64,000 bases of DNA, from NCBI GenBank assembly GCA_963513935.1, contig OY740769.1:35243120-35307119 (forward strand), written 5' to 3'. The notes below the pieces were generated by a model. That model saw only the letters and a list, made by a program, of their open reading frames with translations. It did not search any database and was not told the DNA's origin. Position numbers and translations under genes: made by a program. Position 1 is the first letter of the stretch. Every line of letters begins with the position of its first letter. Source of the DNA: Aphrophora alni. Taxonomy: Eukaryota; Arthropoda; Insecta; Hemiptera; Aphrophoridae. Of the stretch, positions 1 to 64,000 are shown in pieces.

Positions 1-142
1 TGATGGGCATGAGTCTCTTTAACAATAGCTTCTCAAACAACTTTGAGATTATTGGTAGTAACGAAATTGGTCTATATGAATTCTTGTCATTAGATTGTTT
101 GTCAGGTTTTAGTGTCATAATGACTTCAGCTACCGGCGCCAT
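1..142 (-). mobile_element. 5'-truncated non-LTR retrotransposon, start of reverse transcriptase domain (partial, runs off window)
   Basis: Read on the minus strand from 142 down to 1, one open frame carries the opening motifs of a Jockey/CR1-type reverse transcriptase: a LKPDK segment, then SYRPISLLPIISKLFEKLLL, then KRLMPI at the window edge. The SYRPISLL...K.FEKLL block is the conserved RT1/RT2 region of these elements and is strongly diagnostic. A stop lies just upstream at 143-145 and similarity ceases there, so the copy is 5'-truncated, the usual outcome of target-primed reverse transcription. The frame is unbroken through the edge, so the copy may be fairly young. The rest of the polymerase would lie left of the window. 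A plus-strand frame at 3-251 is only the antisense shadow. The clade (Jockey, CR1 or relative) cannot be fixed from about 47 residues. Confidence 0.85.
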
Positions 143-145
143 TTA

Positions 146-1430
146 TAACATAATTTCTTTTCTTATATGTTATAAAATATTTTATCTTTATTATAAAATC
201 CTAAATAGTGAAGTTACTCTATTAAAATTTATTTGCAATATCTACAACTAGTCTTTAACTACTACTAAATAAGTTGACAATAATGCAGATAATTTCAGTT
301 ATATAAATTCATTTGTTTATTCATTTAAATTATAAATATTTTCTTTTAGTAAATTATTTCTTGTTAAACATTAATAATATTTGCTTTTGAGTTCTTTTAA
401 TAACACAACAAGGTTAAATTGTCTTTAATTACAAAGTTAAATTATTCCAGGCTAGCTCTAGGTTTGGGTTCATTACATATATCTTTATCATAGAATTACA
501 AAGTTCTTTTATAAATATTAGTAATTAATATTTATTATTTTCTCGGGGCAGGCACTCGACCAGACATGAACAAACTGTTTTTAACGCATTTTGTGAAGTT
601 ACAGTTAAGAAAAATTGAGATTTAGGATCGGTGTTCTTTTTTGAAATAGGCTTATGAATTGTAAAATTTGTTAAAGTTTATCTTCAATATTAAGAATTTC
701 TGGACTTTATTATGTTTGAATTTACAGAGGATACCACTCTCTGTGTGATTTAGCACTGAATTTACCACTGTTTATACTGTTTTAACATACTAAAACTTGA
801 CGGCATCACTTTTAAAATTACGAATAGAAATTTTCATCTTTGGGCTCTAAAGTCTTGGATTGGAATGAATTTTTGGCTTCGGTTTTGGAATTGAATTGTT
901 GCCGCGGTTCCCAGCATGCACTGTTCTTCCGTTCCCTTGGTTACTCAAATAATATTCTCTCGTTTTGTACAATTTGATGTTCTTGACTTGAATAAATTAT
1001 AATTTTGATATTACTTTATGTCTTTTTTGCCTTTGGTCTCGTGATAATATTTATTCATATTTACATTGCCGATTCTTAAATGAGTTTACTGATTTTATTG
1101 TTAATTGTATAATTTCCCGTTCCAACAGAATGACGTACTTATATCTATGACTCAAGTAGTCCTAGTTCTAATTCTAATTATATAACATTTGGGTCTTACG
1201 GTTACTATTTATGTTCTTAAATTTACTTTAAGGATTATTTTACTATTCTAACAGATATTGTGACTTATTATTTATTTTTATTTGATTTTATTAATTTCGA
1301 TTGTGATAGTCGTTTCTTTGATCTAGTTGTACTAACAAAAACATGGCGTTCATAGGGAATGCGTTTTACCTTCATATATTGTATATGCTATCTTCTGATG
1401 ATTAAAATAAAGAATAGTTGTTTACTGAGG

Positions 1431-1431
<1 letters not shown>
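146..1431. other. AT-rich DNA, no gene seen
   Basis: Frames are short and closed on both strands. No motif, RNA gene or clear repeat match was recognised. A short string near 540-560 (tctcggggcaggca) resembles one at about 52983-52996, but the match is too short to call. Confidence 0.5.

Positions 1432-1484
<53 letters not shown>
1432..1484. repeat. (TA)n microsatellite
   Basis: This is an uninterrupted TA dinucleotide tract of about 53 bases in AT-rich DNA. No gene is associated with it. Confidence 0.95.
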
Positions 1485-1488
<4 letters not shown>

Positions 1489-2104
1489 AGTGCTTATATT
1501 AATTTATGGTGTAGTGTTTGTGATAGTATTATGGAATTGGTTTCAATGTGTTTGTTTAGATGTGAGGTTATAGGTTTTCATGTTACAAGGCTCTGTCTAG
1601 GCTTTATTCTATATTTGAGAATTATATTTGATAATATCCATTTCTATATGGATTTGGGTGAATTCTTGGGGTGTGAATTGGTTTTGACATAGTTAATTTA
1701 GTTATTGATGATGTTTTTCCTTGTGTATTACTTTCGTAAATTGTTTAGGCCTATCAGCTGATATTTTAGTGTCGGTTTCTTGGTTGGCTTTGTGGGTCAT
1801 TGAACTTTGCTTTGTTTTGGTGTCGTTTATTTTAGGCTAACTTTTTATGATGGAATTTGTGACGTTATAAAGGGTGTGTATCTATCCACTGTCGTACTTG
1901 TTTCTAACAGAGTGTTAAAGTTTATAAATAATGTTACAGTACCAACATATTATCTTAGGTCTACACTTTGACATAAAATGCAATTGGTTATATATTGATT
2001 TTTTATACCAATCTGATTTCGACACATATTGATACTTTACTTTATTTTTGTAAAAAGAAATTACCTCACTTCGTCAGGAATGAATAAATGTAGGGTGTTG
2101 TTAT

Positions 2105-3170
2105 AAAAAAATAGTGTAGCGTACATTTTTATTTTACTACTCGTCCCATTGTTAACAGAAATTATACATATGCATTAACATTTAATTGGAAAATTTCTGT
2201 TGTAGTTGATATGGTAACTTGAATGAATAATATCTAATAATGTTGATTAATAAGGAAACTCGATATCTCTATAACACAACGTGATTGTTTGGCTTGTTCC
2301 CAAAAATGTAGCGTCATCTATTGGCTACCAAATAGCTGTTTCTTTTCAAGCTAAGATGACACATGACCTAGTTACATAAACACCATTTGCTGCATAGATA
2401 ACTATTGACTGTTCTTGCGTTTCAAGTATGCTAAAAGTAAACAAAATTACAAAATACATTGTTCCATTAATCTAAAAAAACAGTACTTTTTACTTGAATA
2501 AATAAAGAATAACTCTATATAGTAAATCATTAATATAAGTTGGGAATATATCATTATAATTAACTTTGATGGTAAACCATTTATTTATTTTAATCATCAA
2601 AGGAAATTATAAATTTGCACTCTAATCACTATTTATACAAGACGACTTATAGGTGAATAGGTCATCAACGCCATTTCCAAATAAAGATACTCATGAATTG
2701 AGTCAATTTATTATGTCAAATATACAACAAATTCTGATGGCCACTAAAAAAATATATAAATATTTTTAATCAAAGTAAAAATATACACTTTAGCGAAGTA
2801 TCAACCTGATGTTGTTGGTAAGACTTTTCTTTTTACTACTCATTCAATAGACAAATTAACCAACATATCCTTCAAACACTCACATTTATATCAGTTCAAC
2901 GAAATTCATAACAATCTCAATTTGTGAGACTCAAGTCTTATCAAAAGTGACTTACTTACACACAGTTCACAAACTTGATTACCAGTTTCTTCCCTTCGTT
3001 CTACAAGCAAAGGTTTACAGGAATAATTTCCTTCTTCGTCAGACAGTTAGGTGTGTTGGGTAACTTTATCAAACTTTTCCATTCGATAACTTCTGATCTA
3101 CATTTCTGTCCTAATTTCGGACCTAATCGGTACAATGCTATGACACTGTAACAATATTTCTAGTTGTTTA
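2105..3170 (+). repeat. Dispersed repeat F1, copy 1 (about 1.06 kb)
   Basis: The segment matches, along its whole length and in inverse complement, the copy at 6685-7730. Shared blocks include the strings tggcttgttccc, gatgacacatgacctagtta, cagtactttttacttg, accaacatatccttcaaaca and ggtttacaggaat. Further partial copies lie at 18470-18740, 29228-29275, 40755-41620 and 47765-48600. No long frame is shared between copies and I see no conserved protein motif, so this looks like a non-autonomous element or the non-coding end of a larger one. Terminal inverted repeats and target-site duplications could not be defined with confidence. Confidence 0.8.
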
Positions 3171-4139
3171 ATTCTTTCCGTTTAAATTATTATGTAAAAT
3201 AAACATACTAAATAAATCGTTATATAAAAATAAACATAAGTATTACTTACAATTTTAGTGAATTTAAAAATTTAAAACTGCTTAAATTCAAAATGTTTTG
3301 TTTGGCACAGAATTAATTATTATGCTGTTGATTTTATTTATTTATTTATTTTTTTTTTTTTTACATATAGAACACTGACACAAATATATTGCGAAACGTG
3401 AATTAAAACGTATAATATTGTTGTACATTCTAACAACAAATTAGCAATATTTGGAGATTTAAATATAGAAAGTATTGCTTTTACAAACATTCATCATATT
3501 GTTGATATCCGTTAATGATGTTTTCAGAATAACGACTGCTTGCATTTACACTAATTGGAGATACTTTGAAAAAGTAAATAATTAGCATTGTAAAATCTCA
3601 CTGATAAAAGCAATATTTAATACAACTTTCTTAAAGGTAAAGGTCTTAGTTTTATACTGTATTTACTCTTTGTTTAAAAAATATGTATTGCAATACATTA
3701 CGGAAATTTCCATTAAAATCATATGGTAATAATTGTTGTTTTTTCACATGACAGCCAGTAATTCCGTAACGGCTGCATTTAGAGAAAAATAGGTACTAAA
3801 GAACTAAATATCATAAAAGAATATGTTCTAACAAAATATGCAATGAAATTATGTTGTTTGTATTTAAAAATTTAAAGATGGCTGCCATATTGGAAAATTA
3901 CCAAAGATTAAAAATAAAATAACACCATAATTTTAATGTACGAATAAATATGGTGGAGGTTTACAATTTTATGGTTTTCGAGAAACTGTCAGTTTCCGAG
4001 ATCTCAAAGGTGGCCATCTTGAGTTGATTAGTCTGTATAGCAATATAATATCACTATTAAATAGGAGATAACCTATTTAATATTATATCAAACTTTATAG
4101 AATTGTAAAGGTATATTCAATATTTTTAAAAAAAGTGTA
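3171..4139. other. AT-rich spacer between F1 and F2, no gene seen
   Basis: This stretch has short homopolymer runs (an oligo-T at about 3350) and no open frame of note. No repeat match was found by eye. Confidence 0.5.
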
Positions 4140-4870
4140 TTTTTTTTCCACTCGATAGTAAACATAGACAAACTAACAAACAAAACATGGAAACCACTTT
4201 AATACTCGGTAGACCTGGATACAGCCACGTTCTTAAATAACGTCTCCACCTGTGACCGTCTAATATCAACTAGATAGCCTTAGCCGTTATTTGAATTGTA
4301 AATGGATACTCCTTCATCATCACATAAAATATCACTTAATTGGAATAAACTGAAGGAGTAAGTAGAAACAAGTATATACATAACACTAGGTTATGAATTG
4401 AATGATTATTAAATATTAATAAAATACACATCAAATAAAAACTTTGTTCCATTCAGACTGTTCTTTAAAGGATTGCAATCGAGGTGACAGTCGGATGTTA
4501 CCAATCCTCTTTCGCCCTTACAACCCAATTGGCTTAACGAATATTTATTGGGTTTTCGACAGAATCTCTTCTTTCTATGGCATAGAAGGCCAACTAGAAA
4601 CCTTTTATATTTTCGTTTCCGACTCTTTTCAAATCAAAATAATGATTATTGATGACCTGAATAATTGTGTGATAATATTACGGATTGGTTATTTTCGTTC
4701 TTTTGCTTTTTTGCAATTTATACATTTTAAACGTTATATAAATATAAGATAATTCAACATTAATATCCACAATGGAAAACATTATATTACAATGTAATAA
4801 AGTTTAGTTATTCATCAATGAAACTCAAATTACATTATTAATATTACAATGGTACAGTTAATATTTCAAT
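4140..4870 (+). repeat. Dispersed repeat F2, copy 1 (about 0.7 kb)
   Basis: This segment aligns in the same orientation with 38590-39295. The best block is at about 4470-4600, with shared strings such as atcgaggtgacag, taacgaatattta and tggcatagaaggccaa. Matching continues to gtgataatattacgg and then to the tail around attacaat...gcagttaat. A frame at 4444-4752 crosses the repeat but is not conserved in the second copy, so I do not call it a gene. A weaker possible third copy begins near 9640 (gttccattcaagctgtt). Confidence 0.7.
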
Positions 4871-6408
4871 CAGCTCAAATAAATCTTAAATATAAGTTTA
4901 CCAAAGGAAGGGATAAAAACCCAATAATCAGTAGATATGAACTATACTCCACCTGCGATTACACGCTCCTTAGAAAATAAACTTAAAAAATATTTTAAAA
5001 TCTTATGAAGATTTAATTTAAAAAAAAATATTTTACTATATTTTAATAATTTGGGATTCTATGAAATTGAATAAATGTGGTTTGGGCAGCGAGTCAAATG
5101 TAGATTTAAGTGTGTTTTGGTCATGTCTAAAATTCTGATTTTACTTTTTGTCATAAGACTAAAAGGCCTTTTATTATGAGCTGTAATGCTATTATATTGA
5201 CAACATTTTATTATTTCTACTATAAACATGTTATTTTCCTATTATTTGTAATAGTGCTACAAGATTTTTTTAAATCTGACTCAAAAATTGGCACATTTTA
5301 TGGAGTTGTAACTCATAAGGCACAAACAATATTTTATGTTGCAAACACAAATATAGAATACATTTTCGTAGTCAGTTATTTAAATAGTACATAATCCTAA
5401 TAAATATAAACGAATTAATAATATCACTTCAACATTATTATTGTCTTATTTATAAACATCAATTTTATATATTTAAAATTTAGTTTTATCCATGTCAAGA
5501 ATATTTATATATGTAACATTATAACATAATTGTGAATATAATAAACATTTTAAAAATTGCTTAATCATACAGTAATAATACAATGTAATGTATGTAATGT
5601 ATAGAGTGGAATATAAATATAATTCATATTTCACGGTCACTTGAATACCTTTTTCGCCCTAACCACTCAAAGTAACACATTATCTTCTTTTGTTTGCGAA
5701 GTAGGACGGTTCCTATTTCTTTCATATTTGGCCGATTTATTTTCATCCGATTTGGCATCAAACGGTAATACCTACTTCCCAATGTATTAACTCGTGTCCA
5801 TTCACTCAAGTTTTTGCTTAGGTGACTAGATAGACTAGTTAAGTCTTAGAAAAACGAATATATATGTTTTTTTTCAATACGAAAATTTCTCTCGAATTAT
5901 CAGTTATAAAAAAAATATAAAAATAATGAGTTTCATCAAAATATGACCACAATCCACGTTTGGTCAAAATTTAATTTAACTGAAAATGTTAAAAGAATTT
6001 TTAAAGCCATAATTAAGTTCAAATATGAAGATTCTGTGTCAACAAGTTTTCATTTCACCATAATACATCAGAAATTCAACATATGGGTGTTACAGTATTT
6101 AACCAAATTTATGAGGAAAACCCATCTTGAAGTATTTTAATGACATATTTTTTGTATATGATCTGACCAAGACGGTCTACTTTCTCTATTTAACTCTCAA
6201 AAATTTGCTGTTAGAATTTATAACTTTATTCTGCGTTTTATTGCCGGTTTCGGTATATATTTGTATCAGTGTTCTATTTGTATATTAGAAGACGGATTTT
6301 TTAGACATCTGGATAAAAAATGGATGTTTTGTTTAGGGTTTATAATAATGACTCTCTGAGGACCCCACATTAAATATTTTTATAATTCATAAAAAAAAAA
6401 AAAAATAA

Positions 6409-6412
<4 letters not shown>
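4871..6412. other. AT-rich DNA, no gene seen
   Basis: There are several short frames (for example 5176-5394 plus, 5624-5809 minus, 5943-6140 plus). None has a recognisable motif, a signal peptide or a copy elsewhere. They look like chance frames. Confidence 0.5.

Positions 6413-6454
<42 letters not shown>
6413..6454. repeat. (TA)n microsatellite with adjacent A-tract
   Basis: An A-run and AAAT units at 6388-6412 lead straight into about 42 bases of TA. The layout A-rich run, then AAAT, then TA is typical of a microsatellite seeded from a retroelement poly(A) tail, but no element body was recognised beside it. Confidence 0.9.
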
Positions 6455-6459
<5 letters not shown>

Positions 6460-6684
6460 TATTGAAATATTTAAAGTATAATTTTATAAAAATTAGAGAA
6501 TTCGTACAATAGAAACAAATAAGTAAACAAGGGCATAATAATGATTTCTTTGGCAAACAAAACATTTTGAAATTAATAGTTATAACTTTCACGAAAAATG
6601 TAAGTATAATGAATGTTCATTTCATAGAACGATTTATTTAGTAAGTTTAATAAATAAGAATTTATACGAAAATACATATACATC

Positions 6685-7730
6685 CTAAAATATTGTAACT
6701 GTGTCATAGCATTCTATCGATTAGTTTGGAAAATGGAAATTGTAGATCACAAGTTATCCGATGGAAAATGTTGATAAAGTTACCCTACAACAACACTCCT
6801 AACTGGCTGGCTATGGAGGGGATGATTCCTGTAAACCTTTCCTGTGGAACGATGGGAAGAAACTGTTAATCAAATATTGTGAATTGTGTGTAAGTAAGTC
6901 ACTTTTGTTAAGACTAGATCCTTATAAATTAAGAGTGGAATGAATTTCCTTGAAATTATACAATTGTGAGTGTTTGAAGGATATGTTGGTCATTTGTCTT
7001 TTGAATGAGTGGTAAAAATAAAAGTGTTACCAGTAAAATCAAGTTGATACTTTACTAAAGTGTAGATTTTTACTTAGATTAAAAATATTTATATATTTTT
7101 TCACGGCCGTCGGGATTGTATATTTGACTTATTCATGGGATTCTTATTTAGATGTAACAACTGGCGATGATGACTTAGTCACTTATAAGTCGGCTTGTAT
7201 AAATAGTGATTAGCACTATGTGCAAACTTAGAATTACATTTGATGATTTAAATGAATAAAAGTTAATTGTCATGATAATTTTCCCCAACTTATAATATTG
7301 ATTTATTATATTCATATATTCTTTATTTTTCAAGTAAAAAGTACTGATTATTAGATTAATGAAACAATGTTGTATAAATGGTTTACTTTTCGCATACATG
7401 AAACACAATAATTGTCAATAGTTATCTTTCCAACAAATGGTGTTTATGTAACTAGGTCATGTGTCATCTTAGCTTGAATGGAACATCTATTTTGTAGCCA
7501 ATAGATCACTCTACATTTTGGGAACAAGCCAAAAAACCACGATGTGTTACAGAGATATCAGGTATTCTTATGGATATCTTTTATATCAGTCGATATCCTG
7601 AGATTGTAGTAACATTATTCAAGTTACATATCAACTACAACATAAATTTTCCATTTAAATGTTAATGTATAGTGTATACCCAAATCGGTCAACAATGGGA
7701 CGAGTAGTAAAATAAAAATGTATACAGCAA
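6685..7730 (-). repeat. Dispersed repeat F1, copy 2 (inverted relative to copy 1)
   Basis: This is the inverse complement of 2105-3170. Matching runs from the tgtcatagcatt string near 6702 to the gggacgagtagtaaaataaa string near 7696. The two copies face each other across about 3.5 kb that contains F2 copy 1. They differ by many substitutions and small indels, so the pair is old. The minus-strand frame at 7175-7408 is not conserved in copy 1. Confidence 0.8.
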
Positions 7731-8129
7731 TTATTACTTTCGTCTCTCCACTGAACTGAAATATCTACTAGTGTCCTTGTTACTAGTATATGCTTAAATA
7801 TATATTCCCATCTTCAGGTTTTATATAAAATTTTTACTCACATGTGAGCACGTCTTAGTTTAACAAAAACACACACATAAACACAAACCAAGCACGAATT
7901 ATTGCACATATAATAAAAACAAAAAACAAAGTATAAACTTTTTTTTATATATAGAACAGTTGGATTTATGCCATGTTGACGTTGCACCGGTCACTAGTCG
8001 ACCAGTGGACCTCCAATAACAATCCTCCCTCAAAATTGTAGAAGGGTCATGAAAAATTATTATTTTATACTTTTTAGTCCGTTTTGAAAAGTGATATGTT
8101 AAATGTTAAAAAAAAACATTTTTTATTTA

Positions 8130-9110
8130 ATTTATTTCTAGAGTCAGTGAAGTATTCTTTAGGTTTGCTAAGATTTGTTTTTTGTATTTGAGTGTTGGAG
8201 AAGGTTGGTGCGATGTATGCACATAGATGATTTTAATTTTGTACTTATTTGAATTACTCAGTAATACGATATTCTTTGGTAACATATTACGGATATGTCA
8301 GAAGTGTTTTCACACATAAATTAGGAATAACAAAGGTGTATTTCAACCTTCAAACTTTATTATGGTATTGACTTAAATTCTATGTTTCTAAAATTCCCCA
8401 GAATTTCCCTTTAATCGTAATTGCTAATATAGTATCGTAATATATTATCCAATATTCCTTATGTACTTTAGTCTTAATTTAAATTCAAACAATTCCTATT
8501 CAACGAACCACTGATGAGCAATTTCCATGACGCCTAAAAGCTGTATGTCTTTAGAACTAAATTTGAATTTCCCTTTATAATACATGTAAGCCATCTTTGA
8601 CAAACTAAGGAGGTAATTTCCTCAGGGAACAGTGTGGAAGTGATGTGTTTATAATTCAGCTACATGTTATCTCCACTCGTAATAATTTAGTTTGGCTCTA
8701 AGTTCTGTTACTTAAGCGGGTATAATATGAAACACTTGTTATTTTTTATTATTTTAATAGAATATGTGTTAGAGCTAAATTAAGGTACCCACTTCTTGAA
8801 ATAAAGTTGTTGTTTTTTTTTAAATTGTCTGCAAAACAAGTCATGGGTGCAATTCTAGAATTATGTAGATAACTTTGTTTCACACAAATTAAAAAAAATA
8901 TATAGTAAAATTTCAATGATTGGCGTCAAAATAAAAAATAAAACACTGCGATTTATGGAAATATGCATAGGTAACCCAGGTCTTTTTTATTATGTGAATT
9001 TTCATGTAGATGGAAATTAAGTAAAACGTTAATAAAATTGTGTCTGTTTATTGTTGAAAAGACAATCCGGATTTCCTAATATGATTTAAAAATTTTTCAT
9101 GCGTATTTTT
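8130..9110 (+). repeat. Dispersed repeat F3, copy A (about 1 kb)
   Basis: The most conserved block, at about 8550-8735, carries shared strings such as atctttgacaaactaagga, gtaatttcctcaggga and taatttagttt. Copies lie at 12275-12560, 37115-37440 and 43540-44520, all in the same orientation. Copies A and D (43540) also match outside this core: upstream around gattcgatattctttggtaac-like sequence and tcaacg...cactgatgagcaatttccatga, and downstream at gttgaaaagacaatccgg. No shared reading frame is evident, so coding capacity is unlikely. Confidence 0.75.
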
Positions 9111-10300
9111 AAAATGAGAAACAGACTGTTTTATATTATTTTATTTTGTACAAACTAGGAATGAAGAGGGAATTGTAGCTGCAACCATTTTCCTACGTAC
9201 CTTAACGGTATTAATGAGTTTTATTGAAATAAATATTTACTCTACAATATTAAATCTATAAACATAATGAAAAGAAAAGGTAAAAACAAAATTTTCAATA
9301 CACACCAAGGAGTATTTTTTCATACCTGCGACAAAAATAATAATGTCCTTTTGGAGCCCTATTAAAAATATTAAGCTTTTTGACCCACATTTTGTATATT
9401 GTTTCAAGTAAGGAACGAAAACGTTTTAATTTTCAGAATAAAACAAAAACAATTTGTCACTGAGTAAGACTCGAAAATACCGTAACCATTAACTTCGATT
9501 TTCCCACCAGGAGATTTTATATTTACTTAGAAAGAGCCAAAGTAAAAAAAAAAAAAATGTGTAAAACAAGAAGAAAAGTGGGGGAAACACTATGAAAAAA
9601 TTTGTACTTGGTCCAATTGTTAATTTTTATACAACTTTTAAATAAAAGTATTGTTCCATTCAAGCTGTTTTAACTTGCACAAAGTGACGGCTGAAAGGTC
9701 CACAGCTATAACTACCACACCTATAAAGAAAAATCACCCATGAATAAACACTTCTCTGCAACAAGTTTTGTATTGCTCAATATTGTGTTTATTGTCTATT
9801 AAACTCGTAGACTCCTGAATTCTATTGAATTATAACATTCCGGATTATTTAGGGAGTTTTTTTAAATTATTTGTTTTTAAATCTGAGCAAACATTGGTTA
9901 TTGTTAAGTGGTTTTATTCATAGCTACTAAGGTAAAACAGTAATATACATTATTCTTTAACTACTAAATATAAAACAAGTTTACATTGTCAATTGTTTTG
10001 AGTATACACAAATAAATATTGAATAATTAAATTTAATCTCAAATATAATATTGTCTAATAATAACCCCATCTATAAACTTTAATATTAATTTTGTTTGAA
10101 CCATTGGAAGAATACATTCCATATCAATTACTCTATAACAATAAACTTAATTTCCTATACGTCGGAATCACAGTAATTAGAAGTCAATTTCCGTGTAACC
10201 AATAACTATAGCACATTGTTTTTTTCCCCATTATACATAAATTACCACTTCGTAGGACTTATTTCAAAGTATATGAAATATTACAAGGTCTTTTATTGTG

Positions 10301-10302
<2 letters not shown>
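9111..10302. other. AT-rich DNA, no gene seen
   Basis: No convincing frame is present. A weak similarity to the 5' part of F2 begins near 9640 and fades within about 100 bases. Confidence 0.45.

Positions 10303-10343
<41 letters not shown>
10303..10343. repeat. Poly(T) tract, 41 T; possible minus-strand retroelement tail
   Basis: This is an uninterrupted T run. The bases just before it (tcttttattgtgtc) resemble those before the poly(T) at 57475-57500 (tctttattgttcg). Read on the minus strand, both are poly(A) followed by an AATAAA-bearing string. The poly-phenylalanine frames crossing the tract are artefacts. Confidence 0.85.
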
Positions 10344-10346
<3 letters not shown>

Positions 10347-12274
10347 TCACCTGATTTGGCACACACATCAACAGGAGAGTCAATACAACAATACATTCAC
10401 CATACAAATATCCCTAGCAATTTTATTTCTTTGACAATTTCGACTATTTATTCATTAAATATAATCCGTTTTATCTGGTTTCTTTTGCTATGGCAATTTA
10501 TCTAAGACTTTGTGTTCCATTAATTTTATACTACTATCTGACACGTGAGCATATCATTTAAAAAACGGTAAATTAAAGCGATAACCTCTCGTTTGGTATT
10601 ATACACATTAAAAGTAAATATCGCCAAAAGTGTTTAGATTACAACGCGGTGTGAATTATTACAGACGTAACATTATGTTTCGGGATAAATTAGTATAGTT
10701 TAATATATCAGTTGTTTTGAGACACAGAAAGAAAGACATTTACATAATAAAATTACTTCCATATTGCTTTTCGAACTACTAATTTAATTTGGTTTACATA
10801 CCTTGCCAAAAGAAGTTAAGTTTCTTAATTTATATGTTACTTTGAACACAATCTGGATTTAATACTCTATGCAGAAAATTTATATGTTTAAGCCATAACT
10901 ATTTAACCAAAATTCAAACCACAAACACAACATACAAGATTGTCCATTAGCTTTTTTCGATAAAACCCTGAATACACTAAATTTAATTTGGTACTATTAA
11001 ATAAATGACAACACAAGCGCTTGTACCACTCTCACTTTATGATGTCATCATAACTGACGGAATAGTGATCATTACAAACGGTTTTATGAAAAAGAATGTG
11101 TTTACTTAGTTTATGTTGTTATCAAATATATTTTGTTTGAATAAAACATTTTTTAAACTCAAATGGAACATTAGGCAAATTTAAAAAAAATGATTGTCAC
11201 ATTATAAACCGTTTAATACACCTATATTTTATTCGTAATTGCAATGGCAATTTGTTTAAAATATCTTCAACGTTCTCAAAATGATTGATAATAATATATT
11301 GTTTAAATATTTGGTTGATTCTTCATGCATAACTTTGTATCCTTTAGTTAAATAATTTTTAATTGCGAAATTGTAAACTCACACATTTTCCATACATATT
11401 TTGTAAATAGACGTATTATTTTCAACTAGAAGACTTTTAATTTTAAATCTTCATCACTAAGAATGTCAGTATAAGAAGAGAAATAAAACTTACACCTAAA
11501 AAGTAATTTCAATTGGCATGATGTTTTGACCAAAACTTAATGTTATTTGGAGATTTTGTCATCCGCATTATATTGTGACACATGAAGTTCGTGAGTAAAT
11601 CCCGCAAACTAATCCTGATCACAGTTGTGTTGATTTTGGGGCCAAGAGATAAGGGATGAACTCTTTATAATTCTAATTTTACAAGCTCTCATAATTCATA
11701 CTTTTTTAATGAAGAACTTTAGATGATATATCTTCAAAATTCACTAAAGTTAATGAAAATATATAACCTTTTTTCCACTTCTAATGGGTTTTATTGTCAC
11801 TTTTACTGTTCAATAGACAATTCATTACTTGACAATTTGTATTTATATAACGAATTATATGTGTCTCAAATCTTCAATTTTGTGCTTGATGTGAGAGAAA
11901 GTTTTTGGGATATTATTCGAAAGTTATCACGGATAATATTAATTGTATAACAGCCATTATGAACAAACACAGTTTCTCCAAGTTCTACCATACGCTTAGA
12001 ACACCTTGGGTTATTCTTTAAATATAATATTTAAATACAAACACCGTCAATTAAAATAAGGAAGCGTATTTGCAGCTCGTTTAAATGAATTACTTTTCTG
12101 TGTTGTTCAAAATTGACGGTATTTCCATAGAGTTCTTTTATAGGATAGCTACAATAAATAATATTTATATATCCCAGTTTTTATAAATTAAAAAACATAT
12201 GAACAATATTTCTTATTAAAACATATGAGGAATTGCCTAGAAGGGTAAAACCGATATGTCTAAAATATCATACA
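10344..12274. other. AT-rich DNA, no gene seen
   Basis: Frames are scattered and short (for example 11723-11950). None has a recognised motif or a duplicate elsewhere in the window. Confidence 0.45.
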
Positions 12275-12560
12275 TATAGTACAAGCTGAATTTGAATTTT
12301 CTTTTATAATAGATGTAAGGCATCTTCGACAAACTATGGAGGTAATTTCCTTAGGGAATACTGTTGAATTGATGTATTTATTATTCAGTTTCAGCTTTAT
12401 GTTACTTCCCCACATAACAATTTAGTTTTGCTTCAAGTGCTGTTACTTAAGCGGGTGTATCATGAATTTTTTTGTGATTTTGTTGTTTAAAAGATTTCAG
12501 TTTCTATGGTGGTATGCATTTCTTTTTATTAGGTTAGGAAACAATTTTGTTTAAAACGAG
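12275..12560 (+). repeat. Dispersed repeat F3, copy B (partial)
   Basis: The copy begins near atagtacaagctgaatttga and continues through the F3 core (caaactatggaggtaatttc, acttaagcgggtg) to tggtatgcatttctttttat, which matches the downstream part of copies C and D. It is shorter and more diverged than copies A and D. Confidence 0.65.
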
Positions 12561-13101
12561 ACTGAAGACTAATGCTGTAATGCTGTAATAATATAATAGT
12601 GTAAAACAAATGCGGCATCGTTTTCTGGTAGTGAATTTTTTATTTTCGGATTATTAATAATTTTTGGAATACCGTTGTTAAATATCCTTATTTGTTGCCA
12701 TATTTAGAAAGGGCATGTAGGCATAAAAACAACGAACAACAACGGTACATAAAGGTTATAAACATATATTTTATAAAAATAAAATTGGTAAAACGGATTT
12801 TGAAAAATCAATCGGGACGTATTTTTGGAAAATTATCCATTAAAACATAAAACTTAGATATTTTTCTCACCACTTAACTTTCCCATAAATTTAATTGAGC
12901 AAGTAAAGAGATTTGCTAGTTATGAATGAGATTGAATCTCTAGGCGAAAATGTCTATTTGGTTTAAATACTAATAAACTATAAAGTATTGATAGGGTGTA
13001 GATAATATGTATACAGAAATGTGAAATAAATATATTGTTCATTTTATTAAAAAAAAGAACACATGAGACGCGACCAGAAGAAGCAAATACACGTTCCCCT
13101 C

Positions 13102-13122
13102 AACCTAACCTAACCTAACTTA
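13102..13122. repeat. Short interstitial (CCTAA)n, insect telomere-type unit
   Basis: About four CCTAA units, the last degenerate (ctaacttaaccc), lie in tandem. TTAGG/CCTAA is the ancestral insect telomeric repeat. This stretch is too short to be a telomere and could be chance, a healed break, or the edge of a telomere-targeting element. Confidence 0.6.
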
Positions 13123-14089
13123 ACCCAAACACCATAACTAATATTTATAGATTTTTACACGACATATTTCGCCTTTTTGTGGCTTAGAGAGGAAACTAAA
13201 AGCGTTACAATATACGTAACAAATTTCCAATTTTCAAACCAAATAGTTGGAACTTTTTATTTTAAAATTTTACATTAACTTTATTTAGTTTTCCCTTTAA
13301 TTTTTTTTTGTCCACTTTGCATTACGGAAACTAATAGTAAAATATACACCTACCGACAAAAAACTTAACTTTTAGTTAACGAAACTCTCTATTTTTAAAA
13401 TTTTTTTATTGGTTAAATCATTAGTTAATAGATAGATAATAGACTTCGAGGTATTTTTTATATTCTCTTGAACTTAAATGTAATGATAGTGCGATTTTTA
13501 AATATTCGATTTAAAAGTTATTACTTAACTTGGGATATTTTATAGAGAATATTGTTACGAGTGGTAGTATGACACTACTAATTGTTGTATACATTTCTCT
13601 CGCCCGAGTTGAAGGTTTTTTTTTGATGTATCGTAATTTAAAATGAAATTCCCTAATTAACGAAAAATTACCATTGTCATCATTAATTTTTGTACTTAAA
13701 ACAAGCAATATTATGCTAGTAAAATGGGATATATAAAATTAAATCGCAATGAAATTGAATGATATTATAAAAATCCTCGGCACCGAGATTTAATACTGCT
13801 CTATTATGAAACTGAGCTTCTAGAGGATGGATTAGCAGATTTTCTTTAATAACAAGTTTTAATTACACTTTTATAGGATAGTTGAGATACGAATTAAAAT
13901 ATAAGCTGCTTTAGGTAGAACGTATTAGTAAGAACTACAGAGTAAAAATATTATCTGATCAGCGCTATATTTATATAGTGTTGAGATTTTAAAGGTTAAG
14001 TTAGATTAAAATGTAAAGTTATGTTAGAAGCTAGTAGACAAATATTCAAGTCCATTCAATAGACAACAGAACATAAGAATCATTACGAC
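13123..14089. other. AT-rich DNA, no gene seen
   Basis: No motif was recognised. The minus frame at 13511-13708 is unremarkable. Confidence 0.45.
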
Positions 14090-14345
14090 ACAGTACACAA
14101 GTTGTTTGGACTGCAAAGCTTAGAAAATGACCCAGAGAATATAAGCCAAGGTTGGTAAGAAATCGAGTTCAGACCCACCAGGGAGTTATATACCGTAAAT
14201 TTTCGGCCGTCGGCGTTGGATCGAAGTTGCCGGAAGGTGAATCGATTGTCGGAGAGACTAAAACATGGCGGAGTCTCTGCTGGATGGGAACACGTTACCA
14301 GGATTCTGTGACGAATCAAAAATTCACTAGTGAAGAAGACCTACT
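14090..14345. other. GC-richer islet with overlapping open frames, function unknown
   Basis: This stretch is clearly less AT-rich than its surroundings and is open on both strands (14152-14385 plus, 14083-14319 minus). The plus frame gives a basic, serine- and glycine-containing peptide and ends in the microsatellite; the minus frame is serine-rich. I recognise no family. It could be a diverged exon, a 5' UTR fragment of a retroelement, or a CpG-containing regulatory patch. The downstream neighbour is a microsatellite cluster with a foldback. Confidence 0.35.
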
Positions 14346-14360
14346 ATTTACATTGCAAAC

Positions 14361-14361
<1 letters not shown>

Positions 14362-14391
<30 letters not shown>

Positions 14392-14412
14392 TATATATAA
14401 TATATATATATA
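14362..14412. repeat. Interrupted (TA)n cluster
   Basis: TA runs broken by single A insertions lie directly upstream of the foldback at 14436-14525. Confidence 0.9.
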
Positions 14413-14435
14413 GGCCTATATGTATGGAAATTCTA

Positions 14436-14450
14436 CCATACAAACGTCGT

Positions 14451-14510
<60 letters not shown>

Positions 14511-14525
14511 ACGACGTCTGTATGG
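14436..14525. repeat. Foldback: 20-base inverted arms around a (TA)n loop
   Basis: The left arm ccatacaaacgtcgttacta (14436-14455) is the inverse complement of 14506-14525 with one mismatch. The 50 bases between are pure TA, which is itself self-complementary, so the whole 90 bases can form one hairpin. A smaller inverted pair (tgtatgg at 14421 and ccataca at 14436) nests against the left arm. It may be a miniature foldback element whose centre expanded as a microsatellite. Confidence 0.85.
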
Positions 14526-14602
14526 AGTATTATTTATCAGATTTAATTAACTTTAGTATACAAGTGTTCACTTTTGATATTTTGGTTAAGTCTGTTAACT
14601 AG

Positions 14603-17600
14603 CATGGAACTAGTCTGTTCCAAAATTACTGTCTTACTTATCTCTTCTTGATTTTTCAATAAAGCTGGTATAAACATGGGCTTTTACTCAATTCTTAATA
14701 TAGTTTAAACAAAACTTGTGAAAAATTTATAACCAAGAATTGATAAAAACATTAAAAAATAAATAAAATACATCAACAAGTCATTTTTTCAATTTCAAAA
14801 AACATACACTTCTTGAAATCATTCCTACTGAGGTAGGCTAGGCAAGATTCGAACAAAGAAAGACGAAAAATATAAATAAATTTACCAACATACAGTAGAA
14901 TTACTGGAACATCATGGTATTACAATTTTAAAAACTGTAATTATAGGGTTTATTGTGTTATCATTTATGAAACATGCATGTTAACTAAAGAACAGACACA
15001 ATGCTATGTAGTACACTAACACAAGTTAGTTAAAAAATTGATTTACCAAAACAATTGTTTTATCAAAGAGAGATAACAAGTTGTATTAATTGCAATAAAA
15101 TATGTCTTTTTCAAATTAAATGCATTTTTTACTATTCAAAAATACTATTCTTCAAGAAGATTAGTTGTATTGTTAATATAGCCTAATGGAACATTTGCTA
15201 TTATTTGTGTTATGTTAAAACTAATACACAAAGTATAGACAATTTAAATCAAGCTTCGTTATAAAGTAACGTACCATAAGTATGAAAACCCTCAACGTAC
15301 CTTATTAGCCTAGAGCTATATTGAAAACTGAAACTATTTCTATAACCTAAAAAAACCTCTCAATGCTCTGTTATGTTTTCTTAAATTAGTATTCAGAGAA
15401 ATGTGTTTAGAAAACATTTCCTTCACCGACAGTCATTAACTTGGTGTGGTTGGATAACTTTCACATTCCCTGTTCTTTTAGACCAGAAGTTGATTTAATG
15501 TTGTATATACTATTTATTCAAATTTATGGTGTAAACAAAATCATTCAGAAGAAATTTGTATTATAAATAATTCTGATAAATCTACATATCCGAAAACAAT
15601 TGGACCCTACTTACTCTCAATCACAACTAAATTCTCAAATATTATTTTTGTATTCATTGATACCTTTCCAAAAATCTATAAATTGTTTAATTATTATAAG
15701 CAGTTTCAAACATCTCATGTTGAAAAAATGGTATAGAATAAGAGCCACACTAGTACTAAGAGTAAAGTATATTTTATATCTCGTTTTAATGCCAGGATTA
15801 ATGTTCCCTTACATTTTGACAACGTAAGATTATTTTCAGAATCAATTTCGTTAAAGTGTTGATATTCTAACCTCTGAAAATTATAACCACCAAAAATTGT
15901 ACCTACTGCATAGACATTTCATCAAAATCTGCCCACCCGTATAGGCTTTATAAAAGTAAATATTTAAAATACTTATACATGAAAATACAATTTTACTTGA
16001 TACGTTTGGTTAAAATTTAGTTTAATACCAATTATACAAATAATTATTTTAAATTCACATAAAAAAAGTATACCTTTTCCTCTCCAGTCTTATAAAAAGC
16101 TCTTCTAATTTATGAACAAGTTTGGAAAGGTATTACGTTTGGGAATAATACCAATAATAATTTTATTACATTAGAAACCTTGTAGGTCCTCTCCATACTC
16201 TTTCGAATGTACTCAGTATTGAGAGAAAAAGTCAAAAGTTTAATATAAATATAATAATTATTATAATATATATAGATTAATAATATACATTGTGTGTGCA
16301 TAATCCAAAGTTTCTACGTAAAGATTAACTTCTTTTGTCAGAGATAATGAGGAAGGAGAATGCTTGAAGTTTTAGTTCTTAATGAAGATGAGATTAAAAT
16401 ATTATCATAAAGTGTATAAGACCAATTCCTAGAATCTGAACTAATATTTTCATATATTTAAATTTGGATTTGTTTTGTTATATTATTGTTCCAAATCATG
16501 CAATATTTTTTATTCCAATTAAAACATTTCTTGTCTATGTTTTTAAATGATCGTTTTGAGAAGTTGTTATCCTGGTAAATAAATGCAGAGATCACATGAA
16601 GGAATGCTGATGACAGGAAAAAAATTCAATTTTTATATTAACATATAATACACTCTATTTTTGTTGATTTAGAATAATATATTCCATTTGTGATTTTAAA
16701 GTTTAATGATAACCCACTGTGAATATTGCGTATGACCAAGTCTTTCCAACTTCTTATGGGAAATAACTGCATTTCACTGTTATAATTTATGCATTATCGA
16801 AAAAATTGAAACATTATTTTTTCATGAAAATAAAGTGAAAAAGAAGAAAGATAAAAATACGCAATGTGGCATTGATTCATTAATTATAGTGGATCAGTAA
16901 TAATTATAGTTGAAAATAATTCATCTCTCTTGCATTGTATAAATTCTATCTTCAAAAATAATTACAAACGATTTGAAGTAGAAATGGAGTCAAATAAATT
17001 ATTTGTAGTATAAAAAAATCAATAATTACCTCGATCATCATGGTGCTTACCCCGAATTAATAGAACCATTGAATAGAACAATGATTTAAGGTTTACTGTA
17101 ACTCGTATCTGTCTGTAATAGTCTTGTGATGGCTTACATAACGTAATACATTTTTAAACAATTTTTCGTTCACCTAAGTTGAAATGTAAATTCAACAATA
17201 AGAGTACTACATATTTATAGGGATCAAAATCGATACACAAATATAAGTTAATTGAAAAGAGTTAAATATAACTTTATTACTAAGTTTCTGTAAGAGGATT
17301 TCATGTGGGAGAATAGGTGGGATAAAAAGTCACATCGCCTTTTATAAAATTTGTGCACAATTTCTAACTAACAATTCAAAAATATTTAACTGAAACAGTT
17401 TAGGCTTACTTCGCTTGTGCAAAAAACTCATGAAATAATTATTATTATTATTTAAGTGAAATCTAGTTTTTAATGACGGTGTTGTATGTTTTGTTTATCA
17501 GCAATTATAGCAGAACGGTAGTTTTTTATTACTTGTGCGATTATGCATACTGAAGTGTTTAATTAATTTGGACTTTTCTTTAAAATTCGATCGAAATAGG

Positions 17601-18469
17601 TATTGCTGGATATCTACTCTAAGTTATATCCTAATAGACTTTGATGCCAATTTTCATGTTATCCTAAAGAGTAGTTATGTTTATAAAGGAAATATGTTAA
17701 GTCATACGTCTTGTCGCACTGTTAATAACTCATATGGTTGGTTCCAAGTCTAAAATAAATATTCACCATACAGTTAATAATCATTAATATTCATCACTTT
17801 ATATAACGTAATTTAAATAAATTACCTCTGATTTTCAAGGTAGACTTGATTTTAAGATTCAAAGGAAGAATTTTATACAAAAAATAAATAATAAAATTTC
17901 AAATCAACAATAAGTAATCTATTATGGGCAATTTTAGACAAATATAGAAAGGAAAGTAGGTTTTATTCTTTGTTAAATTGATTGTTCTAAAACAAATTAT
18001 TCAGACATTTCTTTATTACGTCTAATGATAGGACTTCTTCTTATTGAAGACGTATAGGAGTATATAATAATTCAATTTGTGTAGATTTTAGGTCTATTAC
18101 GTCATTTAACACCAAACTAGTTTTGTGACCTATCACGTCATCATATTACCTGCACACCAAATATTTCCGATGTCTATAATATACAATATCAAGGTTAGCC
18201 TAAGTAGACAGCTGACTACTCAATTTTACTGAATTCTCACTACAATAATAATATTTTGAAGTTTTAAGATATATTTTATTATCTTAAATAAGATAAGTTA
18301 AATATCTATATAACTTATTAAGATAAGTTTTAAGACATGTAAGTATATTGTCATTAAAAAAAATATATTTTAAAAGTGATAAAAATCTATATTACCACAA
18401 AGCACAAAAACAGGCTCATTTGGGATAGCTAAAACTATACCTTTAATAGATAATCAAATTACAACTTAC
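14603..18469. other. AT-rich DNA, no gene seen
   Basis: Short frames (for example 15600-15827 plus, 16110-16301 minus, 17535-17753 plus) show no recognisable family, no clear splice context and no second copy. I see nothing else. Confidence 0.4.
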
Positions 18470-18740
18470 AAAGTTACACTTTCAACCAACACAAAATCCA
18501 CTTTCAACTCAATTCCTTCCGATTGTAATTTAGGAGACTGTAACTTTTGCAAGAGTGACTTAGGTTGCACACAGCTCCCAATATTCGATTAGCAGTTTCC
18601 TTCGATAGGTCTAGAGGGAAAAGTTTACAGACAGCATCCCCTTCATGATCAAGGGGTGTTAGGATTGACTCGCACATTTATCTTCCGTTCGATAACCTAA
18701 TCTCTCTCATAATCAAATATTCTTTCCTCAAACTAGAACC
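18470..18740 (+). repeat. Dispersed repeat F1, partial copy
   Basis: Strings such as ccactttcaactcaattcc, gactgtaac, acacagctccca and cgattagcagtttcc match the F1 copy at about 48415-48520, and the end (gttcgataacct) matches copy 1 near 3085-3100. The orientation is as copy 1. Only the distal part of the element is present. Confidence 0.6.
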
Positions 18741-21700
18741 AGTATAAGTAATGATTCTCCATTAATAAAATAAATTAAAATATTTATTGTAAACAAACAT
18801 AAATCAAGGTATACAGATTCAATTTTGAATATTTATATTTTTAAATTCGCATATAAGTTAAAAAGTTCACAGGGTTGGCAACGAAATTGATTTAAATATT
18901 TAGTACTTTACACAAAATTAAAAGCTATTCTGTTCGATAAAGTATTTGCATTTTCATTGCATAACATATTTTTTTATTTACTCATAGATTAAACCGAAGT
19001 ATTGTTCCAAATATGAAGGAATTTTGTTAGGAAATTGGGAGTTTTGTTGTATACAAAAATGTACTTTGGACTGAGATACATTGTACCGCCTTGTACGTTA
19101 ACCTAATGTCATGCTCGGATTGTTTCCCTAGCGTGTTCATGACGTGTGCTTTTTACTATTAGTCTCATGTTAATACCGTGTTCAGGTTGTACACTTCTGG
19201 ATTTTCAGCAAAACAAATACATAATACTCGTTTAATAGAACTTGTGATGACCAATTTGAGCATAAATTGGTCACGTGGCAACATCCGTAGGTGATTTTAA
19301 ATTTAAAAATTTGACATTGTTTGCAATTTTGAAATGATCAACTTATACAAATTTGATCACTATCACTTTATCGGATAATTAAAACTATTAAACAACTTTA
19401 AAAACAATAAAAGAAGTTGTATTTTTAGCGGCATGAAAGGAATAACCGATTCGTCAATCTTCGTTAAAACTGTGAATTTGAACAAATAGTAGTAAAGTAC
19501 CTGTGATATGTCACTTATTATAGGAATCCAACATTTCTTTTATTTTCATATGACCTGTCTTTCATTACTGTGCGCCGGTCATAGTCTACGTTTTGAATGG
19601 TTCCTATGGGTAATTTATCACGGTACAGTAAGGACAGGCTCATCTCACGTAGGTTTTGAAGACAACAATATATTTAAAATTTAAATAAAACTGCAAATAC
19701 TCTTAAGCAATTACATTCGAAGCAGAAGAAACTGATTATAGCATTCATTGAGAGGGTAACTCTAACTAATGAAATGTTATCTTTAATAATGTTCTTAACT
19801 TCAATTAACGCAAATTATTTAATAATTATATAATCAGAAGTTTCTATATAATGATACAAAGATAAATAAATAAGTGTTAATAATAAATTTAGTTCGAATA
19901 TACAATACTTTTGTGTGTATTAACAGTATTCAAATTGTAACACTCTTTTACATAAAATGATGATACAAAAAATTTATTTTCGTAAAAATATTTACAAACA
20001 GAAAACTAAGCTAACGATATATCGCCAGTTATACCTAAAAGGGTTAAACATGAAAATACAAAAATCCTTTAAAATACTTTGCACATCGATTTAGTCGATA
20101 TGTTGCCAAAAGTGAGAACATTACAGAGACACAATGAAATACAGATATAGTTCTCAAAAAGTTAAATGTAACAAATTTGTTTATCTCTGTATAAAAATCA
20201 TTACTCTAATTTTTATTTAATTAAAAGAATTTTACAGTACTGAATCTAAAAGCAGTCTCATGTAGCAGGAAGCAGTTTCTGTATTGCCCATAACTCAGTC
20301 TCACACTTCATGAAGGAACTACCTGCACCTCCTGGTTGACAATTTAATTGCATTATCAAATAAAGTGGAGCAATTTTGAAAAAAAAATGAAAGACAATAA
20401 TGTGCAATTTTATTATTCATTCAACGACACTAGTTGCAATAAAGAGAACAGTTTTCATCTTTAAATAATAATTATTTTTTTTAATGTCAAAACTTGTGAC
20501 ATATCACTTAAGAGTGTTAAGAGTGAAATATATAATTTGTAAATCTGGTCAATAAATAAAGGATAGAATTTAATTTAAATTTTGAATTCAGTGATAGAAA
20601 TCAGACTAGTGGGATAATATTTTACTAATGCGTATAACTAAAATAATCTTTAGATTACCCTGCCCAGTCGATTATTATAACTTTTACAAAGGTATATTTC
20701 GTAACTGTTCTAATCTTTGCGACCGTCATGGCGGATATCCTAGCTAGGGAAACGTTCATTTGTCACTAGAGGTCAGATAAAAACTTACTACTTTATCACC
20801 ACTTTGTTATTTGTAATTATTGAAACTGTTGTTTTAAATAACATTTACTTCCAGTGATTTTTATATATTTGATAATTTGCATTGAATACTCACAAATCTA
20901 TATTATTGGTGATATGGTGATCAATAATAGCTGAAACACTGAGAGGTAGCCAACTTAAGAGTTACGAAAGAACAAAAAATATTCCAGGGGCATAGTTTGT
21001 AGTTTTCTATTTCAATAAGTTGAGAGGAAATTTAGGTGTACGAAACTCCGATTCCTCGAATTCCAAAACTTGGAACTTTATGTGTATATTTGGAGGATTA
21101 TTAGTTGATTTCACAACTGACGCTCATTTGATGACTATTTTGAAGTTGAAGTTATAATGTCTCTCACTGAGCAGTCAGAACTAATAGTGGGAAATATGTC
21201 TGTCAACTTGACACTGCTCAGTGAGATAGCAATATTTTAAATAAAAGACAATAAGACGTCCGTCTATTTTACTCCTACAGGATATTCGTGTACTTGGAAG
21301 GACAGGATTATTTTTGGAGTGACGTTCCAGAAATCTTTATGAATATCGCAAAGAGCGAAATGAGCATCTGACATTATTTCTAGACGTATGATGTATTCAA
21401 CAATAAATCCATTATTCGTCTCAGTGGAAAATTTTTAATCATGTACATATGGTGGAAACACATTTTGGTTTAGGTCCATAAAAAGATACAGCTTAAAAAA
21501 ATTATTATCAACATATTTAAAGCTGATTTTCAGAAAATCTACATGTTTTATTTTGTTCACTAAACAACTATCCCTAAATGTAAATGTTAATTAGAGTACT
21601 ATGAAAAAAATACGGGTAATACCTTATGTAAATACTAACTGTTTGATCAAATATGTTTTCTTCCGTACTACCGAATGAGAGACATTTTTAGGAAAAAGGG

Positions 21701-24700
21701 TACTTCAAAGATTATACTTCAATAAAAAACTTAATATTATATATTTGAGTCGCTATATACAATTCTATACACTACATACAAGATTTCTCAAAACCTTAGT
21801 CCATTATACATTTACATATCGACACAAGAAAAGGAATAACAAATTTTCATAATAATACTTGCTAATTCTCATTCCTTTACAACAATTGGCCATTAAAATA
21901 CAAACGAATGAAGACAAAATTCTAACTTTGGAATTAGATAATATATTAAGTTTATATTTGGTATAAATAGGTTATTTTACGTTAGCCAAGTTTACCAAAT
22001 ACAAAAAAAAAAACAGTAGGCCCTATATTGTATACTAATTGTTCCCATAGATTCGCACGCGAATAATTCAAATTTAACATTTTTGATAAATTACCTAAAT
22101 TATACATATATTTATGGGAATCAAAATTGTTTCAAAAGAAATTATTGCTTTTGATATAAATATATATATATATATATATTATGTACTTTGTGCATATTAT
22201 TATAAGAATTTTATACATATCAACATTAAAATATAAAATGTTACTACATTTTTAGATATTCAAAACTAAGCTCAAACACAAAACTTAGTGCTTATTTTTC
22301 TACACACCCATTCATAAAATCATTAATTTGAAAATTTTCAATTTCCTCCATGTTACTAAACTGTATAGTCAGTCGCCCAACATAGCAGTATTCGTCTTTT
22401 ACAAAATAACTTCACGCAAAACCATTAAAATATGTAAATGGTATTTATTTTGTTTTTAACAGTTGTACTATCATATTCTCAAATAAGCCGATTATTTAAA
22501 CATTTAGTAAAGCATATATTGTTATTAAAATAGTAGACCTAATGTTAAACCTATGGGAATAACAGATTTTTTTCCATTAGTGAGAAAACTGGTTACCTCC
22601 TTCTTAAGCACTGTAACATTAAGAAATTACATAAAAATTGGCCAAGTAGTTTCCGATGTTATTGCAATAAAAAATAGTTAAAAACTCTGTGATTAGTCAG
22701 AAAAAAAAGATTGTGTTTTTAACCACACGATGGACATGCAACAATATATAGTATTCATTGAATCAGATAATTTTAAATATTTTATTCCAAAATGATGTTA
22801 TCAACGCTTTTTTAAATGGTAAACATTGGTCTAATATAGGCCTAACCTAACTTTGTGTTATATTGTTATAGCTGGTTGACCTAATAATCAGTTTTTTTTA
22901 AACTGTGGTTACTAAACTAGTGCGAAAAAAATAAAAAATAAAATAAAAATTAGAGACCACACTGGTCTATAACTAAGCCTTAGCTATCTTTCTGTTGAAT
23001 TATTATAGATGATCGACCTAATCAGCTGTTATAAAGTAATATACTTGATACAACTGGTATAGGCAAGACATACACTACCTTTACGTTGAACTATATCAAC
23101 TGTATTATTACTGATTTATTTTCTGCACAAACGCGAAAGTTTTAAAAATATTAATATAAAACAACGTATAAACCGGGAATCGGTATACTTGTTATTGTCA
23201 TTACTCGCCTTCTAATTTAGTTATCGGAAAAAATTAAAGTTAAAACTTTCTTATGAACATCGAAAAAATTTGACTGTTATCAATTCTCATTAAAATTGGT
23301 AAATAATGCTTAATATACGAGAGGTAAAATATAGACTCCCTACAGATTTATTGATAAAAAGTATGTCTTTAGTTTGAAATTTTAAAAATAAAAATATCCT
23401 GATAGACGTTTATCTTAAACACAAAATACAAGATCAAAATATATTTATTTCTTAACTACAAACAAAAAAGTTTTTTGGGTACCTACGTCGAAAGATAACC
23501 GAGTTATTGACAAAAAACTGAAAACATTATTTTTTATAATTGTTTACCAAAAGTTTGAGCGAGTAAGCCAGTGTATAGACTGGACAGTGTGTTTTCGTCA
23601 CCAATCGTCACGTCGATATGTAATTTGAAATAAAACAATTCTACTCCAGTAATATGCACATTCAAAGATAGTACAATTATTAATATTATGAAGAAAGAAA
23701 TAAGATATATTGAATAATACAATAGATTTCAATTTCACTAATTTTATTTACAACATGAGTTTCAATATTGTGTGTTTATTTTTAATACAATATCGTTGAA
23801 GGACAACATACCCTTATAAAAATATAGTTTAAATTATAGCTAAGCTATGCTTCTTAACTGCAGTATTTAAAACATTATAATTATTTTTATTAAACACATT
23901 TAATTCAACACAAAAATCGCTGAAATCAAATTGTTTAGAATAAATTTTTTGACAGTTATTATTTTATTATGGATACAAATTACACTCAAAAAACTTTTTA
24001 ATCCAAGGCTAATCTTAGGATTTTATCAAGAAATACTGTTTTCAGATTATTATCGCTAAATTGCTTATACTTTGACGTACAGAAAACCAATTTAAAAACA
24101 TTTCGCTTGTAGTTTTATAAATTCATTAGAAAATAAGGGTATTCAGTATTTCACGTTAAGATATTTCAAAAAGTCTCCCTTTAAAAATATGCTAAATATA
24201 GTTTATGTTTTTAGTAAACTTGTCTAAAATAAAATTTAAAGTGCATTTACGACATGTGAACTCAATGTCTTCTCTATTTACACAAGTTATATATTTAAAA
24301 AAATAAAATAACAAAATGTGAATAGTGGCTAAACAATGGGGATATAGAAAATATTTATTGTTTGGTGTGTAAAATCCCAAAATATAAAAAGTTATAAGGT
24401 TATCTTTGATACCCTCTATATCCTGAAGAAGGAATAAAGGTCATGTAAGAATTTTCCTCATTTATTCTAACTTATATACTAGTGCAAAATTGTTGCATAT
24501 TCAACCTTCCCTTTTATCCTTGCAAAAATATTTAGTGTTTCCTTGGATTTTTAAATTAAATACTCTGTATCGTGAATACACAAAATAGCAAAGTGAGTTT
24601 ATTGATGTGAATGTATTTACAATTAACAATATCTCATATTATACAATATTTAACCATCATGAATTTTTTTGTTATGATGAAAAAGTATGGAAATCAGGAT

Positions 24701-25960
24701 TTGGTTAGGATCAGCCGTTTTCCCAATTTTTTTTTTTAAAGTACTACTTATTTAACTGAATATAAGATCATTTTTGTAGTTGTGTAGTTTAAACATTTGG
24801 CGATTATTTATTAAACATGAGTTAAGTGTTTTGACTTGAGGTTTTATAATATTGATAAATAATAATGAACACCTATGTTAAAGTTACCATTATTCTTAAC
24901 CTAATCACTGAAGAACGTGTCAATGAAAAAGAAAAAGCCGAATGTTTCCGAACATGCACTAAGTTGTGGGAATGTTTGCAAATGTGTTGTATGACTTTGT
25001 ACTCAATTACCTAATACAAGTATTATATATATATGTATAATCAATTGAATCCGTGTGTATTTTAATAATGGTCTATGTGTTAACTAATTTAGTATATAAA
25101 ATTAATTTATTTTAAAGCATTTTGTAAAATGTTTCACACTGGTCAGACTAAGACTAATCTATCTTTTTGTATTATAATTATAGATGATGGACCTAATCAG
25201 CTGTTATAAGTAAAATCTTTCTTACTTGTTCTAGCATAACGTATCTTAGTTTGGAACTAGCTGATGGACCTATTCTGTTGTTATAAGTGAGTATTATTAT
25301 ATAGGTTCTTTTAAACGCATTTTTAAACAAAGCGTTGGTATTTAAAAGAAGAGTGCGCGATTCGCCAGTGCTCAGGAATTCCCTTTCTTTTAATTTGTTA
25401 AGATTTGTAGCATAAAAGGTAAGTTGACAGCAGATATAATATATAGGATTATAGACTGCTCTAATCAAATTTATGATAATTATGTATTACATCACTATAA
25501 AATAAAAATGAATCACACCAAATCACCAAATAAAGAAGAATAATGTATTTCTCAGAAATATGAAGTGACATCAACGTTTTTTTTTTTTTTTTTTCATCTT
25601 AAAAATGCAGTAGAATCAACAGTAAAAATAAATGACACTGTTATTGGGAACTCATCATCCTTAACTGGATAATGGAAGCATGGACTATTTTATCCACAGG
25701 GATTTTAGGGATACACTTTCTGTTATCTAATTGATCGTTGTTAATTTGGTCAATTATTTTTGATCAATTTGGAGGGGAATTTAATAATAGACTACTTCAA
25801 AATAGTAGATGAAATCATTTTATATAACAGCAGGTTAGCAATAGTTGTCAATTTATGCGTTGTATTGTATTTCGCTTCATTGCACAGTTCATAGCTGAAT
25901 CGTTATTGAATCGAGATTACGGATATTGTACTTTTGAGGCTATCAAGTATTTAGTGCCAA

Positions 25961-25963
<3 letters not shown>
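18741..25963. other. Long AT-rich stretch, no gene seen
   Basis: In about 7.2 kb there is no frame above roughly 90 codons and no domain that I recognise. It includes a short (TA)n near 22160 and an oligo-T at about 25578-25594. Minus frames at 23534, 24192 and 25193 look like chance. A long intron or intergenic DNA are both possible. Confidence 0.4.
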
Positions 25964-26302
<339 letters not shown>

Positions 26303-29227
26303 TAGTTTATATGAATGTGTGTAGTATTATGACTACTATTTACCGACGTGTTAAGTAATGTAAAATATCCGATTTGAGTGTGAGCATATGCTAGAGTTTA
26401 ATGTCTATGTATGTAATTGTGTGTGTAAGCAGGAGTGATAAATTATTTTAATTTGCATGAAACTTTATTATTAAAATAGGTTTTATTTCAATATCTTATG
26501 TTTTGATAAACTGTTTATATAGAAATAGTAACAGGTTGCCTTTATTTAAGGAGAACAATTAGTTTCTAGTAATGTTCTAGATTTAATGTATTAAGTCGGA
26601 GCTTCAACTTATTAGTGAAGTTTTTGATAATTTTAAAATAATTTGTCTTTTACTCAAATAGTGTTTACCTCAGGATGTTATGGCTATTCTTCCATGTATT
26701 TAAAAAGCAAAGATAAAAACTAAATGTTTTGATTCTTCTACGTATATTTAATCTTCACTTCATTTTTGTTATTAATGTACGTTATTTGTTATCAAAACTC
26801 GGATCTACAATCTATATTTATTATAAATTCAATAAGTCAAAACATATTAATTTTCAATGATACATTTTCAAATAACATATCGACTAATTTAACATTAAAA
26901 AGATATTAGTTTTAGAGATATTTCCTTCTCTTTTTAATGCACAGTTGCTAATATATAGAGAAGTATTTTGATGGGAGAAAATCGATGTTGAGATCATCGC
27001 TGACGTACCTGTGGGCAACTACACTAAACAAATGTGTTTACAAAATGTCTCTGTTATCATGCAGATTTCTAATTGTCGCGCCAGTACTATTATAAATGAG
27101 CATCTAAGGGTCACCCTTTTTTTTGTTTTGTAGCACACAAGATGAATTAGAGACGAATTAAGCTTTTAATGTGTAAAAAGACACTCTATATTATGAAGAA
27201 AAAACACACTTTGTTAGTCTCAAACGATTTTCAAAGAGATATTTCTTTGACAAATCAACATTGTTTTTTTAACCGGTGAAAATCAGTTCAACCGGTTTCG
27301 TTTTAGAATCGATCACATTTTAGTTACATATCTGGTCGTAGAAGTTACATGATTTTTAATTTCATACATAGACATAGTATACACATATTTATGTTGTAAG
27401 TAAAACAATGTACGTCAATGTTGTAGAGAAAATATCCGTTTAAAAGTATTTACAAAACTATGCTTGTGAGTATTTAAATATTTTAAGGAGAAATTTCATT
27501 TATGTTACATATATTTACAAATATCCGATTTTAAAATCTCTAAAATAATTTCGGCAAGAAGTACCTAATACCACAATAATCATTTTGAGACAGCAAGCTA
27601 TAATGTCAATATTCTATTTTATACAGATATATGATGAAGTATAATGTGAGGGAATATACTGGGACTGCCCACCGCAATGTGGTAAACCATGCAATGTCTC
27701 CTTTGTGGATAATAAATTTAGAATTTTGGCAGATAGTCATCACAGAGGGGGAGATATATAGGGAGCGATATTCATCCCCCACAACAACACCACGCCTTTA
27801 TTCACGACGATGTTTCTATTAAAATAAGAAGTTCTTCAAGACGAATTATAAAGATTAAATATATTTATTCCATCAGAAGTTACACGTTATTGTTAAAAGA
27901 TTGTCTATAGGTAATAAATGCTTCCAATATCTAAACAGGTTACGTACGAGAATAATATTTAAGAGTGAGCTCTGTAAGTCTAACCAAAAACATTAATCTT
28001 TGATTCAAAAGTTTTCGGTGTTTTTAGCTCTAATTTAGCCGCAACACATAATAAAACAAATTACAAGCTTAATAAGAACTGGGTGCTAGTAGTAGTACTA
28101 GAAATCGGCTTTTATTTTAGGCAGGATAACATAATATCCACTTTCTGATCGTACAATGTTAGATTACTTGCTATTGTTTTAAATAATATGTTGTTGGATT
28201 TTTCTCTCCTAAAATTTACTTGAATTGGATATGGATATCCCAAAAGCTTATTCTTTTGCATTCATTTCATCAAAATATAGAGGAGCCACCTTTTAGCAAT
28301 TTAAACAAAATCTACCCTTATTTTATTTCACTTAAAAAGGGCTCCATTTACAATCTTTCGTTGCAGGCGACATATATGTATTTTGTTATCACTTGTATGT
28401 TTCTTGTTTACATCACTTGCCTATATAACAGTAATTCCTACAACTATTTGAAATATATAGTTTTCAAGTATCATCAACATTTTCAAATAACATTTCATGG
28501 TTACAAAATTAGTTTCGACATTTCAAAATAATCCTTAACTTGAAGTATATTATTATTATTATATTATTAAATCCAGTGACGAATTATTCATAAAATGGTA
28601 TTTTTTAATATATATATATATAATGTCTCAAAACTAATAAAAATTTTTTTTTTATAACTTGTTATATAAATGTAATTAAATTCTTGGAATAATAATGATA
28701 CTGTATTTTTACCTCTTAATGTGGACAATATATTTTCATTTAAATAAAATATCTCTTTCTGGGAACAAGTCATTAGCAATTATCGTCATAGTGTATTGTA
28801 TTTTTTAAATGTTCCTAATATATATTTCTATTAGATAACATTTAAAATTACGAAAATAGACGTCAAATAGTACTAAAAATCGTTTTAAATACTATATAAA
28901 CACATTTTATTTGCATTTAATACTGTAAGAAATAAATATTAATATTATTAAAAAATCAAATTTATGTACTAAATACAATGTTTAGACATATATCGTATTT
29001 TCGAAGATGATGAAAATATTACTTTAAAAGAGAGAGAGAGAAAAATTATTGTAACTATTGATGTACACTAAGTTATATTATACATGCCAATTAAATACAT
29101 AAATTTATTTATGTTTATATTGCCAAAACTGCGAAAAATATTTCTATATACGGTATTAGAAAAGACATACTATCTACAAGTTAAACGTTCATTCGCATGG
29201 AAACTGATAGCTTTATGCGGTCCTACT
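26303..29227. other. AT-rich DNA, no gene seen
   Basis: A slightly GC-richer patch at about 27640-27820 contains a 63-codon plus frame with no recognisable family. The frame at 28220-28531 is hydrophobic in its middle, but it has no homologue known to me and is AT-driven. Confidence 0.4.
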
Positions 29228-29275
29228 ATCTGGCTCCTTCCCAAAGCTACGAGTGATGTATTGGATACAAAAGGG
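29228..29275 (+). repeat. Dispersed repeat F1, short fragment
   Basis: The fragment ctggctccttcccaaagct...gtgatgtattgg...aaaagg aligns with the F1 copy at about 47790-47840. Nothing of F1 is evident beyond it. Confidence 0.5.
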
Positions 29276-31231
29276 CTGCTCACTTAAAGAAGACAAATAA
29301 ATATTACACAGTTTAGACAACCTAGTTTAGGAAAGATTTATTATAAGTTCTGATTTTTAATTACTTTGAAGAAACAATCAACTCTACCTTTACAAAATAT
29401 CATCGCTGCATTAGTGTGCTACATTTAAATGGTAATCTACATCAGTACATAATTTTGTTTCTTTTCAAATTTCAATACTGCATAACTCACCTGGATTTAA
29501 TAGGTGTTCTAAATATTATCTTTTGATGATCTGATGTTCCTTCCTGGAGATTGTGGTACTTCAAATTTTTAATTTAAACGTTTTCATTTCATATATAAAC
29601 CAAAACCACGCTAAAAACAAAAACAGGGTAAAGTAAAAAGAGCACAAACTTTTTCACATCAATATATATTTATTAACCATATTTATTAACACAACTATAT
29701 TTATTAACCATGTTTATAATTTAGGGCGGGAAAATGGCATAAGATAATTTAGCCATAATGATGTTGAACAAGATAAGTTAATATTTATTCTCTTAGAGCC
29801 CAAACAAATTGAGTCTTTAAAACACTGGAACCATTAGAGTATTTTCCTAATGATTGAAAAAACATAATCTACTTACAGTTATAAATCTTGTTTTAAAATA
29901 AATAATCTAAAGATTATTATTGTTTTTTTATTTATTTAATCTTTTACAGAGTTGTTTTCCTTTTTGTTTGAGTACTCTTGAACTGGTATTTTTATTTTAA
30001 TGGCAAAGCCATAACTTTTAATTTTCTGTTATAGTTTTATTTAGTAAAATAAATAAATAAAATACGCTCTTTGAGTATTTCAGGGTTATGTGGTTTTTAT
30101 TTTTTGTTATTTTTTTCATCATTATTATTATTATTATTTTTTTTTTACAAAGTTATGATATTTTTGTCTTTAAACAACAACGAATTGAAAATCAAAGAAG
30201 TATGACCATTTTAATTGTTTTTTTTTTTATATCAGGGCCTATTTTCGCATAACAGTATCTTCTAGATTATTCTTTTATTTGTAATAAAAATTATCGTTCC
30301 ATAAAACCAAAATAAAAATTTATAATCCTCAAACTACCTCTAATTTTTTTATTTAACTTTGATAACACGCTGTTTCTAAAGTTTTACTTAAAACATTCAT
30401 GCTTGGAATTTGTCATTTAAAATATAAAAATCAATGCGACAATTGATGGTCAAATATCTGTAATTTATCTAAAATAACTCAAATATCAATGACAACTACA
30501 AGCTTGAACGAAACAATCTACTTTCACTTGTTTAAAAATTATGTGCCAATGAATCAACATAATAAGAACTTAGCACTTGATTTGTGGAACAAAGTTTGTG
30601 TAAATGTAACAATTGAATATGATTACTTATTCATTGCAACATCATTCTTGTTGTTGATTTTCTGTTGTAGATTTCGGAATATTTAAATGATCTATTGAAT
30701 CTTTAAATTACGTCTTTTAGTTTCAATTTATCGCAGTTTTTTTTTCAGATTTGAGTGTCTATTGTTTTGTCGGTTTTGTTTTTCTATTTATGTAATGCAC
30801 ATCAACTAATAAATAACATGAAAATCACAATAACGGAGACGAAATAAATAGTACAATAATGTTTTGAAAATCTGTTAGAAGTTATTCTTGGTTTAGTTTT
30901 ATTTTGTTGTTTGTTTCGTTTGGTGTTGTGTTTTTTACATAAAATTTATAAAGTCAATTTTATGACTGAAGTTGCGGCACGAATAGTGTGATCTGTGTAT
31001 ATGAGTTTACTGTAAATGTTGCTTGTACAATGTCTTCTTCAATTTTTCATTTTGTTATTTCACATTTTTCACGGTACGAGTTGGCAACCTTAATAAGAAC
31101 CGCCTTTCCTGTGTTATTTTCAAACTATCGCTACATCTTTCTCCCTCTATACGTAACAAGGTCAAACCGTCTAAGAACCAGTAATTGTTTTAAAGTATTC
31201 TAGAAGATTGATATAAAAATACTGAAGAGAC
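29276..31231. other. AT-rich DNA, no gene seen
   Basis: There are oligo-T and ATT runs near 30120-30150. Frames at 30489 and 30988 are unremarkable. Confidence 0.4.
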
Positions 31232-31247
31232 AAACATATCTGTCTAC

Positions 31248-31285
<38 letters not shown>

Positions 31286-31305
31286 ATAAAGTAGACAGAC
31301 ATGTT
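31232..31305. repeat. Foldback: inverted arms around a (TTA)n loop
   Basis: The arm aaacatatctgtctacttta (from 31232) is the inverse complement, with one mismatch, of taaagtagacagacatgttt (ending about 31305). Between them is a TTA trinucleotide array. The layout is the same as the foldback at 14436-14525, but the sequence and repeat unit differ. Confidence 0.85.
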
Positions 31306-32726
31306 TATAAATATATATATAAAGTACTTCGTTAAAATTAAAAAGAGTAACATAATTCGCGATTTTCAATTGTAGCAGTTGAAGTTCATATTAAAATGTT
31401 CTTACATATTTTATAAACGGTATTGTCTTTTCTTTAAAATCCATTTGTTCTGATGACAACGGTTCATTTATGTCGTTTGTTCTCACTATGCAACCCGTGA
31501 AATGTAAAAACTGACCCGACAAAACTACATAAAGAAGATGTGTTTAATGAATGAAGGAATTCCTTCAAACATTTTTTTTATTATTTAGTGACGTGTTTAT
31601 ACTCTTACCTAGAACAGAAGAAAGAGAATGCTATTATTAATTTAATATTGGTAAAATATAATTTTAAAGTTAAAACTATATTGGTGAAAACCGAACACAA
31701 ATTTGTACAATTTACATAAGATATAAAAAACTGCTTAGAACCTAAAAGTAGAAGTGTTGTTTTTAAGTCTGTAAGGAAACCCCTATACTGTTGTGTAGTA
31801 AAATACTATTCAATTCAATTTTGGGAATTCACTATGCGGAAATAAATTCAGTATCTGTAACAAATATTTTTAATCTAAACCATCCTAATATTTGTCAAAT
31901 ATCAGAAGTGCCAAAGGACTATTAACTAATTCTCAACAAGCCGTTTCAAATTTTGAACAAATTTATATTCAAAGTTCAGAATAGCATAAATATTACAAAA
32001 ACCGTAAATCTTTGCGTAGTTTTTAGACAAAGTGTATGGCGAATTAACCGAATTATTTTAAAAAAAATGGTGGTTTCTATTTTAATGATTCACTGACAAT
32101 TGCAAATCAGAAATGAATGATACGAATGCTTACATGGAGAATAATTTAACTCTATTTATTTTTTCTTCGACTCTATATTTCAAGTAGAATGTGATGGAGG
32201 GAGAGGGTGGTTATTATATATTTTAAATCTTAATTATTTTGTTTGGTAAAGTCCTTGTTTATTCACATCAATAACAATAAATGTGTAACATAACATCTTC
32301 TAGTCTGTCTAAAAATCATATTTGTCATCTATAAAGGGTGAAACATAGATTTTAAAAATTAGTTCATCTCTATTTGTCAGCAAAAATAGAAATAAATAAA
32401 GCGACACAATGTGTCTCTGATTTTGAAAAAGAATCAAGAAAAAAATAATAATTTTCTCAAGTTATGAAATAAATTGTGTACTAACTTATTTATAGAACAG
32501 TACAATTAAATAATGAAGTAAAGCACAATTTTATTTTAAATTGTTTAATCAAATGTTCATATACACAACTTTTCCTCCATATCTAACAATTATAAGTAAT
32601 TGAGTTTAAGAAAATAAAAAAGAGACAAACACCCTCTTCTTTTATTGCTTCCAAGTCATTGTAATTCTATCTACTTTCTTAATCAATATTCGCTAAACAA
32701 TCCTTTATCAACACTGTAAATTTCTG
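31306..32726. other. AT-rich DNA, no gene seen
   Basis: No frame or motif of interest was found. The last about 60 bases may be related to a stretch before F4 copy 2. Confidence 0.4.
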
Positions 32727-32800
32727 CCCCCCCCGCCACGGAGATAAATAGGCAATATACTAACCGATAAATCCAAAATAATATCATTGGGGGCGGGGGG
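32727..32800. repeat. GC hairpin: C8-GCC ... GGCG6
   Basis: The run ccccccccgcc (32727-32737) faces gggggcgggggg (32789-32800) across about 51 bases. Nine bases (32729-32737 with 32792-32800) pair perfectly. In DNA this AT-rich a pure G:C stem is conspicuous. The intervening string ggcaatatactaaccgataaatccaaaa is related to a string near 60854-60886 that lies before F4 copy 2, which lacks both the C and the G runs (only short blocks are quoted here). Confidence 0.8.
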
Positions 32801-33239
32801 AGGTTGATAGCCTCATGATTATTAGAAGTAATATTTTAATTTTTATATACATATATTGAACACTGAACACGTGTATTATATTTTACATATTTATGTACAA
32901 TATTGTATTTTAAACTTCATTGTTTGAAAGCATGCTACGGTTTTTTCCTCTACAAAAAGACATCTTCAGGCTTTGCAAATTAACATATTAATCAGAATTA
33001 ACTCCACCACTAAAACACACTGTTTAACATGAAATATGATTCACAACTGTCAAAGACTAAATCATGTTGAGGGATGGTTACATATTACTGCGGTGGTAAA
33101 GATTATAATATATTTGTTAAAGAAACGACTTGAGCCTTGAAAGGTATTTTTACAAAATATACTTACATATAGTTTGGCTAACGGATCATGTAATTTCATT
33201 GATTACATAAATTATTTTTCCTGTTTCCAATGTAATAAA

Positions 33240-34110
33240 TGTAGTTATTGGGCTAAAAAAAATCATATATTTATATACTTTTATGTAATTACAATATTTA
33301 TATTTCATTCGTAATAAAAGGAATTGTATGTTTTGTTAAAAGCCTACCTTGACAAGTGCTTGTCTTAATACAATAGTTCTATATAAAGTGAAAACACCCT
33401 AATCCTGTTCTTCCATAGTGGATAACACCAAATGAGAATATATTGCGCTGTTGCCAAATTACTCCGTCCTTCTCTAATGCTTTCGTACAAAAACGTAGAA
33501 TTTAGTACTATGGAAGGGCTATTTATCTTGTCTTTTTGTAGTGTCCCAGCTCCTCGCATTCCGGTAAAACGTGAAGGAAATGTTGATAACACGGTTGAAT
33601 GTATTTCTGCATGCAAGACGTAGGTCTACTTATTTGTTGAATAGTGAGAGATGGTTATTCTAGGAAGTTGAGACGTTTTTATTGGAAACCAATTATTAGT
33701 TGTTTGCTAATAGTAAGCTTCTATTATAAAATAGAAAACTATTTAGTGTGTAGGCAAACTTAGACTTTTTTTTTAAATAATTTAAAACTAATTACTGTAG
33801 TAAAGCGTTCAAAAGTCTCTCAAATATACTTTACTTCTCATAAAAACTTTCTTCAAATTTGATTATGTTGATGGTGGTTCAGTACCGTACATGTAGCACT
33901 TAATAACTAAATAAGGCTGCCTCTTCCTATTTAGTGACACTAAGAAACTGTAGTTACATCATCGTGAATAAAATAGCGTTATTTGAACACAAAACACACT
34001 TTACTAGTAAATAAATAAAAAAATATCCAAACGTATTTAGTACGAAAATCATAGATTCAGTTGAGAATATATGAGGATAATACACGGGAAAAAACTTATA
34101 TTCATGGAAA
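33240..34110 (+). repeat. Dispersed repeat F4, copy 1 (about 0.9-1.4 kb)
   Basis: The copy aligns with 61395-62510 in the same orientation. Shared blocks include gttaaaagcctaccttgaca, gtagaatttagtact, tatttatcttgtctttttgt, agtgtcccagct, ttccggtaaaacgtgaa and gataatacacggg at the far end. Overlapping frames on both strands (33365-33616 minus, 33432-33623 plus) span the best block. The minus frame also exists in copy 2, but with many replacements and no known domain, so coding is doubtful. A short block near 32740-32780 may be the true start. Confidence 0.7.
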
Positions 34111-34529
34111 ATAATTGAAGCCTCATATATAAAGCTAACAGAATACCTTACCAGACGAACGACTATAAACTGATGCCGTTATTGCTTTCGGTAATATAAG
34201 TCAAAATAAATATTCACCTAATTTATAGACAGCTTATATTTTGGTGTTTCAATCCCCTCAAAAATTGTTACATGTTCATGAGATGAACTCCTAATAGAGG
34301 ATACAAAATGTTCTTTACCCCGATAAAACTATAAGGCACACAACCGTTGATTCAAAACCTCTCTTACTTAGTTGACCTGTATATGGTTACGGTTCACTTG
34401 ATGTTTGTTATTTCATGTGTTCTTTCTGTGATGTTTGTTTTATCCACAAGTTTTAATATGTCTTAGTTATTAGGACCGTACGGGTCTTATTTTTATTTTT
34501 TTAAATGTCAGTTTTAATTTACATTATGG

Positions 34530-34640
34530 CCCTCAGCGCTTATGCTACGTTCACACTTTTTATATTTTTTTCATATTCTAAGTTTATCACTTGATAATGG
34601 TAGTAGATATATACTCTAGTTTATTTTTCTTATTTATAAT
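34530..34640 (+). repeat. Dispersed repeat F5, copy 1 (weak)
   Basis: The pieces ttatggccct, then tatttttttcat, then tctaagtttatcac, match ttatggccct, atattttcat and tctacgtttatcat at 59249-59306. The spacing is similar. The perfect hairpin of the second copy is not preserved here. Confidence 0.4.
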
Positions 34641-37114
34641 GTTCTAAACAGTAATGGCAACTTAATATTTTACGACCACCTACAATATTCTTATAGTATT
34701 TCATTAATTATAGATATTAAGGAAGATAAGTAATATAAATAACAACCAGCAACTCGGAAGCTCTCTACGGTTATTTAAAAGAAGTGATTTTCCGTTACTA
34801 GCTGTTATTCTTCGTGGGTTACATATGAACCCTTAAATAATAGTGGATTAGCTCTAGTGTCGTCACGTTTAATGTATGTATCATTTGGTTTACATGGAGT
34901 GATTAGATATGCAAATTGCCTGTCCTTGTTGGTACAGAGGAAACATCGCTGCAAATTACAAGGTAGGCTGTGTAATTCTGAGGTTACATTTGCATAGGCA
35001 TATATCTGCATTAATTATTCATAAAAATTCAGTTATTAAAAAGATAACATGCCTGTCAAACAATTTGAAAATACTCTACATAAGAATTTTTACAATTACG
35101 CCAAAAATTCTATGTTAAAAGATTTTTCTTTCAATTTCCGTTTTTAATACTGTACGCATCTAAAAGAATCACTACACACTTTCAATCCAAACCCTGGGTA
35201 GTCCGACGGGTTCAAAACACGGGTTGAAAGGTAATAAATTTAATGGTACAAACAATTAAAAATCAAAATCATTTATAATTTAAACAGTTTCATAAGACTT
35301 AACTGACTATACTCAAATACAAAAATGAGTTATTTGTATGTGTTGATTTTTATAAAAGTAATTTAACTAACGACTTAAAATTGTTTCAAATTACATATTG
35401 TATCTTTTAGTTTTCCTCTAAAATTGGATATAAATTACGTATAAACTTAAGTTAACTATACACTGGTTGGATAGTAATCTATCAGTGGTGGAGTTCAATT
35501 TATATTGCTTTCTGATATTTACGATGGTACTATTGAAAGTAAAATCACAGTGTAAAGCATTTAACCTACATTAGTTCTCAATGTTGATGTGTTTCCTTCA
35601 TGTGTGTACATTAATTGAAATATTGTTTACTGTTTATAAAAATACTTTAACAGTACAGATTAAATTTGGGTTCCTATAAAAATAATGTTGGTCACATATA
35701 TGGGTGAACGTTTTGTTAAGGTTTTGTGTTCCAGACAGAATAGCAAGTTCAGTAGCAAAATCTGTTTTATTGCAAATGATGACATCAATTAAATGAGTTA
35801 TTTCAGAAATCACATCAGAAAATGTTTCCCTTTTTTGAAATAATACAGAGTACTGCAACTAATAAAATAAAATATATTTCTTTATAATCCAGTTTACCTT
35901 TCAATAATTGTATTTTAAATTTGTAATCTCGTTTATTACATATTTTATATTATTCTTTTTTAATTTTTTAATTGTGTGTCTTATAGTTTTTTTTTGCTAA
36001 ATACGTCTATAAAATCAAAACTTGAAAATTAATGTTTCGTTTTTGACTTGATTTAAAACAAAATCGTCAACCTAAGCTCATCCAACACATTTTAATTATA
36101 GTGGGTATACTACAAGTTGTAGTGAACTAAACTGCGATTGGTTACTAAAGTTATCATTAAGACGAAAGTAAATCGATGTACTGAGCACACACTACTCGTT
36201 TAAAACCCGTCTTGAATATTGATACACCACGAAGAATTACAAAAGTCTTTCTGAAATCACCTTTAAATTAGGTTGTTAACTATATATAATCTTTGTTGCT
36301 TAAGCAATAAAAATATTTGGACGTTGTATAATGACTTTTATGCAATTTGTTCTAATTCGAACCGTAAGGATTTAAAGAGTAATCATTTATTTTTAAATAA
36401 TGGATCCCGAATTGTAATCACATTCTAGAAGTGAAATGATACTCTAAAAGAATAGCTCAAAATTGGCATGAGTAATTCTGATCAAATTTTAATAAAAAAA
36501 TAGAGATTTGTGATAGCATATAAAAACATGTTCTGTGAATAAATTGGAAATTATCACAACGAATCAAAACCATTGTTCGGTTTTAAATAGAATTACGTAA
36601 GAACTACCATTTTAATTCAACTTGTTGTCATAATTTTTATTTTTTAAATATCTCCTTTTGTCCATAAAAAGACATATTTCTTTTTGTTTACTGATAGTTT
36701 ATTATTTGTGTCTTTTTTGGAGTAAAGAAATACTTTGCTTGCCAATGTTTCGTTCTTTGTTTTGTGTGTGAAAAGATTAGTTAGATTTTTATTCCTAGAT
36801 TCCTTTAAAACTATATGTGAACTGTGTTTCCTCATGTTTTATCATTTACTGACTCCTACCGAATGCCTTGGGTCGAAAATAATATCATGTAATTAAGTCT
36901 ATTAATTTAAATATTAAATAGTAGCTTATACATATATCAACTATAATTAATAACTTGTATGTTTAATTTTGAAAGTATTTCTTTTTATTACGTTTTTTTC
37001 ATAGAATATTTACAATAAAAATTCTGTAATTACACACATTGATTTGTAATAATTACAAAACTTAATGAGACAACAAAGCACTTTTTAGTTTTTCAAACAC
37101 AACACCGATGATTA
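34641..37114. other. AT-rich DNA, no gene seen
   Basis: A minor hairpin lies at 35179-35230 (ctttcaatcc against gggttgaaag, one mismatch). Minus frames at 35634-35858 and 36644-36835 are lysine- or asparagine-rich and not recognised. Confidence 0.4.
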
Positions 37115-37440
37115 AGTTCCATAAATCGTACAAGCTGTATGTATTTAGAAGTGAATTTGAATTTCCTTTATAATACACGTAAGACATCTTTGACAAACTA
37201 AGGAAGTAATTTCCTCAGGAACCATTGTGAAAGTAACGTGATTAAAATTCAGCTTATTGTTACGTCCCAGATTAATAATTTAGTTTTGCTTCAAGTGCAG
37301 TTACTTAGGCGGATGTAATATGAAACTCTTGTGAAGTTGGGTAATAGACTTCGCTGTCGTTGTAAGTGTAATATTAGGATGTGCACTTCTTTTAATCAAG
37401 GTGGGATAATTTTTTAAAAATAAAACAAGTCCGTAGTAAA
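37115..37440 (+). repeat. Dispersed repeat F3, copy C (partial)
   Basis: The F3 core is clear (catctttgacaaactaagga, gtaatttcctcagga, taatttagttttgcttcaag), followed by taatagacttcg and gtgcacttcttttaatcaag, which match copy D. The orientation is the same as the other F3 copies. Confidence 0.7.
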
Positions 37441-38589
37441 ATTCAAGAGTTATTGAAGTAACTTTGTTTTACTCCAGAAATTAATAAAATAAAGTTAGAA
37501 AAGTATCATCGTTCATAGTTCATTAATTGTGGAAACACTGAGTTTATTCTAAATTTGCAAACATAAACACTTTTTTCTACTTTGAATAATAATGTACAAG
37601 AGATGTTGGCACGTGAGAGTATCAAGATTGATACAGGGTTCAATTGAAATTACTAATGTATAACAATTTTTCAACAACTGCAATGAAGAAAAGTTGGTGA
37701 AAATCAGTCCTCAAATAAAACAAACACATTTTCCACAATAAAAACTGTATTAGTTCAATACAATAAATGATTAAGTCTCAATCATACTAAATCCTTTTGT
37801 TACTTGTACACAAAGTGTCCAGATATAGCAGCTTGTGGTTCGATGCCAGAAGGGTTTGGATGTAGTAACTTCAGACTGATGATGACTGATTCATTTAAAA
37901 ACCATCTTGTACAATTTAAAGTGTTTAATGTAGAAAAGTGTTATCTTTCACTAGATGACCTTTGTTTGATTAAAAAATAATCTCAAAACATAGGCTATCA
38001 CTGATTTGGTTGGAAAATTTTCTAATTTTGATCAAATATATTTGTTCTAGATGTGTGTACAAACCAAAAATAAATATTTTGAAATCATTTACAAAAATAC
38101 CACTTCTACGGGAAAGGACATATTTATATCTCAAGCGTGACAATTATAGTTTTGTGAAAGTTATAAAGTGATTGTTTATAAAAACATCTGTCATTGTCAT
38201 TCATATTGACTGATGGATATGTTAACAACTTGGGTTATCACTAAATTTATATTGTAATAAATATAACCATAAAAGTTTATTCCATTAACTATGAATAAAA
38301 CATTGTTAGTGGAAAAAATTCTAATGGCGATATTAAAAAGAGGTTGAGTATTTTTAAATTTATAAATGTTGTCTGCTAATAACCGCAAAACTACAAACTT
38401 TTAATTTCACTGAATTTATCACTAGTTAAAAAGTAAACTATAAGCAGATTGTCCATGGCACTTTTATTCCCTTGTACAGGAAAAGGGGAAAACTTATGAA
38501 TCTCATATGAAATGTTTTGAAATTGTATATTACAATATGAAATAATCAATTTGAAAAAAATATTTTAAACATTCAACAATGGTGGGAAC
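37441..38589. other. AT-rich DNA, no gene seen
   Basis: A string at 37836-37846 (ggttcgatgcc) resembles a tRNA B-box, but it has no A-box or cloverleaf around it. No other signal was found. Confidence 0.4.
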
Positions 38590-39295
38590 ATTTTTTATTC
38601 GACAGTATATAAAGTCACACCAACAAACAACATAGCAAACGGAAAATTATACTAGGTTGACCTGAATAAAATTGACATATTAGTAGTTTTAAAAATATAA
38701 TTTATTTAGGGTCAAAGAGATCCGAAATAGATACGTCCCATAAAACATTTTAACTTCGAATTCTTTCCCATGACAGCACTTTTTCATTGAATATATAGTG
38801 AAAGAGTAAAGCGATTGTTTAATCTTTATATAAATAAAAACACAAAGTTACATTTAATCCTGGCTAAAATATTAATTAAATATATTTGAAATAAAAATAT
38901 TACTCCTTTTAGAGTGTTCTATAAAGAAATACGTAAAACAATCGAGGTGACAGCCGGGCGTTATAAATCCCCTTACGCCTTTACATCCCAAATGGCCTAA
39001 CGAATATTTATGGGGTTTTCGCCACAATCTATTCTCTGGCATAGAAGGCCAAGTAGAATCCTTTTATTTTAGATTATTTTCAAATAACACCTTTATCAAA
39101 GATAGGTATGTGATAATATTACGGTTTGTTTATGGTTTTTGACATATATACATTTGTAATACAAATGGTAAGTCATCAGTAATTAGCATATTACCGAAAT
39201 TTACATTATAATATATTAAATCTTTAGTTATTTAACAAGACAAACAAAAAGTACATTATGAATATTACAATAATGCAGTTAATATTATTGTCTCC
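38590..39295 (+). repeat. Dispersed repeat F2, copy 2
   Basis: The copy aligns with 4140-4870. The sequence from attcgacagtatataaagtc through the atcgaggtgacag core and tggcatagaaggccaa to the attacaataatgcagttaat tail is collinear with copy 1. Frames are broken in this copy. Confidence 0.7.
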
Positions 39296-40754
39296 TCACG
39301 CTATTCTACAGTCTCACGTAAACGCCTTGCGGTTATAGTTTTTCTACCAATATTCTCCGGTAGAAGAATAATTTTAGTCTACAACCGATAAAAAAAATCA
39401 AACATCAATTATAAATGCTTGATATAAGTTATGTCACCTTTATATAACATGCTTGAAATAACCATCGTCGAATCGTGGAATCAATTGGCATACGGTACGC
39501 TGAATGGCAGATATCGTTAAAAACGTTGTCTTATCAATAACTCAATGTCATTGAAATAAAGTAGATTATACTCAATATACTAAACTGGCTTTTAAACTGT
39601 TAAAGGAAGTAGTTTATTGACCTTTATAAATGTATGTTGACTTAATACTTCTCATTTATAATTTAATTTACAGTTCATGTATTATTTAGAAATATAAATT
39701 ATACTTTGCAATATTCAGATAATTGACGTTATAAATTGAATTATGAAAATACAATCAATTATTCACCAAAATCAATGTTTGGTGAATACTATTTTAATCG
39801 ATGTATAACGCAATTCACTGACAGAGGATTAGGTAAAATCTGGATAAATATGTCACAATTTGTCACCTATTTATATCATTACAAAAAACAGTGCATTAAA
39901 TTGAACGCCTTCCTTTTCATACCATATTTATTAAATATCAATACTATACAAATTGATATAGATTTAGTTTACCCTGATTCGTAAAGAGGGAATTTTTCGA
40001 ATGGATTAGTATATTGCAATGTATAAACTACTTGGAAAGACAGACAGAAATGAATTGACAGTTACGTAACTAGTATAAAAATATTTGTAAATAAAATATG
40101 CATATAATTATTTATATTAGTAATCCAATGTGACAGTTTTGATTATTTCTCTGTCCAGTTTTGAGTACAAAATGTAATAGTGTTTGCAGCAAAATATTAA
40201 CTTTGAATAGATTAAAACGATGTTAATAAAAAAAATTACACTTTCTTTTTTAAACGATATAATAGTTATTACTGTATATTCGTTATGTTTCTTCATATTT
40301 TGTATGATTTCACCTTTAATTCAATAACAAAGGTCTTTATTAAGTCATGTGTACAATCGAACTAATAATGGAAAGATTGAATGTTATCATATGGGTAATC
40401 GTTATGGAAAAATATGTTGGTAATTCAGAAATTAGTAATTTTAAAGTAATATATCTACATGAATTAATTATAAACAAAATTCAATTGATTAATACCGATG
40501 AAAATTATTTTACCTCCAAGACCGTTTCATTATATTTTAAATATTCGTAGCTTTAAATATGTGCAAGTCAAACTTGTCAAATAACAAAGCACATAATGAT
40601 TGTGGATTCGAACAGTGTTTGTGTAATGTCCTGTTCATATGTTGTTGACATGTGTAATATATAGGTACTTTTGTTCTATTTATTGATTACAGTTGATAGG
40701 AAAGAGAAAGTAAATAGACCAAGAGCGACTATTTTACTTTTCTATTAAATATCA
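39296..40754. other. AT-rich DNA, no gene seen
   Basis: Frames at 39736-39984 and 40347-40550 are asparagine-, isoleucine- and lysine-rich, as expected for chance frames in such DNA. Confidence 0.4.
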
Positions 40755-41525
40755 TACTAGTTTTAAGGATGACATTTGTAGATCACAAGTTATCCAAAGG
40801 TATTTGGTTGATAAAGTTGTTAATAATGCTAATCACCCCAAAGCCTACCTGTCTAGCAATGAATTGGATATTTCCTGGAAATCTTTCTCTGTGAGCGATC
40901 GGGGAAAACTGCTAATCGAATATTGGAAGCTTTGTGTAACTAAGTCACTCCTGTTATGGTTACACTCTCCCAAATTAGGATTTGAATGAATTCAGTTGAA
41001 AGCATATTCTTGATTTTTTGCGTGTATATCATGGTTACTTTTTTTCTTTTGAATACGTTTTAAAACAAACAATAACACCTGCATTATCAGTTTTAGTACC
41101 CCTAAAAAGTGTAGATTTATATACCAGTTAAAAATTACTTGTTAGAACTGATGATGTTGAATTTGTCACTTAAAGTCATCTTGTATTAATAGTATTCAAT
41201 ATAAGAAATTATGGTTTCTTCTTTGGTGATTTATGTAAATTAATGCTTTACCAGTGAAGCTACTTGTTATGGAAATTTTCCACGCCTTATAATTATCTGT
41301 TGTTTTGACTGTTTGTACGTGTTTGTGTGTGTGTTTATTTCTTTAAAAAGTTGATGTACCCAAATCTTTATTTTTTAAAGTAAATATTACTGTTTTTTAA
41401 CAGCAACTAGACAATTAATTGTGCGATTTGTCACACTTTCCATTCTTAAACACAAGTATTTTTAAATAGTTAACGTTGCAACAGATTGTATGCATGAAAC
41501 TAGGACATGTGTAATCTTTGCTTGA

Positions 41526-41587
<62 letters not shown>

Positions 41588-41620
41588 AGTCAATAAATCA
41601 CCATGCATGTTAAGCAGAAA
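40755..41620 (-). repeat. Dispersed repeat F1, copy 3, with a (TA)n inside
   Basis: The orientation is as copy 2. Matching starts at gtagatcacaagttatcc and passes through ctgttaatcgaata-like, gtgtaactaagtcactcct and aaagtgtagattt, ending with catgtgtaatctttgcttga and tgtagtcaataaatcac. A (TA)n at 41529-41584 separates these last two blocks, where copy 2 has ordinary sequence (about 20 bases). The frame at 40804-40989 lies within the repeat and is not supported by the other copies. Confidence 0.7.
41529..41584. repeat. (TA)n microsatellite inside F1 copy 3
   Basis: This is an uninterrupted TA tract of about 56 bases, absent at the corresponding point of F1 copies 1 and 2. Confidence 0.95.
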
Positions 41621-41797
41621 CCAGAAAATCAATTAATTATACAGATAGTTATATATACTGTTATAAATGTATCAGTTTTCCATATGAATAAACGTTATTC
41701 ACTCCAGTTACAATAAAAAGTGTAGCATAAGTTGACCATTTGCAAGCCAATGTGTGTAGAAATCGGTTAAATATTTTAGGTGTAGTATTATATGTAT

Positions 41798-41803
<6 letters not shown>

Positions 41804-41846
<43 letters not shown>
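41804..41846. repeat. (TA)n microsatellite
   Basis: This is a TA tract of about 40 bases. The poly(Ile-Tyr) frame on the minus strand at 41661-41897 is produced by the repeat. Confidence 0.95.
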
Positions 41847-41849
<3 letters not shown>

Positions 41850-43539
41850 ATATCTACTTACGTCACTACACTGAAATCCAATATGTATTGCTATCATGAT
41901 GAGCGATATCGAAGTTGTCCTTTATTACCCTATATAAAAACTTACTTATTGATTGAAACTTTTATAAAGTGGAGAATATGATATCGAATTACTCGTCCCA
42001 CGTTACAAGTTCACTTTAGAAATTTTTGTTTGGTTTTAGTATTTAATCTGAAAGTACTTTTAAGTAATATTTCAAATATACCAAACTTGACTATGGTTAT
42101 AATATGGTCCGATTATATGGCTCTTTCAGTAAAATTTCGTTCCTAAAAAATCAGACATACTTCTGTAAAGCATAAATAGTCTACTATTTGTTACCTACAC
42201 TAAAATATTTGGTTAACTTTGGTCAATGCAGTGTGGGATTGATATTGAAATTTAAGTTATACGTCAAGTAGAATGTTTTGTATATCTTGTATTATTATAA
42301 GGTACATCGGTTGTGGAAAAGTGAACATTGTCGTACAGGAAATAATATAAAGTGGTGCTGGGAGGGGTTACGATGGAAAATGACTCAAAGTAACTGTTAG
42401 AGGTAGGTTATTTGTATATCCAGAAATTTTGTTAATTTTAAATGGCGTTATTTTACGTGATTCTCAAAATTTAAAGTAAATTATAGATAAATAGATATCT
42501 AACTGAATCTTTAAATAGTTCACACTAATGATAGATTTTAAAATGTATTTATTATAAGACAATTATTTTAGTCTTGAGAAGTAGTCAATAAATTATTTAA
42601 TATTTATTTGCATTATTTTCTACCCAATCTATTTCATGCAATTCAATGCTATTGTTAAAATAGTTTAGTGTATACGTGTCTTTCAATCGAAATTTTAATT
42701 TTGCATACTGCTAGTAAATATTTTACTTATATTTAGGCAGTTACGACAAATTGAACATGAATATTACTTTTATTATAATGGTACATTCATGTAACTGAAT
42801 TAAGCTTTTCATTCGATGCAGTCTTGTTCATAATGAGTACTTTTATTTAAGGAGTTTAAAACGGACTATAATTAAATTTTAAGTGTTTGGTTTATACAGA
42901 AATTAATATTATTATGATTTTTTTTTTAAATTTTCCTGCCTACATATATTTTGTAGATTTATTCGTTTATTCGGTATCTCAAGAGATTACAATACATGGA
43001 CGCAATTAAATAAATAATTTGCAACAATTATTGGTATTATATGAGAAATAAAGAATTGGATATAATGAATATATGCAGACATTAGTATTAGAAAGCTATA
43101 TTTTAACAAGGTATAAATCATATTGAATTAAGTAATACAGCAAAAAATCAAATAAAATTATGAGGCTTTAACTGTGTGGAAGTAAAACATTATGAGAAAA
43201 TGAAAAACACAGTGTTTGTGTATTGTTGTTAATGTGGTAAAAAAGGAGCTTCTTAATTATCAAAGTTTGCTAAAATTACTCTTTAAACCGATACAAAACG
43301 AATTAACCAACGTTTTCTAGAAAATACATATTCTAAAGTTATCACTAAAAACGTGAAAGTTAACTCTGATTATCGTTCAAAATTTAGTATACCTCAAAAT
43401 TGGATAAATTTTTTAATGATTCATTTTAACGTACATTTGTGGTATCAACTTTCCATGTACACACTTGTATCCGATTTTGTACGAAATTGTATGTAAATAA
43501 TTAAAATATATGTTACTACGGCCAGATTCTATGTTATTG
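41847..43539. other. AT-rich DNA, no gene seen
   Basis: No frame above about 60 codons and no recognised motif were found. Confidence 0.45.
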
Positions 43540-43725
43540 AAGTTTCTGTGAACTATTCTTTTTTATTTGTTAAGATTATGGTTTTGTAGTTTTGTGTATG
43601 AGAAAGTCGGTGCAAAGTTCATGGGAAAAGGTTATTTAATTTGTGTAAATATTGAAATTTTTTAGTTGTACGATAGTCTTTGGTAACTTGATTACAAAAT
43701 GTTAGTTGTTTTCACAATATAAGTT

Positions 43726-43767
<42 letters not shown>

Positions 43768-44520
43768 AAAATAAAAATAAAAAAATATTAAATAAATAAA
43801 ATTGATTTAAAAATTTGATATGTTTAATTATATTTAAGTAAACTCTATTTTATTTTTAATTTCTCCACTATATCTTCTTTAATCGGTATTTCTGTACATG
43901 GTATCCACAATTCCTTACCTACTTATATTAGTCTTAAATTCAAATCAAACAATGCAATCATTCCTTATTCAACGCAGCAGTGATGAGTAATTTCCATGAA
44001 AATTGGTTGAATTATGTCTTAGAACTGAATTTGAATTTTCTCTTTATAATACTGTACATGTAAATCGTCTTTGACAAACTAAGAATGTAATTTCCTCAGG
44101 GAACACTGTGGAAGTGATGCGTTTATATTTCAGCTATATGCTACTTCGCCACTTAATAATTTAGTTTTGCTTCAAGAGCTGCTACTTTAGGGGATGTAAT
44201 ATAAAGCTCTTGTGATGTAGCATAATAGACTTCGGTTTCTGTGGGAGAATTAAATTACGGTATGCACTTCTTTTAATCAAGTTTAAAAAATAGTTTCCAT
44301 AAAACAAATTGTAATTCAAGACTCTATTCATGGAACTTAGTTTCCCAACAGACAGTTTAAAATAATATTATGCTCTTACAGAACTTAGAAACATAGTGAT
44401 ATTTCAAAATATGCTACATAAATTAAGCCTTTTTCATGTAGGGGAAAGACTGGAAAAAAGAAAGAAAAATATGTCTTTTTTTTCTTTTTTTTTGTTGAAA
44501 ACACAATCTGGGCATCCTAA
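43540..44520 (+). repeat. Dispersed repeat F3, copy D, with a (TA)n inside
   Basis: This copy is collinear with copy A (8130-9110): gttaagatt...gtgtatgagaaagtcggtgc, then gtctttggtaac, then cagtgatgagtaatttccatga, then the core (gtctttgacaaactaag, gtaatttcctcagggaacac), then the end gttgaaaacacaatctgg. The (TA)n at 43729-43764 lies between blocks where copy A has ordinary sequence. Confidence 0.75.
43729..43764. repeat. (TA)n microsatellite inside F3 copy D
   Basis: This TA tract of about 36 bases is followed by A-rich AAAT sequence. It is absent from copy A at the aligned position. Confidence 0.95.
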
Positions 44521-47500
44521 AACAATTTTATGACTTCAAAAATACATAGCCTATGTTTAGACATACAAAACATTTAAAAACACTCTTTTAAATTATATTG
44601 TCATCTAAATAATTAATTGGAATAGAACATGAATCCAAGTTTCTAAACGAAGTACTACAAGTACTATAAGTTTTTGTTTATTAACGAACATTTACACAAA
44701 ACATTGAATATATGCTTTCCGAAAAATAATAGACACAGAGTTCCAAAGAAGAATGTTGTCCATTGCGCTGCTATTTAAAAATTAACATTATCTCTACAAC
44801 ATAACATTAACTCTGTATACAATTAACATTAACTCTGTATACAATATTAAGGTATTTAAATCAGATTTAGTATTAAAAATTTGTATACCATAAGAAATAT
44901 TATGACATTTAAAACATTGCTTTAAAACTAAAAATGGTATAGAAACGTTTCCACTAGTACAAATGTACAGAAATGTTTAAGGTAATTTGATGTTTAGTAG
45001 AGTTGAATGTTGAATGAATACATTATTAAATCAAGCTTTTTTTTCCTACTGTCAAGTCAACCATTCGGCTTTAATAGTTCTTTCAATTTCTAGAAATTCG
45101 CAATTACTTGTCATGGTAGAACGATTTCCATTTACGTAACACAATATATACTTGTTTAGAATAAAATTGAAAAGATTTGAGATAATTTTCAAATAAAAAC
45201 AACAACACTTATTTGGGACTCGGGCAGCCCGGAAACTTACATACGGGTAACCGTTAACTTCGAATTGAATCACAACACGATAATTTATTTTGTTATAGTA
45301 GGTGAAAATGAAATAGATATAGCTGCAGATATATATGATTCAAATATACAAGACCAAATGTGTAGATATTTCTAAACATTTTTTAAGATAATCTTACTTC
45401 AATACGTAAATATAACAATAGGTGTAAATCTAATTGATTAAATATATACTTCTACATAACGGCTGGCTTATTAGAATTAAGTGTACATAAAAAAAATATA
45501 ATTTTTAGTAGTATACTTACAGTTTAATATTATGTTTATTCTTCAGATAAACATATTTATTTACATTAAATTATAAATCAACACTCTTCGGACTTAAATC
45601 CCAAAGTTTACAATTGCTATGCTACCTTTTGGATAAGTATTATTATAATAAAACATGCTTAAAAAGCAATATTTAAGTGAGTAAATTTTGCAATGCAAAA
45701 TTACCTAATATTCCATATATTCTCCAGATATTATAGTAATTATTACAAAAAAAATCATAATGTTTAAAAGCTAATAAGAAGACATTTTGTGATAGGTCTG
45801 TACTTAGATTCAATACTTGCACTCTACTCTTGATCAATACTTGATCCAGTATAGCTGCAGAAACAAATTCAAGCAAGTTTAATTAGACTAACTAAAATGT
45901 TGAAAATAAGCATGGTATTATCCACGCTGGATGTTTAAACCTAAAAGTTGAGACAATTTTTAATTCTCCGGTAACATTACGAAATAAACTTTTCTTAGAA
46001 TCCGAACAAATTAACAATAAGTAATTAGAAAAATCGTGCAGAATAAACCAATCAGAACACAATTGAATATTTTAGAAATATGCAAAAAATAATTGATTCA
46101 ACATAAAACATGAAACACTCCCTACCTGGATACCTTCATTTGTCTACTAAAAACTTTTCCTATCTTGTTGCAATTTTAAAATGTAGTTTATCTAATTAAA
46201 GCGGATTGAAGTTATTTAATATTTTAACAAAAAATCGCACCTCAAGTAATTATGAATTGGAACGTCAAGATTTTACCTGTCCACGTTTGGTTTTAGACTG
46301 TTTGGCAAATATGAGTGATTATCAAGTGGTAAGGGCGATTTGATCAAAAGCAAGTTGGGGCGCTTTGTAGCTGCGCGCTAGACAACGGCTTATAGAGTGA
46401 AATCTAATGATGGAGTATGTTCTATATTTTTTGTGTAATTCCTGAACACCGGTTTGGTTTCTTTGTATCGGACTTTATGTATTCTTCCTTTTGAACGTTA
46501 AAATATCATTACCTGACACGTGAATAATATCAATACCAAAAACATTAAATTAAATTGATGGGCGGTAGTTTGGCACTAATTAAATTAAAAGTCAAGGTCA
46601 GAAAGTAATTATGTTTCAATTCACTTGATTAATTACAGAGAGATCATTAAATTTCTAAACGCATTAGTGTAACTAAATATGATAGTAGTTTGGAGCCTCA
46701 GAAGGAAATTAATTTCAATTACATAGATTCTAAATGATGGTAGACATGCAAAATGTGTAATATTACATTTATACTGAAAGACCTTCATGCAATTAAATAT
46801 AAAATGTGTACATAAATATGATTACATTTTTTGATTGTAAGTTATATCTTCCTTGTTAACTTATTGTTAATGGACAAAGAAACCATATACAATATTGCAC
46901 TTTCACAACGATTAAAAAACTGTTTTTAACACCTACCAACAACAGCTATGTGCAACTATTTTAACACATATTTTTACTTGCTATGAGCTCATTTATTATT
47001 ATTTTTAAAGTGCATTATTGTCCAATGAAAATTCTGAGGTGCAATCTAATATTTAACGAATGAAATTCGATTACAAAAAAGTTGATTCGTAGCATTCATT
47101 GTTCATTGTTACCTATAGGGATCAATACAGATAAGTTGACAAACCGCGACCTTATCTCACCACAATTCAAACTAGTGAGCCTTTACACGTTATCAGAATC
47201 GATTCTGGTTGACGGCATTGCGGTGTTCCGTGTATTACTTACTACCCTGATTTAATTAGCTTATCGAACAAAAAGTAACGACTTATAGCACTAAAGAAGA
47301 GGGGTAAAGAAGTAAACCGGATTCCACGATGCAATTATCCGAGTGACTTTATTAGAGGTAATACTTTACGTGACAAGCAGAGTATCTGTTATTATTTAAT
47401 CAAAAGTCTTTTATAAGAAATGAAATCTAATAACGTCATATTAATATACAAAAATCAAACACACTTGTCTAAGGTGTACGAGCTGTGTAATATTTTGAAT

Positions 47501-47764
47501 TATTATTAAAATTCTACGAGTTTTAATCAATATTATTTATATATTATTATGTGTTAAAATCGGTATTGCAAATCAGGATTCAATAGAGTGACGCAAATAG
47601 AGATTGCATTATTATTAACTGAGTTCTATATACATTAACATGTAAAATAACCAATTTACGTTATACTGTCTGTAATGCCTAGAGTGAATAATTTTGCTAG
47701 AATAAGAGGTAAGGAAGGTAATGAACTGATTTAAAAGATGAACGTTTATTCATATGGAAAACAG
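44521..47764. other. AT-rich DNA, no gene supported
   Basis: A GC-richer spot at about 45200-45265 (minus frame 45052-45273) includes a good GTAAGT donor-like site on the minus strand, but no acceptor or homology supports an exon. Another spot at about 46340-46400 has no recognised content. Confidence 0.4.
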
Positions 47765-48600
47765 ATATAGTCATAACGCATCGTGATTGCCTGGCTTCTT
47801 TCCAAGCTGCGGGGTGATGTATTGCTTATAAAAAGGATACTCTTAAAGCAAGGATGACACATGTTCTATTTACTAGAACACCATTTTTTGTTGAAAGGTT
47901 AACTATTGAAATTTCTTGTGCTATATTATGCAAAGTATGAAAATCATACAATCAAGGATTTCATTTTAAGTTGCAAATAGTACACTTTACATGAAAATAA
48001 ATTGTTGTTTTTATTAATGTAGTGATTAAAACATTTAGAGCAAGAAAACAAAATTACTAAAATAAGCGGAATATTGTCATAATGATGAACATTACAGTTG
48101 TTAATCCTATTATTTTATAAAATAACCAAATGAAATAAAAATCAATTATCTACAATCAACAAAATATTTGAACGATACTACGTTTCATTAACATTTTACA
48201 ATGTTACGAGTAAAGAAACAAGTCAGGGATTCGAGTAAAATATACAATTAGTATCATCTATAGGAATGAAAAAAACGATAAATATATATTTTTTTAATTT
48301 GGTGAAAACAGTTACACATCATTGAAGTATTTTAAATTTTTTTTGTGGTAACATTACAAGGAAATTACTATTTAATCAAAAAGAAACTAACAAGGTTACA
48401 CACCAAAACCTCAAAAAGTCTACTTTCAACTCAATTCTTTAATAATTTTGAAGACTGTAACCTTAACAAGAGTAACTTCGTCACACAGCTCCCAAATTGG
48501 ATTAGCTGTTTCTTGCGATGGCTCTACAGTATTCCTTTATCGTCGTGCAGTTATGGAGTGTTTTAAGGATGAATTTAACATTTGTCTTCTTTTAGATAAC
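47765..48600 (+). repeat. Dispersed repeat F1, copy 4
   Basis: Blocks at the start (cgtgattgcctggcttcttt, gcaaggatgacacatgt, acaccatttt) match copy 1 at about 2280-2390. The far end (aagagtaacttcgtcacaca, ttggattagctgtttctt) matches the copy 1 and partial-copy ends. The middle is strongly diverged. The orientation is as copy 1. Confidence 0.65.
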
Positions 48601-49019
48601 TAGTAGTCTAAAAATTCCAACATTAAAACTACTCGATTATGCTATTTTTACAATTATAAATCAGTTGAAGTTGGTATATTAAAAGACATATTTGTGAATA
48701 GAAGTGAACTTCTTGTAAATGAAATATATATAATTTATGCTTAGTAAATTTCAGTTACGGTGTTACAGTTCCAAAAATTAAGTGTAATTTTGTTTGCATC
48801 AAATTAACTTTAGAACAAAGGTGATTAAATTAATAAAGTTTTATTTTTCTAATAATGAAAAAAGTTCTTTTGTTTTGTTTGTTCGTGCATATTATATACG
48901 ATTTCACCTTTTATTGCATAATGTTTTTATATATTGTTCACAACAATTATTTACTAAAACGTGCATATAATTTAAGTAATAATGAAAACCAAGAATTTTG
49001 TTAGTTAGATAGGTCCTAC

Positions 49020-49300
49020 AGATCCTGCCGTATCTCGTCTCCCAGCATTCACAGAACTCTATTGTGAGTATCCTTATGACCCAAATTTATCACTGCCATA
49101 ATTCCAATCACACTTTGAAGCCATTTAGTCTGGATTTTCCTCCTTTAAAAATTGAGGAATGTCATTAATTAACCTCTGGGTAGTCCTTTCATTTCCAATT
49201 CGCATCACATGCCCATAAAGGAGATGCATTTCTACTCTATCTGATTAATAGTTTTCTTTCTGATTATTCTCTCCCGTATCACTTTCTATCATATATATTA
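49020..49300 (-). mobile_element. Decayed non-LTR retrotransposon, C-terminal end of the ORF2-type protein
   Basis: On the minus strand, about 49236 down to 49130, one frame reads RVEMHLLYGHVMRIGNERTT followed by QRLINDIP. This matches the well-known post-RT motif of many animal non-LTR elements (R..L..[FW].GH..RM...R..K.I). An out-of-frame segment just upstream (ESDTGENNQKENY) fits the preceding R.....IR..T region, and a segment downstream is compatible with the DL..LG...W.......R tail. Stops and frameshifts interrupt all three, so the copy is a dead fragment. It need not belong to the same family as the reverse transcriptase at the left edge of the window. Confidence 0.65.
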
Positions 49301-49569
49301 AAAACGAGACACCCTGAAAGCATCGTCATGTGTAGAATATGTACATATTATATTTTACTGTAAGAAAATTGTAGGCAGAAAATTAGAACGCTTTTTCATA
49401 ACTACTTCATAGAAGTGCGCCTGTGTCGTATGAACAGTTTATTGATAATCAGATCAGTCAGATAGGTCCAATGTAGAAGTCCCCAAGGTTATGATTTCAC
49501 TCCAATGGACTTTTAGTTCTGGGGATTTATCTGTGTCTTTTGTTATGATTTGTTAGGGAACCATATTGA

Positions 49570-49597
49570 ATGTAATGTATTAAAGAATACATTACAT
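49570..49597. repeat. Perfect 12-base hairpin with AAAG loop
   Basis: The string atgtaatgtatt (49570-49581) and its exact complement (49586-49597) flank a four-base loop. It lies between the non-LTR fragment and the repeat segment at 49665. There is no U-tract terminator context, and in such AT-rich DNA its role is unknown. Confidence 0.8.
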
Positions 49598-49664
49598 GTA
49601 ATACCGTAAGTTTCAATTTCCTGAGTAATTTAGTTGAATATATAATTTTTCCCTATGTATTATT

Positions 49665-49750
49665 GGGTTAGATCCCTCTGTTTTATCTTTACCATCAGGT
49701 CTCACTTAAACAACTTTCTCTTTTCCGAACCTGATGATTTCGTAGAATTC
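49665..49750 (+). repeat. Repeat segment with an inverted partner at 52870-52965
   Basis: The segment tgggttagatccctc, then tctttaccatcaggtctcac, then ctcttttccgaacctg is the diverged inverse complement of the 52870-52965 segment. It could be the remains of one transposon family in two orientations. Confidence 0.6.
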
Positions 49751-49939
49751 AAGGGGCATGAGTGTTTATTTTAGGTTCTTTACTTTCTTCTTCATCAGCG
49801 ATCATAATCGAGAGGTTTTTCCCATTATAAACAAGAAAAGAAAACGTAGTTTTTATTTGTATGGCGACTTTTGCCTCAATTTGTATATACAAAGTATGTA
49901 TTCTTATAAAACTCATTTAAAAACAACATCTGTAAGTAT

Positions 49940-50010
49940 AATTAGGAAAAGAGTGAAATAAAATATTAACATTAAACATTTTAATTGGAATTTATAATAA
50001 GAAGTAATTT
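49940..50010 (+). repeat. Direct-repeat segment shared with 52575-52645
   Basis: The strings aataaaatattaacatta and aattggaatt...ataagaa recur in the same order and orientation at 52590-52640. The match is short, so it may be part of a larger, unrecognised family. Confidence 0.5.
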
Positions 50011-52574
50011 AATGTTTGAAGTGACTATACAAACAACAATCTGTTATCCCGTTTGGCGTAAGACTGTTCACATAATTTTATGTTTCCTTTAGTAAGGTTT
50101 ATCTTATTTCTTCTCAAGGAAAATTGCATTTACAGTCTTCAGTTCTCTTAACTTAATTATTTCAATTATACAGAGTGGTTCAAAAGTATACATTATTTTA
50201 TTTGCAACTCATTATATTATAGACAATAAAGTTTACAACGTGTACAGGCTATAAATGTGTTCACCACGAAATGTCACCATATTTCGATAATATTTTTCCA
50301 AAATCAGTTTAAATAGGTGAATAATAACAGACTTTTTTTGACATACGTTTCTACTTTACGTTCCAAAGATGAAGCCTCTCAGAGTTTTACACAATACTCC
50401 ATCTTTTCACGGTATTGCCAAAAGTAAAAGTTTATAGCGAGAACAAGTAACTGTGGAAGTTACTCTACTGGGCTTCGGCCCAACCGATATCTAGGGAACT
50501 TAAGATCTGTTATTTGGAAATTTTTATTTAATTTTGTAAAAATTAATTACATTAGATATGATATCCTATTTACTTTTTAATATTGACAATTTAAAATTTG
50601 TACTTTCTAAAAATGTTTGTAGAAAGTATAGATGTCTAGGAACAGATTTCCGTTTAATCATAACATAGCTATAAGAACATTTTAATATTGGTTTGGATTT
50701 TATTGGTTCTGGCACTGCTTACGCGTACATAAAAAAAAATGAGTGTACTGTGTTTAATTAAATTTTATATTTTGTCCATATCTTCAGGAGTTTTATAGAA
50801 ACTTTTTGATGAATAATAACTGAGATAATTTATTCTCAAAAGTCTGACTAAACGGATTATTTTTTAATGCTAGTTAAATCTACCCAGAGGAACTTTCCCC
50901 TATTACCAATGGTGATCAGCGATAATCTCAAAACTTTACGTTGGAAGAAATAACATTCGGTTTGAGATTCCTAATTTGTTTCCTACGTTTCCAAAGTATT
51001 CACTTATTCTACACACTGGAATTGTATGTTGACAATTTTGGCTCATAATACAAATATACGTGTCAGTATATGTCTAAAATTAATAATTTTGCTCCATATT
51101 TTCTCAAATTTGGTATATTGATTCAGTTTTAACAACCATTATTTATAAATTTTAATAACCTGAAAAATCGGTCGCAAAATTTCAAAATCTGCAATAAATA
51201 ATAGCATTAAGTGTTTCTTATGATTATAACAGCAACGGTATAAACGAGTTAACAATCATAGCTCTAGTACTCAGAATGTTTGTCAGAAATCACTTGAAAC
51301 TTCATTGCAGTTGTCAGTAAATATAAGTTTGAAAACGAAAGATCGTTTTAACCTAAGGAATACATGAATCTGTGATATTTAATTTTGTGCACAGATTCCA
51401 TATAAGGAATCAGCGTTATGGTCGGTGTTAGCATTACAAACAAATTCATTAAACCGTCAAAATATATGTTCATTCAATTATTCCATCAATTATTTATTTG
51501 TGTAAAAGCAATTTTTATCCATTTTTAAATTTGGAATAGTCGTTAATGAATGTTATTATAATACCCTTCCCAGAGAACGGGCGTTGTATTCACAGTCAAT
51601 AATATTAATAATCAAAAATCATAAATTTACATAGGAATAGAAATAATATATATCACAATGATACCATGGGCAAAAGTAAAGATGTTGGTTGGGTATCAAA
51701 CTGATTAGATTGTTTACTTTAATCTGGTTTATCAGTTTATTTTTCATGTTTTTTTTTGAGATATCATATTAAATTTCACACATTGAATGTTGGATCTACC
51801 CTAGTTTGATCAATACAAATACCCAGCACCGCTTTCGGTCAATACCTTTACAGCAGTAAACTCTATTCATACATTAAGCAATTTGTGTTTAGATCTATTG
51901 CTTTTTAATGTTGCTTTGAATAATGATTTATAATATCGTTATATAAACAGAAAGTAATCTTATGAGAAAAAGTCGATGGTGAGATTATTATTCGTGTATC
52001 TGTTGGTACCCTCCCAAATTCCCATTTATTAAAACAAATATATATATGTAATTACATTTTTGTCAATTTGCAGTTTTCGTTCAAAATATTCAGCATATTT
52101 AATGAAAGTTGTATAAAAAGAGGTATTTTAATAGTAATTACGAAAGGAAAATCTAAGAAATAGTGTTACTCAAAATCTCCTGTTTATGTCTTGTAAAATT
52201 AAAAAAATTCCTCTTACACAAAATCTTGACGAAGAGAATAGGATTTAAGGACGGCAGACAGTCTCAATAAGTACTGTGAAATACAACTAAGAGCAAGTGC
52301 ATGTTATCCTAAACAATAATAATAAGAATAATTTGGTCAGTTAGAGCAAATTATTTTCACTTTTATATAATATATAAATTATCTAACAATGTTAATTTAT
52401 GTTTCTGAATATTATTTTGAGTGAAAACGTTATTACAATGCGTGTACATAATTTATTAGATTACATGTGTATTAGTACACAAATTATATCATGTTAATGT
52501 AGTTTGGCATTATAAACAAAACATTATATATTACACTGTGGTATACACACAAGAAGTAAAGTTATAAGACTAAT
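50011..52574. other. AT-rich DNA, no gene seen
   Basis: It contains a string near 50173-50190 (cagagtggttcaaaagta) of a type often seen at transposon ends in insects, and a compact hairpin tgggcttcggccca (50469-50482). No element could be delimited. Confidence 0.4.
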
Positions 52575-52645
52575 TAAGAAAACCGTAGAATAAAATATTA
52601 ACATTATAATTTAAATTGGAATTTTAAAATAAGAATAAATTTACT
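52575..52645 (+). repeat. Direct-repeat segment shared with 49940-50010
   Basis: See the partner: aataaaatattaacattata and aattggaattttaaaataag align with the earlier segment. Confidence 0.5.
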
Positions 52646-52869
52646 CTCTGAAATTTTGTCTGTCGTAATAGTATTTTCTTAATTAAACCATTACCTAAAT
52701 CAGCTTTTGCAGCCAAGGAATCTCAATGAGGACAAAAATTATATATCTTAATTCCTTATGATTCTGAGAACACTATTTTCACTAAGAAAGTTGTACATAT
52801 ATTATTCTGTTTTGATTGAACTATTACTATACAATTGCATTTCCAACCTTGTCACGGCCTTTTAAAAAG

Positions 52870-52965
52870 GATTCTCTAATTGCACCAGGGTCGGAAAAGA
52901 ACAAACATTTCTCAAGAGAGACCTCATGGGAAAGATGAAATTGAGGGATCTAACCCAAGACTACG
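52870..52965 (-). repeat. Inverted partner of the 49665-49750 segment
   Basis: The complement carries tgggttagatccctc, then catctttcccatgaggtctc, then ttcttttccgaccctgg. No protein family was recognised in any frame. Confidence 0.6.
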
Positions 52966-54139
52966 TGATACCTGCTAGGTTTTCTCGGGGTAGGCAAGCT
53001 CGTACTCACTTTAAGTGAGCCCTCTAGAGTGTTCATAATAATGTTACCTGTTGGAGAGTTCATGGTGCAATGTATATTTAGTGTGTTGTAGAACTCATGA
53101 AATATCATACAACGTTTCCAGACACAGTTTCTGTATACCAATGCACAATTTTATTCAAAGAGCTCTTACAATCTTAAGATATTACATCTAGAATTGAAAT
53201 CTGTCTAAAATGGTTTAAACTTGCTAACTGATGTCAACACAATCTCCACCCTAATATCCTTGTTTATGCTTGTGCTTGTGTATGATCATTGAGTATGTGG
53301 GACAGAATAACATGTTTTAGTTGTTGCATGAATTTTCCACTAAAACAACTCTTCGTGTGTTTTTTCTTCTCTTTCTTTTTCGTATTTTGAATGAGAGTGA
53401 TACAAGTAACTGTTACAATCCTTCGAGTAGAGAGTGAATCGTTTCTGATAGATTGAATATCATTTTCAATAACTGCTGCCAAGATTCACTTTCGCATTTT
53501 TTTCTCTGAATTCTACATCTGTTTTACTTGCGATTTTACACACTAGCATGGATTTCTACTGTACATATTTCACCAATAATTGAACCATTCAGGTAAAGAT
53601 GCTTTTGAAATTTTAGATTGTTAATTGAACACCACCATGGACGTTGGTTCACAGTTAACTGTCCAAACGTAACAGTGGTTGGAGAAATGTCAAACAATTT
53701 GTTTTCTGTAAAACCATTTCTGAGATAATAAAAAAAATAAAATTGGTCTTATGTATGGCGATCGCAAGGTATTAGTTATCGAAAACTAAGTCCAAAATAT
53801 GTTCTTATAGTAAACTATAATTATCCTACATGTCTACTCGTTTGGCTTGCATAGGCACCAGACGACAGAAAGACGTAATTTAAAAATCATTTTTGGGGGT
53901 AAGGGATATATATATTTTATATTTTATCTATATATTATATAGCACGTATTTTTGTAAAAAACTTGACATCAATTTTAACTCATCAGATACTTCAACTTTC
54001 TCTATACTACTGACATGGGAAAAATTAAAACTTAAAAATAATTGTAATAAATATTTTAAAATAGAAGACTTTTTGAATATCAGATTCAAAAATAAATTAG
54101 TGGAATATTTGTTCTGAAAACTAAAACTGTCATTGTAAC

Positions 54140-54545
54140 TACATTGTAACCCTCAAATTGACGAGTACAAAGACACGATAATATTGGTTGTGCCTAGGAA
54201 CACCGTGGTTGGGTTTTTGGTTGCGTTTGTGTTTCGAGAGGTTGTTTTGGTTGGTTGTGCATCTGGATCTGAAAGTAGACAGATACGCACGAAAATCCTC
54301 GACGTTCGAGAAATAGAGCACATGCCATAAGCCAGACGTCGAGATAGTTTAGTCCAGGATCCAAGGCCTCTTTTGATTTCGTCACCTTTAATATTAAAAT
54401 ATATCGCACTAGATTACCGAAGTTTCTGGAGTTCCGGGACGTTTCCAGTAGGCGGTTTAACAGATAATAACTAGGCTCTAGTTATTCCCTTGTTCTACGA
54501 AGTTACGGCACTAAAGCCTAAAATGCCGTGAGAAACGGGTTTAGG
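54140..54545. other. GC-richer, hairpin-rich islet (possible structured RNA, element or promoter region)
   Basis: The stretch is less AT-rich than its flanks and holds several adjacent inverted repeats. These are gtgcatctg (54257) with cagatacgcac (54280-54290, bulged); TCGACGT (54299-54305) with ACGTCGA (54336-54342); CTGGA (54426) with TCCAG (54444); AATAACTAG (54466-54474) with CTAGTTATT (54478-54486), perfect with a three-base loop; and ACGGCA (54505) with TGCCGT (54524-54529). I compared it by eye with spliceosomal snRNA, 5S, 7SL and RNase P signature strings and found no match. Overlapping minus frames (54139-54409) are not recognised. A promoter or first-exon region of a gene is another possibility, because the peptide exon lies 5 kb downstream, but nothing ties them together. 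Confidence 0.4.
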
Positions 54546-57306
54546 TATGTGCATTATATTTATTATTTTCATTTATAAGTTCCATTATTTTGAACGTTGT
54601 AAATTCAGAACCAAGCTTGTTCCATGGTGTGATGCGTGGTTTGACGTGGTTATATGTAATGGGTTATAATATGTATAGAAATCCGTAGAGCAGAATTGTA
54701 AAACGTTTATGTTAAAGTAGTTTTACCGTTAGTTCGGCAATTTCCGTTCTCTTCAGTAACTATACGTTACATCACTATTTTTAAACACATTTTTTTCTTA
54801 ATGTACTCTGTAGACTTGAGTTATATATTTTACTAAATACGTTTTATCTTCGTTTGTATGTTAGGTTTCACAAATATTCGGGTAAAGTACAAAGTGGTAT
54901 CCAAATAATATGACACTACCTAATTTATTTCTAAGTCTAATCCATACACTTCTCTTCAACGAAGGGACTAAAGTAATAAAACCTCCATCAAACTTCAAGT
55001 AACGCCTTCTTATAAAATTAAAAAGTTCAAAAATCTTACACATATTTTCTCACCTAACCATCACCAAATCCATATTAAAAAATATTACAACTGTGGTCAG
55101 TTTTAAGGAGTACTCAATGAGTAAAACATTATGAGTGCAGACTCTGAACAAATATTTTTATATATTTACATAGGACATAAACTTACTTCACTTGTGCCAC
55201 AACCACACTGTCAGCAGATATTGTATTCGATTAAAATCAAGTTTTTTTATAATATCGGTAAAAGTTTTCTTTATTTTATTGAAAATTATTTTTGAAATTA
55301 AATTGTTACACAAACTATACGATTCTTAGTCAATATTACCAAGAATTTAGACCAGCGAAACGCTATGTGTAACAGCTATAGCTTTTAAGTAAGGTAAAGT
55401 CATCTCCATTTTGAAATAACAAATCCGCGTATTACTTTTGCTCCGCTAGTGCTTATCTACAATGACGATTCATTGGTGTGAAGTCAAATCAATTTTACAT
55501 TTTTTCTTTGGCTCTAAACTTACAAGACAAAAAATACAATGAACTAAAATAATTTCGTAGATAAAAATCCAATATTAAAAAATTCACGGATTTTATATAC
55601 AACATTTTAATTACGAGTACTTAATGCAGCTATGCCTTCATAAAGGGACAAAGGAATTACACGGTATATTTCCAATCAATGAATTGATTAAAAATAGTTT
55701 TTTATTACTTTTTAAACACCACGTGTATCATTTTGTATACAAACCAATAGAATACATTTAGAAGTTCCATAGGCATTGTTACCATTATTACTTTTTTGCC
55801 TAATTAAACGTAAAACGGTATAAAGTTATAGCCTACCTTTATAACTTCCTTTTGTTTTATTTACATATCTAACTTTTATTTAAATACTCTAACTGGAAAT
55901 CTTATACTCAATTTGATGCCAAGACTACTGCCAATATGTAAGTAACTTATACTATATACAATTTTAATATTAATTAATTTTTTTTTAACAAAAATATAAA
56001 AAGGCATTCCAAAAGTTCTGGTGTAGTACTTTTTATTTGTTAATAATAAAAATGTTACAAGCCTAATTTATAAAAGTAATCTTCTTGTATACAATACTTT
56101 TAATGAATATTTTGTTCTATTATACGGATATCAAATGTAATGTACTTTCTTTTTAAGATATTGGTAAGTCTCCAGTATCTAGAAATGTACTTTTAAAAAG
56201 AGGGGTTAAAAGTTTTGAAAAAATATCATTATTCTTTATAAAATTTACCAAATATATTTAAATATTACAACGTTCATAGATAATTTTCTATAATTTCGTT
56301 TCGACGCGATCTATAACGCCTTTTAATTAAAAGTGTCACCGAAATTAAAGAGATCCGTATGATAAAATATTTATTAACTGAAGAACTATACGCCTCAAAG
56401 AAAATATGGTTCATGTAGTTTAAGTACCTTTATTTTTAATCCTTACATTTAGCTCAAAAATTATAATCCGTTAAGTTATCATTGAAATTAATAAAACACA
56501 CTTACTCTAAATTTATTCTTTCATTGTATTTCATACAAATCGGTAAGTTTTTGATTTTTCGTAATTTATGAATGTATATATAGATAAACACACTATGTTG
56601 TGTTAAACAAAAACCTATAATATACAATAAAGTTGCACATTAAAATGAGTTATTGCAACAATATTAAAAATAATTCACAATTTTATTATCTCAAACATCT
56701 GGTAAAATAAATTCTATTTACACGATAAAAGGTTCGTCTGTGGCCTTTTGTACATTTAAAGAAATATCAAAATATCTGGAATTTTTTTAAAAATTGTAAA
56801 GTAAATGGTAAAAAAAACATGTGAATAATATTATGACTGCTTTAATAATGGTAATATCAAACTAACATCAAATGAAATATTTTTGAAATTGAACAAGAGA
56901 ATCTTAATAGGTTCTTAAAAATCTACTCTATTTGGATAGTGTTGTGATTTAAAAAAAAAGACTTCACTTCATTTTCTTAAATAGACTTTTCGTCTAACTA
57001 GTAACTTGACGATTTGTTAAAAATGAAATACTTTTCTTCACAGTTGTGTGTTGTTTTGCACTCAATTTTTCTCTTTTAAATATATTTTCACTGTTCGAAC
57101 ATACCTAAATGGGATTCTACTGTGCAATAAATAAATTTCGGAATAAAATAATGACTTTTATGATGTGTAACAAATTTACATAAATACAAATTAGATATTA
57201 TTTTATTATGCACCAGTTCGTCTAATGAAAAACATTCTATACGATCATTTACATACAATACGTATCGATTAAAATATTAATTGTAAGTGTAATGCAAAGT
57301 AAATAA

Positions 57307-57310
<4 letters not shown>
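54546..57310. other. AT-rich DNA, no gene seen
   Basis: Frames are short. The minus frame at 54861-55043 has a few basic residues but no recognisable family. If the peptide gene at 59.5 kb has a distant first exon, part of this could be its intron. Confidence 0.4.

Positions 57311-57344
<34 letters not shown>
57311..57344. repeat. (TA)n microsatellite
   Basis: A TA tract of about 34 bases is preceded by AAAT units. Confidence 0.95.
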
Positions 57345-57347
<3 letters not shown>

Positions 57348-57474
57348 AACCTTACATCGTAGCTCACTGTTTAGATTTAATGTGTAAATATTAGATTTAT
57401 AATTTTTAATTGTTTCCTTTCTCCCTGGACCATCGCTGTCTCAATATATAATAATTAAATGTCTTTATTGTTCG

Positions 57475-57475
57475 T

Positions 57476-57500
<25 letters not shown>
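57475..57500 (-). repeat. Poly(T) tract, candidate poly(A) tail of a minus-strand retroelement
   Basis: Twenty-six T lie about 380 bases beyond the 3' end of the minus-strand endonuclease-like remnant at 57875-58300. Position and orientation fit that element's poly(A) tail. Confidence 0.6.
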
Positions 57501-57507
<7 letters not shown>

Positions 57508-57874
57508 TTAGAAATCGCAAATTACATATTATGCAACATAATATTACAAAATAACAATAACTCTTCTTAAACTAACAATATACATGTTTAAATGTAAAAA
57601 GAAAATACATATATTAACTACTACAAACACCTAATTAAAACACACACAAGCACAGTCATACATGAACATGAAGTTAGGTATTGAATGTTTCCTATTGAAA
57701 TAAGAAAAATGAATATCATTATGTAAAATGGCGGTTATTGTGGAAAAAGTGTATTATTGGCTTGGTCGGTGTGTGTTATTGGGTAGAATATCTATTTCCA
57801 CTGTTGTCATTGTTACACATAGAATGACTGTGTTCCAGTCTCACTGGAGTTGTTACAATGTTAGACTGAATTAG

Positions 57875-58300
57875 ATGTTTATTGCTTATTATGTGAGTCG
57901 GTTAATTGTTGAAAGCTTTGTATATTTCGAAGTCTTCCAAAGAACTCATATCCCGTCCTTTTTCTACACATGTGTAATATATCCATATTAGTGATGATTT
58001 TAGTATATGTGTGCCAAATGTGAATGACGTGTGTCAGCATACTTTGATATTTTGTTGCCTTTACTAGTAGGTTGCGATGCAATTTGATGTGAAGGATTGG
58101 CGTGTTTTTCCGATATAAATTTTGGGTGTTCGTTCCATGTTATTTTGTTTACGATAGTCTTTTTTTTGAGTCGACATTATTTATTTATGCTGTCAGTTCT
58201 CAACATCGATTCAAGTTTGCTGTGTGTTATATATGTGACCACTACACCATTTCAACCATTTCTTACCTTTTCAAATAATAATGTTTAGTTCATATTTTTC
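57875..58300 (-). mobile_element. Probable decayed Penelope-like element, C-terminal endonuclease region
   Basis: On the minus strand the frame 58082-57879 contains H..TYTKIITNMDILHMCRKR followed by a short tail and a stop. The pattern H(x)n-Y-x-x-I-x-x-x-M-x-I-L-H-x-C is typical of the region after the GIY-YIG core in Penelope-like elements, where it precedes the conserved glutamate helix. That glutamate helix (normally LE.FEIY-like) is degraded here. Upstream on the same strand a WNEHP-type string near 58110-58135 is compatible with the R..EH motif but lies out of frame. No intact GIY or YIG motif survives. I regard it as a dead copy; a non-LTR element tail is the main alternative. Confidence 0.45.
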
Positions 58301-58748
58301 CGAATTCACATGAAACATTTTTTGTAAATTTGTAGGTTTGTTCTTGTGTTTATTATAAGTTTGTCAACTACTTAACTTTTACACCTGTTAGCTACTGCTA
58401 TGTGTTTAATTATGTTCAGTTCTTGGTTATTTATCATTGAGATTCAGTCGTGATATGGTTGTAAAGAAGACTATCATTTCTCTTAAATAAAATGAGTGTC
58501 CTACCTGTGACAGAATATCATTCTATGTCTGTAGTGTTTATGATTGGATCACAGCCATGTGTTTTCTACGTAGTTCAAACATAATAACGATGGGCAAATC
58601 GAGAAAATGAGAGAAAATATTTAGGATAACATTTTTGTTAAATATTTCTTGAAATCGAAGTAGGCAGTGGTAAGTAGATTAATAAGTTCATCCATTTATT
58701 GTTGTTATAAATTTGAACATGTTTGTAGGTTGTTATATGAACTATCTA

Positions 58749-58750
<2 letters not shown>

Positions 58751-58799
<49 letters not shown>
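58751..58799. repeat. (TA)n microsatellite
   Basis: This is an uninterrupted TA tract of about 49 bases, next to the hairpin at 58837-58856. Confidence 0.95.
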
Positions 58800-58801
<2 letters not shown>

Positions 58802-58836
58802 ATTAAATTTTTGTCGCTTTTATTTTCATATTATGG

Positions 58837-58860
58837 CCGATGATGGGTTTTATCGGAAAC
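58837..58860 (+). other. Hairpin CCGAT...ATCGG followed by GAAAC (hammerhead-like string)
   Basis: CCGAT (58837-58841) pairs with ATCGG (58852-58856), and the string continues into aaac. The layout c-GATGA-stem-GGAAAC resembles a degenerate hammerhead core (CTGATGA...GAAAC), a motif reported in Penelope-like terminal repeats. One core base differs, and the stems I and III that a ribozyme needs are not evident. Its proximity to the decayed Penelope-like remnant is suggestive only. Confidence 0.3.
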
Positions 58861-59242
58861 TAAATGTTTTCCCCTGATTGTATAAAATACTTTTGAAATG
58901 TTGTGTCTAAATGCTGTGGATAAATTTACCAACAGACTAGGTTAATGTACTTTGATCAAGACTCTGAAATTGGCAGCGTGAGGGTCAATGATCTTTGTAT
59001 GATGTAGTATTTTCAAAATTGGACCTAACTAACCCATCAGTACTATTTATATATTTTTCCCTATAAATACGAAAAATGTTTATAATATTTGTAATTTCTT
59101 TGTTTTGTAATAATTATACTAATGTGTTCTTTAACTTAGGCTATAGCATTAGTATCTAGTATGACTTATTTTGATGGTTTACGTGTAGGTTTAGCTAATT
59201 GTTAATTTAGAAGAGCAGTTACTACTGCTTATACAGTTAGAT

Positions 59243-59340
59243 TTTGATTATGGCCCTAAGCTTGTAGCTAGTAGTTTTTGATATTTTCATCTTCTACGTT
59301 TATCATATGATAAAAGACGTAGAACCAACTATCAAAACTG
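59243..59340 (+). repeat. Dispersed repeat F5, copy 2, forming a near-perfect foldback
   Basis: After ttatggcccta, the arms agtttttgat...tctacgtttatcat (59272-59306) and atgataaaagacgtagaacc...atcaaaact (59307-59339) pair with a small bulge and an almost absent loop. It could be a small foldback element. It lies 170 bases upstream of the peptide exon, so within its presumed intron. Confidence 0.55.
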
Positions 59341-59511
59341 TGTGTACAAATTGTTATTTGCAAATTAAATGTTGTCAAGTGTTACACTATACCAATAACA
59401 TTATCTAATAAAGTAATATAGCTTGGTGGTAGCACATGTCATATTATCACTTTCATAAAAATTGTTACCGTAACGAAATAAGAGATTTAAATTTTACATA
59501 CATTTTTTCAG

Positions 59512-59986
59512 GAAGGTCTTTACTTTTGTTTCTGTCACCTTGCTGTTAACTAGCATGGTTGAAGGAGGACCCTTAGAAGGCTGGAAAAATGTTTACCAAG
59601 ACCATGTTTACCCCGGACGGCCAGGGAGAAAGCAGGAAATAAATGAAAATGATCTCCTGAATCTTTTAAAGCAACTCATAGATAAGAAATTAGATAAAAA
59701 CAAGAACGATGGCAAACAAATTCCTCCTGTGATGTATAATAATGGTTTATTACAAGATAACCAAAACAATCGTATTAACAGTCCATATCCTTTGGAGAAC
59801 ATAAACGATCATTTTAAAGTAAATAAACATAACGGTTTTTATGATGCATATAGTAATGAAAACCACGAACATGGTTACATACATGATAAACAGCCCTTAT
59901 ATCAAAACAATGGTTTAATGAACTACTACCTACAAAGGAAAGCCCTTACAGATCCTCGCTATGGTATTGGACTGGGAAAACTGTAG
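59512..59986 (+). CDS. Terminal coding exon of a secreted peptide / neuropeptide-like precursor (first exon not found)
   Basis: The frame is open from a polypyrimidine-AG acceptor (ttttttcag ending at 59511) to a stop at 59984-59986, giving 157 residues from 59513. The exon starts KVFTFVSVTLLLTSM, a typical hydrophobic signal-peptide core without a methionine before it. The initiator must therefore lie in an upstream exon joined by a phase-2 intron (one base, 59512, completes the split codon). Cleavage probably falls near VEGG at residues 16-19. A peptide then runs through W24 and two tyrosines to a PGRPGRK string (residues 34-40), where G38-R39-K40 is a classical amidation and dibasic cleavage site. 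An acidic/leucine amphipathic segment (43-57) and a K58-K59 pair follow. The remainder is rich in Asn, Tyr and His without cysteines and ends in GLGKL. Length, signal, processing sites and low complexity fit an arthropod neuropeptide or other secreted prohormone. I do not recognise the family; a cuticle or salivary secreted protein is the alternative. Codon composition is less AT-extreme than the flanks. Confidence 0.7.
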
Positions 59987-60260
59987 ATGAAAGAGGAAGA
60001 GATCGATTTTAAGGGTAACAATTTGAAGGACCAATTGAAAACTGAACTATCTTAATCGCCTCTTTATTATATACATAATATGTTGGTCTTACAGATATCG
60101 TAATATCTATGGTACTTTTTAACACTGACATAATATTTATTATTTTTTAAATATTACCTTATCCATGTGACGGTTGTTATTGATTTGTCTTTATCCATAC
60201 AATTCATGGATAAATGATAATTTATTTATTTATTATAATGGTATTATTATAATTAAATAT

Positions 60261-60266
60261 AATAAA
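60261..60266 (+). promoter_or_regulatory. Candidate poly(A) signal AATAAA of the peptide gene
   Basis: It lies about 275 bases after the stop codon, in the expected orientation. The motif is common by chance in this composition, so the assignment is tentative. Confidence 0.4.
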
Positions 60267-61394
60267 TTACATTGTAATACATATATAATTTTTTATTTAT
60301 TATATATTATTTAGAATAATTGATTTTTGAATTTATAAATTGTAATTTAATAATTCTTGGATTTTAATAATACATCAGTATTTTACTTTTAATTTTGTAA
60401 ATATAATATTCGTTTGTTTAAAGTGTTTTTCAATTTGAACATTTATCTTGCAATCTCATTGTTATCCTTAGTTTATATTAGTATTAATTAATTTTAATAT
60501 TTTTAATAACCAACATTGGGGAATACACAATCACAAAATGAAGGAAATTTGTAAAAAATAATAAAAATCTAAACGTGTACCAGATGAGGTCATTTAGGTG
60601 TTAATTTCTTACATATACCTGTACATATACACAGAAATATACGTGATAGGTAAACAAAATCCATGTTAAGTTTTTAGCGAAATTATCCGTTTGAGTTTTA
60701 AGAAGTCCATAAGATTATAGTTTAAAATAACAACGCTTTTCCACCATTTACGGGATGCATTAAATCCTTAACGAGGAACTGATTATGACAAAATTTCTTA
60801 TATGAGTTTGTGTATTATTGTTGACCAGTGTTTAACATTGTTAAACAGTGTGAGCAATAGCCAATAGACTAATCGACAAATCCAAAAAAAGTCTCCCTTT
60901 TTATATTTGTTATTGTTTTTAAAGGATCATTACAAATAATATATACATTGTATACATTATAATAGACTTCTATTATGCCTGAGCAATTATTATATTCGCA
61001 GGTAAGCATTATATATTGTTAATGATAAATAATGAAGATGACTTTATGATGGAAACAGCCATAACATACCTTCAAACTGTTATTGACGTCTTAAAAGGTT
61101 TTTATTTTATTTTATTAATAAATCTACTTTCGTTAATGGGGGTCATTTAATTTCAGAGTGCATCGAAAATAATAGTACGAATTTCTTCTTTCTTGTATGA
61201 TAAAGTTTTATAGTGTTAATTAAAAGATAATTTTTTTAAATGTTTTTTTAGTTATAAATTTGTTTATTGTTACTTATAAATGGTTTTGTTTTTGTTTGTT
61301 TTTTGAAATGGAAGATATAAATATCTCAGACATATGTGTTTACAGTAAAATTATATAACCCGTTGGGAAAATAGGCTTAATAATCAATTATAAT
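60267..61394. other. AT-rich DNA, no gene seen
   Basis: A block at about 60850-60890 (gcaatag...aatcgacaaatccaaaa) resembles 32752-32776 and may mark the true start of F4 copy 2. Confidence 0.4.
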
Positions 61395-62510
61395 AAACAC
61401 TTTTTTGAGTGGTTATAACAAATTTTATTACGTAATTATATTATTTATGTTTCAATCGTAATAAAAAGAATAGTAGTTTTTGTTAAAAGCCTACCTTGAC
61501 ACGTATGTCTTAATTCATAGTTTCATATGTAAAATGAAAACACGCCTATCCGTTCTTCCACAGTGCGTAACAACAAATAAGAAAACATTGCGCTTTTGCC
61601 ATTTTGCACAGTCATTCTATAATGCTTTAGTGCAAAAAAGTAGAATTTAGTACTCTCTAAGGGGTATTTATCTTGTCTTTTTGTAGTGTCCCAGCTTCTC
61701 GCCTTCCGGTAAAACGTGAATGAAATGTTGATAACACGACTCAATGAATTTCTACATGAAAGGCGTAGGTTTACTCTTTTGTTGAATAGATGAAATTTAT
61801 TTTAAATAGTAGAGTTGTTGCTATGTGAAACAAATTATTAGCTCTTTGTAAGCACCTATAAAATGAAATTTTATTCCCTGTGTAAGTCAGGTGAAAATGT
61901 ATCATTCCGGTGTTACTTTTATATATCATGATAATTTCGATATATGTGTTATATTTCGAATTTTTTGTTGTATGACGATTTATTGTTACACTTTGATAGA
62001 TTTCGGTTCATTGAGATATATATTACGTTCATATTTAATTTATTTTGAGGTACTCGGGATATTTTGAAGAATTCAAACATACTTTGTTGTACTATGGACG
62101 AAGTACAGTTATATGTTTTGACAATTTCGAAGATAATTATGTTTAAAATAATTGCATCTAAAACTATTTAGGGTTATTATAGAAGTAAATCGTAATGAAT
62201 TTAAAAAGTCATTCAAATTTACTTTACCTCTCATAAGAACGCAATAAAAATTTCGATGTTTTTTTCACAATAATTACGAAAGATGCTGGAATGTCTTTAT
62301 TTGTTCCCCCTTAGTAACTAAGTTAAACTCAACTCTAGCTTATGAAGTTAAAACTGTATTTATGTTGTTATTGAATAAAATTTTTAATATAAAACTCGAT
62401 ATTAGTACTACTAGTAGATAAACCTGAAATATCGAAACACATTTGGTTCTAAAATCATCGATTGATCTTGAACAGAATGATGAAAATAATACACGGGTAG
62501 AAAACGTATT
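61395..62510 (+). repeat. Dispersed repeat F4, copy 2
   Basis: This copy is collinear with 33240-34110. Central blocks (taaaagcctaccttgacac, gtagaatttagtact, ttatcttgtctttttgtagt, ttccggtaaaacgtgaa) are well conserved. The later part includes tttactttacctctcataa and ends in gataatacacgggt-like sequence. The copy is somewhat longer than copy 1 because of AT-rich insertions at about 61900-62180. Confidence 0.7.
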
Positions 62511-62640
62511 AATAAAAAAATTTAAACCACGTATATAAATAAACAAAGACCAGAGCACTGTGGTGACAATATATACAGATACACTTTCAAAAGTCCCTTA
62601 CCACACTTGGGAATAAACAAAATAACACAAAAAACAAAAT

Positions 62641-62816
62641 TTTTTTGTCAAAAGTAAAATGTTTATTCCTATTAGACCCTTATAGCTATTACAACAACAA
62701 AGTTGTCATCTTCAGAGGGAATCTTAACAAAGACTAAATTAAAACTATTTACAACTAAAGTGACCAGTTTCTCTACCCCACTCCTCTGGTGCATTGACCT
62801 ATCAACAATAGGGTTG
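62641..62816. mobile_element. Probable outer part of the Penelope-like left arm
   Basis: The sequence is less AT-extreme and contains, on the minus strand, ctctgaagatgacaac with a pairing gttgt just beyond. Strings of the type ctgaagatg...hairpin are frequent near the ends of Penelope-like elements. I infer that the inverted arm continues outward to about here, because the opposite arm runs off the window at 64000 before this part can be compared. Confidence 0.45.
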
Positions 62817-62960
62817 ACAGTTCAAACACCTGTACTGTGTTACCTGGAATGGGGAAGGCCCAATCCTCTAACAAACAAAGATGTTTTAGAATTTACAAAA
62901 TAATCATCCCTAAACTAATTATCTAAACATATTAACTAAATAATCATAGTAGATACAATT

Positions 62961-62991
<31 letters not shown>

Positions 62992-63104
62992 TATTATTTT
63001 TATTTTTTTTTTTTTAAATAGATGAATATAACTATTATCATAACATATTAAACAAAAATACGAATAATACACGCTATGTTACAAATATTATTAACATATT
63101 AAAA
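62817..63104 (-). mobile_element. Left inverted arm of a Penelope-like element (pLTR-like)
   Basis: These 288 bases are the exact inverse complement of 63713-64000 as far as I can read, including a 13-base homopolymer and a TTTTA-type array that would drift quickly. The arm ends abruptly at 63104, after which the sequence becomes endonuclease coding. Penelope-like elements characteristically carry long terminal repeats (pLTRs) in direct or inverted order, often joined to a 5'-truncated body. Confidence 0.85.
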
Positions 63105-63396
63105 CAAGGTTTATCTTGGCCAAACAAAGAGAAGAATCACGACTAGGTTTAAAGAACATTTGGCCCATTTAAAATACGACAGACCAGAAAAATCTAGTAT
63201 AGCGGAACATCTATTAGAAACTAACCATAACACAGACCTTAAAAATTTAAAATTGTTAAAAAAAGTGAATTCCAATAAATTATTAAATAGCTATGAAAGC
63301 ATATTAATTGCTAAGACTGAAAATTCAAAATTATTAAATTCTGACAAAGGCCCTATTCCTAATTCATGCTTGTTCTCTTTGTTACAACCAAGATAG
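63103..63396 (+). mobile_element. Penelope-like element, GIY-YIG endonuclease domain (5'-truncated ORF)
   Basis: The frame opens right at the arm junction (63103) and ends at a TAG at 63394-63396, about 97 residues. It reads VYLGQTKRR (the YIG half of GIY-YIG), ITTRFKEH (the catalytic Arg and the conserved Glu-His), SIAEHLLETNH (the conserved A.H....H region), and NSYESILI with the metal-binding glutamate candidate, then LLNSDKG and LFSLL. This order is that of the C-terminal endonuclease of Penelope-like retroelements. The upstream GIY half, the Cys linker and the whole reverse transcriptase are missing: a stop (63100-63102, in the arm) precedes the frame. The frame itself is unbroken, so the copy is recent. 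No initiator is expected, because it is a fragment. Confidence 0.85.
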
Positions 63397-63432
63397 ACCT
63401 TTTAGGTTGTTAAGCAATAGATTTCTTAGAAT

Positions 63433-63434
<2 letters not shown>

Positions 63435-63471
<37 letters not shown>
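63435..63471. repeat. Poly(T) tract, 37 T, in the 3' part of the Penelope-like element
   Basis: This is a T run about 40 bases after the endonuclease stop. It appears to belong to the element's 3' untranslated region. The frame crossing it is an artefact. Confidence 0.9.
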
Positions 63472-63475
<4 letters not shown>

Positions 63476-63712
63476 GTAAGTTATTATTTATATTTATCAT
63501 TAATATGCTGGTTTACTATATTAATAGAATTTTTTAGCATCATTCTTATGATTCATGTAAAAAATTTATTCTTGTATCTATTATTAAAGATTAACCTTTT
63601 TATGTTGTTATGGTATTTTCAGCATAGTGGTTTTTTTTAAAATTTTAAAAAAATTATTAATTTTTTTTATTTTAATTTTTTTATTCTTGTAAAAGTAAAT
63701 ATTTATATCTCA

Positions 63713-63825
63713 TTTTAATATGTTAATAATATTTGTAACATAGCGTGTATTATTCGTATTTTTGTTTAATATGTTATGATAATAGTTATATTCATCTATT
63801 TAAAAAAAAAAAAATAAAAATAATA

Positions 63826-63856
<31 letters not shown>

Positions 63857-64000
63857 AATTGTATCTACTATGATTATTTAGTTAATATGTTTAGATAATT
63901 AGTTTAGGGATGATTATTTTGTAAATTCTAAAACATCTTTGTTTGTTAGAGGATTGGGCCTTCCCCATTCCAGGTAACACAGTACAGGTGTTTGAACTGT
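63713..64000 (+). mobile_element. Right arm of the Penelope-like element (cut by window end)
   Basis: This is the exact inverse complement of 62817-63104. It continues beyond the window, because the match is still perfect at base 64000. The spacer between the arms is 608 bases and carries the endonuclease remnant. Confidence 0.85.

Follow-up and report, generated by a model that had tools for sequence, protein, structure and literature searches.

A probable young, 5′-truncated Penelope-like element with two 3′ ends head to head in Aphrophora alni, and the pairing of tailed with tail-less ends in its family

The window, a 64,000-nucleotide stretch of the Aphrophora alni genome (C4:35243120-35307119 in the 1.7-Gb assembly of 388 contigs that was searched), carries at its right end a large palindrome and, within it, part of a GIY-YIG endonuclease frame. 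The features of the locus are listed below. R positions are numbered from 63105 along the sense strand, with the tail last.

62528-62539, plus strand: left copy of the target-site duplication (TSD), 12 bp, CACGTATATAAA; the right copy, 64244-64255 (C4:35307363-35307374), lies beyond the window.
62540-62573, minus strand: tail of 34 bases, at the left end only and absent at the right end.
62574-63104, minus strand: left (inverted) arm, 531 bp, the 3′ UTR/pseudo-LTR part reversed; its outer edge is the no-tail start site.
62709-62715, minus strand: CTGAAGA, a hammerhead-like half-core in the sequence, followed by a possible 7-bp hairpin (by eye), with no GAAA.
62735, minus strand: mirror of R978 (TTTAGTC), the most frequent stopping neighbourhood of the arms of small members.
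63104/63105: head-to-head junction of the two copies, with at most one base shared at the join.
63106-63396, plus strand: C-terminal part of the GIY-YIG endonuclease, from K-VYLGQT to the stop; the GIY half is absent.
63397-63712, plus strand: 3′ UTR confined to the long arm, with T37 at 63435-63471.
63713-64000, plus strand: portion of the right arm within the window; the arm runs on to 64243, the tail-less end.

An earlier note, made from the window alone, had described two matching 288-base arms around a 608-base spacer, each with an A/T array and a 13-base homopolymer, and had seen the match continue to the last base of the window. The arms 62817-63104 and 63713-64000 are complementary at 288 of 288 bases, mismatches begin at 63105, and the A/T array with its 13-base homopolymer is present inside both. 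When the locus (L041) was read from C4:35302120-35312119, the palindrome proved to extend 243 bases further on each side, giving arms of 531 bp (62574-63104 and 63713-64243) that are identical at 531/531 bases (100%), the last part on host-contig sequence past the window end. The longest perfect inverted repeats within 5 kb measured 14–19 bases in 20 random sequences as long as the window, generated by a first-order Markov model; in the window itself, (AT)n arrays of 43 bases come next after these arms. A search of the window for further copies of the element found none.

The symmetry ends at 62574 and 64243, and the host DNA outside differs on the two sides. The left flank reads ...TTTAAAC-CACGTATATAAA and the right flank CACGTATATAAA-GCTAACGG..., placing the TSD at 62528-62539 and not near 62640, where it had been predicted and where none was found. 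Both outer ends of the insertion are element 3′ ends. The picture of an element lying inside a palindrome was thus wrong, the arms being the element's own 3′ ends, while the 5′ truncation and inverted terminal repeats of a Penelope-like element (PLE) that had been proposed are borne out. Inverted pseudo-LTRs, a 12-bp TSD and a 34-base tail, all features of EN+ canonical PLEs, are present, the tail falling within the 30–40 bp typical of such elements. The segment 62540-64243 (1704 bp) is very probably a young, 5′-truncated canonical GIY-YIG PLE insertion in which two 3′-end copies stand head to head, with a putative two-sided, target-primed origin.

Identity of 100% across 531 bp, homopolymers included, is also the typical look of a foldback arising in assembly or amplification, in which the second arm would be a template-switching artefact on one molecule. 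A foldback should leave flanks that mirror each other and should lack a duplication. Instead, the symmetry gives way to dissimilar host DNA, a 12-bp TSD flanks the element and only one side has the tail. These three observations exclude a simple assembly foldback at the window locus. The same plan, moreover, recurs at dozens of other places with different TSDs, and we consider a foldback of any kind most improbable.

The endonuclease fragment was assigned with a profile of 28 proteins gathered with a hand-written Penelope endonuclease consensus. It scores 61 bits against this profile, where the best of 1000 shuffles reached 10.4, which upholds the Penelope-type assignment of the earlier note; in an alignment of the fragment with 11 of the profile proteins, its Y2, G4, H34 and N77 fall in invariant columns. 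Relatives at E ≤ 1e-10 numbered 2546 among 7989 candidates scored, and the closest of these is 63% identical. Searched by itself, the 95-aa fragment matched nothing in Pfam or NCBIfam even at E 10, had only chance matches in the PDB, and found no relatives in a protein search or among viral contigs. A DNA pattern search matched the window and also 15 viral and 17 bacterial/MAG contigs, and a single-sequence AlphaFold model of the fragment was poor (pLDDT 49.8).

An intact 816-aa reverse transcriptase (RT)/GIY-YIG frame is found at L044 (RVT_1, 51 bits; GIY-YIG, 18.9 bits, under the Pfam cut-off of 22.6), and the fragment is identical to its end at 292 of 292 bases. The linker of the intact copy reads GIYEIKCNDC-DK-VYLGQT, and the window sequence resumes with the final base of the D codon; the junction 63104/63105 therefore lies within the endonuclease linker, between the GIY and YIG halves, as had been supposed. 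L048 holds two further intact RT/endonuclease frames, for a family frame size of 816–817 aa. Through L044 the family has the EN+ canonical plan of a single frame with RT and C-terminal GIY-YIG domains, of which the window copy keeps the endonuclease end only.

The divergence of the two arms was compared within and between insertions of this family. With gaps uncounted, the median was 0.56% within an insertion (n=21, from 24 insertions, those with at least 60 compared bases) and 1.25% between insertions (n=137 usable of 150 random pairs, six of them substitution-free). Again with gaps uncounted, arms without a substitution occur in L043 (526 bases), L046 (524), L062 (446), L072 (407) and L067 (349). 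The A/T array of the pseudo-LTR differs from copy to copy, and several insertions have a private array common to both arms; the match between arms is exact in L041 and near in L046 and L069, while the arrays are clearly different in L051 and differ in run length in L060. Given the within-insertion divergence and the shared arrays, both arms of an insertion were in most cases apparently copied from a single source RNA, or have been converted afterwards.

Higher arm identity within than between insertions would also result if an old insertion had its arms held identical by gene conversion. Against this stand the 292/292 endonuclease identity to the intact copy, the frequency of intact PLE frames and the substitution-free arms at the five other loci just named. 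Together, the endonuclease identity and the common intact frames mean that youth alone accounts for the identical arms, and gene conversion over a long period is quite improbable. Among the three causes offered earlier for the lack of divergence, foldback is thus excluded at this locus and conversion is unneeded; the best fit is a recent insertion whose arms both came from one RNA.

To place the window insertion among its relatives, 62 insertions of the family were examined in the genome, in two sets. Set 1 (34 insertions) was found with 62600-64000, which holds both window arms but lacks the tail; it gave 126 matches, and the best 40 of 1170 candidate places were scored. All listed places were taken as 35 regions (20, and 15 with shorter flanks), which resolve into 34 insertion events, 32 single and two in the clusters C2 (L048/L049) and C9 (L054). 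Set 2 was found with 181 bases ending in the tail (54 matches; best 40 of 1241 places scored), of which 28 insertions were new to set 1.

In set 1, 24 of the 32 single insertions have plain element ends on both sides, and closer reading added four (the clusters C2 and C9, L063 and L070). All 28 carry the tail at one end and stop at R1137-1147 at the other. The tail reaches R1171-1173 in 22 of the 24 with plain ends; in L071 it aligns to R1161 with a gap within the tail, and in L069 it is partial, to R1158 only, and a TSD is absent. The tail of L063 is about 10 bases long, and the no-tail arm of L070 is only about two dozen bases. Ends were unreadable in L050, L053, L055, L056 (a gap of N), L061 and L074. 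Set 2 was selected by the tail, and therefore only the opposite end counts as a test: it is readable in 23 insertions and tail-less in 23/23, and L078, L083, L085, L086 and L097 show no second end of either kind within the stretch fetched. With 11 of the 62 insertions unreadable at one or both ends, a tailed end paired with an end about 34 bases short is found in 51 of 51 insertions readable at both. Under a free and equal choice of ends, the arithmetic chance is 0.5^28 for the first set and 0.5^23 for the second. Because scoring took in only the best candidates of each search (40 places of 1170 in set 1, 40 of 1241 in set 2), the sample leans toward copies like that in the window. A further candidate regularity, that in every insertion the tailed arm is shorter than its partner, was dropped, since L043, L047, L058, L062, L073 and others show the opposite.

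For the Penelope elements of Adineta vaga (Pen2a and relatives), a 31-bp tail is described on one inverted pLTR and termed optional (PMC3846280), whereas exactly one tail is present here in each readable two-ended insertion. One tailed and one tail-less end as a strict rule, in the best-scoring copies of one genome, sharpens that description. No statement of such a rule was found in the PLE literature searched, though it may already be in print. The Adineta elements are otherwise similar: they have an RT/GIY-YIG frame, usually of 800–900 aa, direct and inverted pLTRs, and 5′-truncated copies between inverted pLTRs, with TSDs of 8–10 bp in several copies and none in some, against mostly 11–14 bp here (PMC3846280).

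TSD matches of at least 11 occur in 23 of the 32 single set 1 insertions and in 2 of 992 mismatched left/right pairs. A stricter search found a TSD in 42 of 52 insertions, 11–14 bp long in 38 of the 42 and exactly 12, the mode, in 20. On the no-tail side, G borders the TSD in 32 of 42 cases, and beyond it come positions rich first in T and then in A; the triplet ahead of the TSD on the tail side is most often A (30/42), A (29/42) and C (18/42). TSD calling biases the bordering base, and G was therefore compared with C alone: G exceeds C by 32 to 5 on the no-tail side (p 7e-6), with a G share of 16/21 in set 1 and set 2 alike, and C exceeds G by 18 to 6 on the tail side (p 0.02). The target resembles a loosely kept palindrome, AAAC-N12-GTTT, a form to be expected if the enzyme cuts both strands. 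The case for a stricter motif on one of the sides is suggestive at most (paired p 0.02), the bordering base being subject to the same calling bias.

Each insertion is most likely the product of two target-primed reverse transcripts joined together, one per cut strand, with different start positions on the RNA. The endonuclease would cut the two strands of the target 12 bases apart, and each freed 3′ end would prime reverse transcription of the element RNA. At the window locus, the cDNA of the left arm would start at the tail site and copy 565 nt, that of the right arm would start 34 bases upstream of the tail site and copy 1139 nt, into the endonuclease codons, and the two cDNAs would then be united by end joining. 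The two arms would be identical because both were copied from RNA of one locus. The inner joins of the 24 two-ended set 1 insertions show 0–13 bases of overlap or 0–3 bases of filler in 16 cases; the remaining eight include gaps of 14–69 bases (L064, L066, L068, L069 and L071) and long or complex joins (L051, L067 and L072).

A precedent for two-strand priming exists in LINE-1 twin priming, where the second cut strand primes on the RNA and produces an inverted segment. Priming by the second cut strand is alike in the two cases; in LINE-1, however, the inverted piece lies upstream and there is one 3′ end only, whereas here both outer ends are the same element 3′ end.

Another precedent is Poseidon of Anolis carolinensis (PAc). 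The mechanism of PLE transposition was described in 2024 as relatively little known, and in that paper the purified PLE protein nicks and extends both target strands, reverse transcription begins at two adjacent internal RNA sites bounding the tail, and the start sites used in vitro show no strand difference (PMC11167929). Poseidon and the present family share AT-rich targets and tandem arrays and, under the model preferred here, two adjacent start sites spanning the genomic tail and cutting and extension of both strands; they differ in that Poseidon has an ATT cut motif and no strand difference (PMC11167929), whereas here there would be one start site per end and there is an AAAC/GTTT-like motif.

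A coordinated two-sided reaction, with one start per cut, predicts the unlike ends observed, whereas snapback predicts like ends and free choice about half unlike. In snapback, the first cDNA or an antisense RNA would fold back on itself and be copied, which would give inverted ends. Such self-priming was proposed for rotifer Penelope from palindromes at inverted junctions (PMC3846280), and some small members of the present family (L076 and L095) do join their arms near the same base. A full copy back should, however, give like outer ends, and these are unlike in all 51 readable insertions; at many inner joins, too, the two arms break off at different points of the element. The prediction of like ends is less certain for the published version with an antisense-RNA template. 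We regard snapback as unlikely in this family and favour coordinated two-site priming, in a departure from the Adineta proposal (PMC3846280). Against the model, the in vitro start sites show no difference between strands, whereas the genomic pairing is strict; something more than free choice is needed.

It is possible, and in our estimation evenly balanced, that Penelope integration is here an obligatory two-sided reaction: both strands of every target site would be cut, at an almost constant stagger of about 12 bp, and each priming end would be tied to its own RNA start, the two starts being 34 bases apart, so that one tailed and one tail-less 3′ end always result. Such an obligatory reaction would yield small palindromic insertions from short transcripts and long insertions from tandem transcripts. 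If the rule is true, the inverted structures would arise directly from a coordinated reaction on the two strands and not by accident through self-priming, and strict pairing would make the unsolved mechanism of PLE insertion testable in any genome rich in PLEs as well as with the purified protein.

Set 2 consists mostly of small members, whose arms measure at most some 195 and 165 bases. Most of its 28 loci (L076-L103) are palindromic insertions of about 350 bp made up of two PLE 3′ ends only, which could be misannotated as foldback or MITE-type elements. In set 2, 22 of 28 arms with the tail and 9 of 22 without it stop at R969-992, around TTTAGTC with its A at R978. Among the arms of set 1, which the longer query picked out, none of the 40 listed (of 48) stops there, and nine stop at R725-755, in the A array. 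TTTAGTC resembles an insect initiator motif, and because of this likeness the R978 neighbourhood may be the RNA 5′ end of this PLE family.

Apart from the hammerhead-like half-core at 62709-62715, an Rfam search gave no hammerhead match at E up to 5 or up to 10. PLE hammerheads are described as minimal variants (PMC7761336). The Poseidon hammerhead cleaves with the protein present (PMC11167929), whereas none was recognised in the present family.

A second PLE family (840 aa) is present in the genome. In each of three full-length insertions read at both ends, the tail is on the left (query 189-192), the opposite end falls at 147-150, and a flank of 11 bases is shared; the three were found by their tail, and only the opposite end tests the pairing. 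Two more copies, in which right ends only were read, have the tail at the right end. Among scored matches to a distant relative, drawn from 18,727 first-look candidates, 53 of 55 are stop-free in the matched part. From these dozens of stop-free frames, the genome seems to hold very active Penelope elements of several families.

Tandem copies, a hallmark of PLEs, are present in L048/L049 inside one TSD. This array (C2:80957180-80965670) spans about 8.5 kb; its PLE units stand in tandem, two intact frames of 816–817 aa were seen in it along with one inverted end, and a single TSD flanks the whole as though it were one insertion event.

Elsewhere in the window, 59474-59986 (plus strand) holds a 170-residue open frame with the look of a small secreted precursor, including basic sites that resemble cleavage sites; it matches nothing in Pfam or NCBIfam. 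A (TC)n array of 336 bases at 25964-26299 is open in several frames.
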